From: Kineosporia babensis
Lineage (GTDB): Bacteria > Actinomycetota > Actinomycetes > Actinomycetales > Kineosporiaceae
Length of the DNA: 64,000 nucleotides
Assembly (NCBI RefSeq): GCF_021129305.1
Contig: NZ_JAJOMB010000031.1
Span: 21,491 to 85,490 of the forward strand
Direction: 5' to 3'
Shown one piece after another: positions 1 to 64,000 of the stretch. The position numbers and the translations under genes are program-made. Positions within the stretch are counted from its first letter, which is position 1. Each line of letters begins with the position of its first letter. The notes beneath the pieces were generated by a model, which did not search any database, was not told the DNA's origin, and saw only the letters and a list, made by a program, of their open reading frames with translations.

Positions 1-1
1 G

Positions 2-67
2 TCGATGTCGTTGCGGGAGCTGTTGGACCGACGTCTGGCAGCCGGGCTGAAGTTCCGTCGCGTCTGA
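2..67 (+). CDS. C-terminal end of an unidentified gene (partial)
   Basis: An open frame enters from the left edge and ends at TGA 65-67. The visible end reads SLRELLDRRLAAGLKFRRV, a plausible basic C-terminus. Only 21 codons are visible, so no family can be assigned. It would lie 58 bases upstream of the chorismate mutase on the same strand and could be its operon partner. The other frames give less protein-like sequence. Confidence 0.4.
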   Translation, partial: SMSLRELLDRRLAAGLKFRRV

Positions 68-125
68 TACCGGATATCGTGGCCCGACTCGCGAACAACC
101 GGCACCGAACTGTGAGGAACCACGT

Positions 126-449
126 TTGACCAGCACCGACCGGCCGGATGGCCAGCAGGACGTCTCGGCCACCCTGCGCGAGCTCCGCGAGAGCATCGAC
201 AACCTGGATGCCACGCTGGTGTTCCTGCTCGCCGAGCGATTCAAGATCACCCAGCGGGTCGGGCACCTGAAGGCCGAGTTCGGCCTGCCGCCGGCCGACC
301 CGCAGCGGGAGACCGAGCAGGTGCGCCGGCTGCAGCGGCTGGCCGAGGAGGCCCACCTGGACCCGGTCTTCGCCGAGAAGTTCCTGAACTTCATCATCGC
401 CGAGGTGGTCCGTCACCACGAGTCGATCGCCCGGAGCGTCAATTCCTGA
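126..449 (+). CDS. chorismate mutase, AroQ type
   Basis: A 107-residue all-helical protein matching the AroQ class, which converts chorismate to prephenate on the way to Phe and Tyr in the cytoplasm. The first helix (about 14-47) carries the basic residues expected at the active site: R21 (ELRESID), R38 and K40 (AERFK), K49 (HLKAEFG); R61-E62 follow in the second segment (PQRETEQV). The length fits a stand-alone mutase; no prephenate dehydratase or dehydrogenase domain is attached. The start is TTG, chosen because GAGGAA at 113-118 lies at a good distance and the helix begins shortly after. A hairpin at 480-506 ends the transcript. Family assignment is firm; substrate specificity is inferred. 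Confidence 0.9.
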   Translation: MTSTDRPDGQQDVSATLRELRESIDNLDATLVFLLAERFKITQRVGHLKAEFGLPPADPQRETEQVRRLQRLAEEAHLDPVFAEKFLNFIIAEVVRHHESIARSVNS

Positions 450-462
450 CGTCCGGCAGGAC

Positions 463-1356
463 TTACGAGATCAGGCGGACGGCCCGGGATTCCAGATCCC
501 GGGCCGTTTCCTCGTCGCCCAGGCTGCGCAGCACCGAGGCCAGGTTGCGTAGGTAGGTGTCGATCACGCCGTGCCCGCTGCTCTCACCCAGGGTGAGCGC
601 CTGACGGGCCAGCGGACGGGCGGCGATCGGGATGCCGAGGTGGGCCGCCAGCATCACGGCCAGGTTGTTGCTGTAGGCCGCGGATTCCGGCCGGCGGATG
701 TTGTCCTGCCGCTCCACCAGCTGGGTGGCCTTGGACAACGCCGTGCGAGCGCCTTCCGGGTCGCCGTTCAGCAGCCGGGCCTTGGCCAGATTGCTCAGCA
801 CCGCCGCCAGCTCCGGCCCGGCCGAGCTCTCCTGCTCGGCGATCGCCCGGGCCCGCTCCAGCATCGTCTGCCCGGCCTCGAGTTCCCCCAGCCGCAGCCG
901 CACCAGGCCCAGGTTGTTCAGGTGCCGGGCCACCCGCAGGTCCTCCCGGCCGAGCGCGGCCACCGTCACGCCCAGGGCCCGCTCCAGCAGCTCGGCCGCC
1001 TGCTGCCACTCGTTCACCCGGGCCAGGGCGATGGCCAGGTGGCCGAGTTGGGTCGCGGCATAAGGGTGATCGGCGCCCACGGCCTGCTCGGTCAGGGCCA
1101 CCGCCCGCGCCGCCAGCGAGCGCACCCGGGCGCCGTCCTGGCGCAGGAACATCGCGAAGGCCACGCCGTTACCGCGCAGCACCACGCGCGGGTGGGCGGG
1201 CAGGCCGGGCTCGTGCACCTCGACCAGCACGCGGGAGCTGAGGGCGCGGTCGTCGGCCGCGTCCCACACGTCCAGCAGCAGCACCGCAACCGCCCGGGGC
1301 AGCGTGGGCGCGCTGCTGTGCAGGCGGAGGATCTCGGCCGTGTCTTCCATTTGCAC
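463..1356 (-). CDS. tetratricopeptide repeat protein
   Basis: 297 residues with kinesin-light-chain-like TPR units from about residue 75 to the end. Repeats of the type GADHPYAATQLGHLAIALARVNEWQQAAELLERAL, then REDLRVARHLNNLGLVRLRLGELEAGQTML, then LAAVLSNLAKARLLNGDPEGAR are spaced by about 42 residues. There is no signal peptide, membrane segment or NB-ARC domain, so it is a cytoplasmic protein-interaction scaffold of unknown partner. In actinomycetes such repeats often form the C-terminal half of STAND ATPases; here they stand alone. It converges with the chorismate mutase, leaving 13 bases between stops. The ATG at 1356 lacks a strong ribosome site, and a later ATG is possible. Confidence 0.8.
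   Translation of the reverse strand: MQMEDTAEILRLHSSAPTLPRAVAVLLLDVWDAADDRALSSRVLVEVHEPGLPAHPRVVLRGNGVAFAMFLRQDGARVRSLAARAVALTEQAVGADHPYAATQLGHLAIALARVNEWQQAAELLERALGVTVAALGREDLRVARHLNNLGLVRLRLGELEAGQTMLERARAIAEQESSAGPELAAVLSNLAKARLLNGDPEGARTALSKATQLVERQDNIRRPESAAYSNNLAVMLAAHLGIPIAARPLARQALTLGESSGHGVIDTYLRNLASVLRSLGDEETARDLESRAVRLIS
480..506 (+). terminator. perfect 11-bp hairpin terminator inside the 3' end of the convergent gene
   Basis: CGGCCCGGGAT (480-490), a 5-base loop, and ATCCCGGGCCG (496-506), followed by TTTC. It lies 31 bases after the chorismate mutase stop and wholly inside the last codons of the opposing TPR gene, where it encodes part of TARDLESRAV. Confidence 0.75.
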
Positions 1357-1455
1357 AGTGAACCATCAGAAAGTGTCCAGCGGTCGAACTACCCCGGCGG
1401 CCAGGGGCAGACGCAGGAGTTCCTTGAGGCCGGCGGCGGCCCGGCCGACCGCGAA

Positions 1456-1998
1456 ATGAGGGCAAGGCCATACTTGGCCGACGTGAGCACTCCTGGGCGT
1501 TTCTTGGTGTTGCACGATTACGGGATGGGCGGGCTGTGGTGGTGGGTTCACGCTCCGTCGGCCGAGGCCATCCTCGAAGCGGTGGCCGAGGTTGAGGTGA
1601 TCACCGACCCGGAGACCGTCGAACGAGTCTCGACCTGGGACGATGTCGCCGAGGTGAGCCTGGACGCGTCGGGCGACTCGGCGTGGAAAGGCCTGGTGGC
1701 GCAGCGCACGGCCGAACGCCAGGATCCGGACTACGGCAAGCTGATCGGCCAGGGAACGGTGTACCTACGCAGCGCTGAGGACGGCATCACCTACCTCACG
1801 GAAGTGAATGCTGATGGCATCCGCACCCGTGAGGTGGGCATTCTTCCCGACGGCCGGCAACAGCGCAGCGACGACTGGCCGCTGAACCCGGCCTTTGACC
1901 TGCGCAGTCCGGAACTCGCACGTCAGGCGCTGCTTTCGGCGGCCGACTTCGAGGCGCACTGGCAGCGGGCCGAGCCGGTGCCCGATCACTGGGACTAG
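1456..1998 (+). CDS. conserved hypothetical protein (FLVLHDYGMGGLWWW type)
   Basis: About 180 residues. The N-terminal segment FLVLHDYGMGGLWWWVHAP recalls a family of unknown function common in Streptomyces and relatives; the rest is acidic and ends in EPVPDHWD. It is rich in Trp, Asp and Glu, with no signal peptide or membrane span, so it is probably cytoplasmic. The frame stays open far upstream, to 571, but that part is an antisense shadow of the TPR gene. I start at ATG 1456; GTG 1483 (VSTPGRFLVL) is equally likely because the conserved part begins just after it. Its last four bases overlap the convergent response regulator stop. No function assigned. Confidence 0.7.
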   Translation: MRARPYLADVSTPGRFLVLHDYGMGGLWWWVHAPSAEAILEAVAEVEVITDPETVERVSTWDDVAEVSLDASGDSAWKGLVAQRTAERQDPDYGKLIGQGTVYLRSAEDGITYLTEVNADGIRTREVGILPDGRQQRSDDWPLNPAFDLRSPELARQALLSAADFEAHWQRAEPVPDHWD

Positions 1999-2651
1999 CG
2001 GCGGTCGCCGTCCTCCAGGTATTTCAGGACGGCGACCACGCGCCGGTCCGTGTGGTCGGTGGGGGCCAGGTCCAGCTTGGCGAAGATGCTCCGGATGTGC
2101 TTGTGCACAGCCCCTTCGGTCACCACCAGTTTCTCGGCGATCGCGGTGTTGCCCAGCCCCTCGGCCATCAGGGCCAGCACGTCGCGCTCGCGCGGGCTGA
2201 GACGTTCCATTCCCGGGTCGGGCCGGTTGCGGGTCATCAGCTGGGCCACCACCTCCGGGTCGATCGCGGTGCCGCCCTCGGCCACCCGGTTCAGCGCGAC
2301 CAGGAACTCCTCGACCCGGCCCACGCGCTCCTTCAGCATGTACCCCAGCCGGTTGGCCCCACTGGTGAGAAGGTCGGTGGCGAAGGACTGCTCGACGTAG
2401 GCCGACAGCACCAGCACCGACAGCTCCGGGTGCCGGCGCCGGGCCTCGACCGCCGCCACGATGCCTTCGTCGGTGTGGGTGGGCGGCATCCGCACGTCCA
2501 CGATGGCCACGTCGGGCTTCTGCTCGTCCACCGCCTCGAGGAACTGCTCCGGCCCGGCCGCGGTGGCGACCACGTCCAGCCCTTCGGCCCGCAGCAGCGA
2601 CGCCAGTCCCTCCCGCAGCAGCGCGTCGTCCTCCGCGATCACGATCCGCAC
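1995..2651 (-). CDS. NarL/FixJ-type response regulator
   Basis: 218 residues. A receiver domain (about 1-120) has the acidic pocket IAEDD near the N-terminus, the phospho-acceptor Asp in VAIVDVRMP, a Ser in VLVLSAY and the Lys in YMLKERV. A LuxR-type helix-turn-helix follows at about 150-205 (LSPRERDVLALMAEGLGNTAIAEKL, then VHKHIRSIFAKL). It is a DNA-binding transcription factor controlled by the histidine kinase encoded just upstream; the coding regions overlap by 13 bases, so they are translationally coupled. Targets are not evident; the nearby alcohol dehydrogenase at 4411 is divergent and could be one, but no shared site was found. Confidence 0.93.
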   Translation of the reverse strand: MRIVIAEDDALLREGLASLLRAEGLDVVATAAGPEQFLEAVDEQKPDVAIVDVRMPPTHTDEGIVAAVEARRRHPELSVLVLSAYVEQSFATDLLTSGANRLGYMLKERVGRVEEFLVALNRVAEGGTAIDPEVVAQLMTRNRPDPGMERLSPRERDVLALMAEGLGNTAIAEKLVVTEGAVHKHIRSIFAKLDLAPTDHTDRRVVAVLKYLEDGDRR

Positions 2652-3904
2652 GGCAACTCCACTTTCAGCATCGTCGGTCCACCCACCGGGCTGCTGACCG
2701 AGACGCTGCCGTCGTGCGCCTGCACCCGCCGCCGCATCCCGACCAGACCGGAACCGGCACTCTCGTCCGCTCCCCCGCGCCCGTCGTCCTCGATCTCGAT
2801 CAACAACCGCTCGTTACGGCGGCGCAGCCTAACAGCGGCCGCCGACGCTCCCGAGTGCTTGGCCACGTTGGTCAGCGCCTCGGCCACCACGAAATACGCG
2901 GTGGCCTCGACCGATGCGGGACAGCGGCCCGGCACCTGGACGTCCACGACGGTGGCGACTGCGCAGTTCGTGGCCAGGCCCGACAGCGCCCCCGCCAGCC
3001 CCCGGTCCTCGATCACCGGCGGCAGGATGCTACGCACCACCCCCCGCAGTTCCTTCAGTGCCTCCTCAGCCGCGTCCTGTGCCTGGGCGATGATCTGGTC
3101 CACCGTGGCCCGGTCCACGTTCTCCCGGGCCAGGGCCCGCCGTGCGGTACCGAGCAGCATCGTGACGGCCACGACCTTGTTCTGCGTACCGTCGTGCAGC
3201 GAGCGCTCGATCCGCCGCAGTTCGGTGGCGTGCGCATCCAGCGCCGCCGCCCGTGACGACGTCAGTTCCGCGATCCGGCCGCTCAGGTCGACCCCGGGCG
3301 GTGGGCTCAGGAACCGCCGGCCGGGCCGGGCCTGCAGCCTGGCCATCGCCGGGCTCAGCCCCAGCAGGATCGCCGTCCAGCCCACGCCCATCATGAACAC
3401 GATGAACACCTGCGGCCAGGTGTCCACCACCCACACCCCGATCGAGGCCGAGCCCATGCCGTCGGGCAGGAACGGGTACCAGAGCGGGAACGACAGGTCG
3501 CGCACCGCCAGCAGTGGCAGCATCAGCCCCCAGAAACCGAGGAACAGCCCGCCCAGGCCGTGCACGGGCAGCCACTTCAGCTCACCCCGGGTGGACGGAT
3601 CCCGCAGTGCCGCGCGCAGATTCGTGACCCGGTGCACCGGACCGAGCACCGGGGTACCCCAGCGGCCGAGCCGGGCCCGCTCGCGGGCAGCCACGCTGTG
3701 CACCATCTGCAGGGTGACCGGGACCAGGAGCAGCCCGATCCCGACCAGGCACAGCAGCGCCGTACCGAGCACCATGAAGCTGGTGAACAGCGCCAGCAGT
3801 GCGGTGTTGACTCCGCCGCCCATCTCTTCCAGCGCCGTGATGGCCCGGTTGGAGGCCTGCCCCAGCGCCTCCCTGGGGCTGAGCCGCTCCCGGGTGGGTT
3901 CCAT
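2639..3904 (-). CDS. sensor histidine kinase of the NarL/DesK class
   Basis: 421 residues from ATG 3904. Hydrophobic stretches at about 32-68, 112-135 and 162-186 give a membrane-embedded sensor with little extracytoplasmic sequence. A HisKA_3 dimerisation domain follows, with the phospho-accepting His in RRIERSLHDGTQ (about 237), then an HATPase_c domain with the N box (EALTNVAKHSGAS), the G1 box (DDGRGG) and G2 (GSGLVGMRRRV). It phosphorylates the co-encoded response regulator. The open frame extends to 4012, but the added 36 residues are unlike a kinase N-terminus, so MEPTRERLSP is preferred. The membrane layout suggests intramembrane or envelope-stress sensing; the signal is unknown. Confidence 0.9.
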   Translation of the reverse strand: MEPTRERLSPREALGQASNRAITALEEMGGGVNTALLALFTSFMVLGTALLCLVGIGLLLVPVTLQMVHSVAARERARLGRWGTPVLGPVHRVTNLRAALRDPSTRGELKWLPVHGLGGLFLGFWGLMLPLLAVRDLSFPLWYPFLPDGMGSASIGVWVVDTWPQVFIVFMMGVGWTAILLGLSPAMARLQARPGRRFLSPPPGVDLSGRIAELTSSRAAALDAHATELRRIERSLHDGTQNKVVAVTMLLGTARRALARENVDRATVDQIIAQAQDAAEEALKELRGVVRSILPPVIEDRGLAGALSGLATNCAVATVVDVQVPGRCPASVEATAYFVVAEALTNVAKHSGASAAAVRLRRRNERLLIEIEDDGRGGADESAGSGLVGMRRRVQAHDGSVSVSSPVGGPTMLKVELPCGS

Positions 3905-4068
3905 CCCCTGTGCCTGATCCACACCACGAAGGTAGCGGCCGCCCCCGACAACCTTGATCGTGGCGAGGACACCCCCGAAAAGGTGACCCGATTCTTTTCG
4001 CCATTCCCCCACGATCTTGAACCTTCACGGGCCACAATCTTTCCGTGAACGGGGGGAACCATCAGACC

Positions 4069-4323
4069 ATGAGAGAAAACACCCAGGGCCCGGATCGAAA
4101 CCGGATCGTCGCCATGGCCGCCAGCCGTGAAAGCTGGTACCTGGCAATGGCTTACGTGCGGCAGGAATTTCCGCAGCCAATTCCGGTGGCCCAGACAGCC
4201 CGGAATACCGAAAGCAAAGCCGACCACGCCGACAGGAAAAGGAAGCGAACCCTTTTCCGGGGACTTCGGCGCCGCCGGGCCGGCCTGCCGGTCGGGCTGA
4301 ATATCATCCGCCCCGCCGACTGA
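4069..4323 (+). CDS. possible small basic protein (uncertain)
   Basis: This is the only protein-like frame in the 506-base gap between the histidine kinase (start 3904) and the dehydrogenase (4411). It would encode 84 residues beginning MRENTQGPDRNR, with a basic tract KADHADRKRKRTLFRGLRRRR near the C-terminus. A purine-rich GGGGGGAA at 4050-4057 could be its ribosome site; GTG 4045 is an alternative start. Base composition is less GC-rich than its neighbours, especially at third positions, so it may be non-coding or acquired DNA. No family recognised. The rest of the gap (3905-4044 and 4324-4410) should hold the promoters of the divergent genes; I see no other element there. Confidence 0.3.
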   Translation: MRENTQGPDRNRIVAMAASRESWYLAMAYVRQEFPQPIPVAQTARNTESKADHADRKRKRTLFRGLRRRRAGLPVGLNIIRPAD

Positions 4324-4410
4324 CGGCACGATCGCGACATAGCCGACACCTGTAGCCCATCTGAGGACCCCGGCTCCGGCCCGGCCTTCGCCAGATCTAC
4401 AGTTGAGCGC

Positions 4411-5454
4411 GTGACTACCTCATATGCCAAGGTCAACGGCGTATCCAGCCTCACCGTCGTCCAGGAGGAAGCGCCCACCGCGCTCGCGCCGGGCATGGTG
4501 CAGGTCGGCATTACTTATTGCGGCATCTGCGCCACCGACACCCACAACTACACCAGCGGCGGCCAGATCCCGGCCGCCGTGTTCGGTCACGAGTGGACCG
4601 GCGTGGTCGAGGCCACCGCCGACGACGTGACCGACCTGCCGGTGGGCACCCGCGTCATCGCCAGCGTCGGTGCGGCGTGCGGGATCTGCGCCCAGTGCCA
4701 GGCCGGCCACCCGGGCCACTGCGACCTGGCCTTCGCCGAGGCCAACGGCGTGGCCCCGGGCTCACCGGTGCACGGCGCCTTCGCCCAGACCCTGGTGGTC
4801 TCCGCCCGCCGGGTGATGCCCGTGCTGGACGGCCTCAGCGACATCGAGGCCGCCCTGGTCGAACCCACCGCCGTCACCTTCCACGCGGTGCGTCGCACCC
4901 ACCAGGAACTCGGCGCGATCGTGGTGGTGCAGGGCGCCGGCCCGATCGGCCTGCTCGCCGCCCAGCACGCCCGCCACGCCGGTGCCGGGCACCTGGTGGT
5001 GATCGAGCCCAACGAGCGGCGCCGCGAGGCCGCGACCAAGCTCGGCTTCACCGACGTGCTGGCCCCGGGCGAGGCCGCCAGGGCTCGCGTACTGGAGCTG
5101 AGCAACGGCCTGGGCGCCGACGTCCTGTACGAATGCACCGGTGTGGCCGCGCTTCTGCAGCCCTCGGCCGAGCTGGTCCGGCGCGGCGGCACCCTGTCGC
5201 TGCTGGGCTTCCCGATGACCGATTCCACGGTCAGCTACGGCGACTGGCAGATCCGCGAGCTCACCGTGATCGGCTCGCTGGCCTATACCCGCGACGACTT
5301 CCTCGGCGCCCAGCGGGCCATCGCCGACGGTTCGGTGCGCGTGGCCGACCTGCACACCGGCACCATCGGCCTGGGCGAACTGGCCGCCATGCTCGACGAA
5401 CTCGACTCCGGCAAGACCGACCACGCCAAGGTCCTGCTCGACCCCCGACGCTGA
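4411..5454 (+). CDS. zinc-dependent medium-chain alcohol/polyol dehydrogenase
   Basis: 347 residues of the medium-chain dehydrogenase superfamily, threonine/sorbitol dehydrogenase branch. Catalytic zinc ligands are C40 (YCGICATD), H60-E61 (FGHEW) and a later Glu (VEPTAVTFHA). The structural zinc loop is complete with C90, C93, C96 and C104 (ACGICAQCQAGHPGHC). The Rossmann fold has GAGPIG at about 175-180, and the acidic residue in VVIEPNERR suggests NAD(H). It oxidises a secondary alcohol or sugar alcohol; the substrate cannot be fixed. The GTG start is used because no in-frame start with a better ribosome site precedes it. It is monocistronic, ending at a strong terminator, and converges with the KDG pathway operon, so a role in sugar metabolism is plausible. 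Confidence 0.88.
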   Translation: MTTSYAKVNGVSSLTVVQEEAPTALAPGMVQVGITYCGICATDTHNYTSGGQIPAAVFGHEWTGVVEATADDVTDLPVGTRVIASVGAACGICAQCQAGHPGHCDLAFAEANGVAPGSPVHGAFAQTLVVSARRVMPVLDGLSDIEAALVEPTAVTFHAVRRTHQELGAIVVVQGAGPIGLLAAQHARHAGAGHLVVIEPNERRREAATKLGFTDVLAPGEAARARVLELSNGLGADVLYECTGVAALLQPSAELVRRGGTLSLLGFPMTDSTVSYGDWQIRELTVIGSLAYTRDDFLGAQRAIADGSVRVADLHTGTIGLGELAAMLDELDSGKTDHAKVLLDPRR

Positions 5455-5472
5455 AGCCTCCGATCAACAGAC

Positions 5473-5505
5473 GCGGCGCGCGCCCCGGACCAGGACGCGC
5501 GCCGC
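5473..5505. terminator. bidirectional hairpin terminator
   Basis: GCGGCGCGCG (5473-5482) and CGCGCGCCGC (5496-5505) form a perfect 10-bp stem with a 13-base loop, exactly between the convergent dehydrogenase (stop 5454) and eda (stop 5518). Confidence 0.8.
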
Positions 5506-5517
5506 AGACAATCAGGC

Positions 5518-6144
5518 TCAGCCGGCCGCGCGAGCGGCAGCCACCGCCTCGGCTGCCAGCCGGGTGATCTCGGCCCAGTTACCGGCGTTGACCAGCGACT
5601 TGTCCACCATCCAGCTCCCGCTGACGGCCGGCACGCACGGCAGGGCCAGGTACTCGCCGAGGTTGTCCAGGCTGACCCCACCGGAGGGCATGAACGTGAT
5701 CCCACCGAACGGCGCCGACAGGGCCTTGATCATCTTCGGCCCGCCGAGCAGCCCGGCCGGGAAGAACTTGACCTCACGCAGCCCCAGCGAGACCGCCGTC
5801 ATCAGATCGGTCGAGCTCGAGATCCCCGGCAGCGCAGGCACGCCCAGCTCCTGCGCCCGTCGCACCACGTCGGCGTTGATCCCGGGGCTGACCACGAACG
5901 TCGCGCCCGCCGCAACCACCTCGTCGACCTGAGCCGGGGTCAGCACCGAGCCCGCGCCGACCGTCATACCCTCGAGCTCGGTCAGCCGCCGGATCCCTTC
6001 CAGCCCGGCCTCGGTACGCAGGGTCACCTCCATCACCGCGATCCCCCCGGCCAGCAGGGCCTCACCGAGCGGGACGGCCTGATCCGCCTCGTCGATCACG
6101 ACGACGGGGACGACCGGGTGAGCAGCGAGCAGCGGGGCGCTCAT
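5518..6144 (-). CDS. eda: KDPG/KHG aldolase (2-dehydro-3-deoxy-phosphogluconate aldolase)
   Basis: 208 residues, the usual length of the class I KDPG aldolase family. It splits 2-keto-3-deoxy-6-phosphogluconate into pyruvate and glyceraldehyde 3-phosphate. The Schiff-base Lys is K126 in REVKFFPA and the catalytic Glu is E39 in VMEVTLRT; the phosphate loop (MPSGGVSLDN) is intact. Start ATG 6144 follows GAGGAGAA at proper spacing; a longer frame to 6180 is not needed. It is the last gene of the transporter-idnD-kdgK-eda run and takes the product of the kinase encoded 33 bases upstream. The family is firm, and the pathway context makes KDPG the likely substrate. Confidence 0.93.
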   Translation of the reverse strand: MSAPLLAAHPVVPVVVIDEADQAVPLGEALLAGGIAVMEVTLRTEAGLEGIRRLTELEGMTVGAGSVLTPAQVDEVVAAGATFVVSPGINADVVRRAQELGVPALPGISSSTDLMTAVSLGLREVKFFPAGLLGGPKMIKALSAPFGGITFMPSGGVSLDNLGEYLALPCVPAVSGSWMVDKSLVNAGNWAEITRLAAEAVAAARAAG

Positions 6145-6176
6145 AGCGTTGGTTCTCCTCAGTTCAGCAACAGATC

Positions 6177-7187
6177 TCAACGACGGACGTCGGTGCTGCC
6201 GTGGTCGGCAGCCTCGAGTTCGCTCCGGGTCGGCAGAGCCTCCCAGTCACCGATGGCCTGGCAGACGATCCCGCCCAGACGGTTGGCCCGGGCCAGGCAT
6301 TCGGGCATGGAACCGCCGTCCAGCAGAGCGGAGAGATACCCACCGACGAACGCGTCCCCCGCCCCGACCGCGTCGGTCACCTGGACCGGAGTGGTCGGGC
6401 TGCGATGAAGGACGCCGCTCTGCTCCAGGCCAAGGGCACCGGTGGCACCCAGCTTCAGGACGGTCGACCCACCCGAGTGCAGATGCTCCGCCAGCGCCTC
6501 CCCGGCCTCGAAGCTCTCGCCCACCTCGCCGACGAAATCCCGGCGGGAAGCGAGCACCGCCTCTTCGGGCCCGGCGAACACCAAGTCCGAGAAGTGAGCC
6601 AGCCGGCCCAGGGCCCCGACGGCGTGCTCCGGGCCGCCCCTCCACAGCGTGGTCCGGTAGTTCACGTCGAAAGAGACCAGGGTCTGGTTCTCCCGAGCGA
6701 TCTGAATGGCGTGGCTCAGCGCCGTGAAGGTCTCGTCGCCCTCCCCCAGCGCCGGGGTGATCCCGGTCAGGTGCAGGACCGCGGCCCCAGCGATCACCTC
6801 GCGGTACGCCTCGACGTGTTCGCTGGTCAGCTTGGACGCCGCACTGCCGGCCCGGTAGTACCGCACCCCGACCGTGCGACCGCCGCGCGCCTCCTTGACC
6901 ATCAACCCGGTCGGGGCAGCCTCATCACGCTCAGCCAGCACGGTGACACCCTCGGCCCGGATCTCGCGCTCGACCAGCGTCCCGAAGTCGTCGTTCCCGA
7001 GCCGGCTGATCCAGGTGACCGGATGCCCCAGGCGGGCCAGCGCGATGGCGACGTTCGACTCCGCGCCCCCGATGCCCAGCGTCATCGGTGCCCCGTCCCG
7101 CAGCCGCGGGGCCGCGGGCGGCGTCAGCAGCGCCATCGTCTCGCCGATGGTTACAACGCCCTCACCCTGCAGTGCCATGCCACCCAT
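6177..7187 (-). CDS. kdgK: PfkB-family 2-keto-3-deoxygluconate kinase
   Basis: 336 residues of the ribokinase/PfkB fold. Substrate-binding GIGGAESNVAIALARLG lies near the N-terminus and the ATP/anion-hole signature VTDAVGAGDAFVGGYLSAL, with the catalytic Asp in GAGDA, near the C-terminus; NYRTTLW is typical of KDG kinases. It phosphorylates 2-keto-3-deoxygluconate to KDPG, the substrate of the downstream aldolase. ATG 7187 is preferred because AGGAAG lies close upstream; ATG 7178 (MALQGEG) is an alternative. The combination with mannonate dehydratase, fructuronate reductase and Eda in this locus strongly supports KDG over fructose or ribose as substrate. Confidence 0.9.
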   Translation of the reverse strand: MGGMALQGEGVVTIGETMALLTPPAAPRLRDGAPMTLGIGGAESNVAIALARLGHPVTWISRLGNDDFGTLVEREIRAEGVTVLAERDEAAPTGLMVKEARGGRTVGVRYYRAGSAASKLTSEHVEAYREVIAGAAVLHLTGITPALGEGDETFTALSHAIQIARENQTLVSFDVNYRTTLWRGGPEHAVGALGRLAHFSDLVFAGPEEAVLASRRDFVGEVGESFEAGEALAEHLHSGGSTVLKLGATGALGLEQSGVLHRSPTTPVQVTDAVGAGDAFVGGYLSALLDGGSMPECLARANRLGGIVCQAIGDWEALPTRSELEAADHGSTDVRR

Positions 7188-7213
7188 CCGTCTTCCTCGA
7201 CCGAGCGAAACCC

Positions 7214-8239
7214 TCACCCAATATGCAGCATCACCTTGCTGCTCCCGCTCGCAGGGTCGAGCGCCACCCGCAGGGCCTGCCCGGCCTGCTCCAGTTCGAA
7301 GGTGTGGGTGATCAGCGGACCCACGTCCAGGCCGTCCCGCATCGCCTCGATCGCATCGGTGATCTCGTCCACGAACCGGTACGAGCCGATCCAGGTGATC
7401 TCTCGCGTCACCAGATCGCCCAGCGCCGCCTGCACTTCCGAGCCCGGAAGATTGCCGACCTGCACCAGCGTGCCGCCGCGGGCCGTGGCCCGCAGCACCG
7501 AACCCAGCGCTCGCGGCGAACCGGAGGCCTCGAACACGATCTCGACGTCCTGCGGCAGCTCACCGCCGGTGGCCACGTTGACCGTCGCGTCCGCACCCAT
7601 CTGCTTGGCGATCTGCAGGGCGCTGTCGCTGACGTCCGAGGCGATGATCGTGTCTGCCCCGCAGTACTTTGCGGCCGCCACGACCAGCGAGCCGATCGGT
7701 CCGGCGCCGTTCACCAGCACCGTCTTGCCGTGCAGGCTGCCGACCCGGCCTACGGCATGGAAGGCCACGCCCAAAGGCTCGGCCAGAGCGCCGTGTTCGG
7801 TGGTGACTTCTGCGGGCAGCACCCGGATCTGGTCGGCCCGGGCACTGCGGTACTGGCTGAACCCGCCGTCGGTGTGCGGGTCGAACGCCGCCGAGCCGAA
7901 GTACCGCGAAGGTGTGTACAGGTTGGTCCGGCCCTTGAGCCGTTCGGGCATTTCCCCGTCGCCGACCAGCGTCGCCGGGTGCACGGTGACCGCCTGTCCT
8001 TCGGAAAGGCCGCTCACTCCAGCACCGAGACGGGCGATGCGCCCGGCGATCTCGTGCCCCAGCACCAGCGGATGCTTCAGCTGGGCGGTGCCGGATGCGC
8101 CGTTCTTGAAGTAGGAGGTGTCCGAGCCGCAGATCCCGCCCCATTCCACGGCGATCAGCACCTCGCCCTCGCCGGGGACCGGGTCGGGCAGTTCGTCGAT
8201 CCTCAGGTCCTCAGGACCGTGCACCACGGCGGCTTTCAC
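7214..8239 (-). CDS. L-idonate 5-dehydrogenase-like medium-chain dehydrogenase
   Basis: 341 residues resembling E. coli IdnD: GGICGSDTSYFKNG with C37, LGHE with H62-E63, the signature RYFGSAAFDPHTDGGF, and Rossmann GAGPIGSLVV. It probably interconverts a hexonate and its keto acid with NAD(P). Oddly, the segment that normally holds four structural-zinc cysteines (about 88-115) contains none, so only the catalytic zinc is expected. GTG 8239 overlaps the transporter stop (GTGA), giving translational coupling; an upstream extension of the frame to 8347 is antisense shadow. Within the operon it may feed an additional sugar acid into the mannonate/KDG route. Exact substrate is inferred. Confidence 0.82.
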   Translation of the reverse strand: MKAAVVHGPEDLRIDELPDPVPGEGEVLIAVEWGGICGSDTSYFKNGASGTAQLKHPLVLGHEIAGRIARLGAGVSGLSEGQAVTVHPATLVGDGEMPERLKGRTNLYTPSRYFGSAAFDPHTDGGFSQYRSARADQIRVLPAEVTTEHGALAEPLGVAFHAVGRVGSLHGKTVLVNGAGPIGSLVVAAAKYCGADTIIASDVSDSALQIAKQMGADATVNVATGGELPQDVEIVFEASGSPRALGSVLRATARGGTLVQVGNLPGSEVQAALGDLVTREITWIGSYRFVDEITDAIEAMRDGLDVGPLITHTFELEQAGQALRVALDPASGSSKVMLHIG

Positions 8240-9612
8240 GCAGCGTCCTCCAGGGCAGACAGGTCGCGGTCGGCCACCTCGGGCATCAGGTAGGCGGTGA
8301 CCAGGGCGATGAACGAGTAGACGATGAGCATGGCGGCGATCGGCCACCAGCTGTTGAAGGCGGCGGTCAGGCCGGCCGCGATCACCGGGCCGGCCGCCAC
8401 GGTGGCCAGACCACCGAGTTCCTTGGCCAGACCGACCTGGGTGAACCGGTTGCGGCCGCCCAGCAGCTCGGACATGGTGACGTTCTCCAGGGCGAAAAGG
8501 CCCACCACGGCGACGTTGTAGCCCAGGATCATGCCGATCACCAGGCCCGGGGTGCTGCCGCTGGTGACCAGCAGGAGCATCGGGAAGGCCAGGAGCATCG
8601 ACAGCGTGCTCATCACCATGTACATCGGGCGGCGGCCGAACCTGTCGCTGAGCATGCCGATGAACGGGACCGTGGCGAAGCCCAGGACCGAGCCGATCAG
8701 CAGCGAGTCCGTGGCCACCGACTTGTCCAGGCCCAGGGTGGTGCCGATGTAACCGACCAGGAAGGTCTGCACCAGCCCGGAGTTACCGGCCTGACCGATC
8801 CGCAGGCCCAGCGCCAGGAAGAACGCCTTGCCCTTGTTCGCCTTCAGCCCGGCCTCGAGCTTGCTCTCCTTCACTTCCGCACGGTCCAGCGCCACACCGT
8901 CGACCACGTCGTCCCGGGCCTCGAAGACCGGGCTCTCCTTGACGTTACGGCGGATCCAGAGCGCCAGGATCAGCAGCACGAAGCTGGCCAGGAACGGGAT
9001 CCGCCAGCCCCAGCTGTGCAGCTGCTCCTCGCTCAGCACGGCCAGCAGCAGCGCCCAGATACCGGTGGCGACCAGCGTGCCGGAGTTGGTGCCCAGCGCG
9101 ATCAGCGAAGAGATCAGTCCCCGGCGGCGTTTCGGCGCGTACTCCACCAGCATCACCGTGGCTCCGGCGATCTCGGCGCCGGCACCGAAGCCCTGCACCA
9201 GCCGCAGCACCACCAGCAGGGCCGGGGCCAGCAGGCCGATCTGCGCGTAGGTCGGCAGCGCACCGATCAGCGTGGTCGAAACACCCATCATCGCAATGGT
9301 GATGAACAGGACCCGCTTGCGACCGAGCTTGTCGCCCATCCGCCCGAAGTAGACGGCACCGGCCAGCCGGGCCACGTACCCCACGCCGTACGTCGCCATC
9401 GCGGCCAGCAGGCCGATCGCCGGGCTGACGTCGGGGAAGAAGATCTCGTTGAAGACGATCGCGGCAGCCAGCGAGTACAGCTGAAAGTCCATGAACTCCA
9501 TGGCGGTGCCGAGCCAGCCGGACACCGCGGCCTTCGACAGGTCCTTGGTGGACCGCTCCGGCACGCCCCCGGGTGGTGGCGTGTCGTTCAGGGCCGAGGC
9601 CTCTGCGCTCAT
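8236..9612 (-). CDS. MFS transporter of the metabolite:H+ symporter (MHS) family
   Basis: 458 residues with about twelve membrane segments. The loop 2-3 motif appears as GRMGDKLGRKRVL, and the second-half copy as GMLSDRFGRRPMYMV. The N-terminal AAVSGWLGTAMEFMDFQLYSLAA matches the MHS group (shikimate/proline/alpha-ketoglutarate type proton symporters). As first gene of an operon with idnD-like, kdgK and eda, it most likely imports a hexuronate or hexonate across the cytoplasmic membrane. Start ATG 9612 has GGGAG just upstream. Its promoter region carries an AATATACAAG element also found before manD. Family certain; substrate inferred from neighbours. Confidence 0.88.
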   Translation of the reverse strand: MSAEASALNDTPPPGGVPERSTKDLSKAAVSGWLGTAMEFMDFQLYSLAAAIVFNEIFFPDVSPAIGLLAAMATYGVGYVARLAGAVYFGRMGDKLGRKRVLFITIAMMGVSTTLIGALPTYAQIGLLAPALLVVLRLVQGFGAGAEIAGATVMLVEYAPKRRRGLISSLIALGTNSGTLVATGIWALLLAVLSEEQLHSWGWRIPFLASFVLLILALWIRRNVKESPVFEARDDVVDGVALDRAEVKESKLEAGLKANKGKAFFLALGLRIGQAGNSGLVQTFLVGYIGTTLGLDKSVATDSLLIGSVLGFATVPFIGMLSDRFGRRPMYMVMSTLSMLLAFPMLLLVTSGSTPGLVIGMILGYNVAVVGLFALENVTMSELLGGRNRFTQVGLAKELGGLATVAAGPVIAAGLTAAFNSWWPIAAMLIVYSFIALVTAYLMPEVADRDLSALEDAA

Positions 9613-9668
9613 CGATTGCTCCCTTGCTCATCGACGGGCCCGTCCATGGGGCCCTTGTGTGGCAGTTG

Positions 9669-9679
9669 AAATATACAAG
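9669..9679 (-). promoter_or_regulatory. candidate shared operator/-10 element of the transporter operon
   Basis: An AT-rich AAATATACAAG in otherwise GC-rich DNA, 57-67 bases upstream of the transporter start. The 10-mer AATATACAAG recurs at 12448-12457 upstream of manD in the same orientation. On the minus strand it reads CTTGTATATT, which could be a -10 element or a GntR half-site. Confidence 0.5.
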
Positions 9680-9724
9680 CCCTGTCGCGAAGGGCAAGAC
9701 CCGGTTCGGAAACTGGTCGACCAG

Positions 9725-11200
9725 CTACTGCAGCGGTACGTGACCGGCCGCGAGGTCCGGCAGCAGAGCCTCGGCCGAGCGCGTCAGATCGGCGTCTTCG
9801 GCCAGGTCAGCAGCACCCAAGACGTTCAGCAAGCGCGCAACGACCCCGCTCGGCGAGCCCCGCCAGCAGCCCGCCAGCGCTGCGGTGGCCGGATCCGTAG
9901 TACCGAAGAGCTGACCACCGGAGGACGCGTCGGGCCGGGTTGCGTGGGCCCACGCGGCTAGCGCAAGGGTCTGGTTGGGGCCAACTGGGGACGCTTGCTC
10001 CCGTAGGTCGCGCAGCACGGTCACCCAGCGCTGGGGCAGCTTGAGCGATCCGTCGGAACCGATCTGCCGTAGCTCGTGATGAATGGCGTTGTTACTGAAC
10101 CGGGCAACCAGGCTCTCCGCGTACCGCAGCGGATCAGGGCCACCGTTCGGAAGGGTCGCGGCAACTTCGGCCGCGTACCCCCGCACGAACGTCGCGCCCC
10201 AGTCGGTAGCCAGTACGTCGGCGATGGTGCGGCATCCGGCAGCGAGTCCTAGGTAGGCCAAGCCGGAGTGACTGCCGTTGAGCAGCCTCAGCTTGGTCAG
10301 CTGGTACGACGCTACATCGTCCACAAACTGGGCCCCGCCGTGTTCCCAGGCCGGCCGGGCCGCACGGAATGCGTTCTGCAGTACCCACTGGCTGTACGGC
10401 TCCCCCGCCACTGCGAGGCCGTCCTGCACACCGAGCCGGGCTGCCGCCTCGGCCAGGTCCGCCGCACTTGTCGCCGGGACGATCCGGTCGACCACGGTGG
10501 ACGGGAAACCTACGGACGTGTCCAGCCAGTCGAGCACCTTGTCGCTGTCGGCCCAACCAGCCGCGGCGACGAATTCCCGCACCACGCCGGCCAGGACCGA
10601 ACCGTTGCCGTCCAGATTGTCACAGGAGACGACATCGATCGGCGCGCCAATCGTCCTCAAGCGGTTCGCCAACGACACCGCCAGGCGAGCCACCACCGTG
10701 CCGACCACCGCATCAGCCGGGTTCTTACGGCTCAGGTCCAGGTCGGCGGCAATCCGCGGGTCGGCGAGGTTCAGCCGTCCGCTGGCCGGATCACGGTGAT
10801 AGCCCTTCTCCGTGACGGTCAGCGTGATCGTGCTGACCTCGGCCGATCGGATCAGGGTGTCGAGCGCAGCCGCGTCATGGCTCAGGTGCAACGCGCCGGA
10901 CAGCGCCGCCACCACCCGCGGCTGCGAACCGCCCGGTGAGCGCGTGGTAACCGAGAACAGGTAGTCCTGCTCGCGAGCGCGCTGCACCACCGAGGCATCG
11001 CGCGGCGCGACCGCCACGATCCCGGTCGCCTGCCCCGTGGCCTCCGAAGCCGCCTCGGTGTAGACGGCCTGGTGAGCCCGGTGAAAAGCTCCCAGCCCGA
11101 AATGCACTACCTGCGGCCGTAGCTCACGAGGATCGACCAGTGGGCGCGCGTTCTGATCCAGTCTGTTCAGGCTCGCCAGGCCGAGAAGTTTTTCGCTCAC
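9725..11200 (-). CDS. uxuB: mannitol dehydrogenase-family D-fructuronate (mannonate) oxidoreductase
   Basis: 491 residues of the polyol-specific long-chain dehydrogenase family. The nucleotide-binding segment is [17 protein letters not shown] (about 33-49). A central SCDNLDGNG and the catalytic segment [17 protein letters not shown], with the expected Lys, Asn and His, are present. It interconverts D-fructuronate and D-mannonate with NAD(H), delivering mannonate to the dehydratase encoded immediately upstream; the two genes overlap by four bases (ATGA type). Mannitol 2-dehydrogenase is the main alternative in this family, but the mannonate dehydratase partner and the KDG genes nearby favour UxuB. 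Confidence 0.87.
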
Positions 11201-12405
11201 CAGTCGTGCACCGACCCGTCCAGACGCCGCGCCACCGGCAGGTACTTCGGGTCGTAGGGGAAGCGCTCGGCCGCCTTCTCGTCGTACTCCACGCCCAGGC
11301 CGGGTTCGTCGGACAGGTCCAGCATGCCGTTCTTGAGCGTGACGTTGGTCCGGAACACCTGCATGGTCTCGGCCACGTGCGGCATGTACTCCTGGATGCC
11401 GAAGTTCGGCACGGTCAGGTCCACGTGCACGGCTGCGGCCAGCGAGATCGGCGACAGGTCGGTGGCACCGTGCGATCCGGTGCGCACCTGGTACAGCGCC
11501 GCCAGATCGAAAATCCGCCGCAGGTGCGTGATCCCGCCCGCATGCACCACGGTCGTCCGGACGTAGTCGATCAGCTGCTCGGTGATCAGGTCCTTGACGT
11601 CCCAGATCGAGTTCAGGATCTCGCCGGTCGCGATCGGCGTGGTGGTGTGCCGGCGGATCAGCCGGAACGCCTCCTGGTTCTCGGCCGGCGTCGGGTCCTC
11701 CATCCAGAACAGGCGCAGGTCCTCGACGCTCTTGCCGAAGCGGGCGGCCTCGATCGGGGTGAGCCGGTGGTGCACGTCGTGCAGCAGGTGGAAGCCGTAG
11801 CCGAACTTCTCGCGCACTTCCCGCAGATAGGTGGGGGCGAAGTCGAGGTAGGCCTCGGTGGACCAGGGCTGCTCGTCGGGCAGGCTGCCGTTGGCGGGCT
11901 CGTAAACCTCCCCCTTACGCACGCCGTAGCTGCCACCTAGGCCTGGAACGCCGGTCTGCGCGCGGATCGCCTGGTACCCCTGGTCGCGGAACTTGGCCAC
12001 GTCGTCGAGCAGTGAGGGTACGTCTGTGCCGGAAGCGTGGGAGTAGACCATCACGCCGTCGCGGGAGCGGCCGCCCAGGAGCTGGTACACCGGAAGACCG
12101 GCCACCTTGCCCTTGATGTCCCACAGCGCTACGTCCACGGCCGCGATCGCCGTCATCGTCACCGGGCCGCGCCGCCAGTACGCCCCCTTGTACAGGAACT
12201 GCCAGATGTCCTCGATCCGGGCGGGGTCGCGGCCGATCAGCAAAGGGACGAGGTGGTCACGTAGGTAGCTGGCGACGGCCAGTTCCCGCCCGTTGAGCGT
12301 CGCGTCGCCCAGCCCGGTCACCCCGTCGGACGTGGTGATCCGCAGGGTGACGAAGTTGCGGCCCGGGGAGGCGACAAAGACCTCCGCGCGTTCGATCGTG
12401 CTCAC
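11197..12405 (-). CDS. manD: D-mannonate dehydratase of the enolase superfamily (ManD/RspA type)
   Basis: 402 residues. The N-terminal capping domain is followed by an enolase TIM barrel. Metal ligands lie in [11 protein letters not shown] (Asp), [12 protein letters not shown] (Glu) and IATGEILNS (Glu), and the catalytic His is in [12 protein letters not shown]. It dehydrates D-mannonate (possibly D-gluconate) to 2-keto-3-deoxygluconate. GTG 12405 is chosen because AAGGAGA lies seven bases upstream; an extension of the frame to 12468 would read through the operator region. It heads the manD-uxuB operon, divergent from the GntR regulator. ManD enzymes vary from efficient mannonate dehydratases to promiscuous, weakly active ones, so kinetics cannot be judged. 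Confidence 0.9.
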
Positions 12406-12440
12406 TGACCCATCTCCTTCGGCGGCTCCAGCTCCAATGC

Positions 12441-12466
12441 AAGCGCTAATATACAAGAACATGTTC
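12441..12466. promoter_or_regulatory. operator region between manD and gntR
   Basis: This cluster holds AAGCGCT (12441-12447), AATATACAAG (12448-12457, shared with 9670-9679) and a perfect 10-bp palindrome GAACATGTTC (12457-12466). It lies in the 107-base divergent gap between manD (start 12405) and the GntR gene (start 12513), the natural place for the regulator to act on both directions. Confidence 0.5.
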
Positions 12467-12512
12467 ATCAGGCGGGTGTCGCGGCCCGGTCCTGGCGAGG
12501 AGGTCGATTACG

Positions 12513-13238
12513 ATGGCCGGTATGTCCCCCCGAAAAGCCGGTGGCAGCAGCCGGCAGGCCGTCTACGACTCCCTTCGACGGCGCATCCTCGGACTCGAAC
12601 TGGCCCCCGGCACCGCGCTGTCCGAGAACGACCTCGCCGCCGAGCTCGGGGTCTCCCGCACCCCGGTGCGCGAGAGCATGATCCTGCTGTCCGAAGAAGG
12701 CCTGGTGCAGGTCTTCCCCAAGGTCGGCACCTTCGTCTCCCGGGTCGACGCCACCAAGGTCGCCGACGCCCAGTTCCTACGCGAGGCCGTCGAACTCGCC
12801 GCCCTGGACGACGTGCCGCTCACCCCGGACGACGAACTCGTCGCCCTGCTGCGCGAAAACCTCACCCAGCAGCAGACCCCCGGCATCGACCGCGAGGACT
12901 TCTTCCGCCTGGACGAGGAGTTCCACCACCTGCTGCTGCGCCTGAGCGGCCACGGCAACTCCTGGTCCACCGTCGCCTCGGCCAAGGGCCACCTCGACCG
13001 CGCCCGCCGCCTCGGCCTGAACGAGGTCGGCTCACCCCGGCCCTTCATCGACCAGCACGCCGACGTGCTCGACGCCGTGCTCTCCGGCAACACCGAGGCC
13101 GCCCGCACCACCCTGCGCCACCACCTGCGCGCCGTCTTCGAAGACGTCGAACGCGTACGCCGCCGCTCCCCCGAACTCTTCGCCGCCGACCCCGACGCCG
13201 TACCCGTGCGCCGCAGCGTCGCCGTGTGGGGCAACTAG
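12513..13238 (+). CDS. GntR-family (FCD) transcriptional regulator
   Basis: 241 residues. A winged-helix N-terminal domain (about 13-80) with YDSLRRRILGLELAPGTALSENDLAAELGVSRTPVRESMILLSEEGLV is typical of GntR. The C-terminal FCD all-helical effector domain shows metal-binding positions such as DEEFHHLLLRLSGH and DQHADVLDAVLSGN. It probably represses the divergent manD-uxuB operon and the transporter-idnD-kdgK-eda operon, with a sugar acid (mannonate, fructuronate or KDG) as effector, as for UxuR/ExuR-like regulators. Two ATG starts (12513 and 12522) are possible. Family certain; targets inferred from position and the shared 10-mer. Confidence 0.9.
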   Translation: MAGMSPRKAGGSSRQAVYDSLRRRILGLELAPGTALSENDLAAELGVSRTPVRESMILLSEEGLVQVFPKVGTFVSRVDATKVADAQFLREAVELAALDDVPLTPDDELVALLRENLTQQQTPGIDREDFFRLDEEFHHLLLRLSGHGNSWSTVASAKGHLDRARRLGLNEVGSPRPFIDQHADVLDAVLSGNTEAARTTLRHHLRAVFEDVERVRRRSPELFAADPDAVPVRRSVAVWGN

Positions 13239-13248
13239 GACTGAGACG

Positions 13249-13605
13249 TCACAGGCGGTCGGCGCGTCTCCAGAGGTCGCGGAGCATGCGCGGGAACACC
13301 ACGAACCAGCAGACCACGCCGACGAAACCGAACGGAACGAGCCAGTAGACGAACCACAGCAGCGGCAGGGTCACCACGACGGTGCCGATCAGCCGTCCGG
13401 CCAGGCCGTAGGTGACCACGGTGGCGTCCCACTTGCCAACACCGATGTGGCTGCGCTCGCGGGCCTTACGGGCGTCGGCGGCTGCGGACGTGAAGTGCTC
13501 GGGGGCGGGCTCTTCGGCGTCTTCGCTCACGGGGGCGTAGCAGCGCAGGCACCAGTCCACCTCGTGGGTAAGCAAAGCTCCGCATGCACAGCGGGGTTGG
13601 GGCAC
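13249..13605 (-). CDS. small zinc-ribbon membrane protein
   Basis: 118 residues. The N-terminal cysteines CACG and CLRC (about 6-23) form a rubredoxin-like zinc ribbon. An acidic linker and a basic amphipathic segment follow, then two hydrophobic spans (about 75-108: GTVVVTLPLLWFVYW and FGFVGVVCWFVVFP), ending in a positively charged tail. It is probably anchored in the cytoplasmic membrane with the ribbon inside. It lies two bases after the stop of the larger zinc-ribbon protein, so the two are likely cotranscribed and may work together. Function unknown. Confidence 0.75.
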   Translation of the reverse strand: MPQPRCACGALLTHEVDWCLRCYAPVSEDAEEPAPEHFTSAAADARKARERSHIGVGKWDATVVTYGLAGRLIGTVVVTLPLLWFVYWLVPFGFVGVVCWFVVFPRMLRDLWRRADRL

Positions 13606-13607
13606 GT

Positions 13608-15539
13608 TCAGACTCCGCCTGGGCTGGACACCGGGTTGCTGTAGTTCGGTCGTGGGCTCACCTGATAGGCCAAGTTGGGACGTTCGGGGGCCATGGGTGC
13701 CTGAGGAGCCGGTGGTCTCGGGGGTTCGTTGACGGCAGCGGGCGGGCTTGGCGTGTTGGGTAGAGATGAGGGCTTGGCCAAAGGGGGCGGGGAAGAGAGC
13801 GCCGGAGGTTGGGGCATGGGCTGGACGGTCTGAGCGCCTACCGAACCTGGACCGTTGGCCGGAAGGTTTGCGGCGGTGGGCATTCCGGGTGCGCCAGCTC
13901 CGGGCATGGTGCCGGCGGTCGACAAGGGACCCGCGGCTAGAAGCGCGCCGGTGCTGGAAGCTGCTCCCGGTCCTGGCAGTGCGGGACTGACGCCAGACAT
14001 GGCGCCCGCGCTCGCCGCTGACAGGACACCGGATGTTGCACCGGCCAGGCCGACCGACCCAGGCGTGCCGGCAACTCCGGCGCCGTTTGCCCCCGGTACG
14101 GCGCCTGCCAGTGCTCCAGTAACGCCTCCGGCGCCCAAGACACCACCTGGCATGCTGACTGCCCCAACACCAGCTCCGGCTGCAGCCCCTGGCCCGCCGC
14201 CCGCTCCAGCAACACCCCCAGCGCCAGACCCCGCACCCAGCACACCACCTACCCCTGCGCTGCCAACGCCCGAAGGGCCACCCAGTCCACCAACACCCGG
14301 TAGACCACTCATCCCGGCTCCAGGTAATCCGCGCGCCCCCGCAATTTCGCCAGTACCTGGTGAGCCACCCACTGCGGCAGCGCCGCCAACTCCCGGCGCG
14401 CTTCCTGCGCCGGAAAGACCCCCAACGCCAGGCAGCCCAGCAGCACCACCAACGCCCTGGGAAGCATTTACTCCGGCCATGCCACCAACGCCAGGCACGC
14501 CGCCGACTCCCCCGGGCATTCCGACTACCCCAGAAACGCCGCCTGCCCCTGGCAACGAACCTGCACCCGGGACACCCGCTCCAGCGGACGTATCACCTCC
14601 CGGCGCAGCCCCCGCCCCTGGCAAGCCAATCGACCCAGCCGTGCCTCCCGTGCCTGCAGCACCCGCCATACCCCCACCTGGCAGGGCTCCCGCCAGCGGA
14701 CCAGCGCCAGGCAAGCCCCCGCCGACAACCCCGCCCGGCGCCGCACCAGTGCTCAGGCCCGTGGCCGCGCCGGCATCGCCACCAGGATTGGCCGCTCCCC
14801 CGGGCCACCCCACCGACCCAAGCTGAGCCGCATGCCCCACCACCCCGACGGCATTGCCCTCGTAGGCCGAAAGCAACACCGCACGCAAAGGATTCGCCCC
14901 CGCCGGAGCAGCCCCCGGCCCAGAAGCGGCCGATCCAGCCCCAGCCGAGCCAGCACCGGTTGAGCCAGCAGCAGTTGAGCCAGCGCCGCCCGAACCGGAA
15001 CCAGCGGCAGCCGAACCAGATGCCGCCGAACCTGGGCCAACCAAGCCACCGGCAGAGTCATTCGTCCCACCAGCAGACCCTGAGGCCCCTGATCCGCCCA
15101 CCCCAGAAGCAGACTCACCCCAACCCCGCGCACCCGAACCCTCGACCGAGCCCGAAATCAGATTCATCACCGCGGCATTCGCAGCCGTCATCCGCGCGTT
15201 CATGTCCGGCGAAACCGGCGCGGCCGCACTACCCAACGGTTGCGTAACCGCAGCCACCGACTGAGGCTCCTGCTTCTGCAGGCCCAGCTGCAACAGAGCC
15301 TGCGGCGGCGGGACCGGGTCCACCGGCGCGGCCGGCATCTGGTCCTGGGCCGAGCGCTTCCCGTCCGAACGCGGCCCCGCAACCCGTTCTTCGTCCGGCA
15401 CCGGAGTCTGCTCGGTCAGGTCTACGCCGCAGTACTCGCAGAACTGCCAGTCGTCATGGATCAACAGGTCGCAGTTCGGGCATTTCAGCTTCGCCGCCAG
15501 CTGTTCCCAGGGCGCACGCAGCCAAGGAGAATTGTCCAC
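13608..15539 (-). CDS. zinc-ribbon protein with long elastin-like Gly/Ala/Pro/Val region
   Basis: About 643 residues. The N-terminus has a double-CxxC ribbon (KLKCPNCDLLIHDDWQFCEYCG). From about residue 120 to 560 the chain is almost only Gly, Ala, Pro, Val and Ser in PGVGG, PGAGG and GAGSA units resembling tropoelastin; the last part is Pro-rich. There is no signal peptide or membrane span. The start is GTG 15539 because GGGAGG sits six bases before it; ATG 15545 would touch that site, and 15575 has none. The low-complexity region should be disordered and phase-separation-prone. It is followed by a smaller zinc-ribbon membrane protein. No known family; function unknown. Confidence 0.7.
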   Translation of the reverse strand: MDNSPWLRAPWEQLAAKLKCPNCDLLIHDDWQFCEYCGVDLTEQTPVPDEERVAGPRSDGKRSAQDQMPAAPVDPVPPPQALLQLGLQKQEPQSVAAVTQPLGSAAAPVSPDMNARMTAANAAVMNLISGSVEGSGARGWGESASGVGGSGASGSAGGTNDSAGGLVGPGSAASGSAAAGSGSGGAGSTAAGSTGAGSAGAGSAASGPGAAPAGANPLRAVLLSAYEGNAVGVVGHAAQLGSVGWPGGAANPGGDAGAATGLSTGAAPGGVVGGGLPGAGPLAGALPGGGMAGAAGTGGTAGSIGLPGAGAAPGGDTSAGAGVPGAGSLPGAGGVSGVVGMPGGVGGVPGVGGMAGVNASQGVGGAAGLPGVGGLSGAGSAPGVGGAAAVGGSPGTGEIAGARGLPGAGMSGLPGVGGLGGPSGVGSAGVGGVLGAGSGAGGVAGAGGGPGAAAGAGVGAVSMPGGVLGAGGVTGALAGAVPGANGAGVAGTPGSVGLAGATSGVLSAASAGAMSGVSPALPGPGAASSTGALLAAGPLSTAGTMPGAGAPGMPTAANLPANGPGSVGAQTVQPMPQPPALSSPPPLAKPSSLPNTPSPPAAVNEPPRPPAPQAPMAPERPNLAYQVSPRPNYSNPVSSPGGV

Positions 15540-15806
15540 GCGCATCCTCCCGTCACCCGAACAGGCGCGCTCCACCCGACCCGTCCATTGCTCTTAATCT
15601 CGACCCCACCGCGCCGGATGTGCGCAAGCTCGTACTCGTTCCCTCCAATGGGTGAAGGCGGTCGCCGACCGCGCCGACTAGGCAAAGATCCGCAGGACGA
15701 GCCCTTGGCAACCCGACGGATGGAACGCCTGCGCCAGTACCCGCGTCCTAGATCTGGGGTGGCACGAGGACGCGAAGCGAGAAGATCGTCGAGGGGGCGA
15801 CCACTC

Positions 15807-16727
15807 ATGCAGGACAACACCGACCGCAAGCGCACCAACCCAGCGAACACCAGCCGGCGTCAGCAGATCCTGATGACGGCGATGGCGGTGACCGCGATAG
15901 TGGCCATCGTGACCGTTGTGGTGGGGCCGTGGCGAGGAGGCGACGTGAACCAGGACGTAACCCCAGGGCGACCGGAACTGCTGGTGCCCCAACCGCCCGA
16001 GACGGACACGAGCCGTCCGCACATCATCGTTCGCCCGCAGACCGTGCCCGTGGACGGCGCCGACGTGGCCCTGATCTTGGCCAACCCCACCCCCGAGGAG
16101 GCCTTCTTCGGTGTCTCCGGCCTGCTGCAGCGCTGGAACGGATCCACCTGGAGCGACCACCGTCAGGTGGTCACCGGGACCGGCCCCGATCAGTCCCCCG
16201 GGCGCCTGCACAGCCTGGACGAGCAGGTCATCGTCCCGATGATCGCCCTGAGCGCCCCCGCGAGGGGGTTCGCGCAGCCGGTCTGGACCCATGTGCAGGA
16301 CATCGATGCCGGCTGGTACCGCTTCAAGTTCAACACCGCCACCGGCATCTTCCAGGTCAGCGACACCCCGTCGGAGAAGATCGTCCGCTCCACCACCCCG
16401 ATCGGTTTCAGCGGGATCTCCGTGGTCCAGGCCGGCAGCGCGGCGAAGCTGGAGCTCGAAGCCTTCCCGCGCACCCCGATCAGCGGCAGCTTCGATCTTG
16501 ACCAGCACGTCGGCGACTACACCAGCACGGCCAGGATCGAACGTCTGGACGGTGATCGCTGGGTGGTGATCCCCTCGGACACTGTCCAGACCGTCAACGG
16601 CACCCCGGCCAACGGGTCCTTCGTGGTGCAACTGCCCGAACTTGAGACGGGTGTGTACCGGGTGAGCAGAGAGGCGAGCGTGGCCGGACGGGTCGAGTCG
16701 CTGTTCTGGTCGCTGCCGCTGTCCTGA
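15807..16727 (+). CDS. single-pass membrane protein with extracytoplasmic beta-rich domain
   Basis: 306 residues. A short basic cytoplasmic N-terminus (MQDNTDRKRTNPANTSRRQQ) precedes one membrane span (about 21-43, ILMTAMAVTAIVAIVTVVV). The remaining 260 residues are outside and look like two immunoglobulin-type beta sandwiches (RPHIIVRPQTVPVDGADVALILANPTPEEAFFG; KLELEAFPRTPISGSFDL), with aromatic strands such as DIDAGWYRFKF and ETGVYRVSREA. No cysteines are conserved and no enzyme motif is visible. Start ATG 15807 follows GAGGGGG. The open frame from 15240 upstream is antisense shadow. It is divergent from the elastin-like gene. Unknown function, probably envelope. Confidence 0.75.
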   Translation: MQDNTDRKRTNPANTSRRQQILMTAMAVTAIVAIVTVVVGPWRGGDVNQDVTPGRPELLVPQPPETDTSRPHIIVRPQTVPVDGADVALILANPTPEEAFFGVSGLLQRWNGSTWSDHRQVVTGTGPDQSPGRLHSLDEQVIVPMIALSAPARGFAQPVWTHVQDIDAGWYRFKFNTATGIFQVSDTPSEKIVRSTTPIGFSGISVVQAGSAAKLELEAFPRTPISGSFDLDQHVGDYTSTARIERLDGDRWVVIPSDTVQTVNGTPANGSFVVQLPELETGVYRVSREASVAGRVESLFWSLPLS

Positions 16728-16866
16728 GGTCTTCACGGGAGGTGCCCGCCCGACGATCAATGCGATAACGAAGACCTACCCATGAGTCGGACAGCCCGGA
16801 TGACCTGCCCGAACGTGATATCAACGGATCCAACTACGGCGTTTTCACCGCGATCCGGAGAGCATC

Positions 16867-19704
16867 ATGGGTTTCCTAGACAGATTTCGTATACGCCGCG
16901 CAGGGCAGCCTGCACGGTCGGTGGAGGAAACAACCTCCGACTCCGGCGTTCCCACCGATCAGCCCAGATACGCGGTGATAGCGCTCCAATCGTCCGCCTT
17001 AGGGGCGAATCGGCCTCAGGTCACCGAGATGGCGGTGGTCACAACCGACCTGTGGGGACAGGTGGTCGACGAGTGGCAGAGCGGTAGCCAGACACTGGCC
17101 GATGTCATCACTGAGGTGAACCAGCGACTGGCGGGCGCCGCGATCGTCGCGCACAACGCCGAGTTCGACCTGGCGCTGCTGCGTGCCGAGTACCGGCGGG
17201 CCGGCTGGAAGCTGCCGCAGGTGCCCACCCTGAGCACCCTCGAAGCCTCCGCGTACTACCTGCCCGCGCTGCAGCGTCGTCGTCTGGCCGATCTCTCCTC
17301 GGCCCTCGACGTCCCGCAGGGCAAGTCTGGCTCCGCGCTCGAAGACGCCCGCACCACCGCAGCGCTGCTCACCGTGTTCATCAGCCCGAAGACCGGGAAG
17401 CCCCCGCTGCCCGCCCACCTCGACGGCCTGCCTGCCCAGGCGCAGAACGTCGCCTGGCCGACCGAGGCCACCCTCGAACCACGCACCGAAACGCCTTCCT
17501 CACCGAGCGTTTCTGCTGTCCCGGCCGTAAGCCCGGCCCTGGTAGAGCGTTTCTCGCTGCTCGACGCCCTGGACGAAGGCGCCAGCGTCGCCACGTTCGC
17601 CTACCTCGAGAAGCTCGCCGAACTCCTGCAGACCGGCACCGCCACCGCGCAGCACACCGCCGACCTGGCCCGTGTTGCCTCCGCCGAAGAGCTCACGCCG
17701 GAAGAAGTGGCCCGCGCCGACGATGCCTTCGTCCGCGCGCTCACCAATGCGGCGCTCGACAACGGAGCGGTCTCGACGACTGACCGCACCGAACTCCTCG
17801 CGCTGGCCGATCTTCTCGGTCTGGGCCAGCACGTGGTGCTGCAGATCCTCAATGCTGCCGGGGACGCCCGTCACGCCCGCGAAGCAGTCGGCGTCAAGAA
17901 ACTGCCCACCGACTGGAACTTGGGCGAGCCGCTGCGGGTGGGCGACAAGGTCGTCTTCACCGGCGGTGATCCGGACGTACGGGCGCAGCAGGAGACCCAG
18001 TCTCAGGAGCTGGGCGTGCGCGTGGTCGGCGTGGTCTCCGAAACCACGGCGCTGCTGATCTCGGACCAGACGGTAGACGGAACTCGTGCTGCCCGCGCTC
18101 GTGAACTCGGAACTCGCACGGTCAGTCCCAGTGACTATGCGCTGCTGCTGGCCCACCTGCAGCCGTCGGCGCCTTCGGTCGAGGCGGTCACCTCCAAGCC
18201 GGTCGCCGAAGAACCAGAACTTGAGGACGCTGCCCCGCCCGTTCCCGAGGTGAAGTCGCCTTCGGGTGCGGTGGAGTCAGCAGACAAGGACGCGGAAACT
18301 GGCGTTCCGGCCCCAAAACCGGCTGCCGCTGAGGTCGAGTCAGGCGTCGGGTCCGGCACTGACGAAGTCTCTGCGGCTGCGGGTCCGAACTCAGCTGCAG
18401 ACACTGACGTGGCACCGGCCGAAGACAAGGCGCCCGAAGCTTCGGCTGCGCCCGAGACTTCGGCTGAGCCCGAGGCTGAAGCCAAGGCCGGCGATGAGGT
18501 GACCGAACCCGAAGCTCTGGTCGAGGTCGGCGAGGCTGTGGTCGCAAACCCGAAGCCGGAAGCCAAGGCTGACGAGCCCGAAATTCAGTCTGAGGTCAAG
18601 GTTTCCCCGGAACCTGCTGCCGCCGAACCGGCCCAGGCGGAACCCACCCCGTCTGCCGAACCCGAGGCTCCCGCTGCGGAATCTTCTCCGGCCGAAGCAT
18701 CCACGAAAACCCCCGCCGCGGAGACCAAATCCACGACCGGTCCGGAAACAAGCGCTGCGGAAGCAGCTTCGGCTCCGGCGTCGGAAGAGCCCGCCGCTGC
18801 AGCAACCGAACCTGTCGAAACTGAGGCCACCGAAGCGCAGACCTCGGAAGCCGAGCCCGTAACCCCGGCCAAGCGGACCACCCGCAAGCCGAGGACCACA
18901 ACGCCGCGCAAGCCCCGGACGTCCATGCCGAAGATCACCGGCCCCAACTCAGCCGAACCGCAAGCCCCGGCCCAGGAACCGAAGCCCGAACCCGAGGCAG
19001 CTCCCACCCCCGAGGCCACTCCGGCTTCCGAGGCAACCCCGGTGCCCGAGGCAGCCTCGGTGTCTGAAGCAGCTCCGGCGGCGAAGGCCGCGCCCGAGCC
19101 TGAGGCGGCACCCGAACCCGAGGCAACTCCCGCTCCTGAGGCAACTCCGGCGGCCGAGGCAGTGCCCGAGCCCGAGGTAGCACCCGAAACCGAGGCAGCT
19201 CCCACCCCTGAAGCAACTCCAGAGCCCAAGGCCGCGCCCGAGCCCGAAGCGGCACCCGAACCCGAGGTAGCACCTCAGCCCGAAGCCGAGCCCGCCCCCA
19301 AACCGGCCCGCAAACCCCGCGCATCCAGGGCCAAAGCAGCGCCCCAGCCGGAACTCCCGGCCGAGGAACCGGAGGCCGCGCAGCTCGACTTCATCACCCC
19401 CGAGCCCGCACCCGCACCCCGTACTCGGCGCAAGGCAACCGCCCCCAAACCCGAGCCGGTCGAGCCGGAAGCCGAGGTAGTCGTCCCCAAGAAGGCGACT
19501 ACCCGGAAGACCGCTGCCACCCGAACCCGAGCCGCCGCCAAGCCCGCCACCTCCGAACCCGAAACCGAAGAAGCCGCGCCCACCCCGCCCAAGACCGCCG
19601 AAGTGCGCGCCTGGGCCCGGGAGAACGGTCATCAGGTATCGGTCCGCGGCTCTCTGCCCAAGGAATTGATCGCCGCCTACATCGAGGCCCACTCCAAGAG
19701 CTGA
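16867..19704 (+). CDS. degenerate DEDDh exonuclease - TerB-like - BRCT - linker - Lsr2-tail protein
   Basis: 945 residues in four parts. Residues 33-175 form a DnaQ-like exonuclease fold; exo II is kept (AHNAEFDLALL, D101), but motif I DxE reads A39-x-Q41 and the exo III His reads G155, although D160 remains. Residues about 225-330 look like a TerB-type helical bundle. Residues about 345-430 resemble a BRCT domain (VGDKVVFTGGDPDVRAQQETQSQELGVRVVGVVS). Then come about 460 disordered residues rich in Ala-Pro-Glu repeats with basic patches, and an Lsr2-type DNA-binding tail (VRAWARENGHQVSVRGSLPKELIAAY). It probably binds chromosomal DNA at repair or nucleoid sites without cutting. Domain limits are approximate. 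Confidence 0.8.
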   Translation: MGFLDRFRIRRAGQPARSVEETTSDSGVPTDQPRYAVIALQSSALGANRPQVTEMAVVTTDLWGQVVDEWQSGSQTLADVITEVNQRLAGAAIVAHNAEFDLALLRAEYRRAGWKLPQVPTLSTLEASAYYLPALQRRRLADLSSALDVPQGKSGSALEDARTTAALLTVFISPKTGKPPLPAHLDGLPAQAQNVAWPTEATLEPRTETPSSPSVSAVPAVSPALVERFSLLDALDEGASVATFAYLEKLAELLQTGTATAQHTADLARVASAEELTPEEVARADDAFVRALTNAALDNGAVSTTDRTELLALADLLGLGQHVVLQILNAAGDARHAREAVGVKKLPTDWNLGEPLRVGDKVVFTGGDPDVRAQQETQSQELGVRVVGVVSETTALLISDQTVDGTRAARARELGTRTVSPSDYALLLAHLQPSAPSVEAVTSKPVAEEPELEDAAPPVPEVKSPSGAVESADKDAETGVPAPKPAAAEVESGVGSGTDEVSAAAGPNSAADTDVAPAEDKAPEASAAPETSAEPEAEAKAGDEVTEPEALVEVGEAVVANPKPEAKADEPEIQSEVKVSPEPAAAEPAQAEPTPSAEPEAPAAESSPAEASTKTPAAETKSTTGPETSAAEAASAPASEEPAAAATEPVETEATEAQTSEAEPVTPAKRTTRKPRTTTPRKPRTSMPKITGPNSAEPQAPAQEPKPEPEAAPTPEATPASEATPVPEAASVSEAAPAAKAAPEPEAAPEPEATPAPEATPAAEAVPEPEVAPETEAAPTPEATPEPKAAPEPEAAPEPEVAPQPEAEPAPKPARKPRASRAKAAPQPELPAEEPEAAQLDFITPEPAPAPRTRRKATAPKPEPVEPEAEVVVPKKATTRKTAATRTRAAAKPATSEPETEEAAPTPPKTAEVRAWARENGHQVSVRGSLPKELIAAYIEAHSKS

Positions 19705-19717
19705 GCCTTGTCGAGCC

Positions 19718-19758
19718 CGCGGCTGGATCTGCCCCGTCTAAGAGCAGATCCAGCCGCG
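19718..19758. terminator. perfect 15-bp bidirectional terminator
   Basis: CGCGGCTGGATCTGC (19718-19732), an 11-base loop, and its exact complement at 19744-19758, centred between the stops of the Lsr2-tail gene (19704) and the phosphotransferase-like gene (19767). Confidence 0.88.
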
Positions 19759-19766
19759 CTTGGTGA

Positions 19767-20882
19767 TCACCCGGCCCAGACCGTCTCCAGATCGATCTCC
19801 GTCACCTCGAAGACCCCGTTCTCCGGATCGACCAGCATCGGATGCCGGAAGATGCCCGGATTGAACAACGCCTCCCACTGCTCGGTCATCGCCTCCGGAT
19901 CGTCCAGGATCGGCAATTCCCGCAGGGCCTCGAGCAGGTGCGACGGCCCCCGCCCGGCATGCATGATCGAGAACGCCAGGCACACCACCTCCCGGGCCCG
20001 GCCAACCGCGCAGATCTGTTCCGGTGAAGGCGTTTTCCCAGGACAGACTTCTTCATATCCCGTTCTTGCCTCGTGTATGGCGTGCGGCGAAGCACCGTAA
20101 CGAGCTACGGCCACCTGCAGCCAGGAGAAATCATCGCTCCGGCTCCCCCAGCCTGCCTCGGCCCAGTCCAGCGCCACCGCTCCTCGGGGTCCGGCCACGC
20201 AGTTCAGCGGATGCAGATCACGATGAACCAGCAATGGACGCGGATCGGCCTCGAGCGCGCCGGTCACCCGATCTTGGAGCGCCTTGATCAGAGCCGCGAC
20301 CACGGCCGGGCGCGCATGAAAGGGGTGAGTGGGTGAAGCCAGGGCGCGGGCCAGCAATGCGGCATCCAGACCACCCAAGGAGGTGGCGGGTCGACCATCA
20401 AGCAGGGCCAGGGCCGCCTCGCTGGATCCGATGTGGTGCAGCGTACCGATCAATTGCCCCAGGGAACGCGCCGTCAGGGGCTCGAACACGTCAGGCACGA
20501 ACCGTCGAACCGACACCACGACCGACTCACCGTTGAGCGGGAACTCAAGGGGAACGTCCAAAAGCGTTTCTGGAATCGGGTTGTAGGAAATCGCGTCGCG
20601 GGCGAGGCAAACGTCCGCAATGCCATGGAGGGCCACCGTGACCTGATGTTCCCAGCGCAAGTTCGCTTCCTCCGCCGGAGTCGGCGAAAGGCAGAACTTG
20701 AGAACGATCTCGCCCGGCCGACCGTCGGTTTCAAACACCGGAGCGCTCAGAACCGTGCGGTGGCGATGACCCGGACCAGTCGGCAGGATTCGGCCGGCCC
20801 CGCGTGGCCGTAGCCCCAGCAGGTAGAGGCTGCGCCCCAGCACCGCAGCGCACTGGGTGCCGTTGAGCGCCGGCCGGTTCAC
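19767..20882 (-). CDS. aminoglycoside phosphotransferase (APH)-like kinase
   Basis: 371 residues with the C-lobe of the APH/choline-kinase fold. The catalytic loop is LLVHRDLHPLNCVAG (HxDxxxxN) and the metal-binding Asp is in AVALDWAEAGWG. The N-lobe, with EIVLKFCLSPTPAEEANLRWEHQV, carries the ATP-binding Lys. It phosphorylates a small molecule, which need not be an aminoglycoside. GTG 20882 overlaps the stop of the upstream GT9-like gene by four bases, so both are made together and perhaps modify the same compound or glycoconjugate. The frame stays open to 22103, but that extension is shadow of the upstream gene. Confidence 0.78.
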   Translation of the reverse strand: MNRPALNGTQCAAVLGRSLYLLGLRPRGAGRILPTGPGHRHRTVLSAPVFETDGRPGEIVLKFCLSPTPAEEANLRWEHQVTVALHGIADVCLARDAISYNPIPETLLDVPLEFPLNGESVVVSVRRFVPDVFEPLTARSLGQLIGTLHHIGSSEAALALLDGRPATSLGGLDAALLARALASPTHPFHARPAVVAALIKALQDRVTGALEADPRPLLVHRDLHPLNCVAGPRGAVALDWAEAGWGSRSDDFSWLQVAVARYGASPHAIHEARTGYEEVCPGKTPSPEQICAVGRAREVVCLAFSIMHAGRGPSHLLEALRELPILDDPEAMTEQWEALFNPGIFRHPMLVDPENGVFEVTEIDLETVWAG

Positions 20883-22267
20883 CGGCGATCCGTGCTTCGG
20901 CGGGCCAGCTTGTTCAGGTTGGAGTCCAGATACAGCTGCCGGAGCAGGCTTTCCCCCTTGGAACGTTCCCGGGGGTGCCGCAGGTAGGCCATTTCGTCGC
21001 TGAAGTCGGTGAAATGCAGCCAGGCCGACGGGGTCAGGTCCAGGACCGCGAACGAGTCCTCGGCCGAGTGCCAGCCGCTGTGATGGGCCAGCGCCGCATG
21101 CGCGGCCTTGGCGAACTCGGCCTCGCCCAGCCGGTCCCAGCGCATCAGGTGCACGGCGGTCAGCGGCGAGGGATTGCGCCAGCGGATCGAACCCATCTGG
21201 AAGGCGTCGGGCTGTGACCAGTTGGCCAGCATGAGCTGATCGGCGCCGCGCTCGAACGACAGGCTCTCGGTACCGGCGAGCGCGGCCAGGTGCGTGTTGG
21301 AACCGGTTCCGGCCCCGATGCTTCCGCAGATCCGGGGGTCGGCGAGCAGGGCGGCGTACCCGCGCAACGTGATCGAGTCGGCGCCGCGCAGTTGGGTCAC
21401 TCCGGGCACGGCGTGGGCCACTTCGTGCAGGCAGTCGATGTTGGCCTGGTCGGCGGGCTTGACCGGGGCGGCGACCAGGATGTCGTGCTCGTGCACCTGC
21501 TCGACGATCTTGCCCAGGACGGCGGCGTGCTGCTCGGAGGTGAGGGTGTTGTCGACCTCCTTGATCGCGTCGGTCTGGCGGGTATACGGGTTGGAGGCGG
21601 TCGGGTTGTAGATCAGGACGGGACGCCGGCCGGGCAGAAGATCGGCGAGCAGCTGGGCGGCAGCTTCCTGCTCGTCGGGGGTGAAGCGAAACTGTGTTCC
21701 GCTGCAGTCGGATTCGCCGTCTCCAGGGAAGACCGTGCTGGGGTGAGCGGCCCGGAAGTAGTTGAGCACTTTCTTGCCGCCGTCGGCGATCCGGCGCCCG
21801 AAGGCGTGCAGCGACCAACCCGCGTCCCAGGTTTTCAGGTACCGCCGCACTCCCGGATCGGGGCGGGTCAGCGACGGGAACGACGAGGGCGCAACCACGA
21901 GGTCGTAGCGGCGCAGCTCGGTGCGCTCGAGCTGCGCGATGTCGATCAGGGCGTCGAAGCGGCCGTCCCCGTACAGCGGCAGGTAGGCCGGGTGGCCGGC
22001 CAGGTCGATCGACGCCTGCGGGAAGTTCTGGTGCAGCCAGTCCAGCCAGGCGGCGTGCCGGAGGAAGTCGCCCAGGTACCAGCGGTCGGTGTCGTGCAGC
22101 CACAGCACCCGGGCGGCCGCGCCCACGTCCGGCACCAGCCCGGCCGGGGCCGTCCGGATCTGTTCGAGCACCGGTTCCAGCTGCGAGTGCAGCGGGGCCG
22201 ACGGGGCCGGGGGCCGGATCGGCGCCTGCTCCTTGACCGACGCGCAGAGTTCAGCATGAGCCGTCAT
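20879..22267 (-). CDS. glycosyltransferase family 9-like protein
   Basis: 462 residues with GT-B features of the ADP-heptose transferase (GT9) family. An N-terminal half has a GDFLRHAAWLDWLHQNFP start; a C-terminal nucleotide-binding half has PVLIYNPTASNPYTR, DILVAAPVKPADQ and GSIGAGTGSNTHLAALAGTESLSF, which resembles the donor-binding G(T)xxxHxAA loop. The N-terminus lacks a signal. True heptosyltransferases act on lipopolysaccharide, absent in actinomycetes, so the substrate is more likely a wall glycan or secondary metabolite. It is coupled by a 4-base overlap with an APH-like kinase. Start ATG 22267 is the only reasonable one. Function inferred at the fold level only. Confidence 0.65.
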   Translation of the reverse strand: MTAHAELCASVKEQAPIRPPAPSAPLHSQLEPVLEQIRTAPAGLVPDVGAAARVLWLHDTDRWYLGDFLRHAAWLDWLHQNFPQASIDLAGHPAYLPLYGDGRFDALIDIAQLERTELRRYDLVVAPSSFPSLTRPDPGVRRYLKTWDAGWSLHAFGRRIADGGKKVLNYFRAAHPSTVFPGDGESDCSGTQFRFTPDEQEAAAQLLADLLPGRRPVLIYNPTASNPYTRQTDAIKEVDNTLTSEQHAAVLGKIVEQVHEHDILVAAPVKPADQANIDCLHEVAHAVPGVTQLRGADSITLRGYAALLADPRICGSIGAGTGSNTHLAALAGTESLSFERGADQLMLANWSQPDAFQMGSIRWRNPSPLTAVHLMRWDRLGEAEFAKAAHAALAHHSGWHSAEDSFAVLDLTPSAWLHFTDFSDEMAYLRHPRERSKGESLLRQLYLDSNLNKLARRSTDRR

Positions 22268-22351
22268 GGCTACGGTTATACCGCTAAGATTTGGGAAAAT
22301 CCCAATTCTTCAGCCGGGCTGAGCTTCGTTCAACCAAGGAGAAGGCCGCGC

Positions 22352-23239
22352 ATGACGTCGACCCACCACGAAGATCGAGATCCCCCGGAGGAGCCCCGCC
22401 CGACCGAGGCTCTGCGCCTGATGACCTGGGACGTCGCCGGTGCCCGGGAGGAGGTCAGCCGGCGGCAGGCCAAGTGGCTGGCTGCCTCGCCCTACGACGT
22501 CATGGTCCTGACCGGCGTCGACGCCCGCCACCAGGCCCTCGACGAGGCCCTGCGTGAGCACGGCCTCGAGACCCTCGCCCCGTCACGCCCTTCCAGCACC
22601 GGCAACGACCACATCGTGATCGCCGCCCGCCACCACCACCTGAGCCCGCTGGACGTCCCACCCCCGCGCGAGCAACCCCATCGCTGCGTACCGGCCCAGC
22701 TCACCCCGCTCCAGCACGCGCCCCTGCCCCCGACCCCGCTCGTCATCGCCGGGGTCTATGTGCCCGGCCACGGCGGACTGTCCCGGCGCCACGCCGACAA
22801 GCGGGCCTTCAAGCACGCCGGCAAGGTCTGGCTGCCCAAGGTGATCGCCGCCGCCGGTGAGCAGCCGCTGATCGTCGCCGGGAGCCTGAAACTGCAAGAG
22901 CCCGGCGAATTCTCCCGCTTCGCCGAGCTCGCTCCCTGGGAGTGCGACTTCTACTGGTCCTGGGCCCGGATGGGCCTCACCGACCTCTACCGCGCCACCC
23001 ACCCCGACCAGGTCAGCCCGGACTCGCGCTGGTTCGGCCTGGACGACCTGAAGGTGCAGCGCTTCGACCAGATCTGGATCAGCGACGGCCATCTGCCCGG
23101 TTCGGGCTGCTCCTACGACGACCAGCCCGGCCGCGAAGGCCTCGGCGAATTCCCCGCCCTGACCGCCGAACTGGACTACGGCCCCCGACCGCGAGGCCAC
23201 CACGCCGATCGCTCCTCGGGAAGACAAAGCACGTCATAG
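22352..23239 (+). CDS. endonuclease/exonuclease/phosphatase-fold protein lacking catalytic residues
   Basis: 295 residues that follow the EEP (DNase I-like) pattern but miss its active site. LRLMTWDVAGAREE replaces the usual WN, VMVLTGVDARH has Gly where the metal-binding Glu stands, IVAGSLKLQE replaces GDFN, and the SDH near the end is absent although FDQIWISDG, with the Asp, is kept. It is therefore probably a binding or structural protein, not a nuclease. A signal peptide is absent. Start ATG 22352 has AAGGAGAA upstream; the open frame from 21290 is shadow. It is divergent from the GT9-like gene, and its stop codon lies in the loop of its own terminator. Confidence 0.65.
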   Translation: MTSTHHEDRDPPEEPRPTEALRLMTWDVAGAREEVSRRQAKWLAASPYDVMVLTGVDARHQALDEALREHGLETLAPSRPSSTGNDHIVIAARHHHLSPLDVPPPREQPHRCVPAQLTPLQHAPLPPTPLVIAGVYVPGHGGLSRRHADKRAFKHAGKVWLPKVIAAAGEQPLIVAGSLKLQEPGEFSRFAELAPWECDFYWSWARMGLTDLYRATHPDQVSPDSRWFGLDDLKVQRFDQIWISDGHLPGSGCSYDDQPGREGLGEFPALTAELDYGPRPRGHHADRSSGRQSTS

Positions 23240-23285
23240 CGTGGCTTTGCCTTCCCGAGTCTTCCCGATCCGCCCGGTCGGGCGG
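23215..23285 (+). terminator. tandem hairpins, the first enclosing the stop codon
   Basis: CTCGGGAAGACAAAGC (23215-23230) pairs with GCTTTGCCTTCCCGAG (23244-23259), 16 positions with one A-C mismatch; the TAG at 23237-23239 is in the loop. A second small hairpin, CCGCCC-GGTC-GGGCGG at 23270-23285, follows. Confidence 0.7.
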
Positions 23286-23357
23286 GGAGCCTGAGCGCGG
23301 GCCCGGGCGGTGAGGCAAGATCGTGCCCATCGCTTGACGAACCTGGAAGGACAGCCC

Positions 23358-24326
23358 ATGCGCGAGCTCTACCCACCGATCGAACCCCACGCCAGCGGTC
23401 TGCTGGAGGCTGGTGACGGCCATTCGGTCTACTGGGAGGAGTGCGGCAACCCGCAGGGCAAGCCGGTGGTGTTCCTGCACGGCGGTCCCGGGGGCGGGGC
23501 CTCGGCCCGGCACCGGCGGCTGTTCGACCCGGCCAAGTACCGGATCGTGCTGCTGGACCAGCGTGGCTGTGGGCGCAGCCGGCCACTGGCCAGTGAGCCC
23601 GAGGCGGACATGAGCGCGAACACCACGTGGCATCTGGTCGCGGACCTGGAGTTGCTGCGCCAGGAGCGGGGCATCGAGAAGTGGCAGGTGTTCGGCGGTT
23701 CCTGGGGATCGTCGCTGGCCCTGGCGTATGCGCAGAAGCACCCGGAGCGGGTGAGCGAGCTGATCCTGCGGGGCATCTTCACGCTCCGCCCCAGCGAGCT
23801 GACCTGGTTCTACGAGGGCCTGGCGGGCAACATCGCGCCGGATTCGTGGGAAGGTTTCGTCGGGGCGCTGCCCGAGGCCGACCGGGTGCCCGGCCGGCTG
23901 ATCGACAACTACGCCAAGTTGCTGTTCGACCCGGACCCGGCGGTCCACCAGCCGGCGGCGGTGGCCTGGGCCACCTGGGAATTCACCAACCTGACGGTGC
24001 AGCCGCGGCCCGACCTGATCGCCACCGCGCAGAACCCGGTCAGCTCGACGGCGTTCGCCCGGATCGAGAACCACTTCTTCCGCAACGACGGCTGGTTCAC
24101 CCCGGAGCAGCTGATCAAGGACGCACCGAAGCTGGCCGGGATCCCGACCGTGATCGTGCAGGGCCGCTACGACATCTGCACGCCCGCGGTCACCGCCTGG
24201 GATCTGCACCGGGCCTTCCCGCAGGCGCAGTTCCATCTGATCGAGGACGCTGGTCACGCCTACGACGAGCCGGGAATCCTGGACGTTCTGATCACCTCCA
24301 CCGACAAGTTCGCGGACCGCTCGTGA
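23358..24326 (+). CDS. pip: proline iminopeptidase
   Basis: 322 residues of the alpha/beta-hydrolase fold, peptidase family S33. Oxyanion loop HGGPGGG (41-47), DQRGCGRS (67-74), nucleophile S115 in GGSWGSSLALAYA, catalytic Asp in QGRYDICTP and His in EDAGHAYDEPG. It removes N-terminal proline from peptides in the cytoplasm. The start is ATG 23358 (MRELYPPIEP, the usual start of the family) with GGAAGGA upstream. It is coupled to the DUF885 gene by a GTGA overlap, suggesting a small peptide-utilisation unit. Assignment is firm. Confidence 0.93.
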   Translation: MRELYPPIEPHASGLLEAGDGHSVYWEECGNPQGKPVVFLHGGPGGGASARHRRLFDPAKYRIVLLDQRGCGRSRPLASEPEADMSANTTWHLVADLELLRQERGIEKWQVFGGSWGSSLALAYAQKHPERVSELILRGIFTLRPSELTWFYEGLAGNIAPDSWEGFVGALPEADRVPGRLIDNYAKLLFDPDPAVHQPAAVAWATWEFTNLTVQPRPDLIATAQNPVSSTAFARIENHFFRNDGWFTPEQLIKDAPKLAGIPTVIVQGRYDICTPAVTAWDLHRAFPQAQFHLIEDAGHAYDEPGILDVLITSTDKFADRS

Positions 24327-25966
24327 GCACCCCGCTGAACGACCTCGGCGAGCGCTACTTCCGCACCCAGCACACCCTGGAGCCGTTCAACTCGACGCTG
24401 CTGGGCCTGTCGGAGTTCGATCACCTCGCCGGTGACCCGAGTCTGGAGGCCGGGCAGGAGGCCGCCGAGACGTTCGCCGGGATCCTCGACGAGCTCGGGG
24501 CGATGAAGACCGACGAGCTCACGGACGACGAACGCGTCGATCATGGGGCCCTCACCGAGCTGGTGCAGGGCTCCCACGGGGATGCGACGCACGCGTTGTG
24601 GGCGGCCAGTTTCTCGGCCCTCGGGTACGTCTCCCGGCAGGGCCTGATCTTCCAGGCCGTTCCGGCGATGACGATCACCGACGAGGACGGCGCCGACCGG
24701 TACCTGCAGCGCCTGCAGGGCATTCCGCGGGTGCTGGACGCGCTGGGCCGCAGGGTGCAGGACGAGGCCGGGCAGGGCCGGCCGAGCACCCAGGTGGGTC
24801 TGGAACAGGCTCTGGCGCAGATCAATACGGCGATCATGGCCGATCTGGCGCAGGACAGTCTGCTGGATCCGGCGCGTTCCGGGGCCGGGGCGGCGGTGCT
24901 GGAGCAGGCTTCGGACGTGGTGCTGATGCGCATCCGCCCGGCCCTGGAACAGCTGAGCCGGGCCTACCGCGGGGTGTTGCGCACGGCCCGTAGCGACGAG
25001 CAGGTCGGGATCAAGTTCACCGAGGGTGGCGAGGCCGGCTACGCCGACGCCGTGCGCCGGCACACCACCACCGAGAAGTCGGCGGCGGAACTGCACCAGC
25101 TCGGCCTGGACCTGATCGACGAGCTGAAGGGCCGCTGGGCCGAGATCGGCGGCCGGGCCTTCGGCCTGAGCGACCTGCCGGCCATCGCGCAGCGGCTGCG
25201 TGAGGATCCGCAGCTGCGCTACTCCTCCCCCGAGGACATGATCGCCCGCTGCCAGGCCGCCCTGGCCAAGGCCGAGGCGGCCGCCGGTCAGGCGTTCGAC
25301 CTGGCCACGATCCCGCCGTGCTCGGTCGAGTCGGTCGGCGGCGCTGCCGCGTCCGGCGCCACCGCCGCGTACTACCGGCCGCCCTCGCTCGACGGCTCCC
25401 GGCCCGGCGTGTTCTTCCTGGACACCTCCGGCGCCGCTCAGACCCCGGCGTACGACTGCGAGGCCCTGACCTTCCACGAGGGTGTGCCGGGCCACCACCT
25501 GCAGCTGTCCATCGCGCAGCAGATGAACGTGCCGCACTGGCGGCGCTACATCGACACCGAGCTCGGCGCGTACACCGAGGGCTGGGGCCTGTACGCCGAG
25601 CGCCTGGCCGAGGACCTCGACCTGTACTCCGACGACGTGCAGCGCCTGGGCATGCTCTCGCTGTCCGCGCTGCGGGCCGCCCGGCTGGTGGTCGACACCG
25701 GCATGCACGCCTTCGGCTGGTCCCGCGAGCAGGCCGAGACGTACCTGCGCGAGAACACCACGGCCACCGAGCACGAGATCAGCTCCGAGGTGGTGCGCTA
25801 CATCAACTGGCCCGGCCAGGCCCTGGGGTACGCCACCGGCCGGCAGGAGCTGCTGCGTCTGCGGGAGGCCTCCGGCCTGAGCCTGACCGAGTTCCACCGA
25901 GTGGTCCTGGGGCACGGCTCGCTCCCGCTCACCGTGCTCGCCGGCTTGTTCACACCTGCCCGGTGA
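24323..25966 (+). CDS. DUF885-family zinc metallopeptidase-like protein
   Basis: 547 residues, the normal length of DUF885 proteins. The metal site is in FHEGVPGHHLQLSIA (HExxxGHH), with a downstream Glu in TELGAYTEGWGLYAERLAEDL. No signal peptide is seen, so it should be cytoplasmic or non-classically exported. It starts at GTG 24323, overlapping the stop of the proline iminopeptidase; the two may act in series on peptides. The frame is open from 23627, but that part is shadow of pip. DUF885 proteins are inferred peptidases or carboxypeptidases, and few are characterised. Confidence 0.87.
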   Translation: MSTPLNDLGERYFRTQHTLEPFNSTLLGLSEFDHLAGDPSLEAGQEAAETFAGILDELGAMKTDELTDDERVDHGALTELVQGSHGDATHALWAASFSALGYVSRQGLIFQAVPAMTITDEDGADRYLQRLQGIPRVLDALGRRVQDEAGQGRPSTQVGLEQALAQINTAIMADLAQDSLLDPARSGAGAAVLEQASDVVLMRIRPALEQLSRAYRGVLRTARSDEQVGIKFTEGGEAGYADAVRRHTTTEKSAAELHQLGLDLIDELKGRWAEIGGRAFGLSDLPAIAQRLREDPQLRYSSPEDMIARCQAALAKAEAAAGQAFDLATIPPCSVESVGGAAASGATAAYYRPPSLDGSRPGVFFLDTSGAAQTPAYDCEALTFHEGVPGHHLQLSIAQQMNVPHWRRYIDTELGAYTEGWGLYAERLAEDLDLYSDDVQRLGMLSLSALRAARLVVDTGMHAFGWSREQAETYLRENTTATEHEISSEVVRYINWPGQALGYATGRQELLRLREASGLSLTEFHRVVLGHGSLPLTVLAGLFTPAR

Positions 25967-25971
25967 GCCGC

Positions 25972-26724
25972 TCAGCCCTCCGGTAGGACGTAGCGGAACT
26001 CCAGCGGCTGACCGGTCAGCCGCTGGAGAGCCGTGTCCATCATCTGGTGCAGGTTCTCAGTGTTCTCAGCGTCCTGCTGCTGGTCGCCCGGGATCAGGCT
26101 GCGGACCATCACGAGCGTGTTGCCGAGTTGGGCGAAGCCGACGGCCTCGTTGTCGTCGCGCCAGTGATTGCGCGCCGTGAAGAACGCCGACACTTCCTGA
26201 GCGCCGTCGGGGCCGGCTACCTCGAGCATCCGGATCGGGCTGTCGCCGTCGTCGCTCTCGGCGGCGGCGCAGTCCGGCAGCTGCCCAGCCAGGTCCTCGA
26301 ACACCAGGCGGGCTTGCTGCGGACCGGACTTCCAGGCGAACACCTGCTCGTAGGCGCCCGGCGAGATCCCGGCCCCGTCCGGGTCGTACCACGCCTGTTC
26401 CCAGGCCTGGTCCGGCTTTTCGCCCTCCTGCAGGTTCGATCCCTCATTCGTCGGGCAGACCCCCAGCTCGATCGCCTGCCCGGACAGCTCGACCGGCTCG
26501 GACTCCCCGGTCTCGCGCACCGCCGCAACCGGCAGATCCGTCAGCTTGAGCAGGTGTCCCGCCGTCGGCTCCAGCACCAACTCACCCACCTGCGGTTCAG
26601 CCGCCGAGGCAACAGCCTCGTCCTCGGCCGAGCACGACGAGATTCCCAGCGCCACCAAGCCCGCTACCCCGGCCGCCACCATCAGTCTGCGCCGGCCACC
26701 GACGTCCTTTGCTTTCATGGGCAC
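25972..26724 (-). CDS. putative lipoprotein with paired-Cys sensor-like domain
   Basis: 250 residues. The N-terminus has basic residues, a hydrophobic stretch and a lipobox-like LGISSCS (Cys about 31), so it is probably a lipid-anchored extracytoplasmic protein. The mature domain has two cysteines (ELGVCPTNEG and LPDCAAAE) and the motif AWEQAWYDPDGAGISPGAYEQVFAWKSGPQQARLVFEDL. The same layout is found in the membrane protein encoded at 27281-28312, making them paralogues around the sigma factor gene. GTG 26724 is preferred because GGAAG is six to seven bases upstream; ATG 26718 is possible. Function unknown; probably an envelope sensor or stress protein controlled by the adjacent sigma factor. 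Confidence 0.75.
   Translation of the reverse strand: MPMKAKDVGGRRRLMVAAGVAGLVALGISSCSAEDEAVASAAEPQVGELVLEPTAGHLLKLTDLPVAAVRETGESEPVELSGQAIELGVCPTNEGSNLQEGEKPDQAWEQAWYDPDGAGISPGAYEQVFAWKSGPQQARLVFEDLAGQLPDCAAAESDDGDSPIRMLEVAGPDGAQEVSAFFTARNHWRDDNEAVGFAQLGNTLVMVRSLIPGDQQQDAENTENLHQMMDTALQRLTGQPLEFRYVLPEG
25999..26028 (+). terminator. 30-bp perfect inverted repeat inside the convergent gene
   Basis: CTCCAGCGGCTGACC is followed directly by its reverse complement (25999-26028). It lies 33 bases after the DUF885 stop and inside the last codons of the opposing lipoprotein gene (QRLTGQPLE). It should act as terminator for the plus-strand pair. Confidence 0.65.
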
Positions 26725-26759
26725 CAGACACTTCCATACGCCCGGTCTGTGGCGAAATA

Positions 26760-27284
26760 TCAGACCCGGGCGCTGAGCAGACCCGCCTTCCGCAACGCCG
26801 CCAGCCCACGGGCCGCGTTGCTCCGGACGCTCGCGTGGGCCATGCCCAGGGTGGCGGCGATCTCGTGGTCGTTCAGGCCCTCGTAGTACCGCAGCACCAG
26901 CACCGCCCGATGCTTGGGCTTCAGGGTGGCCAGCGCCTGCAGCAGGGCATCGCGCTCGGCCAGGGCCCCGCTGGAGTCCTCGACCGGGCGCTCCCCCAGG
27001 ATCGTGCTGTCGGTGGGCGATTCACGCTGAAAGCCGCGCCTCCAGAAGGAGGTCGCGGCGTTGACCAGCATGCGGTTGACGTAGGCGTTGGGGTCGTCGG
27101 TGGCGCTGACCAGGTCCCATTTCAGCAGCACCTTGGCCAGCACGTCCTGCACCAGGTCCTCGGCATCGGCCGACGACCGGGTCAGGCCGCGAGCGATGGC
27201 CATCAGCCGGGGACTGCGCTCGCGGACGAAGTCCTCGAAACCGGGCGCCCTTTCAAGACTCGGTTCCTGCCAGGGCCGCCTCAC
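26760..27284 (-). CDS. ECF sigma factor, SigE family
   Basis: 174 residues. Region 2 (about 18-85) contains RLMAIARGLTRSSADAEDLVQDVLAKVLLKW and PNAYVNRMLVNAATSFWRR; region 4 (about 110-165) has LQALATLKPKHRAVLVLRYYEGLNDHEIAATLGMAHASVRSNAARGL. This is the actinobacterial SigE-family ECF type. It starts at GTG 27284 and overlaps the stop of the upstream membrane protein, which is in the position of an anti-sigma factor. A lipoprotein related to that membrane protein follows. It probably directs transcription of an envelope-related regulon. No zinc-binding anti-sigma motif is visible in its partner. Confidence 0.92.
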   Translation of the reverse strand: MRRPWQEPSLERAPGFEDFVRERSPRLMAIARGLTRSSADAEDLVQDVLAKVLLKWDLVSATDDPNAYVNRMLVNAATSFWRRGFQRESPTDSTILGERPVEDSSGALAERDALLQALATLKPKHRAVLVLRYYEGLNDHEIAATLGMAHASVRSNAARGLAALRKAGLLSARV

Positions 27285-28312
27285 TGCCCGTCCCCCGTCC
27301 GGCTGTCGGTGCCGGTCGGGACCGGCAGATCGGTCGCGCTCGGGTCGGTCTCGTCCACCTCAGACACCGGTGACTGCAGGCCGGACGGCGAACCGTCACC
27401 GGGAGTACGGCCCTTGAGCCGGTAGATCGCACTGTCCAGGACCTGCATCGCGCCGGTGTAGGCCTCGTCCTCATTGCCCACGTACACGTCCGGGCCGCCG
27501 TCGGAAGCCGGAACGCTGATCCGGACCGAGATCAGGGCGTCGCCCCACAACACGAACGCCTGAGCCTGCGGGATGTTCTGGCCGTCCTCAAGAGTGGTGG
27601 CCAGGTGCGGCACCACCAGCTCGGCGTCGTCGGTGCGGTCGGTGGTCACGCTCAGGCCTTCCATCCCCGGGCCGGAGGTGCACTCGGGCAGGTCGGCGCG
27701 CAGACCGTCCAGAACGGCAGCCGGCTGGTCGGGCTTGCCCGGCCACTGCGCGATCCGTTCGGTCACGGTGTAGTCCGCGGGCACATTGCCCTCGCCGGAG
27801 ACCCAGGTCCGCTCCCAAGCACTCTCGGGAGCAGCAGTCCCGTACGTCTCGTCCACGCACACCCCGCCGGCCCATGGTTCCCCGGACAGGTCCTGCGGGG
27901 GCCCCTCGGCCACGAGCCGCTCCACGCCGACGACGCTCCAGTTCTCGTCGGACAGGTCACCCGTGTGCAGCAGCGACGACTTGGTGACGTCCGGAATCGA
28001 GGTGTCCAGCGGAGTCTGAGTGACGGAGGGCGTGGGCCCGGCCGGAACCCCCTCACCTCCTGTGCCCGTCGACCACGGGGAGATCACCACCGTCACGGCC
28101 GCGATGGCCGCTGCGGCGCTCACGGCGCCCGTGGCCAGCGCCTGGCTGGTGCGGTGCTTCTTCCTGGCCCGGCGCTCGATCGCCCGCAGGTCGGCGCCCG
28201 GGCCCGGCCGTAGACCGGCCCGGAAGAGCGCCGTGACCTGGGCGTCGCCCGGGTCCGGCTGGTCCAGGTCGAGGTCCGGGCGCTGGTTGCCGCCGCCGTC
28301 CTGTGCGTTCAT
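27281..28312 (-). CDS. membrane-anchored putative anti-sigma/sensor protein
   Basis: 343 residues. A cytoplasmic N-terminus of about 58 residues (DAQVTALFRAGLRPGPGADLRAIERRARKKHR) precedes one membrane span (about 58-78, LATGAVSAAAAIAAVTVVIS) and a large outside domain. That domain has two cysteines (GGVCVDET, LPECTSG) and AWERTWVSGEGNVPADYTVTERIAQWPGKPDQPAAVLDGL, matching the lipoprotein at 25972-26724. Gene order and translational coupling to a SigE-family sigma factor suggest that the cytoplasmic part restrains the sigma factor while the outer domain senses a signal. It lacks the HxxxCxxC zinc motif of classical ZAS anti-sigma factors, so this role is inference. Confidence 0.75.
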   Translation of the reverse strand: MNAQDGGGNQRPDLDLDQPDPGDAQVTALFRAGLRPGPGADLRAIERRARKKHRTSQALATGAVSAAAAIAAVTVVISPWSTGTGGEGVPAGPTPSVTQTPLDTSIPDVTKSSLLHTGDLSDENWSVVGVERLVAEGPPQDLSGEPWAGGVCVDETYGTAAPESAWERTWVSGEGNVPADYTVTERIAQWPGKPDQPAAVLDGLRADLPECTSGPGMEGLSVTTDRTDDAELVVPHLATTLEDGQNIPQAQAFVLWGDALISVRISVPASDGGPDVYVGNEDEAYTGAMQVLDSAIYRLKGRTPGDGSPSGLQSPVSEVDETDPSATDLPVPTGTDSRTGDGQ

Positions 28313-28366
28313 GGCACCAAGACGCTGCCACGCACACCGGTTGTGGCAACTTTGCCGAAGGAATCC

Positions 28367-29365
28367 TCAGACCTGGTCGCTGTAGGAGATCACGGCCTTG
28401 CTGGTGAACATGTCGACCGCGCCCGGGTAGGTCTCCTGGCAGGGCGTGAACCGGATCTCGTACACGCCGGCCGGGGCCGGGGGCAGCTCGATCTCCGCGT
28501 TGCGGCCGCGGTCGTCCACACTGATCTGCTCCAGCGGCTGGTCGCGCTCGCTGTTCTCCTCGGCGTCGATCGGGCGCAGCACCCAGGTTCCGCTCAGCCC
28601 GACGCCGGTCACCCGGATCTTGGCCCCGGCCGAGCGCACCACCGAGCGGGTGATGCCGGTGATGCCCGCCGCGTAGCCGACCAGGATCGGTGCCGTGGTG
28701 ATGCCCTGACCGCAGAGCACCACTTCGGCGCTGGATCCCGGGTGGCCGGGCGGCACGGTGATCTGGGCGGTGGTCTCACTGAGCCATCTGAGCTGGACGA
28801 TCTGGCCGTCGACGGTGGCCGTGGCCTGAGCCGGGCCGCAGCCCAGGTCGCTGGCCCGCAGCACCACCGGGCCGCCGGTCGCCAGAACCCATGCGCACCG
28901 CCGGGCCGTGTGCGAGGCCAGCGCGATCCCGGCCTCCGGCACCGGTTCGGCCGGGCTGACCTTGTCCCGGTACGAGACCACGGCCCAGCCGACCACGCTG
29001 CCCCGCCGGCGAATCTCCAGCAGCGCGGGCGTCCCGCCTTCACCGGCCGGCAGCGCCAGCTTCATCCGGTTGCTGTCGGCCCAGGTCGGGATGATGCTGC
29101 GGCGGTTGTTCAGGATGACCACGAACCGGTTGAAGCGGAACTCCGAGGCGTTCAGGCCGAGGTTGAGCCGGCTGGTCAGGATCAGCGCGGGATTACCGGA
29201 AGGCGGCTGCAGGCCGGGCCCGACCACGGTGAACAACTCGGTGTCGCGGCGCTCGGCCGGCAGCGCCCAATCGCCGGAAGGCAGCTCGTGCACCGCCTGC
29301 GATCCCGACGGTTCGGGCCGGTCCGGCACCTCGGCAACGAAGGCATCCACAAGTTCGGAGGACAT
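28367..29365 (-). CDS. hypothetical protein with IPT/TIG-like beta domains
   Basis: 332 residues without signal or membrane span. Strand-rich segments such as ITGITRSVVRSAGAKIRVTGVGLSGTWVLRP and a matching GPVVLRASDLGCGPAQATATVDGQIVQLRWLSETTAQITVPPG look like two immunoglobulin-like IPT/TIG folds. The N-terminal 150 residues (LILTSRLNLGLNASEFRFNRFVVILNN) form another beta-rich part. The ATG at 29365 has GAAGGG about nine bases upstream. It lies 55 bases upstream of the sigma-factor unit on the same strand and may belong to it. No enzyme motif; possibly a structural or binding component of a contractile or secreted assembly, but nothing nearby supports that. Confidence 0.65.
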   Translation of the reverse strand: MSSELVDAFVAEVPDRPEPSGSQAVHELPSGDWALPAERRDTELFTVVGPGLQPPSGNPALILTSRLNLGLNASEFRFNRFVVILNNRRSIIPTWADSNRMKLALPAGEGGTPALLEIRRRGSVVGWAVVSYRDKVSPAEPVPEAGIALASHTARRCAWVLATGGPVVLRASDLGCGPAQATATVDGQIVQLRWLSETTAQITVPPGHPGSSAEVVLCGQGITTAPILVGYAAGITGITRSVVRSAGAKIRVTGVGLSGTWVLRPIDAEENSERDQPLEQISVDDRGRNAEIELPPAPAGVYEIRFTPCQETYPGAVDMFTSKAVISYSDQV

Positions 29366-29735
29366 GGAGCCAGACCCTTCGTCGCCGCAACAGCTCCCCG
29401 ACGACAGCCGCCGCGAGCCCGATCACCCAGGGCACTCACTGCGAGCACCCATCAGCCTTTCGAGGACGGCTGGAAGGGTGGCCCCTTGAGGCAAATCAGA
29501 GTTTCAGCGCCCGGGAGGGTGATGACCGCTCCACCGGGAAGCCGCCCCGAAGCCGCCGGAAAGCTCTCGTTGGGCAACCCCCAAGCGGCCGTTGGCCAGC
29601 AAGGACCCGGCCGGGTGGCGGTGTGGCAGGCCTCCGGGCGACCCTCTACCGTTCGCCTCGGGGAAGGCTCCCCGAGAGCAATCTCTAGTTTGTTAGTCTG
29701 AAAACTCAGCTTTCCAGCACGAGGAGTACGCGGGC
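29366..29735. other. 370-base divergent intergenic region
   Basis: It lies between the IPT/TIG-like gene (minus) and the FAD-TPR fusion (plus) and must hold both promoters. The only clear structure is a hairpin at 29657-29676 (CTCGGGGA, 4-base loop, TCCCCGAG) about 60 bases before the fusion gene, followed by a less GC-rich TAGTTTGTTAGTCTGAAAAC. I see no coding frame with gene-like composition. Confidence 0.5.
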
Positions 29736-32459
29736 ATGGCTACCACCGGCGCGAGGCCGAGCATTCTGATCGTCGGTGGCGGGGTGGCCGGCACCCTGGT
29801 CACGCTGCACCTGGCCCGCCTGGCCGCGCGCCGCTCCACCGGGATCGACATCGTCGTCCTGGAGTCCTCCGACCTGCTCGGGCGCGGCGTCGCGTTCGGC
29901 ACCCCGGAAGACCGGCACCTGCTCAACGTGCCGGCCAGCGGCATGAGCGCCCTGCCCGAGGAACCCGGCCACTTCGTCGCCTGGCGCGCCGAGGACGACA
30001 GCCGATCGAGTGACAAGCCGACCCACCCGTACGACTTCACCTCCCGCCGCGAGTTCTCCCGCTACGTCCGCCAGTTGCTCACCGAGTCGCTCCAGGCCGC
30101 CGGCGAGTACGTCTCGCTACGCCACGTCCAGCAGCAGGCCGCCACCGTGCGCCGCTCCGGGGCCGGGGCAACCGTGACCACCGCGGCGGGGCGCCGATTC
30201 CAGGCCGACGCCGTGGTCATCGCCACCGGTCTGCCCGCCGCAGGCTGGGACTGGGCACCCGAGACCCTCCGCAACTCGCCGTTCTTCGTCCCCAGCCCGT
30301 GGGCCCCCGGCGCGCTCGACGTGATCCGCCGCGACCGCAGCGGCCCCGCCCCGGTGCTGATGGTCGGTGCCGGCCTGACCATGGTCGACGTTGCGCTGTC
30401 GCTGTCCGGTGAAGACGCCGGCCGCGACGACCGGGTGCTGCACGCCGTCTCCCGCACCGGACGGCTCCCCCGCACCCACGCCCGCGTACCCAAGCTGCCA
30501 AACATCCCCGATGTCAGTGAATGGGGGACGTCGGTGGCCGAGCTGCGTAAGCACGTCACCCGCCACTTCGCGGACGTGGTGCACGCCTCGGGCGACTGGC
30601 GGCCCGCCCTGGACGGCCTGCGCGTACAGGTCCAGACGCTCTGGGGCCGGATGAGCGACGAGGAACGCCTCAGCTTCGTGCGCGAGGAGTCGGGCTACTG
30701 GAACGTGCTGCGCCACCGCATGCCACTGTCCAGCTCCGACCGGCTGCACGAACTGCGCTCGCAGGGAAAGCTGTTCCTGCACCGCGCCGAGGTCGCCGAC
30801 GCCCAGCCGCTGAGCCAGGGCGGCCTGCGGGTCACCATGAAGGACGGCAGCACCCAGGAGGTCGGCTGGGTGGTGAACTGCACGGGCCCGCGCACCGATA
30901 TCCGCGAGCTCGGCAACCCCCTGCTGAACGACCTGCTCACCCCCGCGCACGGCGTCGCCGCGGCCACTGTCGCGAGCGGCGGCATGGGCTTTCGCACCGT
31001 CAACGGCCGCCTGATCGACTCGGCCGGCAGCCCCGAAGCTCCGCTGTGGACGCTGGGCGCCCTACGCCGCGGTGAACTGTGGGAGACCACCGCCGTGCCG
31101 GAGATCCGCACCCAGGCTCTGGCTCTGGCCACCACGCTGCTCGACACCCTTGCTCCCCTGCCGCGCCGCCTGGCCGACGGCCGCATCGTCAGCGGCCACC
31201 ACCCCGTCGCCCGCCCCCGGGACCTGCTCGGTCTGCCTCTGTCCACCACCGCCGAGGCTGCCGCCACGTTCAACGCCGGGCTGGAGCGCGTCATGCGCCT
31301 ACAGGCCGGCGCCGAAGACCTGCTGCGCGAAGCCACCGAGCACGACCCCGACTTCGCCCTGGCCCACGCCGCCCTGGCCATGCTCGGCCACGAAGCCGGC
31401 GCCACTGCCGACGTGCAGGCCTCCCTGGCCGAGGCCAAGCGCGCGGTCACGATCAAGGGCGACGACCGCGAGCGCAGCTTCGTGGACGTGATCGACCGCC
31501 GGGTCAGCGACGTTCGCCGCTCCGGCGCGCAGGCCCTGATCAACCACATCGCGATCTACCCCCGCGACGTGCTCGCCGTCTCCGCCGCCGTTCCCACCAT
31601 CGCCTTCTCCGGCGTCACCGATCTGCAGCAGGAGGCCTGGGCACTGGTGGAGGGCCTTGCCCCGGCGTACGGCGACCACTGGTGGTACATCTCCCTGCTG
31701 GCCTTCACCCGCCAGGAACAGTCCCGCTTCGAAGAGGCCGCCCTCCTGGCCGAGAGTGCCCTGGCCTGCGAGCCGTCGTCCGGGCACGCCGTGCACGCGC
31801 AGACCCACGTGATGTACGAGACCGGACAGCACGACGAGGGACGCGTGTGGCTGGACCACTGGGTCACCGAGACCGGGCGCTCGGCTGGCTTCCGGGCCCA
31901 TTTCGCCTGGCACGCGGCCCTTCACGAGCTGGCCCTGGGCGACCTGGACGCCGTGCGCAAGCGCTACAAGGCGCACCTGGCACCCCCGGCCGTGACCGGC
32001 GTGCGGGCCCTGATCGACTCGGCCTCGCTGCTGTGGCGCTGGCGCCTGATCGGCGACCAGCCGCCCTCGGCCGCCCCGGTGATCGAGGCGATCGGCCCGG
32101 CCCTGCTGAAGTCCCCGCAGACCCCGTTCATCGCGCTGTACTCGGCCATCGCCCTGACCGCCAACGACGACCAGGCCGGACTGGAAGAGCTCAAGCAGTA
32201 CGCCCTGGGTTCCGCCGAGGCCTCCATGCACACCCTGGTCGTGGCCGCCTGCGAGGCCCTGACCGCAGTGCTGCAGGAACGCTGGGCCGAGGCCGCGCGT
32301 ATCCTCGAGGACCTCTACCCCAAGCTCGACCACATCGCCGGCTCTGCCGCCCAGCGCGAGGTCTTCCAGGACACCCTGATCCACTGTCTGGTCCAGGACG
32401 GCCACGAAGCCCGCGCCCAGGAACTCCTGGCCGCCCGCCCCTCCCGCCGCAGCTGCTGA
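29736..32459 (+). CDS. fusion of FAD/NAD(P)-binding oxidoreductase with TTC38-like TPR protein
   Basis: 907 residues. The N-terminal part (1 to about 490) is a YdhS/MbtG-like flavoprotein: FAD motif ILIVGGGVAGT (G14-G19), LLNVPASGMSALPE, a second dinucleotide motif VLMVGAGLTMVDVAL at about 208-222, and NCTGPRTDI. From about 500 (TFNAGLERVMRLQAGAEDLLREATEHDPDFALAHAALAMLG) to the end it matches the tetratricopeptide protein 38 family (HIAIYPRDVLAVSAA, GDHWWYISLLAFTRQEQSRFEEA). Both halves normally occur alone. The frame is continuous, with no stop or frameshift at the joint. It is probably a cytoplasmic N-hydroxylase-like or related redox enzyme with an added helical scaffold. Start ATG 29736 has ACGAGGAG upstream. 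Confidence 0.82.
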   Translation: MATTGARPSILIVGGGVAGTLVTLHLARLAARRSTGIDIVVLESSDLLGRGVAFGTPEDRHLLNVPASGMSALPEEPGHFVAWRAEDDSRSSDKPTHPYDFTSRREFSRYVRQLLTESLQAAGEYVSLRHVQQQAATVRRSGAGATVTTAAGRRFQADAVVIATGLPAAGWDWAPETLRNSPFFVPSPWAPGALDVIRRDRSGPAPVLMVGAGLTMVDVALSLSGEDAGRDDRVLHAVSRTGRLPRTHARVPKLPNIPDVSEWGTSVAELRKHVTRHFADVVHASGDWRPALDGLRVQVQTLWGRMSDEERLSFVREESGYWNVLRHRMPLSSSDRLHELRSQGKLFLHRAEVADAQPLSQGGLRVTMKDGSTQEVGWVVNCTGPRTDIRELGNPLLNDLLTPAHGVAAATVASGGMGFRTVNGRLIDSAGSPEAPLWTLGALRRGELWETTAVPEIRTQALALATTLLDTLAPLPRRLADGRIVSGHHPVARPRDLLGLPLSTTAEAAATFNAGLERVMRLQAGAEDLLREATEHDPDFALAHAALAMLGHEAGATADVQASLAEAKRAVTIKGDDRERSFVDVIDRRVSDVRRSGAQALINHIAIYPRDVLAVSAAVPTIAFSGVTDLQQEAWALVEGLAPAYGDHWWYISLLAFTRQEQSRFEEAALLAESALACEPSSGHAVHAQTHVMYETGQHDEGRVWLDHWVTETGRSAGFRAHFAWHAALHELALGDLDAVRKRYKAHLAPPAVTGVRALIDSASLLWRWRLIGDQPPSAAPVIEAIGPALLKSPQTPFIALYSAIALTANDDQAGLEELKQYALGSAEASMHTLVVAACEALTAVLQERWAEAARILEDLYPKLDHIAGSAAQREVFQDTLIHCLVQDGHEARAQELLAARPSRRSC

Positions 32460-32495
32460 GTCGCCCCTCAGGCCAGGCCTTCTAAGATCGCGCGC

Positions 32496-33149
32496 ATGGA
32501 GCACGCCATTGCCGATCTTCCGCGTTTCGCCACCCTGCAAGAACCAGTGACAGTGGGCGAACCGCGGGCCTGGACCCGCGGAACGGTCCAGGAACTGCCG
32601 GAACTGTCGGCGCTGCTGATGGCGGCCACCGTGATCCCGGTGACGGCCGACGGCACGGACTACGAAGTCCTGCTCTGGGGAGAGGGCGAGGAGCGTCGGG
32701 GCTGGCTGTGTCTGCCACCGTCCGCAGACGCTTCGGCTCTCGCGGTAGCACCGGTCCAGCAGAGCTTTTGGACACTGCTGGGCGGCATTGTCGAAACGGC
32801 CGGCCAGGGTGAGTCCCGGCTGGACAACCAGGACGCGGTGCTGACCGTCGAGGCAGCACTCGAACCGTTCGGCGAGGCGCTGGAGGCCTACGCATGGATC
32901 TGGGAAGAGGCCGGCCAGGAGGTGCCGATCCAGACCGAGGACTACTACGTCGCCGCGATCGAGAGCAACTACGACCTGACGCTGGCCCGCCGCACCGACG
33001 GCAGCCTGCTGCTGTTCGCCCCGGACAGCGGTTTCGACGACATCACCCCGTTCGCCGGCTCGCCGGAGCAGTCGCTGTACACCTTCGACGACCTGCCCGA
33101 CCTCACCAGCTGGATCGAGGACTGGGCCGCCGCCTGGCGAGCAGCCTGA
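32496..33149 (+). CDS. hypothetical protein, possibly SUKH/SMI1-like
   Basis: 217 acidic residues with no signal peptide. The C-terminal half (EDYYVAAIESNYDLTLARRTDGSLLLFAPDSGFDDITPFAGSPEQSLYTFDDLPDLTSWIEDWAAAW) has the order of strands and the terminal Trp-rich helix seen in SMI1/KNR4 (SUKH) proteins, which are often immunity proteins, but the N-terminal half is unfamiliar. The gene follows the FAD-TTC38 fusion by 36 bases and may be cotranscribed. No toxin gene is adjacent. The SUKH link is a weak resemblance only. Confidence 0.6.
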   Translation: MEHAIADLPRFATLQEPVTVGEPRAWTRGTVQELPELSALLMAATVIPVTADGTDYEVLLWGEGEERRGWLCLPPSADASALAVAPVQQSFWTLLGGIVETAGQGESRLDNQDAVLTVEAALEPFGEALEAYAWIWEEAGQEVPIQTEDYYVAAIESNYDLTLARRTDGSLLLFAPDSGFDDITPFAGSPEQSLYTFDDLPDLTSWIEDWAAAWRAA

Positions 33150-33225
33150 GGTCGAGCCCGTCCGGACGTCAGATCGAACATCAAGTCGTTCGTCCTGTTC
33201 TCCCACCCGCCCCTCGGCCACTATT

Positions 33226-35559
33226 TCACCCCGGAGGTACTTCCCGAGGGGCAAGGGGGAGGTCGGCAAATCGTTTGAGAACGGCTGCGGTGTCGGGATG
33301 GTTCTGGGCGCGGAGAAGATGCAACGCCTGCTGATAGGTGACGTCGGCGGCGGCCAGATCTCCGACAGCGGCCTGGGAGTCGGCCAGGCGGGCGAGGGTG
33401 GATCCCTCACCGCGGGGGCTGGCCAGTTCCCGGAAGAGGTCTGCCGCGCGGCGGTAGCAGTCGATCGCCGTGGGGTAGTTGCCGAGGTGGTGCTCAGCCA
33501 GGGCGATGCTGTCCAGGATCATGGCCTGCGCGCTGCGGTCGGCGGCTTCCTCGGCCAGGGCCAGCGCCTGCCGGCAACTCAGCACGGCCTCGGCGTGCTG
33601 CCCGGTCAGCGTCAACCCCCAGCCCACAGCGTTCAGCGCGAACATCTCACCGTCGCGATGTCCGGCGGCCCGGTAACCAGCCAGGCTCAGACGGACGTGG
33701 GCCAGCGCCTCCTCGTGCTCGTCCCGCAACTCGTGCACCCAGCCGATCATCCGGTGGGTACGGGCCTGACCCAGCTGGGCCGGGCGCTCGCCCGCCCGGG
33801 CGTAGCGTTCCAGGGCCTCGCGCAGGTGGGCGTGCGCTTGTGCGAACTGACTCAGCTCGGCCGCCGCGGTAGCCATCACCAGCTGCGAATAGCCCTGGGC
33901 GGCAGGGTTGCCCAGGCGTTCGGCGGCGCCGAGCCCGACGTCGGTGACCGCCCGCAGATCGTTCCACCGGGCCTGGCGGCGTAGGTAGGACTCCAGGGTC
34001 CAGGCCAGCTGCCAGGCCAGATCATCCAGACCGGCCTGGGCCGACAGGTGGACGGCGGCGAGCAGGGAGGGGAGCTCGCCGCCGATCCATTCCAGGGCCT
34101 GCTGTTCATCGGTGATGTCGATCGGGCCGGCCTCGGCAAGCGCAGTGCCGAGGGGGATCTCGATCGGGTCGTGGGTAGGGTCGATCATGCGCGCGGCGCT
34201 GAAGGCGGTGTGCGTGTAGTGCTGCAGCAGGCGGGTTATCGCGGTTCGGCGTTCCTCCAGGGCTTCGGACAGTTCGCCGGCATAGACGCGCAGCAGGTCG
34301 TGCAGGTGGTAGCGGCCGGGTAGACGTTCGCCGAGCAGGCTGGCGCGGGCCAGTTCGGTCAGCAGCCGGCCAACCTCCGCGGTGGGCCGGCCGGAAAGCG
34401 CAGCGGCGGCGGGCAACGAGATGTCCGGGCCAGGGTGCAGACCCAGCAGGCGGAACAGCCGGGCCGCCGAAATCGAGATCGCCTCGAACGACCAGGAGAA
34501 GACCGCCCGCACGTCGCTGACCTCGTCACCGGCCTCCAGCACGGTCAGTCGCCGGGCGCTCTGACCCAGGTCGGCCGCCAGGACCGCCAGCGGAAAGCTG
34601 CTCTGCTGAGCCCGCGCCGCCGCAACCGCCAGGGCCAGCGGGAGCCCACCACACGCGTCCACAATTCTCTCGACCGCATCCGGCTCGGCCGTGATGCGCT
34701 GAAGGCCGAGCCGGGCGGTGAGCAGCTCCTGGGCCTGCGCCGTCGGTAACGGTTCGAGACGCAGCAGCCGGGCACCGGAGGTGGCGGCCAAGGAGGTCAG
34801 CTGGTTGCGGCTGGTGACCAGGGTCAGGCCACCGGATCCGCCCGGCAGCAGCGCTCTGACCTGGTCGCTGTCGCGGGCGTTGTCCAGCACCACCAGGATC
34901 CGACGGTTGGACAGCAGGCTGCGGTACAGCGCGGCCCGCTGCTCGAGCGAGGCAGGCACCGAGCCGGCCGCGATCCCGAGCGCCTGCAGGAATCCGCGCA
35001 GGATCTCGCTGGGAGCGGCCACCGTGCCGGAACGGTCGAAGCCCCGCAGGTCGGCGTACAGCTGCCCGTCCGGAAATCGGGAGGCCGCGGTGTGCGTCCA
35101 GTTCAGGGCCAGGGTGGTCTTGCCGACGCCGCCCGGGCCCGACACCACCCCGATCACCACGGCATCGCTGTGCGTGAGCTCCAGCAGCTGATCCAGTTGC
35201 CGCAGTTCGGCTTTGCGGCCGGTGAAGCCGGGGATCGCGCCCGGCAGCTGGGTAGGGCGAGGAGCCGGCATCAAGGACGCCGGCGCTGAGGGCTCGTGGT
35301 CGGCCCACCATTGCGCCCGGGCCAGTTCGGTGAAGGCAGCGAGCTCGTCCTCGGCCAGATTGAGCGCCTGGCCGAGCAAACGCACCGACTCCGGCCTGGG
35401 GTAACGCACTTTGCCCCGCTCCAGCTGGCTGACCGAGCGAACGTTCAGACCGGCTTTGGCGGCCAGCTGCTCCTGGGTCAGCCGGGCGGCGACCCGGTGT
35501 CGGCGCAACTGCTCGGGGAACGTCGGCGCGGGATCAGGGCTGGAGACCACCCCCGCCAT
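33226..35559 (-). CDS. XRE - NB-ARC (STAND) - TPR transcriptional regulator
   Basis: 777 residues. An XRE helix-turn-helix (about 14-70, FPEQLRRHRVAARLTQEQLAAKAGLNVRSVSQLERGK) is followed by an NB-ARC STAND ATPase with P-loop SGPGGVGKTTLALNW (about 145), Walker B RILVVLDNARD and the GGLPLALA motif, then TPR repeats from about 490 to the end (QGYSQLVMATAAAELSQFAQAHAHLREAL and later copies). It is the AfsR/GutR-like signalling design: the TPR end senses, ATP drives assembly and the HTH binds DNA. The start is taken as ATG 35559 (MAGVVSSPDPAP); the frame to 35658 continues upstream without support. Targets unknown; the lectin gene is divergent and could be one. Confidence 0.85.
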   Translation of the reverse strand: MAGVVSSPDPAPTFPEQLRRHRVAARLTQEQLAAKAGLNVRSVSQLERGKVRYPRPESVRLLGQALNLAEDELAAFTELARAQWWADHEPSAPASLMPAPRPTQLPGAIPGFTGRKAELRQLDQLLELTHSDAVVIGVVSGPGGVGKTTLALNWTHTAASRFPDGQLYADLRGFDRSGTVAAPSEILRGFLQALGIAAGSVPASLEQRAALYRSLLSNRRILVVLDNARDSDQVRALLPGGSGGLTLVTSRNQLTSLAATSGARLLRLEPLPTAQAQELLTARLGLQRITAEPDAVERIVDACGGLPLALAVAAARAQQSSFPLAVLAADLGQSARRLTVLEAGDEVSDVRAVFSWSFEAISISAARLFRLLGLHPGPDISLPAAAALSGRPTAEVGRLLTELARASLLGERLPGRYHLHDLLRVYAGELSEALEERRTAITRLLQHYTHTAFSAARMIDPTHDPIEIPLGTALAEAGPIDITDEQQALEWIGGELPSLLAAVHLSAQAGLDDLAWQLAWTLESYLRRQARWNDLRAVTDVGLGAAERLGNPAAQGYSQLVMATAAAELSQFAQAHAHLREALERYARAGERPAQLGQARTHRMIGWVHELRDEHEEALAHVRLSLAGYRAAGHRDGEMFALNAVGWGLTLTGQHAEAVLSCRQALALAEEAADRSAQAMILDSIALAEHHLGNYPTAIDCYRRAADLFRELASPRGEGSTLARLADSQAAVGDLAAADVTYQQALHLLRAQNHPDTAAVLKRFADLPLAPREVPPG

Positions 35560-35788
35560 TATGTCCGAAACCCATCCATGTCGGACGCATCGCCGCAGAC
35601 TGGTCGACAAGTGTCGTAGATGCGCGCTGGGCTCTGCCCCAGAACCGAACGTGATCATGCTGGGCCGAACGGATCACGGCGCACAGACAGGCCCGGATTT
35701 CCGGTGCTAGGTTCCGTGCCGTCCAGGGGGGAAACGGCGCCGAAGATCTCGGCGACGGCCTGGGACTTGTTTCACTGGAGGGGTTTTC

Positions 35789-36325
35789 ATGAATCTGCGC
35801 CGTTTTGCGCGAGCAGCCGCCACCACGCTGGCCGCGGCTGGAATCGTCACCGTGGGAATGGTTTCACCGGCGCACGCCGAGAGCCCGGGTCGTACCTACG
35901 ACGACTACCGCGGCAACGTTCCCGTCCACGTGGCCTTCGCGGCCCAGTGGATCAACGCGGGCGACAGCTGGTACTTCGGCAACTCCCGGATGACCATGCA
36001 GACCGACGGCAACCTGGTCATCTACCACCGCTGGGTCAAGGACAACGGCAAGCCCCGGGTGCTGTGGGCCACCGGGACCAACGGCAAGGGCGGGGTCAAG
36101 GTCCGGTTCCAGAAGGACGGCAACTTCGTCATCTACAAGAAGGACGGCAAGACCGCGGTGTGGGCCTCCAAGACGGCGAACAAGTGCAACGACTTCGCCT
36201 GGTCGCCGGTCATCGGTCTGCAGGGCGACGGCAACTTCGTGATCTACTGCGCCCCGGTCCGGGCCGCGGACAACATGCCGGCCGACTCGTTCAAGGTGTT
36301 GTGGTCGCCGAACGTCAAGTCCTAG
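35789..36325 (+). CDS. secreted bulb-type (GNA-like) mannose-binding lectin
   Basis: 178 residues. A signal peptide (1-30, ending SPAHA) precedes a single B-lectin domain. All three QxDxNxVxY-type sugar sites are recognisable: QTDGNLVIY (71-79), QKDGNFVIY (108-116) and QGDGNFVIY (145-153). The middle position has Gly rather than Asp before Asn, as in many bacterial members. C133 and C154 probably form a disulfide. It should bind mannose-type glycans outside the cell. Related lectin domains occur in LlpA-type bacteriocins, but those have two domains, so this may instead be an adhesion or defence lectin. It is monocistronic with its own terminator. Confidence 0.88.
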   Translation: MNLRRFARAAATTLAAAGIVTVGMVSPAHAESPGRTYDDYRGNVPVHVAFAAQWINAGDSWYFGNSRMTMQTDGNLVIYHRWVKDNGKPRVLWATGTNGKGGVKVRFQKDGNFVIYKKDGKTAVWASKTANKCNDFAWSPVIGLQGDGNFVIYCAPVRAADNMPADSFKVLWSPNVKS

Positions 36326-36333
36326 GTGTTTGA

Positions 36334-36363
36334 TGCTCCGCCGGGCCCAGGTCCGGCGGAGCA
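36334..36363 (+). terminator. 11-bp hairpin terminator of the lectin gene
   Basis: TGCTCCGCCGG (36334-36344), an 8-base loop and CCGGCGGAGCA (36353-36363), nine bases after the lectin stop. Confidence 0.8.
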
Positions 36364-36385
36364 CCACCCGGTAGATTCACCCGCT

Positions 36386-36862
36386 GTGCCCCACGACCTG
36401 CCTGCCGCCGCCCGCGCCATCACCCGCGCCACCGTCGAGGCCGTCGACGCCGCCCGCGCCGGTGACCTCGAAGCCTTCACCCGGGCCACCACCGACCTGG
36501 CCGCCTGCGAGCCGGAACAGGTGCGGCTGGCCCTGGGCGTGGTGGTTCGCGACCTGCTGGAGCACCTTCACCCCGACGGTCTGGCTGCCGACGACCTGCA
36601 GGACCTGATCCGCAGCTGCGTGAAGCGGGTGTTCGCCTGGTACCCGCAGGTGGACGTCAACGCGCTGGTCATCGTGATCACCGGCGCGCTGGGCATGCAG
36701 GAGGAAGAGGAACCGCGCTACTCCCCCGCCAACATCGCCCGGCACGCTCCGTTGTTCATCGCCGAACTGTTGTCCCAGCCCCGGCCGACCCTGAGCATCC
36801 AGCAGTACCTCACTGCGGCATTCCAGCAGATCCGCACCGCAGAACTGCACGAAATGCCCTGA
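36386..36862 (+). CDS. conserved hypothetical helical protein
   Basis: 158 residues from GTG 36386 (VPHDLPAAARAITRATVEAVDAARAGDLEAF). It is predicted all-helical and acidic, with no signal. The segments LALGVVVRDLLEHLHPDGLAADDLQDLIRSCVKR and RHAPLFIAELLSQPRPTLSIQQYLTAAFQQI recall uncharacterised actinobacterial proteins. The frame extends to 36326, but that would run through the lectin terminator, so GTG 36386 is preferred. It converges with the gene at 36874. No function assigned. Confidence 0.75.
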   Translation: MPHDLPAAARAITRATVEAVDAARAGDLEAFTRATTDLAACEPEQVRLALGVVVRDLLEHLHPDGLAADDLQDLIRSCVKRVFAWYPQVDVNALVIVITGALGMQEEEEPRYSPANIARHAPLFIAELLSQPRPTLSIQQYLTAAFQQIRTAELHEMP

Positions 36863-36873
36863 CCGTAGGGCCC

Positions 36874-37371
36874 TCAACTCAGCTGGAAGCGCTCGTCACC
36901 GCCCTCACTCAGCTGAAGGCCTTGACCGAGAACCAGTTCCCGGGCGGCCGGGCCGATACTCAGGCCCGGCCCGCACACTTCACTGAGAGCGCCCCACACC
37001 TGATCCGCCTGTTCCGAGGCAGTGCTGCCCGCCAGCCACCCCGCCTGCAGATGCCCCGGCCCGAACAGACCGGCCGGGTGAACAACCGCGGCCTGAAGCT
37101 GAACCAGGGCCTGCACCCTCAGCCCGGGCGTCGCTGACACGCCCGACCCCACCAAGGAACCAGCCGGTGGCTCGGCACCCGCGGGTAACGGCAGGAAGCA
37201 CTGAAACCCGCCACCGCATTCCAGCGCTTCCAGCACGGCGGCATGAGCATGGACAGCGTTCAGACCGGGCCGACTGCACATCCACCAAGCCGACGGCAGT
37301 GCCAAGGCGACCTGCGCCCCAAAGGCGCGTAAATCGTCCTCAATCAACCAGCAGGCCGTACGTCGTTTCAC
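36874..37371 (-). CDS. hypothetical protein
   Basis: 165 residues from GTG 37371 (VKRRTACWLIEDDLRAFGAQ). It is rich in Ala, Gly and Leu, with alternating strands and helices (LNAVHAHAAVLEALECGGGFQCFLPLPAGAEP; VRALVQLQAAVVHPAGLF-like segments) and no recognised motif. No signal peptide. It lies eight bases after the methyltransferase stop on the same strand and is probably cotranscribed with it. Codon use fits its neighbours only moderately, so it is less certain than flanking genes. No function assigned. Confidence 0.5.
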   Translation of the reverse strand: MKRRTACWLIEDDLRAFGAQVALALPSAWWMCSRPGLNAVHAHAAVLEALECGGGFQCFLPLPAGAEPPAGSLVGSGVSATPGLRVQALVQLQAAVVHPAGLFGPGHLQAGWLAGSTASEQADQVWGALSEVCGPGLSIGPAARELVLGQGLQLSEGGDERFQLS

Positions 37372-37378
37372 CCGGCCA

Positions 37379-38116
37379 TCATTCCAAGGGCTTGCGCCAG
37401 ACCGAAACGTGACTGTCGCTGTCCGAGGTGAACGGCGTGCCGACCCAGTCGGCCGTCCGCTGCTCGAAGGTCAGCCCGGCCAGCTGGGCCATCAGATCCA
37501 GCTCGGAGGGCCAGACGTAACGGTAGTTGTGGATGCCGTATTCGTAGGTGCCGTCCGGCCGGCGGTGGAAGTGGTGGGACGACGCCTCCTGGGTGACCAG
37601 GTCGTAGGTGTCGAAACCGCTGTGCTCGGTGCTGATCTCGAACGGAACGGCGATGGTGCCCGGGGGCAGCCGGCGCACCTGGGGCACCCCGACCTCGATC
37701 ACGAACCGCCCGCCGGGAGCCAGGTGACGGGCGGCGTTGCGGAAGCACTCGACCTGGGCGGCCTGCGTGCGCACGTTGCCGATCGTGTTGAAAACCAGGA
37801 ACACCAGGGAGAAACGACCGGGGACGAGCGTGGTGGTCATGTCCCCGACGGTCACCGGGAGTTCTTCTTCGGAGATCTTGGCTCGCAGGCGATCGGTCAT
37901 CGGCTGTGAGAGTTCGATGCCGTGCACCGGAACGCCACGCTGTCTCAGCGGGACACAGACCCGGCCGGTGCCGCTGGCGAACTCCAGTGCCGGACCGCCT
38001 TCGGCCAATTGATGAAGAAAGTCAACGGTTTCGGGAAGTGAGCGCCCTTGTACCTGATCGTCGTAGCCAGAAGCGGTCTTCTCGTCCCAGGTATCGATGT
38101 CATCCACGCCATCCAT
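37379..38116 (-). CDS. class I SAM-dependent methyltransferase
   Basis: 245 residues of the Rossmann-like methyltransferase fold. Motif I is ALEFASGTGRVCVPLRQRG, the acidic residue binding the ribose follows in VHGIELSQPM, then VGDMTTTLVPGRFSLVFLVFNTIGNV and HLAPGGRFVIEVGVP. The C-terminal half (GTYEYGIHNYRYVWPSELDLMAQLAGLTFEQRTADW) is the usual substrate-facing part of small-molecule methyltransferases. It follows the LacI gene by 34 bases and may be at the end of the sugar operon or have its own promoter. Substrate unknown. Confidence 0.85.
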   Translation of the reverse strand: MDGVDDIDTWDEKTASGYDDQVQGRSLPETVDFLHQLAEGGPALEFASGTGRVCVPLRQRGVPVHGIELSQPMTDRLRAKISEEELPVTVGDMTTTLVPGRFSLVFLVFNTIGNVRTQAAQVECFRNAARHLAPGGRFVIEVGVPQVRRLPPGTIAVPFEISTEHSGFDTYDLVTQEASSHHFHRRPDGTYEYGIHNYRYVWPSELDLMAQLAGLTFEQRTADWVGTPFTSDSDSHVSVWRKPLE

Positions 38117-38150
38117 CGTTCACAACGAGCACCTGAGAAGCGAGCGGTTT

Positions 38151-39260
38151 TCAGCTAACGGCCTGCGCCCCGCGCAGCACCGAGGCCAGCGTGCGCCCGG
38201 TGAAGGCCGGCGTGCTCTCGCGCAGTTGCACGTGCCCGGTCACCCGGACCACCTCGGTCGGAGTACCGGCGTCCCGCAGCGCCAGCTCCACCGCACGCAG
38301 TCCCAGCTCCCGTAGCGGCACCCCGACGGTGCTCAGCGCCGGGGTGACGTCGCGCAGCGTCTCGATGTCGTCGAACCCGGCGATAGCCACGTCCTGACCG
38401 GCCACCAGCCCGGCCTCACGAAGCGCAGCGATGGCCCCGACGGCCATCACGTCGTTCACCGCGAACACACACGACACGTCCGGCGCCCGGGCGATCAGCC
38501 GTTGCATCGCCTCGTAGCCGCCGTCCCGGGTGAACGCCGTACGCAGCACGTTCTCGCGAGCCAGGCGGGTGCCGGCCTTGCGCAGCCCGTCGCGGAAGCC
38601 GGCCAGCCGGTCCTGCGAGGTCAGCACGGCCGGGTCGCCCGCCAGCACGGCGAAGTCGCGGTGCCCGAGATCGACCAGAGCCTGAGCCAGGGCCTGGGCG
38701 CCGCCGCGGTTCTCGATCGCCAGCGTGTCCACCGGCAGCACCGGCTGGGTGATCGCCGCGACCCGGCCGCCACCCTCCACGTAGGCCTCGAACTCCCCGA
38801 CCAGGCGTGCGGTGGCGACCTGGTCGGACAACCGGCTACCGACCAGGACGATGGCGCGGGCCCGCTGACGCCGCAGCCGGGCCACGTACTCCAGTTCGGC
38901 CCCGGGCCGGCGCCCGGTGGTCGCGATCGTCACCGCCAGACCCCGCTCCTCGGCCCCGGCGATCACTCCGGCCGCGATCGAGGAGAAGTACGGGTCGGCG
39001 ATGTCGTGCATCACCAGCCCCACCGAATCCGTGCGCCCCCGGGCGACGGCCTGGGCGTTGGGGTTCGGTGCGTAGTCCAGCCGGCGGGCGGCCTCCAGGA
39101 CCCGCTCACGCAGGTCCTCGGCCACCCGCCGGTTCTTGCTGCCGTTCAGTGCCCGCGACGCCGTGGCCAGCGACACCCCTGCCAGGGCGGCCACGTCGGC
39201 GAGCGTCACCAGAGCCACGGCCCCTTGGCTTTCGGCGGGATCTCGGTCCAGGTCGCGCAT
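38151..39260 (-). CDS. LacI-family transcriptional regulator
   Basis: 369 residues from ATG 39260. The HTH (about 17-66) reads VTLADVAALAGVSLATASRALNGSKNRRVAEDLRERVLEAARRLDY, and the periplasmic-binding-like effector domain follows (VGLVMHDIADPYFSSIAAGVIAGAEERG through VAIAGFDDIETLRDVTPALSTVGVP). It probably represses the two divergent operons of the sugar island through the LacI-type palindromes at 46827-46840 and 47039-47052, with the transported sugar or a catabolite as inducer. The frame is open to 39500, but the region upstream of MRDLDRDPAE is shadow of the cupin gene. Confidence 0.92.
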   Translation of the reverse strand: MRDLDRDPAESQGAVALVTLADVAALAGVSLATASRALNGSKNRRVAEDLRERVLEAARRLDYAPNPNAQAVARGRTDSVGLVMHDIADPYFSSIAAGVIAGAEERGLAVTIATTGRRPGAELEYVARLRRQRARAIVLVGSRLSDQVATARLVGEFEAYVEGGGRVAAITQPVLPVDTLAIENRGGAQALAQALVDLGHRDFAVLAGDPAVLTSQDRLAGFRDGLRKAGTRLARENVLRTAFTRDGGYEAMQRLIARAPDVSCVFAVNDVMAVGAIAALREAGLVAGQDVAIAGFDDIETLRDVTPALSTVGVPLRELGLRAVELALRDAGTPTEVVRVTGHVQLRESTPAFTGRTLASVLRGAQAVS

Positions 39261-39300
39261 ACCCGCGATTGTGCCGCAGGAACACCCCGTTGAATGGCCA

Positions 39301-40035
39301 TCAGGGCTGTTCAGAGGGTTGAACCGGAGGCTCGGGAGAACCACCGGGAACCGGGTAGGCGTTGAGATACCCACACATGCCGAACTTCTCCTCGGCCGGC
39401 CGCTCCATCCGCTGCACGGCCGCCTGGCGCAGATGTGAGTGATCTCCCGTGGCCAGGGCGGCCAGCTGGGCCGCGGTCGCGTCGACCGCGGCACCCGCAC
39501 CGGTGGCCAGGATGTTGCGCCAGTCCCCGAGCAGAGAGGTCACCAGCCCGACTGAGGACGCGTGGAACGCCTCGAGCGGGGCGAAGTCACCTTTCTCGGC
39601 GGCCTGGCGCAGAACCTGGAACCCTTCCACCGCCAGATCGCGGCGCGCCCGGGCCCGATCGGCTGTGGGCGCACTGCGTGCCTTCTCGTAGGTCTCCCGG
39701 TCGGTCAGGTGCTCCGGCGGGAAGGTGAGCACGGCGTCCCCGGCCTCGGGCAGGCCGGAGTTCTGCATCAGCACCAGCACCTTCAGGTCGCCGTCGTTGA
39801 CCGCGCGGTGGATCGTGCCCGGGGTGAACCAGACCACGTCCCCGGCACTCAGCGTCTGCTCGGCGAACCCGTCGGTGGTGAGCGTCTGCAGCCGCCCGGC
39901 CCCGGAGACCACGATGTAGGCCTCCGTGCAGCACAGGTGCATGTGGGGCGAGCCGCCGCACAGGCCGTCGAGGGCTTCCCAGGGGTAGACCCGCAGGGCG
40001 CTCAGTCCGACGCCCCCGGGCAGCTGCCCCGTCAC
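39301..40035 (-). CDS. cupin-domain protein
   Basis: 244 residues. A cupin barrel occupies about 10-110, with metal ligands in HMHLCCTEAYIVVSGAGRL (HxHxxxxE) and GTIHRAVNDG. The C-terminal 130 residues are helical (DRARARRDLAVEGFQVLRQAAEKGDFAPLEAF) and of unknown role. It starts at GTG 40035, overlapping the stop of the PmoA-like gene. In this operon it may isomerise or bind a sugar intermediate. No closer family can be named. Confidence 0.75.
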   Translation of the reverse strand: MTGQLPGGVGLSALRVYPWEALDGLCGGSPHMHLCCTEAYIVVSGAGRLQTLTTDGFAEQTLSAGDVVWFTPGTIHRAVNDGDLKVLVLMQNSGLPEAGDAVLTFPPEHLTDRETYEKARSAPTADRARARRDLAVEGFQVLRQAAEKGDFAPLEAFHASSVGLVTSLLGDWRNILATGAGAAVDATAAQLAALATGDHSHLRQAAVQRMERPAEEKFGMCGYLNAYPVPGGSPEPPVQPSEQP

Positions 40036-40931
40036 GAGTCCTGCTCGCCCAGATAGGCCTCGACGTTCTCGCGGGTCCAGGCGCCGTCGGCGATCACGAA
40101 ACGGTGGGCCAGATTCAGCGTCTCACCGTGCGGCAGGATGATCTCGTCGTGGAAGGCCGGGGAGGGCGCCACCACGGGAATCGGGTCGTTGCGCACGAAC
40201 CACTTCAGCTCGCCCTGGGAGCTGGTCCCGGCCACGGTGAGGATCGAGACGTCGCCGTCGATGTCGTCGTTCTGGCCGGTGTACAGCAGCCAGTTCGAGG
40301 GCGTGCCCATCGCCTCCGGGCCGAGGCCGTCCTCGGTGAGCACCTTGCCGCCGGTGAGGTTGCGCCCCATCCGCAGGAACCAGCCGGTGTACCCGGCGTT
40401 CTCGCGGCCGGCGGTGGTCGGGCTGCCCAGTTCCAGGTCGGCACCGCGGATGTTGGTCAGGTCGCTGGCCACGTCGATGGTGTAGGAACCCTTTTCGACG
40501 TCGATGCGGTGCACCCGGATCCGGCGCTTCTCGGTGACCCACTTCTCGCCGCCCTGGGTGATCCAGGTCAGGTCCTCGGTGAGGGTGAGCTCGTCGCCGT
40601 CGTGGTCGATGATCTCGAAGGCGTCGTGCTGCATGCTGCCGACGTTCTCGAGCGGGATGTAGCCCTGCCCGTGCACGTAGGAGTAGCCGCCCCAGAAGTT
40701 CTCCCCGGACACGTGCGACCAGGTCAGCTGCAGACCCTTGTGCCAGCGGTGGTCCCACGGCCGGTAGCCGCTGACCAGGGCGCCGGACAGGGTCCGGATC
40801 GGGTGCAGGTAGGGCTTGGGGGCCTCGAACTGCGGGATGTCGGCGCCGTAGACGTAACGCAGGATCTCCACGGAGCCGACGCCCAGGCCGAGGCTGTGGC
40901 CGTGCTGGTGTTCGACGGTGAGCTTGCTCAA
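40032..40931 (-). CDS. PmoA-family (DUF6807-like) protein
   Basis: 299 residues typical of the PmoA-like family found in carbohydrate loci: FEAPKPYLHPIRTLSGALVSGYRPWDHRWHKGLQLTWSHVSGENFWGG, then SPTTAGRENAGYTGWFLRMGRNLTGG. The name comes from a loose link to methane-oxygenase operons; these soluble proteins are not methane monooxygenase subunits. The many conserved His and Trp residues suggest a carbohydrate-binding or lyase active site. It is preceded by the Gfo/Idh/MocA gene at 19 bases. Its reaction is unknown; its association with dehydrogenase and epimerase genes points to a modified sugar. Confidence 0.8.
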   Translation of the reverse strand: MSKLTVEHQHGHSLGLGVGSVEILRYVYGADIPQFEAPKPYLHPIRTLSGALVSGYRPWDHRWHKGLQLTWSHVSGENFWGGYSYVHGQGYIPLENVGSMQHDAFEIIDHDGDELTLTEDLTWITQGGEKWVTEKRRIRVHRIDVEKGSYTIDVASDLTNIRGADLELGSPTTAGRENAGYTGWFLRMGRNLTGGKVLTEDGLGPEAMGTPSNWLLYTGQNDDIDGDVSILTVAGTSSQGELKWFVRNDPIPVVAPSPAFHDEIILPHGETLNLAHRFVIADGAWTRENVEAYLGEQDS

Positions 40932-40949
40932 GAGTCTTCTCTCCTTGGT

Positions 40950-42050
40950 TCAGGCGCCGAGACGGGAAGGCTGGTAGCGGCCGCCGCCGTCGAGCTGGGT
41001 GTAGAAGGGGTTACCGGGCACCAGTTCCGAGCGCAGCACGGGCTTACCGGTGATCGCCGACTGGTACAGCGCGGTGACCAGTTCCATGGTGCGGCGCCCG
41101 TCGTGACCACTGGCCGGCGGTCGTTCCCCGGCCTCCAGCGCGTCCAGGTACACGGCCAGCTGGGCCACGTGCGAGCTGGCCAGATCTTCCGAAGGCGCCC
41201 AGCCGGCGGCGGTCTCGGCCGGAACTCCGTCGCGGGGAGTCCACTTCCAGTTCGAGTTGTCGTACCCGTACAGGTGCGAGACCTCGACCGTGGCGTCGTC
41301 GAAGTCGAACCGCAGGTAGCTCTCCTGCCGGGGCGAGAGCACACTGTTGATCACCGAGGCCATCGCCCCGTTGGCGAACGAGACCGAGGCGAGTGAGACG
41401 TCCTCGGTCTGTACGTCCCGATCCAAAGTACCCATCAGCGCGCGGATCTCGTGCCAGTCGCCCAGCAGCGAGAGCATCAGGTCCATCTGGTGGATGCCGT
41501 GGCCCATCGCCGGGCCGCCGCCCTCGGTCTCCCACTTGCCCCGCCACGGCACCGCGTAGTAGTCGGTGTCGCGGTACCAGAGCGTGTGGCAGACCGCCAC
41601 GTGCGGGCGTCCCAGCGTCTTCTCGGCGATCTGCTTGCGCAAAGTGCTGGCGGCAGAACCGAACCGGTGCTGGAACACGTAGCCCACGTAGGGGCCTTCA
41701 GGGCCTTCGGCGGCCGCGAGTTCGTCGTACTCCGCCAGCGAGAGCACCGGCGGCTTCTCGCACCACACCCAGGCGCCCGCCGCAAGGCAGGCCAGCACGG
41801 CCTCGCGGTGGGCGATCGGCGGGGTGCAGATCGAGACCAGGTCCGGGCGGGCCTGCTCCAGCATGGAGGCGACATCGGTGTAGGTCTGGGCGATGCCGTG
41901 TTTGGTGGCGAAGGCCTTGGCGCGGTCGGCATCCACGTCCACCACCGCGACGATCTCGGCTCTGTCGCGCTGAGCTTCGTATGCCTGCTGGTGGGCGCCG
42001 GCGATGGCGCCCGCGCCGATGATCGCGACCCGGTACTTGCCGCTGGGCAT
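40950..42050 (-). CDS. Gfo/Idh/MocA-family oxidoreductase (first of two)
   Basis: 366 residues. The N-terminal Rossmann fold has VAIIGAGAIAGAHQQAYEAQ and the acidic VVDVDADRAKA. The family motif EKPP (WVWCEKPPVLSLAEYDEL) carries the catalytic Lys, and the second domain has GKWETEGGGPAMGHGIHQMDLMLSLLGDW with the catalytic His. It oxidises or reduces a ring position of a sugar or inositol with NAD(P). Start ATG 42050 is preceded by AGGAGGAG. It lies downstream of the binding-protein gene in the long minus-strand operon. The second family member is encoded at 47182, so two successive redox steps are likely. Confidence 0.9.
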   Translation of the reverse strand: MPSGKYRVAIIGAGAIAGAHQQAYEAQRDRAEIVAVVDVDADRAKAFATKHGIAQTYTDVASMLEQARPDLVSICTPPIAHREAVLACLAAGAWVWCEKPPVLSLAEYDELAAAEGPEGPYVGYVFQHRFGSAASTLRKQIAEKTLGRPHVAVCHTLWYRDTDYYAVPWRGKWETEGGGPAMGHGIHQMDLMLSLLGDWHEIRALMGTLDRDVQTEDVSLASVSFANGAMASVINSVLSPRQESYLRFDFDDATVEVSHLYGYDNSNWKWTPRDGVPAETAAGWAPSEDLASSHVAQLAVYLDALEAGERPPASGHDGRRTMELVTALYQSAITGKPVLRSELVPGNPFYTQLDGGGRYQPSRLGA

Positions 42051-42123
42051 GAATCTCCTCCTGGCTTGCTGCGGAACCTGTTGCTGTATCGGTGGTTTGA
42101 AACTGGGGACGGGGTTGCTGGCT

Positions 42124-43449
42124 TTAGCTGGCGGCGTTGTCCACGGCGGTGGTGAGTTCGTCGACGAACTTCTGTGCGGCTTCAGCGGTGGACTGCCGGC
42201 CGAAGAAGGCTTCCTGGGCGGCGCGTTGCAGCATGGCGTTGATGTCGCTGGCGCCGGCCGGGGTGAGCGCCGGCGGCGGCTCGATCAGCGGCTCGACCTG
42301 CTCGTTGAACTTGGCTGCGGCCTCGGACGGCGCATCCAGGTCGGAGCGGATCGCGGCCAGCGTGTCCGCGTTGGCCGGGATCCCCCGGTCGGTGCCGAGG
42401 ATCTTGGCGGCGACCGGCGAGTTGACCATGTAGTCGACCAGTTTGGCGGCTTCGGCCGGGTGCTCGGTGCGGGAGGCGATCGACCAGTACATGGACGACT
42501 TGTAGGAGTAACCGGTGGCGCTGCCGTCCGCGCTCTGCGGCATCTGCAGCAGCACGAACTCCGCCTTGGGGTTGCCGGCCTGGAGCGAGGGCAGCTGGCT
42601 GCTGTAGTTGAAGTTCAGCGCCTGCTTGCCCAGCACCAGGAAGTTCGAGTTCAGCGGGGCGGTGAGCTGCTCGACCGAGGCTTCCACCGAGGGCTGGCCC
42701 TTGCCCGCCAGCTGGATGCTCCGGTCCCAGAACTCGGCCAGTAGCTCGGGTTTGAGGGTCACCTGGCCCTCGTCGTCGAACAGCGAGTTACCGTGCTGGC
42801 GGGCGTAGATGTTGAGCAGCGCCGAGTCCATGCCCAGGGCCCCGGAGCCGATAACGTCGCCGTCCGACTTGGCGCTGATCTCGGCCGAGACCTCGCCGAA
42901 CTCGTCCCAGGTCCAGGTCTTGTCGTCGGGCAGGTCGATCCCGAGCTTCTCGAAGGCCGTCCGGTTCGCCACCACGGCCAGCGAGTTGTTCCCGGTGGGC
43001 AGCGCGTACTGGGTCCCGGCGGACTGCCCGGTCGCCAGCGTGGCCTCGCTGAAGCCGCTGCTGTCCAGGTACTCCTTCACCTTGGCCAGATCCATCAGCG
43101 AGCCGCGGTCGGCGTAGGTGCGCAGGTACAGCTCGTCCATCTGGATCACGTCGGCGGCGTCGTTCGCAGCGAAGGTGGTGGCGATCCGGTCCCAGTAGCC
43201 CACCCAGTCGACGAACTCCCCCTTCACCTTGATCTTGGGGTTCTCCTTCTGGAACTCCTGGATCACCTGGTTGGTCAGGTCGTGCCGGGAGTCCGAGCCC
43301 CACCAGGCGAAGCGCAGGGTCACCTCCTTGTTCGACAGTTCCACGTCGGCGGTGTCCTCACCTACTCCGCAGCCGGCCAGCGCCAGGGTGGAGAGCCCGG
43401 CGAACGTGGTGCCCAGCAGGGTGCGACGAGAGAAGCGGGTGGTCATCAC
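42124..43449 (-). CDS. extracellular sugar-binding lipoprotein of an ABC importer (copy 1)
   Basis: 441 residues, SBP family 1. The signal MMTTRFSRRTLLGTTFAGLSTLALAGC has a twin-arginine SRRTLLG and a lipobox with the acylated Cys at 27. The mature part (EVTLRFAWWGSDSRHDLTNQVIQEFQKENPKIKVKGEF; MDELYLRTYADRGSLMDL) is closely related to the product of the gene at 43620, about 60-70 percent by eye. It binds a sugar outside the membrane for the permease pair upstream. A hairpin at 43582-43609 separates it from copy 2, so its expression may be lower or separately set. Confidence 0.92.
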   Translation of the reverse strand: MMTTRFSRRTLLGTTFAGLSTLALAGCGVGEDTADVELSNKEVTLRFAWWGSDSRHDLTNQVIQEFQKENPKIKVKGEFVDWVGYWDRIATTFAANDAADVIQMDELYLRTYADRGSLMDLAKVKEYLDSSGFSEATLATGQSAGTQYALPTGNNSLAVVANRTAFEKLGIDLPDDKTWTWDEFGEVSAEISAKSDGDVIGSGALGMDSALLNIYARQHGNSLFDDEGQVTLKPELLAEFWDRSIQLAGKGQPSVEASVEQLTAPLNSNFLVLGKQALNFNYSSQLPSLQAGNPKAEFVLLQMPQSADGSATGYSYKSSMYWSIASRTEHPAEAAKLVDYMVNSPVAAKILGTDRGIPANADTLAAIRSDLDAPSEAAAKFNEQVEPLIEPPPALTPAGASDINAMLQRAAQEAFFGRQSTAEAAQKFVDELTTAVDNAAS

Positions 43450-43581
43450 TTACCTCCATTGGTGGCGATGCCCTTGCTACTGGATGGATGCCGAACGTGT
43501 TTCCGGAGAACCGATCTCGAACGGGGGACGGATGGAGCCGGCTAGTGCTGAACAGCTCTGGTCAGGTGCCGGGTGGGGGCA

Positions 43582-43609
43582 GTCGGGCGGCTCGGATCAG
43601 CCGCCCGAC
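43582..43609 (-). terminator. intercistronic hairpin between the two binding-protein genes
   Basis: GTCGGGCGGCT (43582-43592), a 6-base loop and AGCCGCCCGAC (43599-43609), a perfect 11-bp stem starting about ten bases after the stop of copy 2. It probably acts as partial terminator or 3' mRNA stabiliser. Confidence 0.75.
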
Positions 43610-43619
43610 CGGCCGCCGG

Positions 43620-44942
43620 TCAGCTGGCCGCGGCGTCGACGGCGGCGGTGAGTTCCTCGATGAACTTCGTGCTGGCCTCTTCCGGGGTGGCCCGGTCGAA
43701 CAGCACCTCCTGGGCCTGCCGCTGGATCATCGCGTTGATGTCGCTGGCGCCCGCCGGGGTGAGCGCGGGCGGGTCCTGGACCAGGTCCTTGACCTGGTCG
43801 TTGAACTTGGCGGCGAGCTCCGAGGACGGGTCCAGGTCGGGGCGGATGGCGGCCAGCGAGTCCTCGTTGGCCGGGATCCCGCGGTCGGTGCCCTGGATCT
43901 TCGCAGCCGTCTCGGAGTTGGCCAGGAAGTCGAGGAACTTGGCGGCCTCGGCCGGGTGCTCGGTACGGGCCGAGATCGCCCAGTACATCGAGGGCTTGTA
44001 GTAGAAGCCGGTCTGGTCCGAGCCCGCGCTCTGCGGCATCTGCAGCAGGACGAACTCCTGGTCCGGGGCGGCGGCCTGCAGCGAGGTGATCTGGGTGTTG
44101 TAGTTGAAGTTGAACGCCTGCTTGCCCAGCACCAGCCAGGTCTGGTTCAGCGGGGCGCTCATCTGCTCGGCGGTGGCCTCGGCCGAGGGCATGCCCTTGC
44201 CGGCCATGTCCTTGTTCATCTGCCACAGCGGGGTCAGCTGCTCGGGCTTGAGGGTGACCTTGCCGTTGTCGTCGAACAGCGAGCCGCCCTGCTGCCGGGC
44301 GTAGATGCTGATCAGCGAGGCCTCGGAGCCGACGATGCCGGAACCGACCACCTTGCCGCCGGACTTCTCGGAGATCTCGGCCGAGATCTTCGCGTAGTCG
44401 TCCCAGGTCCAGGTCTTGTCGTCGGGCAGGTCGATCTTGAGCTCGTCCAGCACCGTCTTGTTCGCCACCACCGAGAGCGAGCCGTTGCCGATCGGCAGCG
44501 CGTACTGCGTGCCGCCGGCCTGACCGGCGGCCAGCGAGACGTCGCTGAAACCGTCGGTGTTCAGGAACTCCGTGGTCTTGCCCAGGTCCAGCAGCGAGTT
44601 GCGGTCGGCGTAGGTGCGCAGGTACAGCTCGTCCATCTGGACGATGTCGGGCGCGTCGTTGGCCGCGAAGGTGGTGGCCATCCGGTCCCAGTAACCCACC
44701 CAGTCGCTGAACTCGCCCTTCACCTTGATCTTCGGGTTCTCCTTCTCGAACGCGTCGATCAGCTGGTTGGTCAGCTCGTGCCGGGAGTCCGAGCCCCACC
44801 AGGAGAAGCGCAGCGTGACCTCCTCGTTCGACAGCGCCACGTCGGCAGTCTCCTCACCGACCCCGCAGCCGGCCAGGACCACGGCCGAGGCCGCGGCGAT
44901 CGCGCCGCCGAACAGGACGCGGCGGGAGAAGCGGGTGCTCAT
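43620..44942 (-). CDS. extracellular sugar-binding lipoprotein of an ABC importer (copy 2)
   Basis: 440 residues, SBP family 1, with a twin-arginine lipoprotein signal (MSTRFSRRVLFGGAIAAASAVVLAGC; Cys 26). Motifs are shared with copy 1: VTLRFSWWGSDSRHELTNQLIDAFEKENPKIKVKGEFSDWVGYWDR, MDELYLRTYADRNSLLDLG, LPDDKTWTWDDYAKISAEIS, PALTPAGASDINAM. It is adjacent to the permease gene (stop and start nearly touch), as in the classic order permease-permease-SBP inverted. Copies 1 and 2 arose by tandem duplication and probably bind related but different ligands. No ATP-binding subunit is nearby; a shared MsiK-type ATPase elsewhere is expected. Confidence 0.92.
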   Translation of the reverse strand: MSTRFSRRVLFGGAIAAASAVVLAGCGVGEETADVALSNEEVTLRFSWWGSDSRHELTNQLIDAFEKENPKIKVKGEFSDWVGYWDRMATTFAANDAPDIVQMDELYLRTYADRNSLLDLGKTTEFLNTDGFSDVSLAAGQAGGTQYALPIGNGSLSVVANKTVLDELKIDLPDDKTWTWDDYAKISAEISEKSGGKVVGSGIVGSEASLISIYARQQGGSLFDDNGKVTLKPEQLTPLWQMNKDMAGKGMPSAEATAEQMSAPLNQTWLVLGKQAFNFNYNTQITSLQAAAPDQEFVLLQMPQSAGSDQTGFYYKPSMYWAISARTEHPAEAAKFLDFLANSETAAKIQGTDRGIPANEDSLAAIRPDLDPSSELAAKFNDQVKDLVQDPPALTPAGASDINAMIQRQAQEVLFDRATPEEASTKFIEELTAAVDAAAS

Positions 44943-45857
44943 TTACTTGCCTCCGGTGGTGGCGATGCCCTGGATCAGGTAGCGCTGACCGAACAGGAAC
45001 ACCAGGAAGATGGGGACGAGGGACACGATGCTCATCGCGAACAGGGCACCGAACGAGCTGTTCTCCTGGGCGTCGATGAACGAGCGCAGCGCGACCGGGA
45101 CGGTGTACAGGTCCGGGTCGGTCAGGAAGATCAGCTGGGTGAAGAAGTCGTTCCAGGTCCAGATGAAGGTGAAGATCGTGGTGGTGGCCAGGGCCGGCAC
45201 CATCAGCGGCAGGATGATCCGCAGGAAGATCCGGGCGTGACCGGCGCCGTCGATCCGGGCCGCCTCGTCCAGCTCGCGCGGGATGCCGCGGATGAACTGC
45301 ACCATCAGGAAGATGAAGAACGCGTCCGTGGCCAGCAGCTTGGGCAGGATCATCGGCACGAACGTGTTGATCAGGTCCATGTTCGCGAACAGGATGTACT
45401 GCGGGACGATCACCACGTGCACGGGCAGCATGATGGTCAGCAGCATGATCGCGAAAGCCGTGCGCTTGTAGGGGAACTCCAGCCGGGCGAAGGCGTAGGC
45501 GGCCATCGAGCAGGAGACCAGGTTGCCGACGATCGCCCCGAGCACCACGATCGCCGAGTTCAGCAGGTAGCTGCCGAACGGCATGGCCAGCGCGTTCCAG
45601 CCGTCCGGGTAGTGCGTGGTGTCGAAGGTGTTCACGAACAGGCCGTAGCTGTTGAAGATGTCGCTGTCGGGCCGCAGCGAGCTGGCGACCATCCACAGCA
45701 ACGGGTACAGCATCACGAAAGCGGCCAGGATCAGCAGCGCGTGCCGCAGCACGGAACCGGCACGCGAGCGCAGGCTGCGCGGCGGGACCTCGTACACGGA
45801 GGGACTCTTCGGCGGTGGCGCGTCGAGGTGAGGGGCCACCGAGGCATCAGTTGTCAT
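44943..45857 (-). CDS. ABC sugar importer permease, MalG type
   Basis: 304 residues with six membrane spans (for example ALLILAAFVMLYPLLWMVASSL and FAIMLLTIMLPVHVVIVPQYILF). The cytoplasmic EAA loop reads IPRELDEAARIDGAGHARIFLRIILPLMVPA. It pairs with the MalF-type permease, whose gene overlaps by 11 bases, to form the membrane channel of the CUT1-family importer. Its stop is directly before the copy 2 binding protein. Assignment firm; sugar unknown. Confidence 0.93.
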   Translation of the reverse strand: MTTDASVAPHLDAPPPKSPSVYEVPPRSLRSRAGSVLRHALLILAAFVMLYPLLWMVASSLRPDSDIFNSYGLFVNTFDTTHYPDGWNALAMPFGSYLLNSAIVVLGAIVGNLVSCSMAAYAFARLEFPYKRTAFAIMLLTIMLPVHVVIVPQYILFANMDLINTFVPMILPKLLATDAFFIFLMVQFIRGIPRELDEAARIDGAGHARIFLRIILPLMVPALATTTIFTFIWTWNDFFTQLIFLTDPDLYTVPVALRSFIDAQENSSFGALFAMSIVSLVPIFLVFLFGQRYLIQGIATTGGK

Positions 45858-46782
45858 AGAACACCCAGTACTTCGAAACCCAGAAGTTGATCGCGGTGAA
45901 CGCGGCGATGATGATCAGCAGCAGCCAGGCCAGCGCCGAGGCGTAGCCCATGTTGAAGTTCTGGAAACCCTGCTGGTACAGGTACAGCGTGAAGAACAGG
46001 GTCGAGTCACTCGGCCCGCCGCGGCCGTCCGAGACGATGAACGCCTGGGTGAACGACTGGAACGCGCCGATGATCCCGAGCACCAGGTTGAAGAAGATGA
46101 TCGGCGACAGCAGCGGCAGCGTGATCCGCCGGAACTGCTGACGTTTCGAGGCCCCGTCGACCGCTGCGGCCTCGTAGAACTCCCGGGGGATCTGCCGCAG
46201 ACCGGCCAGGAAGATCACCATCGGAGCACCGAAAGTCCATACGTGCAGCAGGATCAGCGTCGACAGCGCGGTCGAGGGCGAGGAGATCCAGCCCGGGCCG
46301 TCGATCCCGAACAGCGCCAGGAACTGGTTGAACAGCCCGTCGACGCCGAAGACCCGCTTCCACAGGATCGCCACCGCCACGCTCGAGCCGAGCAGCGAGG
46401 GCAGGTAGAAGATGGAGCGGTACAGGGCCAGGCCCCGCAGACCGCGATCCAGCACCACGGCCAGGCCGAGGGCCACCGCCAGCTGGATCGGGGTGGAGAC
46501 GAACACGTAGACCATCGTCACCGTGAGGGACTTGACCAGCCGGTCGTCGTCCAGCATCCGCTGGATGTTCTCCAGCCCGGTGAAATTCGCATTGCTGAGC
46601 AAGTTGTAGTCCGTGAAGGACAGATACAACGACATCAGCATCGGGCCGGCCGTGATCACGACCAGACCTACTACCCAGGGAGCCAGGAAGACGGCGGCGG
46701 CCCTACCGTCACGGGAGTTCACCCGTCCCTTTTGCCCTGAGCCTCCGGGGGCCTTTCTCAGCGCCCGGAACTCACTGACCAT
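45847..46782 (-). CDS. ABC sugar importer permease, MalF type
   Basis: 311 residues from ATG 46782 (MVSEFRALRK). Six spans and the EAA loop IPREFYEAAAVDGASKRQQFRRITLPLLSPI identify a CUT1 permease. AGGAGGT lies 12 bases before this ATG but only five to six bases before TTG 46788, so translation may start at the TTG. It is the first gene of the minus-strand operon, downstream of the LacI-type palindrome at 46827-46840. It works with the MalG-type permease and one or both binding proteins. Confidence 0.92.
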   Translation of the reverse strand: MVSEFRALRKAPGGSGQKGRVNSRDGRAAAVFLAPWVVGLVVITAGPMLMSLYLSFTDYNLLSNANFTGLENIQRMLDDDRLVKSLTVTMVYVFVSTPIQLAVALGLAVVLDRGLRGLALYRSIFYLPSLLGSSVAVAILWKRVFGVDGLFNQFLALFGIDGPGWISSPSTALSTLILLHVWTFGAPMVIFLAGLRQIPREFYEAAAVDGASKRQQFRRITLPLLSPIIFFNLVLGIIGAFQSFTQAFIVSDGRGGPSDSTLFFTLYLYQQGFQNFNMGYASALAWLLLIIIAAFTAINFWVSKYWVFYDN

Positions 46783-46826
46783 ACTCAAGGCCGACCTCCT
46801 TACCTGCCAAGCCACGTTGCCGCAGG

Positions 46827-46840
46827 GGAAAGCGCTATCC
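46827..46840. promoter_or_regulatory. LacI-family operator, permease side
   Basis: GGAAAGCGCTATCC is a 14-bp palindrome with the central CG of LacI-type operators and one mismatch. It lies 45 bases upstream of the permease start. Its first eight bases, GGAAAGCG, are identical to the site at 47039. Confidence 0.7.
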
Positions 46841-47038
46841 AGCGCGGCACCCAGTGAAGCAGCTCACGTGTCCCCCCGCAATGCTCAGGCACCAATTTTC
46901 GGCCCCGATCCGGACATCCGTGCGGGAATCGACCCTGATTGCATCGATGGAAAGGGGCCGTGCAGGCGCAGGTCGGCCCGCTCGGCGCCCCTCCTGGCGC
47001 CGGTGGTTGACCGACGCGGCGGCGGCTGCCAATCTGCT

Positions 47039-47052
47039 GGAAAGCGTTTACC
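47039..47052. promoter_or_regulatory. LacI-family operator, oxidoreductase side
   Basis: GGAAAGCGTTTACC, centred on CG, shares GGAAAGCG with the site at 46827 and resembles the AAACGCTTT class of operators. It lies 130 bases upstream of the plus-strand operon. Confidence 0.65.
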
Positions 47053-47181
47053 GCGAAGACCGGCGGCGGACGTCCCGGCAGGGGTGCCCAGGATCGCTGG
47101 ACCCGGCCGGCGGCCGGCGCCGCCACCCGCGAGAACGCCCTCGGCGCGCGAGACATCAGCTACGTCTACACAGGAGTCGGC

Positions 47182-48339
47182 ATGGCACACGACCCCATCG
47201 GGATCATCATGAACGGCGTCACCGGGCGCATGGGCTACCGCCAGCACCTGCTGCGCTCGGTACTGGCGATCCGCCAGGCCGGTGGCGTCCTGCTCGCCGA
47301 CGGCAGCCGGGTGCAGGTCGAGCCGCTCCTGGTCGGGCGCAGCGAGTCCAAGCTGGCCGAGATCGCCAAGCAGCACGACATCCCGGACTGGACCACCGAC
47401 CTGGACGCCGCGCTGAGCGACCCGCGCTGGCAGATCTACGGCGACTTCCAGATCACCTCGGCCCGGGTCGCGGCGATCAAGCAGGCGATCGCCGCCGGCA
47501 AGGCCATCTACACCGAGAAGCCCACCGCCGGCACCCTCGACGAAGCCCTGGAACTGGCCGCACTGGCCCGGAGCGCAGGCGTCAAGAACGGCGTGGTGCA
47601 CGACAAGCTGTACCTGCCCGGCCTGCGCAAGCTCGCCCGCCTGGTGGAGTCTGGCTTCTTCGGCCGGATCCTGTCGATCCGCGGCGAGTTCGGCTACTGG
47701 GTGTTCGAAGGCGACTGGCAGCCCGCGCAGCGGCCCAGCTGGAACTACCGCGCCGAGGACGGCGGCGGCATCGTGGCGGACATGTTCCCGCACTGGAACT
47801 ACGTGCTGGAGAACCTTTTCGGCCCGGTCGAGGCGGTCTACGCGCGGGCCGTCACGCACGTGCCCACCCGGGTCGACGAGGCCGGCCAGGAGTACCCGGC
47901 CACCGCCGACGACGCCGCCTACGCGGTGTTCGAGCTGGCCGGTGGCGTGCTGGCGCAGATCAACTCCTCCTGGGCGGTGCGGGTCAACCGCAAGGAACTG
48001 GTCGAGTTCCAGGTCGACGGCACCCACGGCAGCGCCGTGGCCGGGCTGTTCGGCTGCCGCGCCCAGCACCGCACCGCCACCCCGAAGCCGGTCTGGAACC
48101 CCGACCTGGCCGAGACCCACGACTACTTCACCGACTGGGCCGAGGTGCCGGACAACGACACCTTTGACAACGGTTTCCGCACCCAGTGGGAGCAGTTCGT
48201 CCGGCACGTGGCCGAGGACGCCCCCTACTCCTACGACTTGCTGGCCGGCGCCCGCGGGGTGCGGCTGGCCGAGGCCGGGCTGGAGAGCTCCCGGACCGGC
48301 CGCCGGATCGAGCTGCCGGCACTGGGTAAGGACGCCTGA
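47182..48339 (+). CDS. Gfo/Idh/MocA-family oxidoreductase (second of two)
   Basis: 385 residues. The N-terminal segment HDPIGIIMNGVTGRMGYRQHL is an unusual Rossmann start (GVTGRMG, as in dihydrodipicolinate reductase-like folds). It is followed by the family motif IYTEKPTAGTLDEALEL with the catalytic Lys and by the second-domain EDGGGIVADMFPHWNYVLENLFG with the His. It is distantly related to the enzyme at 40950, and its subfamily differs by the aromatic GEFGYWVFEGDWQPAQRPSWNYR segment. It probably acts on a sugar ring hydroxyl. It starts the plus-strand operon and overlaps the next gene by one base (TGATG). Confidence 0.88.
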   Translation: MAHDPIGIIMNGVTGRMGYRQHLLRSVLAIRQAGGVLLADGSRVQVEPLLVGRSESKLAEIAKQHDIPDWTTDLDAALSDPRWQIYGDFQITSARVAAIKQAIAAGKAIYTEKPTAGTLDEALELAALARSAGVKNGVVHDKLYLPGLRKLARLVESGFFGRILSIRGEFGYWVFEGDWQPAQRPSWNYRAEDGGGIVADMFPHWNYVLENLFGPVEAVYARAVTHVPTRVDEAGQEYPATADDAAYAVFELAGGVLAQINSSWAVRVNRKELVEFQVDGTHGSAVAGLFGCRAQHRTATPKPVWNPDLAETHDYFTDWAEVPDNDTFDNGFRTQWEQFVRHVAEDAPYSYDLLAGARGVRLAEAGLESSRTGRRIELPALGKDA

Positions 48340-49505
48340 TGCCGCGCATCGCCACCCTCAGCGCAAACGGGACCGTGGGCACCCGAACCCTCGCCGACGT
48401 CCCTAGTTTTCAGAAGCCGACCACCCCGCTGCAATCACGCACCGCGTACGCCGCCGCACACGTTGTTCCGAAAGTGACCGGGGAGAACGTTCCCGGTGCT
48501 CCGGCCGACATCGACTGGGACGCCACCCTGGCGTTCCGGCGCCACCTGTGGTCGTGGGGTCTGGGCGTGGCCGACGCCATGGACACCGCCCAGCGCAACA
48601 TGGGCCTCGACCCGGTGGCCGTACGCGAGCTCATCGCCCGCAGCGCCGCCGAGGCCCGCTCCGAAGGGGGCGCGCTCGTGGTCGGCGTGAACACCGACCA
48701 CCTCACCGAGGACGTCGGCCTCGAAGGCGTGATCAGCGGCTACCTCAAGCAACTGGAACATGCCGAGGACCACGGCGCGGGCGTGGTCCTGATGGCCTCC
48801 CGCCATCTGGCCCGTGCCGCCACCTCGGCGGCCGACTACGAGCGGGTGTACCGGGAAGTGCTGGCGCGGGCCGGTAAACCGGTCGTGCTGCACTGGCTCG
48901 GCGAGGCGTTCGACCCCCAGCTGGCCGGCTACTTCGGGCCGGAACTGGACGTGGCCGGGCGGATCGATGTGGTGGCCCGGATCATCTCCGAGAACGCCGA
49001 GAAGATCCGCGGCATCAAGATGAGCCTGCTCGACGCGGACCACGAGATCACCCTGCGAGCCCAGCTCCCCCAGTCTGCCGCGATGTTCACCGGCGACGAC
49101 TACCACTACGTGGGGCTGATCGAAGGTGACGGAACGCATCACTCCGACGCCCTGCTCGGCGCCTTCGCTGCCCTAGGCCCACACGCCTCCGCCGCGATCC
49201 AGGCACTGGACGCGGGCGATGCCGAGGAGTACCGGCGCATTCTCGGCCCCACCGAAGAGCTGGCCCGGCACGTGTTCGCCGCGCCCACCTTCCACTACAA
49301 GACCGGCATCGCCTTCCTGGCCTGGCTGAACGGGCACCAGCCGGCCTTCACCATGGTCGGTGGCCTGCACGGCGCCCGCAGCCTGCCGCACCTGTCACAC
49401 CTGGTCGAGCTGGCCGGGTCGGTGGGTGCGCTGGAGGACCCGGCGCTGGCGGCCGATCGCTGGAACCGTTTCCTGGCCCTGCACGGGGTGGAGGTGCCCG
49501 CATGA
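48339..49505 (+). CDS. DUF993 family, dihydrodipicolinate synthase-like protein
   Basis: 388 residues of the DUF993 family, related to the class I aldolase/DHDPS TIM barrels. Visible parts are WDATLAFRRHLWSWGLGVADAMDTAQRNMGLD, GALVVGVNTDHLTEDV, GKPVVLHWLGEAFDPQLAGYFG and EKIRGIKMSLLDADHEITLR, where the Lys of GIKMSLLD is at the place of the Schiff-base Lys. It may cleave or condense a keto-sugar by aldol chemistry. Coupled to both neighbours by short overlaps. The reaction is inferred from fold and context only. Confidence 0.82.
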   Translation: MPRIATLSANGTVGTRTLADVPSFQKPTTPLQSRTAYAAAHVVPKVTGENVPGAPADIDWDATLAFRRHLWSWGLGVADAMDTAQRNMGLDPVAVRELIARSAAEARSEGGALVVGVNTDHLTEDVGLEGVISGYLKQLEHAEDHGAGVVLMASRHLARAATSAADYERVYREVLARAGKPVVLHWLGEAFDPQLAGYFGPELDVAGRIDVVARIISENAEKIRGIKMSLLDADHEITLRAQLPQSAAMFTGDDYHYVGLIEGDGTHHSDALLGAFAALGPHASAAIQALDAGDAEEYRRILGPTEELARHVFAAPTFHYKTGIAFLAWLNGHQPAFTMVGGLHGARSLPHLSHLVELAGSVGALEDPALAADRWNRFLALHGVEVPA

Positions 49506-50350
49506 CCTCGTCCGATCGTCTTTCCCTGAACCAGGCCACGGTCAAGTACGCCGATCTGGCCACCGCCCTGTCGGTGACCCAGGAAGCGGGCATCTCCTCG
49601 ATCGGCCTGTGGCGGGAGCCGGTGGCCGATGTCGGGCTGCGGCAGGCCGTGGCCATGGTCGCCGACTCCGGCCTACGAGTCTCCAGCCTGTGCCGAGGTG
49701 GGTTCTTCACCGCTTCCGACCCAGCGTTGCGCTCCCAGGCACTGGACGAGAACCGCCGGGCCATCGAGGAAATAGCAGCTCTGGCCGAGGCCGGCGCCCC
49801 CGGCTCGGCGCCGGTGCTGGTGCTGGTCGCCGGTGGCTTGCCGGAGGGTGATCGCGATCTGGCCGGGGCTCGCGCCCGGGCCGGTGATGCGGTGGCCGAG
49901 CTGGCCATCGACGCGGCCGGCGCCGGGGTGGTGCTGGCGGTGGAGCCGATGCACCCGCTCTATGCGGCCGACCGGGGCGTGGTTTCGACCCTGGGCCAGG
50001 CGCTGGACCTGGTCGAGGACCTTTCGCCAGACGTGGCCGGGGTGGTGGTGGACACCTTCCACGTCTGGTGGGACCCGACGTTGGCGGAGCAGCTCGCGCG
50101 GGCTCAGGGGCGGATCGCCTCGTACCAGGTCTGCGACTGGATCACACCGTTCCCGGGCGATGCGCTGCTGTCGCGCGGGATGATGGGTGCGGGGCACATC
50201 GACTTCGCGGGTATCACCGCCCTGGTCGAAAAGGCCGGCTACACCGGTGACATCGAGGTCGAGATCTTCAACCAGGAGATCTGGAACTCCGATCCCCTGG
50301 CCGTGGCCCGGCGCACCGTCCAGGCCTTCGGTACGACCGTGGGCCGGTAG
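49502..50350 (+). CDS. sugar phosphate isomerase/epimerase-like TIM barrel
   Basis: 282 residues of the xylose isomerase-like (AP endonuclease 2 type) barrel. Metal ligands are in VVLAVEPMHPLYAADRG (Glu), GVVVDTFHVWWDP (Asp, His) and GDIEVEIFNQEIWNSDP (Glu); the His of GAGHIDFAGI is also typical. It likely isomerises or epimerises a keto-sugar made by the oxidoreductases. ATGA overlap with the DUF993 gene places it in the same operon, which ends five bases before the convergent kinase gene. Confidence 0.87.
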   Translation: MTSSDRLSLNQATVKYADLATALSVTQEAGISSIGLWREPVADVGLRQAVAMVADSGLRVSSLCRGGFFTASDPALRSQALDENRRAIEEIAALAEAGAPGSAPVLVLVAGGLPEGDRDLAGARARAGDAVAELAIDAAGAGVVLAVEPMHPLYAADRGVVSTLGQALDLVEDLSPDVAGVVVDTFHVWWDPTLAEQLARAQGRIASYQVCDWITPFPGDALLSRGMMGAGHIDFAGITALVEKAGYTGDIEVEIFNQEIWNSDPLAVARRTVQAFGTTVGR

Positions 50351-50355
50351 CGCCT

Positions 50356-52077
50356 TCAGCTCGCCGGAGACAGGGTGGCATTTCCGACGTTGGTCGGGTC
50401 CTCCGTGTCCTGGAAGACGAAGTCCATCGTGTCGGAGCTGGGGTTCAGCTCGATCGAGACGATCCCCAGCTCCGAACAGACCCCGTCCGGATCGTCCTCC
50501 GGCCGGATCGGAGCCCGGAGCTCGGCCGTGTCACCACTGGCCTTGGTCACCGTCAGCTGGGACGAGCAGCCCAGGTCGGTGTTCATCACACCGGTCTTCT
50601 TCTTCCCGGCCTTGAGGTCCAGTTCGACCATCCACTGCCAGTCGTCCACCGAGGATGAGCGCTGGGTGACCACGCCCTGCCAGGTTCCGGCCAGCGCGGA
50701 GGGCAGGGTGCCGGCCGGCCGGGCGTCCGTCGTCCGCGGAGCCGATGGAGACGTCTTCGAGGCCTCGGGGGTGTCGGCGGCCTTGCCGTTGTCACTGCCG
50801 TCGTCGACGTCGTTGCCGTTCCCGTCTTCGTTGCCGTCGCCGTCGTCGTTGTCTGCGGTGGCTGCTCCCCCGGCCCCCTTGGTCTGGGTCGGCGAGGCCT
50901 TGGCCGCCTTGGTGGCCGTGGGCTCTTCGGAAGGCGTGGCCGTAGCACTCGGTGGCGTGATCACCGTTGCCTCGTTGCTGCCTGCGCCGTTCACCGAGCC
51001 GGACGCGTTCAGGCCGACCCCGACCCCGATACCGGCGACCAGAAGCGCCGGCACGCCGATCATGGCCGCTTTCCGCCACTTCCGGCTGCGCGGCCGAGGC
51101 ACGGCCACTACCTGGTCGTCGGACGGTTCGGCAACGGCCGCGGCGGTTCCCCGGGCCCAGGTCGGAGCGTCCTCCTTGATCGGAGCCGCCCGGGTCACGT
51201 CGCCCGGGTCCGTCATCGCCTCGGCGAACTCGGCACCCGCCGCGAGCACGGCCGAGGTGTTGGGCGGCTGGGAACCGAAGGACTGGCCCAGCATCAGGCC
51301 CAGGGCTTCCTGGGCGGAGGGCCGGTCAGCGGCGTCCTTGCTGAAGCATCCCCGCAGCACCGGCAGCAGTTCCGGCGGCACCCCGCTGAGATCCGGCTGC
51401 TGGTTGGCGACCTTGTTGATACTGGCCACCGCGTGCTCGGCCTCGAAAGGGGCCCGGCCGGTGGCGGCGAACACCATCAGCGACGCCCACGAGAACAGGT
51501 CGGTGGCCGGGCCGACCCGCTCACCGCTCACCTGCTCCGGGGACATGTACGCCGGGGTGCCGAACAGCTTGCTCGCCTGGGTGGTGAGGTTGGACAGGTT
51601 GCGGGCGACCCCGAAGTCGATCACCCGCGGCCCTTCCGGGCTCATCATCACGTTGGCCGGCTTCAGGTCGCGGTGCACCACCCCCGCCTGGTGGATCGCG
51701 GCGAGCGCGGTGACCGTACCGATGGCCAGCCGCTGCAACCGCGGTCCGGACAACGGCCCCCGCTCGGCCACCTGTTCCTTCAGCGACTGACCCTCGATGA
51801 ACTCGCTGATCACGAAGGGCGCGGGCGCCTGGAGATCGAAGCGGAGGATCTGCGCGGTGCAGAACGGGGCCACCCGGCGGGCGGCGGCAACTTCCTTGGC
51901 CAGCTGTGCCCGTGAGTCCTCGTCCTCGACCCGGAGCATCTTGATCGCGACCCGCTCGCCGGCCGGATCAACCCCGAGGAAGACGACCCCCTGCCCACCG
52001 GAGCCGAGCCGGCCGAGGATCCGGTAGCCGACGACCTCGTCGGGGTCGCTGCTGAACAGGGAAGACGGGGCAGGCAC
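50356..52077 (-). CDS. membrane Ser/Thr protein kinase (PknB type, no PASTA)
   Basis: 573 residues. The kinase domain (about 17-275) has the Gly loop LGSGGQGVVF, Lys in VAIKMLRV, catalytic HRDLKPANV, DFG in VIDFGVAR and the SPEQVSG of the activation segment. A cytoplasmic linker, one membrane span (about 340-362, AAMIGVPALLVAGIGVGVGL), a Thr/Pro- and Asp/Asn-rich stalk and a C-terminal beta domain (LAGTWQGVVTQRSSSVDDWQWMVELDL) outside follow. The outer domain is lipocalin-like in pattern and would bind a ligand; it is not PASTA. It is divergent from the MMPL gene with 348 bases between. Substrates unknown. Confidence 0.92.
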   Translation of the reverse strand: MPAPSSLFSSDPDEVVGYRILGRLGSGGQGVVFLGVDPAGERVAIKMLRVEDEDSRAQLAKEVAAARRVAPFCTAQILRFDLQAPAPFVISEFIEGQSLKEQVAERGPLSGPRLQRLAIGTVTALAAIHQAGVVHRDLKPANVMMSPEGPRVIDFGVARNLSNLTTQASKLFGTPAYMSPEQVSGERVGPATDLFSWASLMVFAATGRAPFEAEHAVASINKVANQQPDLSGVPPELLPVLRGCFSKDAADRPSAQEALGLMLGQSFGSQPPNTSAVLAAGAEFAEAMTDPGDVTRAAPIKEDAPTWARGTAAAVAEPSDDQVVAVPRPRSRKWRKAAMIGVPALLVAGIGVGVGLNASGSVNGAGSNEATVITPPSATATPSEEPTATKAAKASPTQTKGAGGAATADNDDGDGNEDGNGNDVDDGSDNGKAADTPEASKTSPSAPRTTDARPAGTLPSALAGTWQGVVTQRSSSVDDWQWMVELDLKAGKKKTGVMNTDLGCSSQLTVTKASGDTAELRAPIRPEDDPDGVCSELGIVSIELNPSSDTMDFVFQDTEDPTNVGNATLSPAS

Positions 52078-52425
52078 CAGAGCATGGTGCCATCAGTTGC
52101 TGCCTTTCCCGGACTCCGGGGGCAGATTGTAACGATCTGCACGTTCCCGCGCAGAGCTTTTGTCCATATTCGTCGGTTCAGCTCGCCTGCGCTCATCTGC
52201 GGATATCGCTACCACCTGTTTCCGATGCCCCAGCTCCGTCGGCCCTGGACTGCCCCGCAACCACCCGGCGGGGTCATGCTGGTCGGCGGACGGCTCTTGC
52301 GTAAATCCAGCGGTTCTGATCCTGGGATCTGGATAGAGTCGCCGCTGTTGTTATGGGGCTTTTGTCGCGTACCTGACGGGCGCGGCACTGTGCACGCGAT
52401 GCGCGTGCGATGACAGGGGTGGGTA
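52078..52425. other. 348-base divergent intergenic region
   Basis: It separates the kinase (minus) and the MMPL transporter (plus). It contains a short imperfect palindrome, GCAGATTGTAACGATCTGC (52113-52131, 6-bp arms, 7-base centre), a possible operator. No gene-like frame is seen. The region is less GC-rich than the genes around it, as expected for promoters. Confidence 0.5.
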
Positions 52426-54582
52426 GTGACGCGCGTATTCAGAGGGCTGGGGCACCTGGTTTCCAGACGGCCGTGGTGGGTTCTCGGCAGCTGGGTGGTG
52501 TTCGCGATCGTGGTGGTGGCCACCGCGCCGACCGTCACCGCGACCACCGACCAGGCGGATTTCCTTCCCAACACGTACGACTCGATCAAGGGGTACGAGC
52601 TGATCGAGGAGGCGTTCCCGCAACAGCAGCAGGCGGGCGCCACCGTGGTCTTCGACCGCAGCGACGGCTCGGCGCTGACCGAGGCCGACCTGGCCAGGAT
52701 CGCCGAGATCAGCCAGGGCCTGGACCTGGGCGACGCGTTCGGCACGATCGCCGAGCCGGTGCCCTCGCCCAGCGCCGAGGCCGCGATCGTCAACATCGGC
52801 CTGGCCCCGGGGGTGACCGGGCAGGACCCGGAAGATCTGGAGCAGGTGGAGGATCTGCGTGAGCAGGTCGGCAGCGCGGTCGAGGGAAGCGGCCTGAACG
52901 AGGGCGTGACCGGCGCCCTGGCCCAGGCCTACGACCAGACCGAGTCCGGCCAGAACGCCGAGGCCATCGTCTTCGTGGCCACCATCGCGCTGATCGTGGT
53001 GCTGCTGGGGATCATCTTCCGCAGCCTGCTGATCGCCTTCATGCCACTGGTCCTGGTCGGCATCGTCTCGGCCGTGGCCGGCGGCCTGATCTCGTTCGTG
53101 GAAAAGGCTTTCGACCTCAACCACGACCCGTCCACCAGCGTCATCCTGATCGTGGTGCTGTTCGGGATCGGCACCGACTACATCCTGTTCTTCCTGTACC
53201 GCTACCGCGAGGCCCGCCGCGACGGCATCGAGCACCGCGCTGCCGTGGCACGCTCGATCGAGCGCGCCGGTGAGGCCATCGCCTCGGCCGGCGGCGCGGT
53301 GTTCGTCGCCTTCATGACCCTGTTGCTGTCCACCCTGGGCATCTTCCGGTCGATCGGTCCCTCGCTGGCGATCGCGGTGGCCGTCACCGCGATCGCGGCG
53401 CTGACCCTGGTACCCGCCTCGGTGACGGTGCTGAACCGGGCCCTGTTCTTCCCGTCCCGGAAGTGGCAGGACCCCCCACGCGGCACCCGTTTCGCTGCTG
53501 TCGGAGCCTCGCTGGGCCGGCACCCGGTGCGGTACGCAGCCGGATCAGGCGCCTTCCTGATCGTGCTGTCGGTGTTCGCCCTGCAGTTCCAGCCCAGCTT
53601 CGACCTGGGCGAGAGCAGCTCAGCCGCCGACGTGGAGTCGGCCGTGGCCACCGCGACGATGGAGGAGAAGGGCTTCAGCGCCGGGGCGACCGATCCCACA
53701 CCGATCGTGCTGCATTCCAGTGACGGACAACCCCTGACTGAAGACGTTGTACAGGCTTTCGCAAGCAAGGTCGCCGAAGTCGAGGGTGTGGGTCAGGTGA
53801 CCCCGCCGGTGATCTCTCCGGACAACGCGAGCACCGCGATGATCATGACGATCCTTGCCGACGACTCCGCCTCGGACGCAGCACTTTCCACGGTCAAGGA
53901 CGAGCTGCGCCCCGCCGTGGACGAAGCCGCCCCCGAGGGAACGATTGCCTACGTGGCCGGTACCGCGGGCGTGTTCGTGGACTTCCAGGCCGCGATGAAC
54001 CGGGACTACTCGGTGGTCTTCCCGGTCGCCGCCGCGATCATCTTCCTGATCCTGGCGGTCCTGCTGCGCAGCCTGGTTGCGCCCTGGTACCTGATGCTCT
54101 CGGTCGGGCTGGGTTTCGCCGCCACGCTGGGCGCCACCGTGCTGCTGTTCCAGCAGATCCAGGGCGAAGAGGGCCTGATCTTCCTGCTGCCGATCTACAT
54201 CTACCTGTTCGTGGTGGCGCTGGGCACCGACTACAACATCCTGATGGTGGCGCGCCTGCGGGAAGAGGCCCGGGAGGGCCTGAGCCCGCGGGACGCGGCG
54301 GCGAAGGCGGTCGAGCACGCCGGGCCGACCATCGCCGCCGCCGGGGTGATCCTGGCCGGTACCTTCGCCTCGCTGATGCTGGCCGGCAACTCGCTGCTGA
54401 CCACCATGGGCTTCGCGGTCTCGTTCGGCATCGTGATCGCCGCGTTCGTGATGTCGATGTTCTTCACCCCGGCGCTGACCGCGCTGTTCGGGCACGCCGC
54501 CTGGTGGCCCGGCCACGGGGACACCGCTCCCCCGGGCGATCCCGCTCCCCCGGTGCAGCAGGACACCGTGCACGCGCCGTAA
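52426..54582 (+). CDS. MMPL/RND-family transporter
   Basis: 718 residues with the two-fold MMPL layout: span 1, a large outside loop, spans 2-6, a second outside loop and spans 8-12. The proton-relay motifs are GIGTDYILFFLYRYREARRDG (first half) and LGTDYNILMVARLREEAREG (second half), both with the GTDY and charged partners. It exports lipids, antibiotics or wall precursors using the proton gradient. GTG 52426 with AGGGGTGGG upstream is used. A strong terminator follows directly. Substrate unknown; no lipid synthesis genes are adjacent. Confidence 0.93.
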   Translation: MTRVFRGLGHLVSRRPWWVLGSWVVFAIVVVATAPTVTATTDQADFLPNTYDSIKGYELIEEAFPQQQQAGATVVFDRSDGSALTEADLARIAEISQGLDLGDAFGTIAEPVPSPSAEAAIVNIGLAPGVTGQDPEDLEQVEDLREQVGSAVEGSGLNEGVTGALAQAYDQTESGQNAEAIVFVATIALIVVLLGIIFRSLLIAFMPLVLVGIVSAVAGGLISFVEKAFDLNHDPSTSVILIVVLFGIGTDYILFFLYRYREARRDGIEHRAAVARSIERAGEAIASAGGAVFVAFMTLLLSTLGIFRSIGPSLAIAVAVTAIAALTLVPASVTVLNRALFFPSRKWQDPPRGTRFAAVGASLGRHPVRYAAGSGAFLIVLSVFALQFQPSFDLGESSSAADVESAVATATMEEKGFSAGATDPTPIVLHSSDGQPLTEDVVQAFASKVAEVEGVGQVTPPVISPDNASTAMIMTILADDSASDAALSTVKDELRPAVDEAAPEGTIAYVAGTAGVFVDFQAAMNRDYSVVFPVAAAIIFLILAVLLRSLVAPWYLMLSVGLGFAATLGATVLLFQQIQGEEGLIFLLPIYIYLFVVALGTDYNILMVARLREEAREGLSPRDAAAKAVEHAGPTIAAAGVILAGTFASLMLAGNSLLTTMGFAVSFGIVIAAFVMSMFFTPALTALFGHAAWWPGHGDTAPPGDPAPPVQQDTVHAP

Positions 54583-54584
54583 CT

Positions 54585-54633
54585 GTTCCGGCTGAGCGAG
54601 TTTCATCCCCAGTGAGACCCGCTCAGCCGGAAC
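54585..54633. terminator. perfect 14-bp bidirectional terminator
   Basis: GTTCCGGCTGAGCG (54585-54598) and its exact complement (54620-54633) with a 21-base loop, between the convergent MMPL stop (54582) and the holin-like gene stop (54638). Confidence 0.85.
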
Positions 54634-54637
54634 TCGC

Positions 54638-54976
54638 TCAAGCCTTCTCGACCGAAGGCTGAACCACCGCAGCCGCCTGCGCAGGCACCGACGGCACGAC
54701 CGGCGCCGGTTCGGCCACCGGCGGCACGACCGCGGCCGGTGGTACCGGCGCCAGCCGCTCGGCCCCCAGCGACGGCCCCGGCCCGTCGATCCCGTTGCTG
54801 CTGATCGACGTCAGCACGGACAACAGCGTGGCCAGGCCGACGATCCCGCCGACCAGTTCCCAGTTGAGATCCTCCAGGGCCGCCGTGGTGCCGATCGCGG
54901 CCACGGCGCTCTGCGCCGCCGTCTTGATCGCCCGCTCAGCGGTCGCGACCACGAACTGCTTGCTGAACAAGAACAC
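54638..54976 (-). CDS. holin-like protein (r1t type) with Pro/Ala-rich tail
   Basis: 112 residues. The N-terminal part VFLFSKQFVVATAERAIKTAAQSAVAAIG, then ALEDLNWELVGGIVGLATLLSVLTSISSNG, follows the layout of phage r1t holins: an amphipathic start, a first hydrophobic segment, the conserved Asp-Trp and a second span. The last 45 residues are Pro/Ala/Val (APVPPAAVVPPVAEPAPVVP) and not typical of phage holins. GTG 54976 with AAGG upstream is chosen; the frame to 55216 is unsupported. No endolysin or phage gene is nearby, so it may be domesticated for enzyme or vesicle release. Confidence 0.72.
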   Translation of the reverse strand: MFLFSKQFVVATAERAIKTAAQSAVAAIGTTAALEDLNWELVGGIVGLATLLSVLTSISSNGIDGPGPSLGAERLAPVPPAAVVPPVAEPAPVVPSVPAQAAAVVQPSVEKA

Positions 54977-55194
54977 GTCCCACCTTGCCCTTCCGGGCCC
55001 CGTAGCCCGTTTGGACCTGCGTTCATGACTGCAGATCAGGAGCCTGAACGAGGCCGGATCCGGGCACCCGGAACGCCAGTTACCCCGTTCTGCCCAAAGA
55101 GGCAGGGGACGAATATCCCCACAACGGCCAACTCGTCCCTCTACGGCTCCTGCCTGATCTACGGGAGCTGCCCGACTGAACCGCCCAAACGCGA

Positions 55195-55230
55195 GCCGGC
55201 GGGCGTCCTCAATCAAGGACGTCCGCCGGC
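55195..55230 (-). terminator. 15-bp hairpin terminator of the OFA transporter unit
   Basis: Arms 55195-55209 (GCCGGCGGGCGTCCT) and 55216-55230 (AGGACGTCCGCCGGC) with one mismatched position and a 6-base loop, 16 bases after the stop of the small-subunit gene on the minus strand. Confidence 0.75.
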
Positions 55231-55246
55231 GGCTACTGCGGTCGGC

Positions 55247-55381
55247 TCACCCGAACAGGGCGGTCACCTTCTGCAGGGTCTCGGAGATGCCGTAGGCCAG
55301 GGCCACCCCGACGATGACCCACAGGGCCACGGCCGCGATCGCCGCACTCTGGGTGCCCGCGGGCTTCACTTCTTCGCTCAT
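55247..55381 (-). CDS. MFS transporter small subunit (44-residue membrane peptide)
   Basis: A 44-residue peptide, MSEEVKPAGTQSAAIAAV followed by ALWVIVGVALAYGISETLQ and KVTALFG. One membrane span with a short charged N-terminus and amphipathic C-terminus. Peptides of this kind are found directly after OFA-family transporters and are thought to be small partner subunits. Here it follows the OFA gene by 30 bases and precedes the terminator, so it is cotranscribed. Start ATG 55381 has GAGGCAGAG upstream. Too short for usual gene calling, but the position and pattern are convincing. Confidence 0.8.
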   Translation of the reverse strand: MSEEVKPAGTQSAAIAAVALWVIVGVALAYGISETLQKVTALFG

Positions 55382-55411
55382 CGCTCTGCCTCGCTTTCTG
55401 TGAAGTTCAGG

Positions 55412-56782
55412 TCAGGACTCGGTCTTGACCTCGGCCTCGGCCGAGGCCGCCGGCTTGGCGGCCGGTGCGCCGATCGAGCGGACCAGGGCGTTGGCGATGA
55501 AACCGACCACCATGATCCCGACCATGATCGTGAAGGAGAGCGTGTACAGGTCCGCGCCCTCCTTGCCGTCGGCGATCTGGGCGTCCGCCACCGCGTTGAC
55601 CACCAGCGGGCCGGCGATCCCGGCCGCGGACCAGGCGGTCAGCAGACGGCCGTGGATGGCACCGACCTGGAAGCCGCCGAAGAGGTCCTTCAGGTAGGCC
55701 GGGATGGTCGCGAAGCCACCGCCGTAGAAGCTCAGGATCACGCAGGCGGTGACCACGAACAGGCCCACGCTGCTGGTCCCGGCCAGCGACAGCACCAGGT
55801 ACAGGGCCGCGCCCACGCCCAGGTAGATGGCGTAGATCGGCTTACGGCCGATGGTGTCGGAGGTGGTCGACCAGACGAACCGGCCGGCCATGTTGCACAG
55901 CGACAGCAGCCCCACGAAGCCCGCGGCCTCGGTGGCGTCCACGTCGGCGAAGAAGTCCTGGATCATCGGCGCGGCCTGCTCGAGGATGCCGATGCCCGCG
56001 GTGACGTTGCAGAACAGGATCGTCCAGAGCAGCCAGAACTGCGGGGTGCGGATCGCCTGGTTGGCACTCATGTCGGCCGGGCCACCCACGCCCAGCCCCG
56101 GACGGCGGGCCGCGGCGACCACGGCCGAGGCCGAGGTGTAGCCCTTCGGCGCCCAGTCGGCGGCCGGAACCCGGATCACCCAGGCGCCGAGCGCCATCAT
56201 CACCGCGTAGATCGCGGCCAGGGTCAGCATGGTCGGCGCGATCGCGTCTTCCGGAGCGTCCGCGTAACGGCCGAGCAGTTCGCTGGTCAGCGGGGAGGCG
56301 ACCAGCGCGCCACCACCGAAGCCCATGATGGCCAGGCCGGTGGCCAGACCCGGACGGTCCGGGAACCACTTGATCAGCGTGGAGACCGGGGAGATGTAGC
56401 CGATACCGAGGCCGATACCGCCGATCACGCCGTAGCCCAGGTAGACCAGCCACAGCTGGTTGGTGGTGACCCCGAGCGAGGCGACCAGGAAGCCGCTGAC
56501 CCAGCACAGGGCCGAGACGACCATGGCCTTACGCGGGCCGTTGCGCTCGACCCAGGTGCCGCCGAACGCGGCGGACAGGCCCAGCATCACGATGGCGATC
56601 GAGAAGACGACGCCGATCGCGGTCAGGCTGGAGTCGAAGTGAGTGACCAGCGGGCCCTTGAACACGCTGAACGCGTAGACCTCGCCGATCGAAAGGTGGA
56701 CAGCCAGGGCGGCCGGCGGCACGAGCCACCGGTTGTACCCGGGCGGGGCGACAGTGCGCTCGCGGTCAAGGATGGACGGCAT
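55412..56782 (-). CDS. OFA-family MFS transporter (oxalate/formate antiporter type)
   Basis: 456 residues with twelve spans. The N-terminal RWLVPPAALAVHLSIGEVYAFSVFKGPL is the signature of the OFA family. The loop motifs are ERNGPRKAMV and STTSDTIGRKPIYAIYLG, and helix residues include GYGVIGGIGLGIGYISPVSTLIKWFPDRPGLATG. It exchanges or takes up a carboxylate such as oxalate, formate or a related anion; the substrate is not fixed by sequence. The small subunit gene follows. The TetR regulator on the other strand (57078) may control it. Confidence 0.9.
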   Translation of the reverse strand: MPSILDRERTVAPPGYNRWLVPPAALAVHLSIGEVYAFSVFKGPLVTHFDSSLTAIGVVFSIAIVMLGLSAAFGGTWVERNGPRKAMVVSALCWVSGFLVASLGVTTNQLWLVYLGYGVIGGIGLGIGYISPVSTLIKWFPDRPGLATGLAIMGFGGGALVASPLTSELLGRYADAPEDAIAPTMLTLAAIYAVMMALGAWVIRVPAADWAPKGYTSASAVVAAARRPGLGVGGPADMSANQAIRTPQFWLLWTILFCNVTAGIGILEQAAPMIQDFFADVDATEAAGFVGLLSLCNMAGRFVWSTTSDTIGRKPIYAIYLGVGAALYLVLSLAGTSSVGLFVVTACVILSFYGGGFATIPAYLKDLFGGFQVGAIHGRLLTAWSAAGIAGPLVVNAVADAQIADGKEGADLYTLSFTIMVGIMVVGFIANALVRSIGAPAAKPAASAEAEVKTES

Positions 56783-56927
56783 GTTTCGTTCCCTAAAAGC
56801 TCTCCGTTGGGCGTTTCCGGGGGACAGGCTGGCACAGGTAGGGCACGAAGACCCTGTTGAAGCACGTTAAATCAGAGCACGATTCGGCTTCTTCGGGCGA
56901 CCCCTGGCTCTTGATTTTGTTGCCCTT

Positions 56928-56970
56928 CCGCAGATGCGGGCCCATTTTCTAAGACAGCCCGCATCTGCGG
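56928..56970. repeat. perfect 14-bp inverted repeat (terminator or operator)
   Basis: CCGCAGATGCGGGC (56928-56941) and its exact complement (56957-56970), 15-base loop. As RNA it is a strong hairpin, eight bases after the stop of the SDR remnant on the minus strand. As DNA it contains two CCGCA-NN-TGCGG palindromes with centres 31 bp apart, which could be TetR sites. Confidence 0.7.
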
Positions 56971-56977
56971 AGCTCGG

Positions 56978-57040
56978 CTAGCGCAGGGTCGCGCCCGCAC
57001 CGACGGGCACGGTGGGACCGGTGACGTAGCGGTTTCGTCG
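56978..57040 (-). pseudogene. C-terminal remnant of a short-chain dehydrogenase
   Basis: On the minus strand, the last 20 codons before TAG (56978-56980) read RRNRYVTGPTVPVGAGATLR. YVTG-x-x-x-PV is the typical end of SDR enzymes (usually followed by DGG). No upstream part of the gene exists, because the TetR gene begins at 57078 in the other direction. The remnant still has its hairpin terminator. This is a short match and could be chance. Confidence 0.4.
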
Positions 57041-57077
57041 CTGCAAGACTCCGGAGGTGGGGACTTATGCTGAGCCC

Positions 57078-57665
57078 GTGGCCGCGCCCCCGCACGACGA
57101 TCCCCGCTGGGTGCGCACGCGCACAGCGCTGCTGAAGGCCCTGCTCGAGCTGGACGACGAGGCCCTGGCCCAGGTGTCGGTCGGCTCGCTGACCAAGGCT
57201 GCGGCCGTGCACCGCACCTCGTTCTACAACCACTTCACCTCGCTGCCCGAGGCCGCCACCGCTGCGCTGGGCAACGGCATGCGCGAGATCATGAGCGACG
57301 ACGAGGCCTCCCGGAAGGCCGGCGACGCACCTGAGCAGGTCGCCCTGCGAACCATCGACCGCACGCTGGAGTGGCTCAGCGGCCACCGCGGCCTGTACCT
57401 GCTGGCCTCCGACTGGCGCTCCCCCACCGGCCTGCGCGGCATCGCCGACGTGATCTCGCAGCAGTTGCGCGACTACCGGGCGCACTTCGGCGCCGAGCAG
57501 GCCCAGAAACCAGAGGACGCGGTGGGCGCCGAGGAGATCTACGTCGCCTCGGCGGTCGAGGGCTTCTACGCGGCCATGCTGCACGGTGGGCCGGAGGTCA
57601 ACCGTTCCAAGGCTGCGCGCCACCTGTACGAACTGTTGCCCGAGTGGATGCGCTCGCCCCGCTGA
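57078..57665 (+). CDS. TetR-family transcriptional regulator
   Basis: 195 residues from GTG 57078. The HTH (about 12-55) includes TRTALLKALLELDDEALAQVSVGSLTKAAAVHRTSFYNHFTSLPEA. The C-terminal ligand domain is helical (RTIDRTLEWLSGHRGLYLLASD). It is divergent from the OFA transporter and may repress it. GTG 57057 also lies in frame but overlaps the GGAGG ribosome site at 57052, so the later GTG is favoured. Followed after 20 bases by the Imm1-like gene. Effector unknown. Confidence 0.85.
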   Translation: MAAPPHDDPRWVRTRTALLKALLELDDEALAQVSVGSLTKAAAVHRTSFYNHFTSLPEAATAALGNGMREIMSDDEASRKAGDAPEQVALRTIDRTLEWLSGHRGLYLLASDWRSPTGLRGIADVISQQLRDYRAHFGAEQAQKPEDAVGAEEIYVASAVEGFYAAMLHGGPEVNRSKAARHLYELLPEWMRSPR

Positions 57666-57685
57666 TCCTGCTGTACCGTCCGGCC

Positions 57686-58018
57686 ATGTCCCCCGAACTG
57701 GATGAGATCGCCCAGGCCGTCGATGCCCTGGACGGCGTCTCGAACACGCTCGCCTCCCGGCGGATCGGAAGCTGGGACCTCATGATCGGCGGCGGCGACG
57801 GCCACTACATCCTGACCGCCACCAGTCCCGGCCGCGTCGTCAACGCCGTCACCGTCAGCGAATCCGATGACGACGACACCGACGAGACCGTCGATCTGAC
57901 CGTGGGCGAACAAGCCATCGACTACCCGGCGCGGTACGTGCTGACCCGCCAGGAAATTGCCGTTGCCCTGGATGACCTGGCCACCGGTCACCTGCCCGCA
58001 GAGCGCTGGGAGCTGTGA
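57686..58018 (+). CDS. Imm1-like immunity family protein
   Basis: 110 acidic residues. The pattern DLMIGGGDGHYILTATSPG, then VDLTVGEQAIDYPARYVLTRQEIAVALDDLATGHLPAERWEL, follows the Imm1 family, including the closing TGxxPxxxxW. Imm1 proteins neutralise polymorphic toxins delivered by neighbours. No toxin gene is next to it, so it would be an orphan immunity gene. Start ATG 57686; the frame from 57371 is shadow of the TetR gene. Family match is moderate. Confidence 0.65.
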   Translation: MSPELDEIAQAVDALDGVSNTLASRRIGSWDLMIGGGDGHYILTATSPGRVVNAVTVSESDDDDTDETVDLTVGEQAIDYPARYVLTRQEIAVALDDLATGHLPAERWEL

Positions 58019-58149
58019 CCCCACGGCCGTGAGCCAACGCCGGCACTCCGGGCCCAGAAGTTCACGTCGGCGCAACATCACCCGAATTCCTTGCCAACGG
58101 GACACCCCGATGATCTGCTACCAGGTGAGCAGCTGATCTCGGAGGTGTC

Positions 58150-58425
58150 ATGCCCCTGTACGAATTCCGTTGCAACGCCTGCGGTTCGTTCGACCGCTCC
58201 TTCCCGATGAGTACCGTGCCGGATTCGCTGGCCTGTCCACGCTGCGCTTTGACCGCCGCCCGTCGTCCCGGCGGCTCTCCCGGACCCGGCTCCTCCCCCA
58301 TCACTCGCGCTGTTGAGGCCACCCAGCGCACCGCCCACGAGCCCGGCGTCGTGCGACAGCCCCCTTCCCGAGCCGACCACCGCATCAGCCGCGATCCCCG
58401 TCACAGCCGGCTGCCCCGTCCCTGA
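58150..58425 (+). CDS. fmdB: FmdB-family zinc-ribbon protein
   Basis: 91 residues. The N-terminal MPLYEFRCNACGSFDRSFPMSTVPDSLACPRCA has the CxxC...CxxC ribbon of FmdB regulatory proteins. The C-terminal half is Pro/Arg-rich and disordered. In the classic arrangement FmdB lies beside formamidase, as here (24 bases upstream). It probably assists or regulates formamidase expression or assembly. GGAGGT at 58140-58145 precedes the ATG. Confidence 0.87.
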   Translation: MPLYEFRCNACGSFDRSFPMSTVPDSLACPRCALTAARRPGGSPGPGSSPITRAVEATQRTAHEPGVVRQPPSRADHRISRDPRHSRLPRP

Positions 58426-58449
58426 TTCGTGTTCTGAAGGAGGATCTAC

Positions 58450-59703
58450 ATGCCCGAACTGCTGTATCCCCTCGACTCGACGAAGCGTTTCACCGACCAG
58501 GAGAAGGTGGGCCACAACCGCTGGCACCCGGATATCCCGCCCGCTGTGACAGTGCGGCCGGGCGACGAGTTCCGGGTGCATGTGCGTGAGTGGTTCGACG
58601 GCGCGATCCGCAACGACGATTCGGCCGAGGACATCCTGAACGCCCCGCTGAGCACGGTGCACTGCCTGTCCGGCCCGTTCGCGGTCGAGGGCGCCAAGCC
58701 GGGTGATCTGCTGGTGGTCGACATCCTTGACGTCGGGCCGATCCCGCAGGAGGACTCGGGGCCGCTGGCCGGCCAGGGCTGGGGCTACACAGGTATTTTC
58801 CCGACCGACAACGGCGGTGGGTTCCTCACCGAGCAGTTCCCCGACGCCTACAAGGCCATCTGGGATTTCAGCGGGCACGTGGCCACTTCGCGTCATGTTC
58901 CGGGGGTTTCGTTTACCGGCATCATGCATCCGGGTCTGATGGGAACCGCGCCGTCCGCGGCCCTGTTGTCCAAGTGGAATGCGCGCGAAGGCGCGCTGAT
59001 CGCAACGAATCCCAACCGTGTCCCGCCCCTGGCCCTGCCGCCGTTGCCAACCGATGCCGTCCTTGGTTCGTTGACTGGAGACGCTTTTGATCGGGCCGCG
59101 GCGGAAGCGGCCCGCACCGCACCGCCTCGGGAGAACGGCGGCAATCAGGACATCAAGAACCTGACGCGCGGTTCGCGGGTGTTCTATCCGGTGTTCGTCG
59201 ACGGGGCGAATCTTTCGGTGGGCGATCTGCATTTCTCGCAAGGGGACGGGGAGATCACCTTCTGCGGGGCGATCGAGATGGGCGGTTTCATCGATCTGCG
59301 GGTGGATCTGATCCCGGACGGGATGAGTACGTACGGGGTTTCGGAGAACGCGATCTTCATGCCGGGGAACGAGGGTCCGGTGTACTCGGACTGGCTGGCG
59401 TTCTCGGGGACCTCGGTGACGCTGGACGGTGAGCAGCGTTACCTGGACTCGCAGTTGGCTTATCAGCGGGCTTGTCTGCACGCCATCGACTATCTGACCA
59501 AGTTCGGGTACTCACCGGAGCAGGCCTATCTGATTCTGGGGGCTGCGCCGATCGAGGGGCGGTTCTCGGGGGTGGTGGATATTCCGAACGCCTGCGCAAC
59601 GGTGTACTTGCCTACGGCGATCTTTGACTTCCCGGTGGCGCCTTCGCTGGACGGCCCGGCCCAGGTCGATCCGGGCATGGGGGCACCGCACGCTGCTCGG
59701 TAG
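58450..59703 (+). CDS. fmdA: formamidase
   Basis: 417 residues of the FmdA/AmdA family, the usual length. Motifs are WHPDIPPAVTVRPGDEFRVHVREWFDGAI, TVHCLSGPFAVEGAKPGDLLVVDILD, PGVSFTGIMHPGLMG and the C-terminal LHFSQGDGEITFCGAIEMGGFI with its Cys. It hydrolyses formamide to formate and ammonia. GAAGGAGG precedes ATG 58450. It follows fmdB in the same transcript and ends at a hairpin. Third-position GC falls toward the 3' half (from about 58900), unlike its neighbours. No transporter is adjacent; the OFA carrier 1.7 kb away might handle formate. Confidence 0.92.
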   Translation: MPELLYPLDSTKRFTDQEKVGHNRWHPDIPPAVTVRPGDEFRVHVREWFDGAIRNDDSAEDILNAPLSTVHCLSGPFAVEGAKPGDLLVVDILDVGPIPQEDSGPLAGQGWGYTGIFPTDNGGGFLTEQFPDAYKAIWDFSGHVATSRHVPGVSFTGIMHPGLMGTAPSAALLSKWNAREGALIATNPNRVPPLALPPLPTDAVLGSLTGDAFDRAAAEAARTAPPRENGGNQDIKNLTRGSRVFYPVFVDGANLSVGDLHFSQGDGEITFCGAIEMGGFIDLRVDLIPDGMSTYGVSENAIFMPGNEGPVYSDWLAFSGTSVTLDGEQRYLDSQLAYQRACLHAIDYLTKFGYSPEQAYLILGAAPIEGRFSGVVDIPNACATVYLPTAIFDFPVAPSLDGPAQVDPGMGAPHAAR

Positions 59704-59716
59704 TGCTGGTTGTGCT

Positions 59717-59752
59717 GCGCGTCTGGGCGGGCCGGCGCTCGTCCAGACGCGC
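59717..59752. terminator. 10-bp bidirectional terminator
   Basis: GCGCGTCTGG (59717-59726) and CCAGACGCGC (59743-59752), perfect stem with a 16-base loop, between formamidase (stop 59703) and the convergent epimerase fusion (stop 59759). Confidence 0.8.
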
Positions 59753-59758
59753 CTGCCT

Positions 59759-61024
59759 TCAGTGCAGTGAGAGCGCCCGCCGAACGGCTGCCGCAGTGGT
59801 GTCCGGCCCGGTATTGAAACCGATCACTGAGGAAGGCGTTTCCTGGCGGGCAATGTTGACCAGTTGCTCAAGCAGCGGGGTCATGGCGGGATCCAGTCGC
59901 ACCCCACCTCCGATCACGATGACGTCGTAGCGCCGGGAACGCACCGTGTTGCGGAACTCGTCCTCGGCGTCGGAGTCATTCTTCAGAAGGCAACTGTCGA
60001 AGCTCACTCCCATCTGCGTCAGCTCCGCAGCCGAACGTTCGATCCCGGCCGTGATCTGTGCTGCATCGACCGTCGGGAAGTTCCGGCGCCGCCACTCAGA
60101 ATCGACCAGGAACCGTGGATCAAGGCCGACGTTGAGCACGCTTCGCTGCGGGCGGCGTAGCTCGGCCAAGAGACCCGGATGAGTGGGTGTCCACTTCAAT
60201 GTCTCTTGTGTAGCTCGGCTGGAGACCGGATTGTCCAGGCCGACGAACTCCTTCAGGAAACCGAAGTGTTCATCCTGTGCAGCGGCAGCGACAGGAATGC
60301 CCAGACGCTCGCCAATGGCTGCAGCGATCTCGCGGAGGGGAATGCCCTCTTCGGCAACAGCATGCAGCAGCGATCCAGCCGGGGCCGACTCCAGGGCAAG
60401 CCGGTACAGGCGGGCCGCATCACGTCCGTCCACAGACGGCCAGCGGTTGCCACCGTCGCCCAGGTACCCGGACACACCATGCTTCTGAGCGATCTCGATC
60501 AGCCTGGAAGCAAACCCGTAGCTCCCTTCGTGATGCACCGTCGGGGGCAGACGCACCACCGCAGCTCGCACGCCGTCGTTCTGCATTGCGATCAGGGCGT
60601 TTTCGGCATCGATCCGAGGCCCGGCTTCCAAAGTGACTGTTTCATTGAGGACGCCGGTGAAGCCGGCCATCGCCAGGGAACCGGTCGCGTTCGTGCCGAT
60701 GAACGGCTTGCCAGTCCCGCGCAGGGCCGAACCCATGGCCTGAATGGCCTGCAGATCGATCTCCAGCGCGCTCGCCAGGTCGCCAGATGCCTGCAGACCG
60801 TGATCGAACGCCAGGTGAATGACCCCGTCCGCCTCAGTCGCGGCGGCCGCCAAACCTTCTCGATCGGCCAGATCCCCACGGCGCACCTGCGCCCCGAGCG
60901 CCTGCACGATGGCGGCCGCCCGATCCGAGCGGGCCAGGCCGGTCACGGTGTGACCAGCAGCGATCAGCTCTGGGAGGACGGCCGAGGCAAGGCTGCCGGA
61001 CGCACCGGTGACGAAGACATGCAT
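59759..61024 (-). CDS. NAD-dependent epimerase/dehydratase with extra C-terminal domain
   Basis: 421 residues from ATG 61024. Residues 1 to about 290 are an extended SDR: MHVFVTGASGSLASAVLPEL (TGASGSLAS), an acidic RRGDLADREG, VIHLAFDH, and the usual end KWTPTHPGLLAEL. A second part (about 300-421, SVLNVGLDPRFLVDSEWRRRNFPTVDAAQITAGIERSAAELTQMG) with VIVIGGGVRLDP and SSVIGFNTGPDTTAAAVRRAL resembles a small alpha/beta protein usually found alone. The reading frame is intact through the joint. It is divergent from a TetR gene, and three repeats at 61043-61097 lie in between, so it is most likely that regulator's target. Confidence 0.82.
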   Translation of the reverse strand: MHVFVTGASGSLASAVLPELIAAGHTVTGLARSDRAAAIVQALGAQVRRGDLADREGLAAAATEADGVIHLAFDHGLQASGDLASALEIDLQAIQAMGSALRGTGKPFIGTNATGSLAMAGFTGVLNETVTLEAGPRIDAENALIAMQNDGVRAAVVRLPPTVHHEGSYGFASRLIEIAQKHGVSGYLGDGGNRWPSVDGRDAARLYRLALESAPAGSLLHAVAEEGIPLREIAAAIGERLGIPVAAAAQDEHFGFLKEFVGLDNPVSSRATQETLKWTPTHPGLLAELRRPQRSVLNVGLDPRFLVDSEWRRRNFPTVDAAQITAGIERSAAELTQMGVSFDSCLLKNDSDAEDEFRNTVRSRRYDVIVIGGGVRLDPAMTPLLEQLVNIARQETPSSVIGFNTGPDTTAAAVRRALSLH

Positions 61025-61042
61025 GATCTCTCCCATGGTGAT

Positions 61043-61097
61043 TGCAGTGACTGCAGTGACTGCAGTTGACGCTACTCCCTGATTTCAGTGACTGCAA
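61043..61097. promoter_or_regulatory. three TetR operators in the epimerase/tetR promoter
   Basis: The perfect palindrome TGCAGTGACTGCA occurs at 61043-61055 and 61052-61064, overlapping by four bases. A third copy with one mismatch is at 61084-61096 (TTCAGTGACTGCA). They fill the 92-base gap between the two divergent start codons. Confidence 0.82.
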
Positions 61098-61116
61098 TCG
61101 AGGTAGGGTGAGCCAC

Positions 61117-61701
61117 ATGCCTCGCTGGGAGCCGAACGCCGCCGGGCGGCTCCAAGAAGCCGCCTTGACCCTTTTCGAGCAACAGGGCTACGCCGGCACC
61201 ACCGCCGCCGAGATCGCGGCCCGCGCCGGCCTGAGCGAGCGCACCTTCTTCAATCACTTCGCCACCAAGCACGAGGTGATCTTCGGCGCGACCGCCGAAC
61301 TGCTCCTGCGGACGATCACCCGCAGCATCGTCGCGGCCCCGGCCGAAGCGAGCCCCCTGGACGCGGTCATGCACGGCCTTCAGACCGCGGCCGGAAACGT
61401 GCTCGACGGCTACCAGGCGCTGTCTGCTCGTCGGCGACAGATCATCGATGCCACCCCGGAGCTACGGGAACGCGATGAGGGCAAACGCGCCGGCCTCATC
61501 GACGCGATCGCCACTGCCCTGCGTGAGCGCGGGGTCGATGCCGATGCCGCGTTCCTGACCGCCGGCGCCGGTGCCGTGATTCTGCAGGCCGCCGACTCGC
61601 GCTGGACTCGGCCCGAGAACGACACTCCCCTGAGCGATCTCCTGGCCGACACCCTCACGTCGTTGCGCGGCATCGTCGAAGCGGCCACGGCACTGCACTA
61701 A
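61117..61701 (+). CDS. TetR-family transcriptional regulator
   Basis: 194 residues. HTH at about 10-55 with LQEAALTLFEQQGYAGTTAAEIAARAGLSERTFFNHFATKHEVIFG, and a C-terminal helical ligand domain (LQTAAGNVLDGYQALSARRRQIIDATPELRERDEGKR). It should bind the TGCAGTGACTGCA palindromes and repress itself and the divergent epimerase fusion. ATG 61117 is chosen over 61066, which would start inside the operators. It ends 83 bases before the Y RNA-like element. Confidence 0.92.
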   Translation: MPRWEPNAAGRLQEAALTLFEQQGYAGTTAAEIAARAGLSERTFFNHFATKHEVIFGATAELLLRTITRSIVAAPAEASPLDAVMHGLQTAAGNVLDGYQALSARRRQIIDATPELRERDEGKRAGLIDAIATALRERGVDADAAFLTAGAGAVILQAADSRWTRPENDTPLSDLLADTLTSLRGIVEAATALH

Positions 61702-61784
61702 TTGGCTTGCCGCGCCGGTGCTCGTCCTGTGACTCTTGTTCCCAGCACGAAGCGCCGGTGAGAACCTCTCGCCGACAACGATCT

Positions 61785-61950
61785 CGTGCTCACAACCGAG
61801 TTCCGAAGCGCAGACGCGGGTTACTTCGACTCTTAATCGGCGGGTTGCGGGTTCGAGTCCCGCCGCCGGGACCTCATCCCGGCGTAGCTCAACTGGCAGA
61901 GCAGCATGTTCCTTCGTCGCCCCGGATCTCGGAACCCGGTTGTGAGCACG
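61785..61950 (+). ncRNA. Y RNA-like element with circularly permuted tRNA-Lys(CUU)
   Basis: The ends pair: 61785-61806 with 61929-61950, 22 positions, 21 Watson-Crick plus one A-C. Inside is a complete tRNA in swapped order. Positions 29-73 lie at 61827-61871: anticodon loop CTCTTAA at 61830-61836, variable GGGTT, T-stem GCGGG/CCCGC with TTCGAGT, acceptor CGCCGGG and A73. After a 6-base loop (CCTCAT), positions 1-28 lie at 61878-61905: acceptor CCCGGCG, TA, D-stem GCTC/GAGC, D-loop AACTGGCA, A26 and GC. All stems pair: acceptor 7/7, D 4/4, anticodon 5/5 across the break, T 5/5; total 73 nt. A further helix 61813-61820/61911-61918 links it to the end stem. The Ro60 gene starts 18 bases later. 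Bacterial Y RNAs beside Ro60 are known to mimic tRNA; exact RNA ends are inferred. Confidence 0.85.
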
Positions 61951-61968
61951 TCCTATCGAGGAAATCCC

Positions 61969-63534
61969 ATGACCAAGTTCTCGTCGAAGGCTGCGTTGCT
62001 TTCGCGGCCGCGCAGCGACGGTACTGCTCGTACCTATGAGGGCGGGCTCGGCTACCACCGCGACGCCAAGTCCGAGCTGTTCCTGCTGGCCGTGACGAAC
62101 ATGGTTTCCGAGAACACGTTCTACGAGGGCGCGGGCGAGCGGGACCAGCGTTTCCAGGATCTGGTGCAGGCCGTGACGCTCGATGACCCCTCGTGGGTGG
62201 CGCGTTTCGTTCCGTACCTGCGGGGCCCGATGAACATGCGGTCGGCTGCTCTGGTCATGGCTGCTGAATATGCCTTGACGTTGCGTACTGCTCCGGATTC
62301 TGTGCGGGCGCAAGCGCCTTCGGTTCGCTCGGTGATCTCCAGTGCGCTGCAGCGTGCGGACGAGCCGGGCGAGTTCATCGGCTACTGGAAGCTGCGTACC
62401 GGTCGGGTAACGCTGCCGGGCGGGGTTCAGCGGGGCGTTGCGGATGCTGTGGACCGGCTGTTCACCGAGTACGCGGCGCTGAAGTACGACGGCAAGAGCC
62501 ACGCCATCCGCCTGGGCGACGTGATTGAGTTGACGCACCCTGCGGCGCGGGCTCCCTGGCAGGGCCAGCTGTACCAGTACCTGCTGGATCGCCGTCACCA
62601 CCCGGAGGACGTTCGTGCCGACCTTTCACAGTTGCCCATGATCCGCGCCAACCTCGCCTTGGACCAGATTCCTTCTTCTGAGCGTTCTTCCGTCCTGCGC
62701 GGTGCGAACGCTGCGAGCTTGCTGAAGGACGCCGGGTTCACCTGGGAGGAGCTGTCCGGTTGGCTGGGCGGCCCGATGGATGCTGCGGCTTGGCGGGCGG
62801 TGCTGCCGTCGATGGGCTTCATGGCCCGGCTGCGTAACCTGCGCAACTTCGACAAGGCCGACCTGGCCGCTTCGGACGTCGCCCCGGTCATCGCCATGCT
62901 CACCGACCCGCAGCGCATCGCCCGCTCACGCCAGTTGCCGTTCCGGTTCCTGGCTGCTTCGCGGGCCGCGTCCGGATCACGCTGGGCCGAGCCGCTGGAG
63001 CAGGCGCTCAACCACAGCCTGGCCAACGTCCCTGCTCTGCCGGGCCGTACCTTGATCCTGGTCGATCGCTCGGTGTCGATGTGGTCACGGCTTTCGCGGC
63101 GCTCGGACTTGCTCCGGGCCGACGCTGCCGCCATTTTCGGTACGGCCTTGGCGGTCCGGGCTCGGCGGGCCGACCTGGTGCAGTTCGGTTCGTCCAGCCG
63201 GCGGGTCACGTTCGGCCGGAGCGAGTCGGTGCTGCGTGTGCTTGACCGCTTCGAGCAGTTGGGCGGCACCTACACCGCCGCTGCGCTGCAGGAGCACTAC
63301 GCCGGTCATGACCGGGTGATCGTGGTGACCGACGAACAGGTGGCGCAAGGCCAGGACGTGGACCGGGCGGTGCCTGCACAGGTGCCGATGTACACCTGGA
63401 ACCTGGCCGGGTATCAGATCGGGCACACGCCTTCGGGTAGCCGTAACCGGCACGTGTTCGGTGGGCTGAGCGATGCCGCGTTTGCGATGATCCCGCTGAT
63501 CGAGGCGGGTAGGTCGCAGGACTGGCCGTTCTGA
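61969..63534 (+). CDS. rsr: Ro60 (TROVE domain) RNA-binding protein
   Basis: 521 residues. The TROVE domain of HEAT-like helices (about 15-345) includes GGLGYHRDAKSELFLLAVTNMVSENTFYEGAGERDQRFQDLVQAV and DVIELTHPAARAPWQGQLYQYLLDR. A von Willebrand A-like domain follows (about 360-521) with the metal site LILVDRSVSMWSRLS (DxSxS) and VIVVTDEQVAQG. It forms the ring that holds Y RNA and misfolded RNAs and helps RNA surveillance or repair. ATG 61969 with GAGGAA at 61957-61962 is chosen; the earlier frame start at 61906 lies inside the Y RNA. The preceding RNA element is its likely partner. RtcB ligase and archease are not in view. Confidence 0.93.
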   Translation: MTKFSSKAALLSRPRSDGTARTYEGGLGYHRDAKSELFLLAVTNMVSENTFYEGAGERDQRFQDLVQAVTLDDPSWVARFVPYLRGPMNMRSAALVMAAEYALTLRTAPDSVRAQAPSVRSVISSALQRADEPGEFIGYWKLRTGRVTLPGGVQRGVADAVDRLFTEYAALKYDGKSHAIRLGDVIELTHPAARAPWQGQLYQYLLDRRHHPEDVRADLSQLPMIRANLALDQIPSSERSSVLRGANAASLLKDAGFTWEELSGWLGGPMDAAAWRAVLPSMGFMARLRNLRNFDKADLAASDVAPVIAMLTDPQRIARSRQLPFRFLAASRAASGSRWAEPLEQALNHSLANVPALPGRTLILVDRSVSMWSRLSRRSDLLRADAAAIFGTALAVRARRADLVQFGSSSRRVTFGRSESVLRVLDRFEQLGGTYTAAALQEHYAGHDRVIVVTDEQVAQGQDVDRAVPAQVPMYTWNLAGYQIGHTPSGSRNRHVFGGLSDAAFAMIPLIEAGRSQDWPF

Positions 63535-63548
63535 GAGGTCGTCATTCG

Positions 63549-63581
63549 CCGGAGTGGCTCAGTGAGGTCGGGCCACTCCGG
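63549..63581 (+). terminator. 10-bp hairpin terminator after Ro60
   Basis: CCGGAGTGGC (63549-63558) and GCCACTCCGG (63572-63581), 13-base loop, 15 bases after the Ro60 stop. Confidence 0.78.
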
Positions 63582-63659
63582 TGTGTTCGTGCGGCTCTGA
63601 CCCTGGTCGGCTGCTAGCTTCCGAAGCCGGCAAAAGGTATTGCGGTTCGGGGGACGGGC

Positions 63660-64000
63660 GTGAGGGGAAGGCTGAAGTGGTCGGCCGCGGCGGTTCTTCT
63701 GGCTGCGTTCGTCGGCGGATGTTCATCGGACGAGCCTGAGTCGAAGTGGGCTACCAGCCTTGAGCCGGGCAACTGCTTGAATCTGATTAAGCCGCTGTCG
63801 CAGGCAAATCCCACCGTCTCGCAGTTCGAGAGTGCTTCCTGCGAAAAGGCACACGACTTGCAGGTCTTCGCCGTTCCGGAGTACGTGGCGAAGACCTCGG
63901 AGTCAAGTCCTGGCGGCGCATCGGTCAGTGCTTACCCTGGAGACCGGCTGGTTCAGGCGATGGCCAGCAAGAAGTGCTCGCTGGCTTTCCGCACGTTCCT
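63660..64000 (+). CDS. putative lipoprotein, septum-formation-like (partial)
   Basis: The first 113 codons are in the window. The N-terminus VRGRLKWSAAAVLLAAFVGGCSSDE is a lipoprotein signal with lipobox VGGC (Cys about 21). The mature part (LEPGNCLNLIKPLSQ, FESASCEKAHDLQVFAVPEYV, YPGDRLVQAMASKKCSLAF) shows the cysteine and CxxxHDxQVF pattern of actinobacterial septum formation-type (DUF4190-associated) domains. Start GTG 63660 follows GGGGGA. The gene runs off the right edge. Role in the cell envelope is inferred. Confidence 0.7.
   Translation, partial: MRGRLKWSAAAVLLAAFVGGCSSDEPESKWATSLEPGNCLNLIKPLSQANPTVSQFESASCEKAHDLQVFAVPEYVAKTSESSPGGASVSAYPGDRLVQAMASKKCSLAFRTF

Follow-up and report, generated by a model that had tools for sequence, protein, structure and literature searches.

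At positions 61785 to 61950 of a 64,000-nucleotide stretch of Kineosporia babensis DNA, which in its entirety we call the window, an inverted repeat encloses a tRNA whose two parts stand in exchanged order, beside a gene for Ro60 (Table 1). The end of the predicted RNA and the Ro60 ATG at 61969 are 18 nt apart; another in-frame ATG, at 61906, falls inside the RNA and was not taken as the start, and several Ro60 relatives align from residue 1. The TROVE match of this protein bears out an earlier sequence-only reading, which had described a Y RNA-type stem next to Ro60. Searching NCBIfam with the window's Ro60 was uninformative. Two PDB entries titled TROVE domain-containing protein (9l5y_A and 9kop_A) match it with an E value of 1.7e-30.

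Table 1. Features of the permuted RNA and its Ro60 neighbor, in window coordinates
Feature	Position	Strand	Basis or remark
Short Y RNA-like hairpin with Ro60-stem core, without tRNA domain	61745..61789	+	putative function
Predicted YrlA-type Y RNA, whole	61785..61950	+	fold z −5.6; full-length covariance-model match
Basal stem, 5′ arm (14 + 7 bp)	61785..61806	+	folding, stem recount
Ro60-stem core, 5′ side, conserved, with UACUU junction	61807..61826	+	alignment of relatives; helix 2
tRNA positions 29-73 (3′ part, first in order)	61827..61871	+	sequence, ARAGORN
Anticodon arm, positions 29-41	61827..61839	+	loop 32-38 CUCUUAA at 61830-61836; conservation
tRNA positions 42-43	61840..61841	+	pair across the swap with 27-28 (61904-61905)
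T arm	61847..61863	+	ARAGORN, covariation
Acceptor stem, 66-72 / 1-7	61864..61884	+	closed by A73 and the 6-nt loop CCUCAU (61872-61877)
tRNA positions 1-28 (5′ part, second in order)	61878..61905	+	D arm at 61887-61902
Ro60-stem core, 3′ side, conserved	61906..61928	+	alignment, covariation
Basal stem, 3′ arm	61929..61950	+	folding, stem recount
Ro60 (Rsr), TROVE and vWA, 521 aa	61969..63534	+	PF05731, E 6e-11

The 3′ half of the tRNA precedes the 5′ half, and both together make one full cloverleaf. When the parts are rejoined in conventional order (61878-61905, then 61827-61871), ARAGORN calls the resulting 73 nt as tRNA-Lys(ctt) with four fully paired stems, with or without an appended CCA; the swapped parts, their coordinates and the perfect cloverleaf are thus as the sequence-only reading had given them. 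By reading, U8, A14, G18G19, A21, U33, UUC54-56 and A58 are all in place. The junction falls between positions 28 and 29, inside the anticodon stem, and the anticodon arm has a 5-bp stem and a 7-nt loop. At 7 bp, the acceptor stem has tRNA length. In genomic order, ARAGORN finds no tRNA across the window, including no contiguous tRNA-Lys(CUU) gene, and Rfam at gathering thresholds returns zero matches to it. A promoter and terminator scan was uninformative. The outer stem that had been proposed exists, with 21 pairs (14 at 61785-61798/61937-61950 and 7 at 61800-61806/61929-61935) rather than the 22 first counted. Ahead of the long RNA lies a short hairpin that folds on its own at −20.4 kcal/mol (61743-61790); because nucleotides 61785-61789 (CGTGC) also belong to the long RNA's basal stem, full closure of one stem in a transcript precludes that of the other. 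The same hairpin stands ahead of the long RNA in the congener G001. The counterpart in G005 has a T arm and an acceptor, and its D arm is absent.

The region 61785-61950 folds at −83.7 kcal/mol (z −5.6), and none of 200 shuffles does as well. This minimum-energy fold recovers the basal stem, the acceptor helix and most of the D arm, but the anticodon and T arms are absent from it; an alternative anticodon/T pairing is favored by approximately 5 kcal/mol (−83.7 versus −78.5 kcal/mol, with 27-28/42-43 not enforced). Support for the tRNA fold comes from covariation and not from energy. We rejected a chance origin of the permuted cloverleaf: a strict stem-only search gives one match in both strands of the window and 0 matches in 252.5 Mb of first-order Markov sequence searched on one strand.

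We built a covariance model from 55 relatives, the window RNA itself among them; rows were picked by at least two of the three pairs at 29-31/39-41 and a preceding CTT or CTC. In this alignment, 97.4% of cells are paired and both sides have changed in 23 of the 34 pairs; none of 500 shuffles reaches any of five measures, and slid controls are 31 to 48% paired. As the row choice used the 29-31/39-41 pairs, helix 3 is partly selected, and helix 4 is not. The pairs 27-28/42-43, which span the swap, played no part in choosing the rows; they are paired in 108 of 110 cells, 19 of which have changed on both sides, compared with 35 to 74% paired and at most 2 such cells in slid controls. The sequence-only reading had named a lack of compensatory changes in relatives among the results that would count against it, and such changes are present. 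Helices 1 and 2, the long stem that joins the 5′ and 3′ ends, covary as well, with 7 of 8 pairs changed on both sides and 92% of cells paired in helix 2, the Ro60-stem core. The D stem is invariant in the 55 rows and so holds no covariation information. Every helix that varies covaries, including the one spanning the swap.

To place this RNA among its relatives, we scanned genome contigs with the window's Ro60 and retained the best 80 of the 121 loci that matched, all actinobacterial by title and mostly Streptomyces, a choice that leans this first set toward near relatives; with L134 removed as a tRNA array and the window added, it comprises 79 fetched loci and the window. Upstream of Ro60 in these best 80 of 121 lie 95 permuted tRNA-like RNAs, of which 55 have an anticodon arm and 40 lack one by the rule used. 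In the arm-less RNAs, by reading, the Ro60 stem appears to continue from the anticodon-stem position. A stricter detector, which ignores loop sequence and demands all five anticodon-stem pairs, finds 54 complete forms in 52 of these 80 loci. In a second sample, drawn from the 54 of 394 genomes of the class that have TROVE and taking all 60 other TROVE places, 37 complete RNAs lie in 31 of 60 loci, or in 30 once the doubtful L253 is set aside. Viral contigs hold 21 complete RNAs in 14 of 26. The window RNA had been called unusually complete, a description that these frequencies, in the best 80 of 121 relatives and in viral contigs alike, do not bear out.

We also read 8 named phage Ro60 loci among 42 matching records; five have a permuted RNA and two a complete one, namely Gordonia phage VanLee and Xanthomonas phage Olaya. 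Olaya, a phage of Xanthomonas, carries two, so the complete form extends beyond actinomycetes and their phages. Of six genomes from the window's genus, three carry Ro60 together with a full-length RNA match and the other three carry neither; in one of those that have both, Ro60 lies 3 kb further on, past another gene. We did not take covariance-model match counts across genomes as prevalence, because the five weaker matches that were checked (L138, L148, L182, L183 and L185) sit in tRNA arrays. In such arrays (for example, L182, L183, L138 and L148), the model matches the gap between tandem tRNAs, that is, a 3′ half, a spacer and the next 5′ half, with scores of up to 68 bits. An origin of the permuted RNAs from two neighboring tRNA genes is thus possible, and the tandem tRNA gap is a plausible birthplace for them. 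Permuted tRNA-like RNAs with another basal stem (GGGTGGGCCGGAG...) occur in L146 (G008) and L147 (G006). The L146 RNA is complete, with the loop CUGUCAA, and the adjoining open reading frame resembles, by eye, another TROVE protein.

To ask what the anticodon loop keeps, we assembled 115 distinct domains (119 rows); L253 and L228 matches beyond 2600 were left out. These domains have 46 loops and 30 different triplets at positions 34-36, while U33 is kept in 111, A38 in 106 and C32 in 101. Position 37 follows position 36: G37 occurs in 21 of the 23 domains with G36 and in 3 of the 92 without it, the remainder being mostly A37. A comparable rule holds in the host's 51 distinct tRNA genes, where G37 is found in 10 of 12 with G36 and the other 39 all have A37. 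Formation of t6A37 by TsaD needs U36A37A38, and formation of m1G37 by TrmD needs G36G37. Eight of the 115 domains have U36-C37 loops, which fit neither rule.

This 36-37 rule was conceived on the first and viral sets, and the second sample served as its test. There, G37 accompanies G36 in 7 of 7 cases and appears in 2 of 29 without it (p = 4e-6). Two of these 36 rows (L252 and L268) are identical to first-set rows; leaving out rows at least 90% like any first-set row gives 7 of 7 versus 1 of 17 (p = 2e-5), and distinct loops that the first set lacks yield 9 of 10 versus 1 of 12 (p = 3e-4). We then mapped the loops onto a Ro60 tree of 92 loci, taking only the last RNA found at each locus (15 of 102 loci carry two or more) and dropping the 6 of 98 loci that had no Ro60 match. 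The fewest changes at positions 32 to 38 are 10, 2, 31, 41, 21, 24 and 5, respectively, which indicates that drift is greatest at 34-35 and that 36-38 tend to follow the pattern of genuine tRNAs; a small number of loops depart from U33 or A38, and positions 36 and 37 are themselves not slow. Among 10 independent pairs that differ in G36, G37 follows in approximately 9 and does the opposite in none (median p = 0.004). Retention of U33, of A38 and of the 36-37 rule in a bacterial Y RNA loop appears to be new and is seen also in the second sample and the tree. Loop stacking or descent could account for part of the rule. The earlier suggestion that tRNA enzymes read this RNA is plausible in light of the loop conservation and the behavior of the rule on the tree.

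The likeness to tRNA-Lys does not extend to a conserved decoding identity. The anticodon is CUU in the window and CCU in two congeners, whose loop is the window loop with one change, at position 35, on the same stem; with 30 triplets in use overall and an ordinary tRNA-Lys(CUU) gene in the host, we rejected the tRNA-Lys identity given by the sequence-only reading. Positions 8 to 48 of the window RNA are identical to the host tRNA-Lys(CUU) at 38 of 41 positions, a figure that does not mark decoding, because the CCU congener scores the same against that tRNA. We also considered that the arm had recently been copied from host tRNA genes, a step that is not needed: the congeners differ by one base, and the host tRNA-Arg(CCU) arm is a poor match (26 of 41).

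An acceptor helix of 7 or 8 bp is present in 106 of the 112 complete forms and in 71 of the 105 arm-less ones, so the anticodon arm goes with a fuller tRNA body. In complete forms the closing loop is 2 to 11 nt long. Among the 182 Ro60-linked RNAs that have a 7-bp acceptor, 19 encode N73-CCA, against 3.5 expected from shuffled loops, and this excess is perhaps a trace of tRNA ancestry; the window's closing loop reads A-CCU. An enzyme could also add the CCA after transcription. A translating tRNA is unlikely, given an unconserved anticodon, an acceptor closed by a variable loop, an ordinary tRNA-Lys(CUU) in the host and the absence of CCA from most of the RNAs.

In its TROVE neighbor, the long stem joining its ends and its tRNA-like domain with T arm, D arm and acceptor-like helix, the window RNA fits YrlA, the tRNA-mimicking class of bacterial Y RNA (Chen et al. 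2014; Wang et al. 2018, 6CU1; both as cited in the parts of PMC8394870 and PMC7790460 drawn on here). According to these parts of the two papers, Ro60 binds YrlA via the stem, YrlA mimics the D, T and acceptor arms and is a substrate of DusA and TruB (the last in PMC8394870), and Ro60 can be tethered to PNPase. For Y RNAs of this type in other species, PMC8394870 reports transcription, tRNA modifications and PNPase binding. The window RNA differs in adding an anticodon arm, joined across the swap, whereas the published description, in the part of PMC8394870 used here, names only D, T and acceptor arms. In our literature search no bacterial Y RNA was described as having an anticodon arm, a weak indication because the primary YrlA papers lay outside its scope. 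The YrlA class and its tRNA-like domain are already known; the complete form with a rule-keeping loop appears to be new, with a reservation for those primary papers.

Other RNAs resemble it in part. The host tRNA-Lys(CUU), so similar over positions 8 to 48, differs in its acceptor and T stems and its normal gene order, and the RNAs of the congeners carry CCU. tmRNA lacks an anticodon arm and is aminoacylated, while the window RNA has a closed acceptor and an anticodon arm. The two are alike as non-coding RNAs with a tRNA-like part, as described for tmRNA in the part of PMC8394870 used here. The permuted tRNA genes of red and green algae and archaea, as the portion of PMC3978253 consulted presents them, likewise have the 3′ part before the 5′ part and a short loop at the acceptor end; unlike them, the window RNA is without a conserved anticodon or CCA, sits in a Ro60-type stem and has its junction at 28/29.

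We propose, at about even confidence, that 61785-61950 is a predicted YrlA-type RNA with a complete permuted cloverleaf that likely acts as a Ro60-held stand-in for tRNA, bound and probably modified by tRNA enzymes and non-translating. We infer that the RNA is transcribed, that its basal stem is bound by Ro60 and that its tRNA body is bound by enzymes. Ro60 would hold the RNA by the basal stem, the core of which is conserved in sequence, and T-arm readers of the TruB class and D-arm readers of the Dus class would bind the tRNA body and TsaD (t6A37 on U36A37A38) or TrmD (m1G37 on G36G37) would read positions 36-38 of the loop. Ro60 would thereby be tethered to, or compete for, tRNA-handling proteins, and the closed acceptor would bar the RNA from aminoacylation and hence from translation. 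Mimicry of a whole tRNA would be the simplest extension of the D, T and acceptor mimicry of YrlA. A bolder and more tentative version, to which we give a low probability, is that Ro60 in actinomycetes and phages carries an uncharged, fully modified pseudo-tRNA whose arm TsaD and TrmD treat as genuine, that the anticodon diversifies under conflict and that the RNP captures anticodon-arm readers or toxins; if true, a non-translating tRNA would be kept under tRNA modification rules.

The anticodon arm might instead be a structural third arm of an ordinary YrlA, aiding folding and placement of the Ro60 stem with a loop that nothing reads. The free 34-36 triplet fits this idea, as does the account of YrlA function without an anticodon arm in the part of PMC8394870 drawn on here, and the arm is missing from 40 of the 95 RNAs in the first set (the best 80 of 121), so Ro60 function does not invariably depend on it. 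U33, A38 and the G36-G37 rule, all of which persist in the second sample and the tree, would be superfluous in a simple spacer, and we regard this explanation as possible but rather unlikely. The loop could also be a decoy that, within its tRNA body, occupies anticodon nucleases during stress or phage attack. Positions 34 and 35 change fastest (31 and 41 steps on the tree), copies are present in phages and viral contigs, the same idea has been raised for Salmonella YrlA (PMC7790460), and phage tRNAs reportedly differ in their anticodon loops as a defense against these enzymes (PMC10264068), as stated in the parts of these papers used here. Salmonella YrlA was not cut, a result that its authors, in the same part of PMC7790460, deem compatible with competitive inhibition; because anticodons differ within the genus, no one target would be served, and we think a decoy role improbable.

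The sequence-only reading had raised the prospect that the RNA is opened and ligated into a real tRNA, in effect a permuted tRNA gene cut at 28/29 and in the acceptor loop to yield a working tRNA-Lys(CUU). The rotated sequence is a perfect tRNA-Lys and, as described above, matches the host tRNA-Lys(CUU) at 38 of 41 positions, the acceptor has 7 or 8 bp in nearly all complete forms, N73-CCA exceeds its shuffled expectation more than fivefold and the genome has a gene for the RtcB ligase elsewhere. Nothing speaks directly for such processing, the anticodon is not conserved even within the genus, the host has a normal gene, 163 of 182 RNAs lack N73-CCA (the window included, with A-CCU) and closing loops range from 2 to 11 nt, so that we hold it to be very unlikely. 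The idea that the locus is a remnant of two truncated neighboring tRNA genes, or chance, draws on the covariance-model matches to a 3′ half and the next 5′ half in tandem tRNAs; given the lack of matches in 252 Mb of simulated sequence, the covariation of stems across the swap and the retention beside Ro60, we find it hardly credible.

These findings bear on the effector side of bacterial Y RNA, which is poorly understood: a conserved arm that obeys tRNA rules at positions 36-38 and not at 34-35 points to readers, either modification enzymes or anticodon nucleases. More than 100 natural domains separate the rules of anticodon-loop recognition from decoding.

The covariance model also matches a second permuted RNA in the same genome, on the minus strand beside a DUF7873 gene (G000:C24:14636-14701; L137 1501-1566). 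This pairing of protein and permuted RNA, without Ro60, recurs in L297-L345. A literature search for DUF7873 did not meet the name in the texts covered, NCBIfam searched with the protein was uninformative, and a PDB fold search with its AlphaFold model (pLDDT 80.5) gave no match at E values up to 0.001. DUF7873 matches came from 25 of 296 genomes of the class. In all 24 loci examined that have a full-length gene, one or two permuted tRNA-like RNAs lie just downstream on the same strand; the 25th genome has two partial matches and no such RNA. Permuted RNAs also accompany DUF7873 in 17 of 19 viral contigs and in 3 of 4 named phages read among 73 records. With a 7-bp acceptor required, N73-CCA occurs in 26 of 65 DUF7873-linked RNAs versus 2.6 expected from shuffled loops. 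This pairing merits its own study.

Two phage records have an annotated tRNA gene that overlaps a permuted Y-like RNA beside a Ro-like gene: tRNA-Arg(tct) in VanLee (L348 1177-1248) and tRNA-Ser(gct) in Streptomyces phage Alone3 (L347 1196-1269). Both are probable misannotations, and phage tRNA counts can be wrong on this account.
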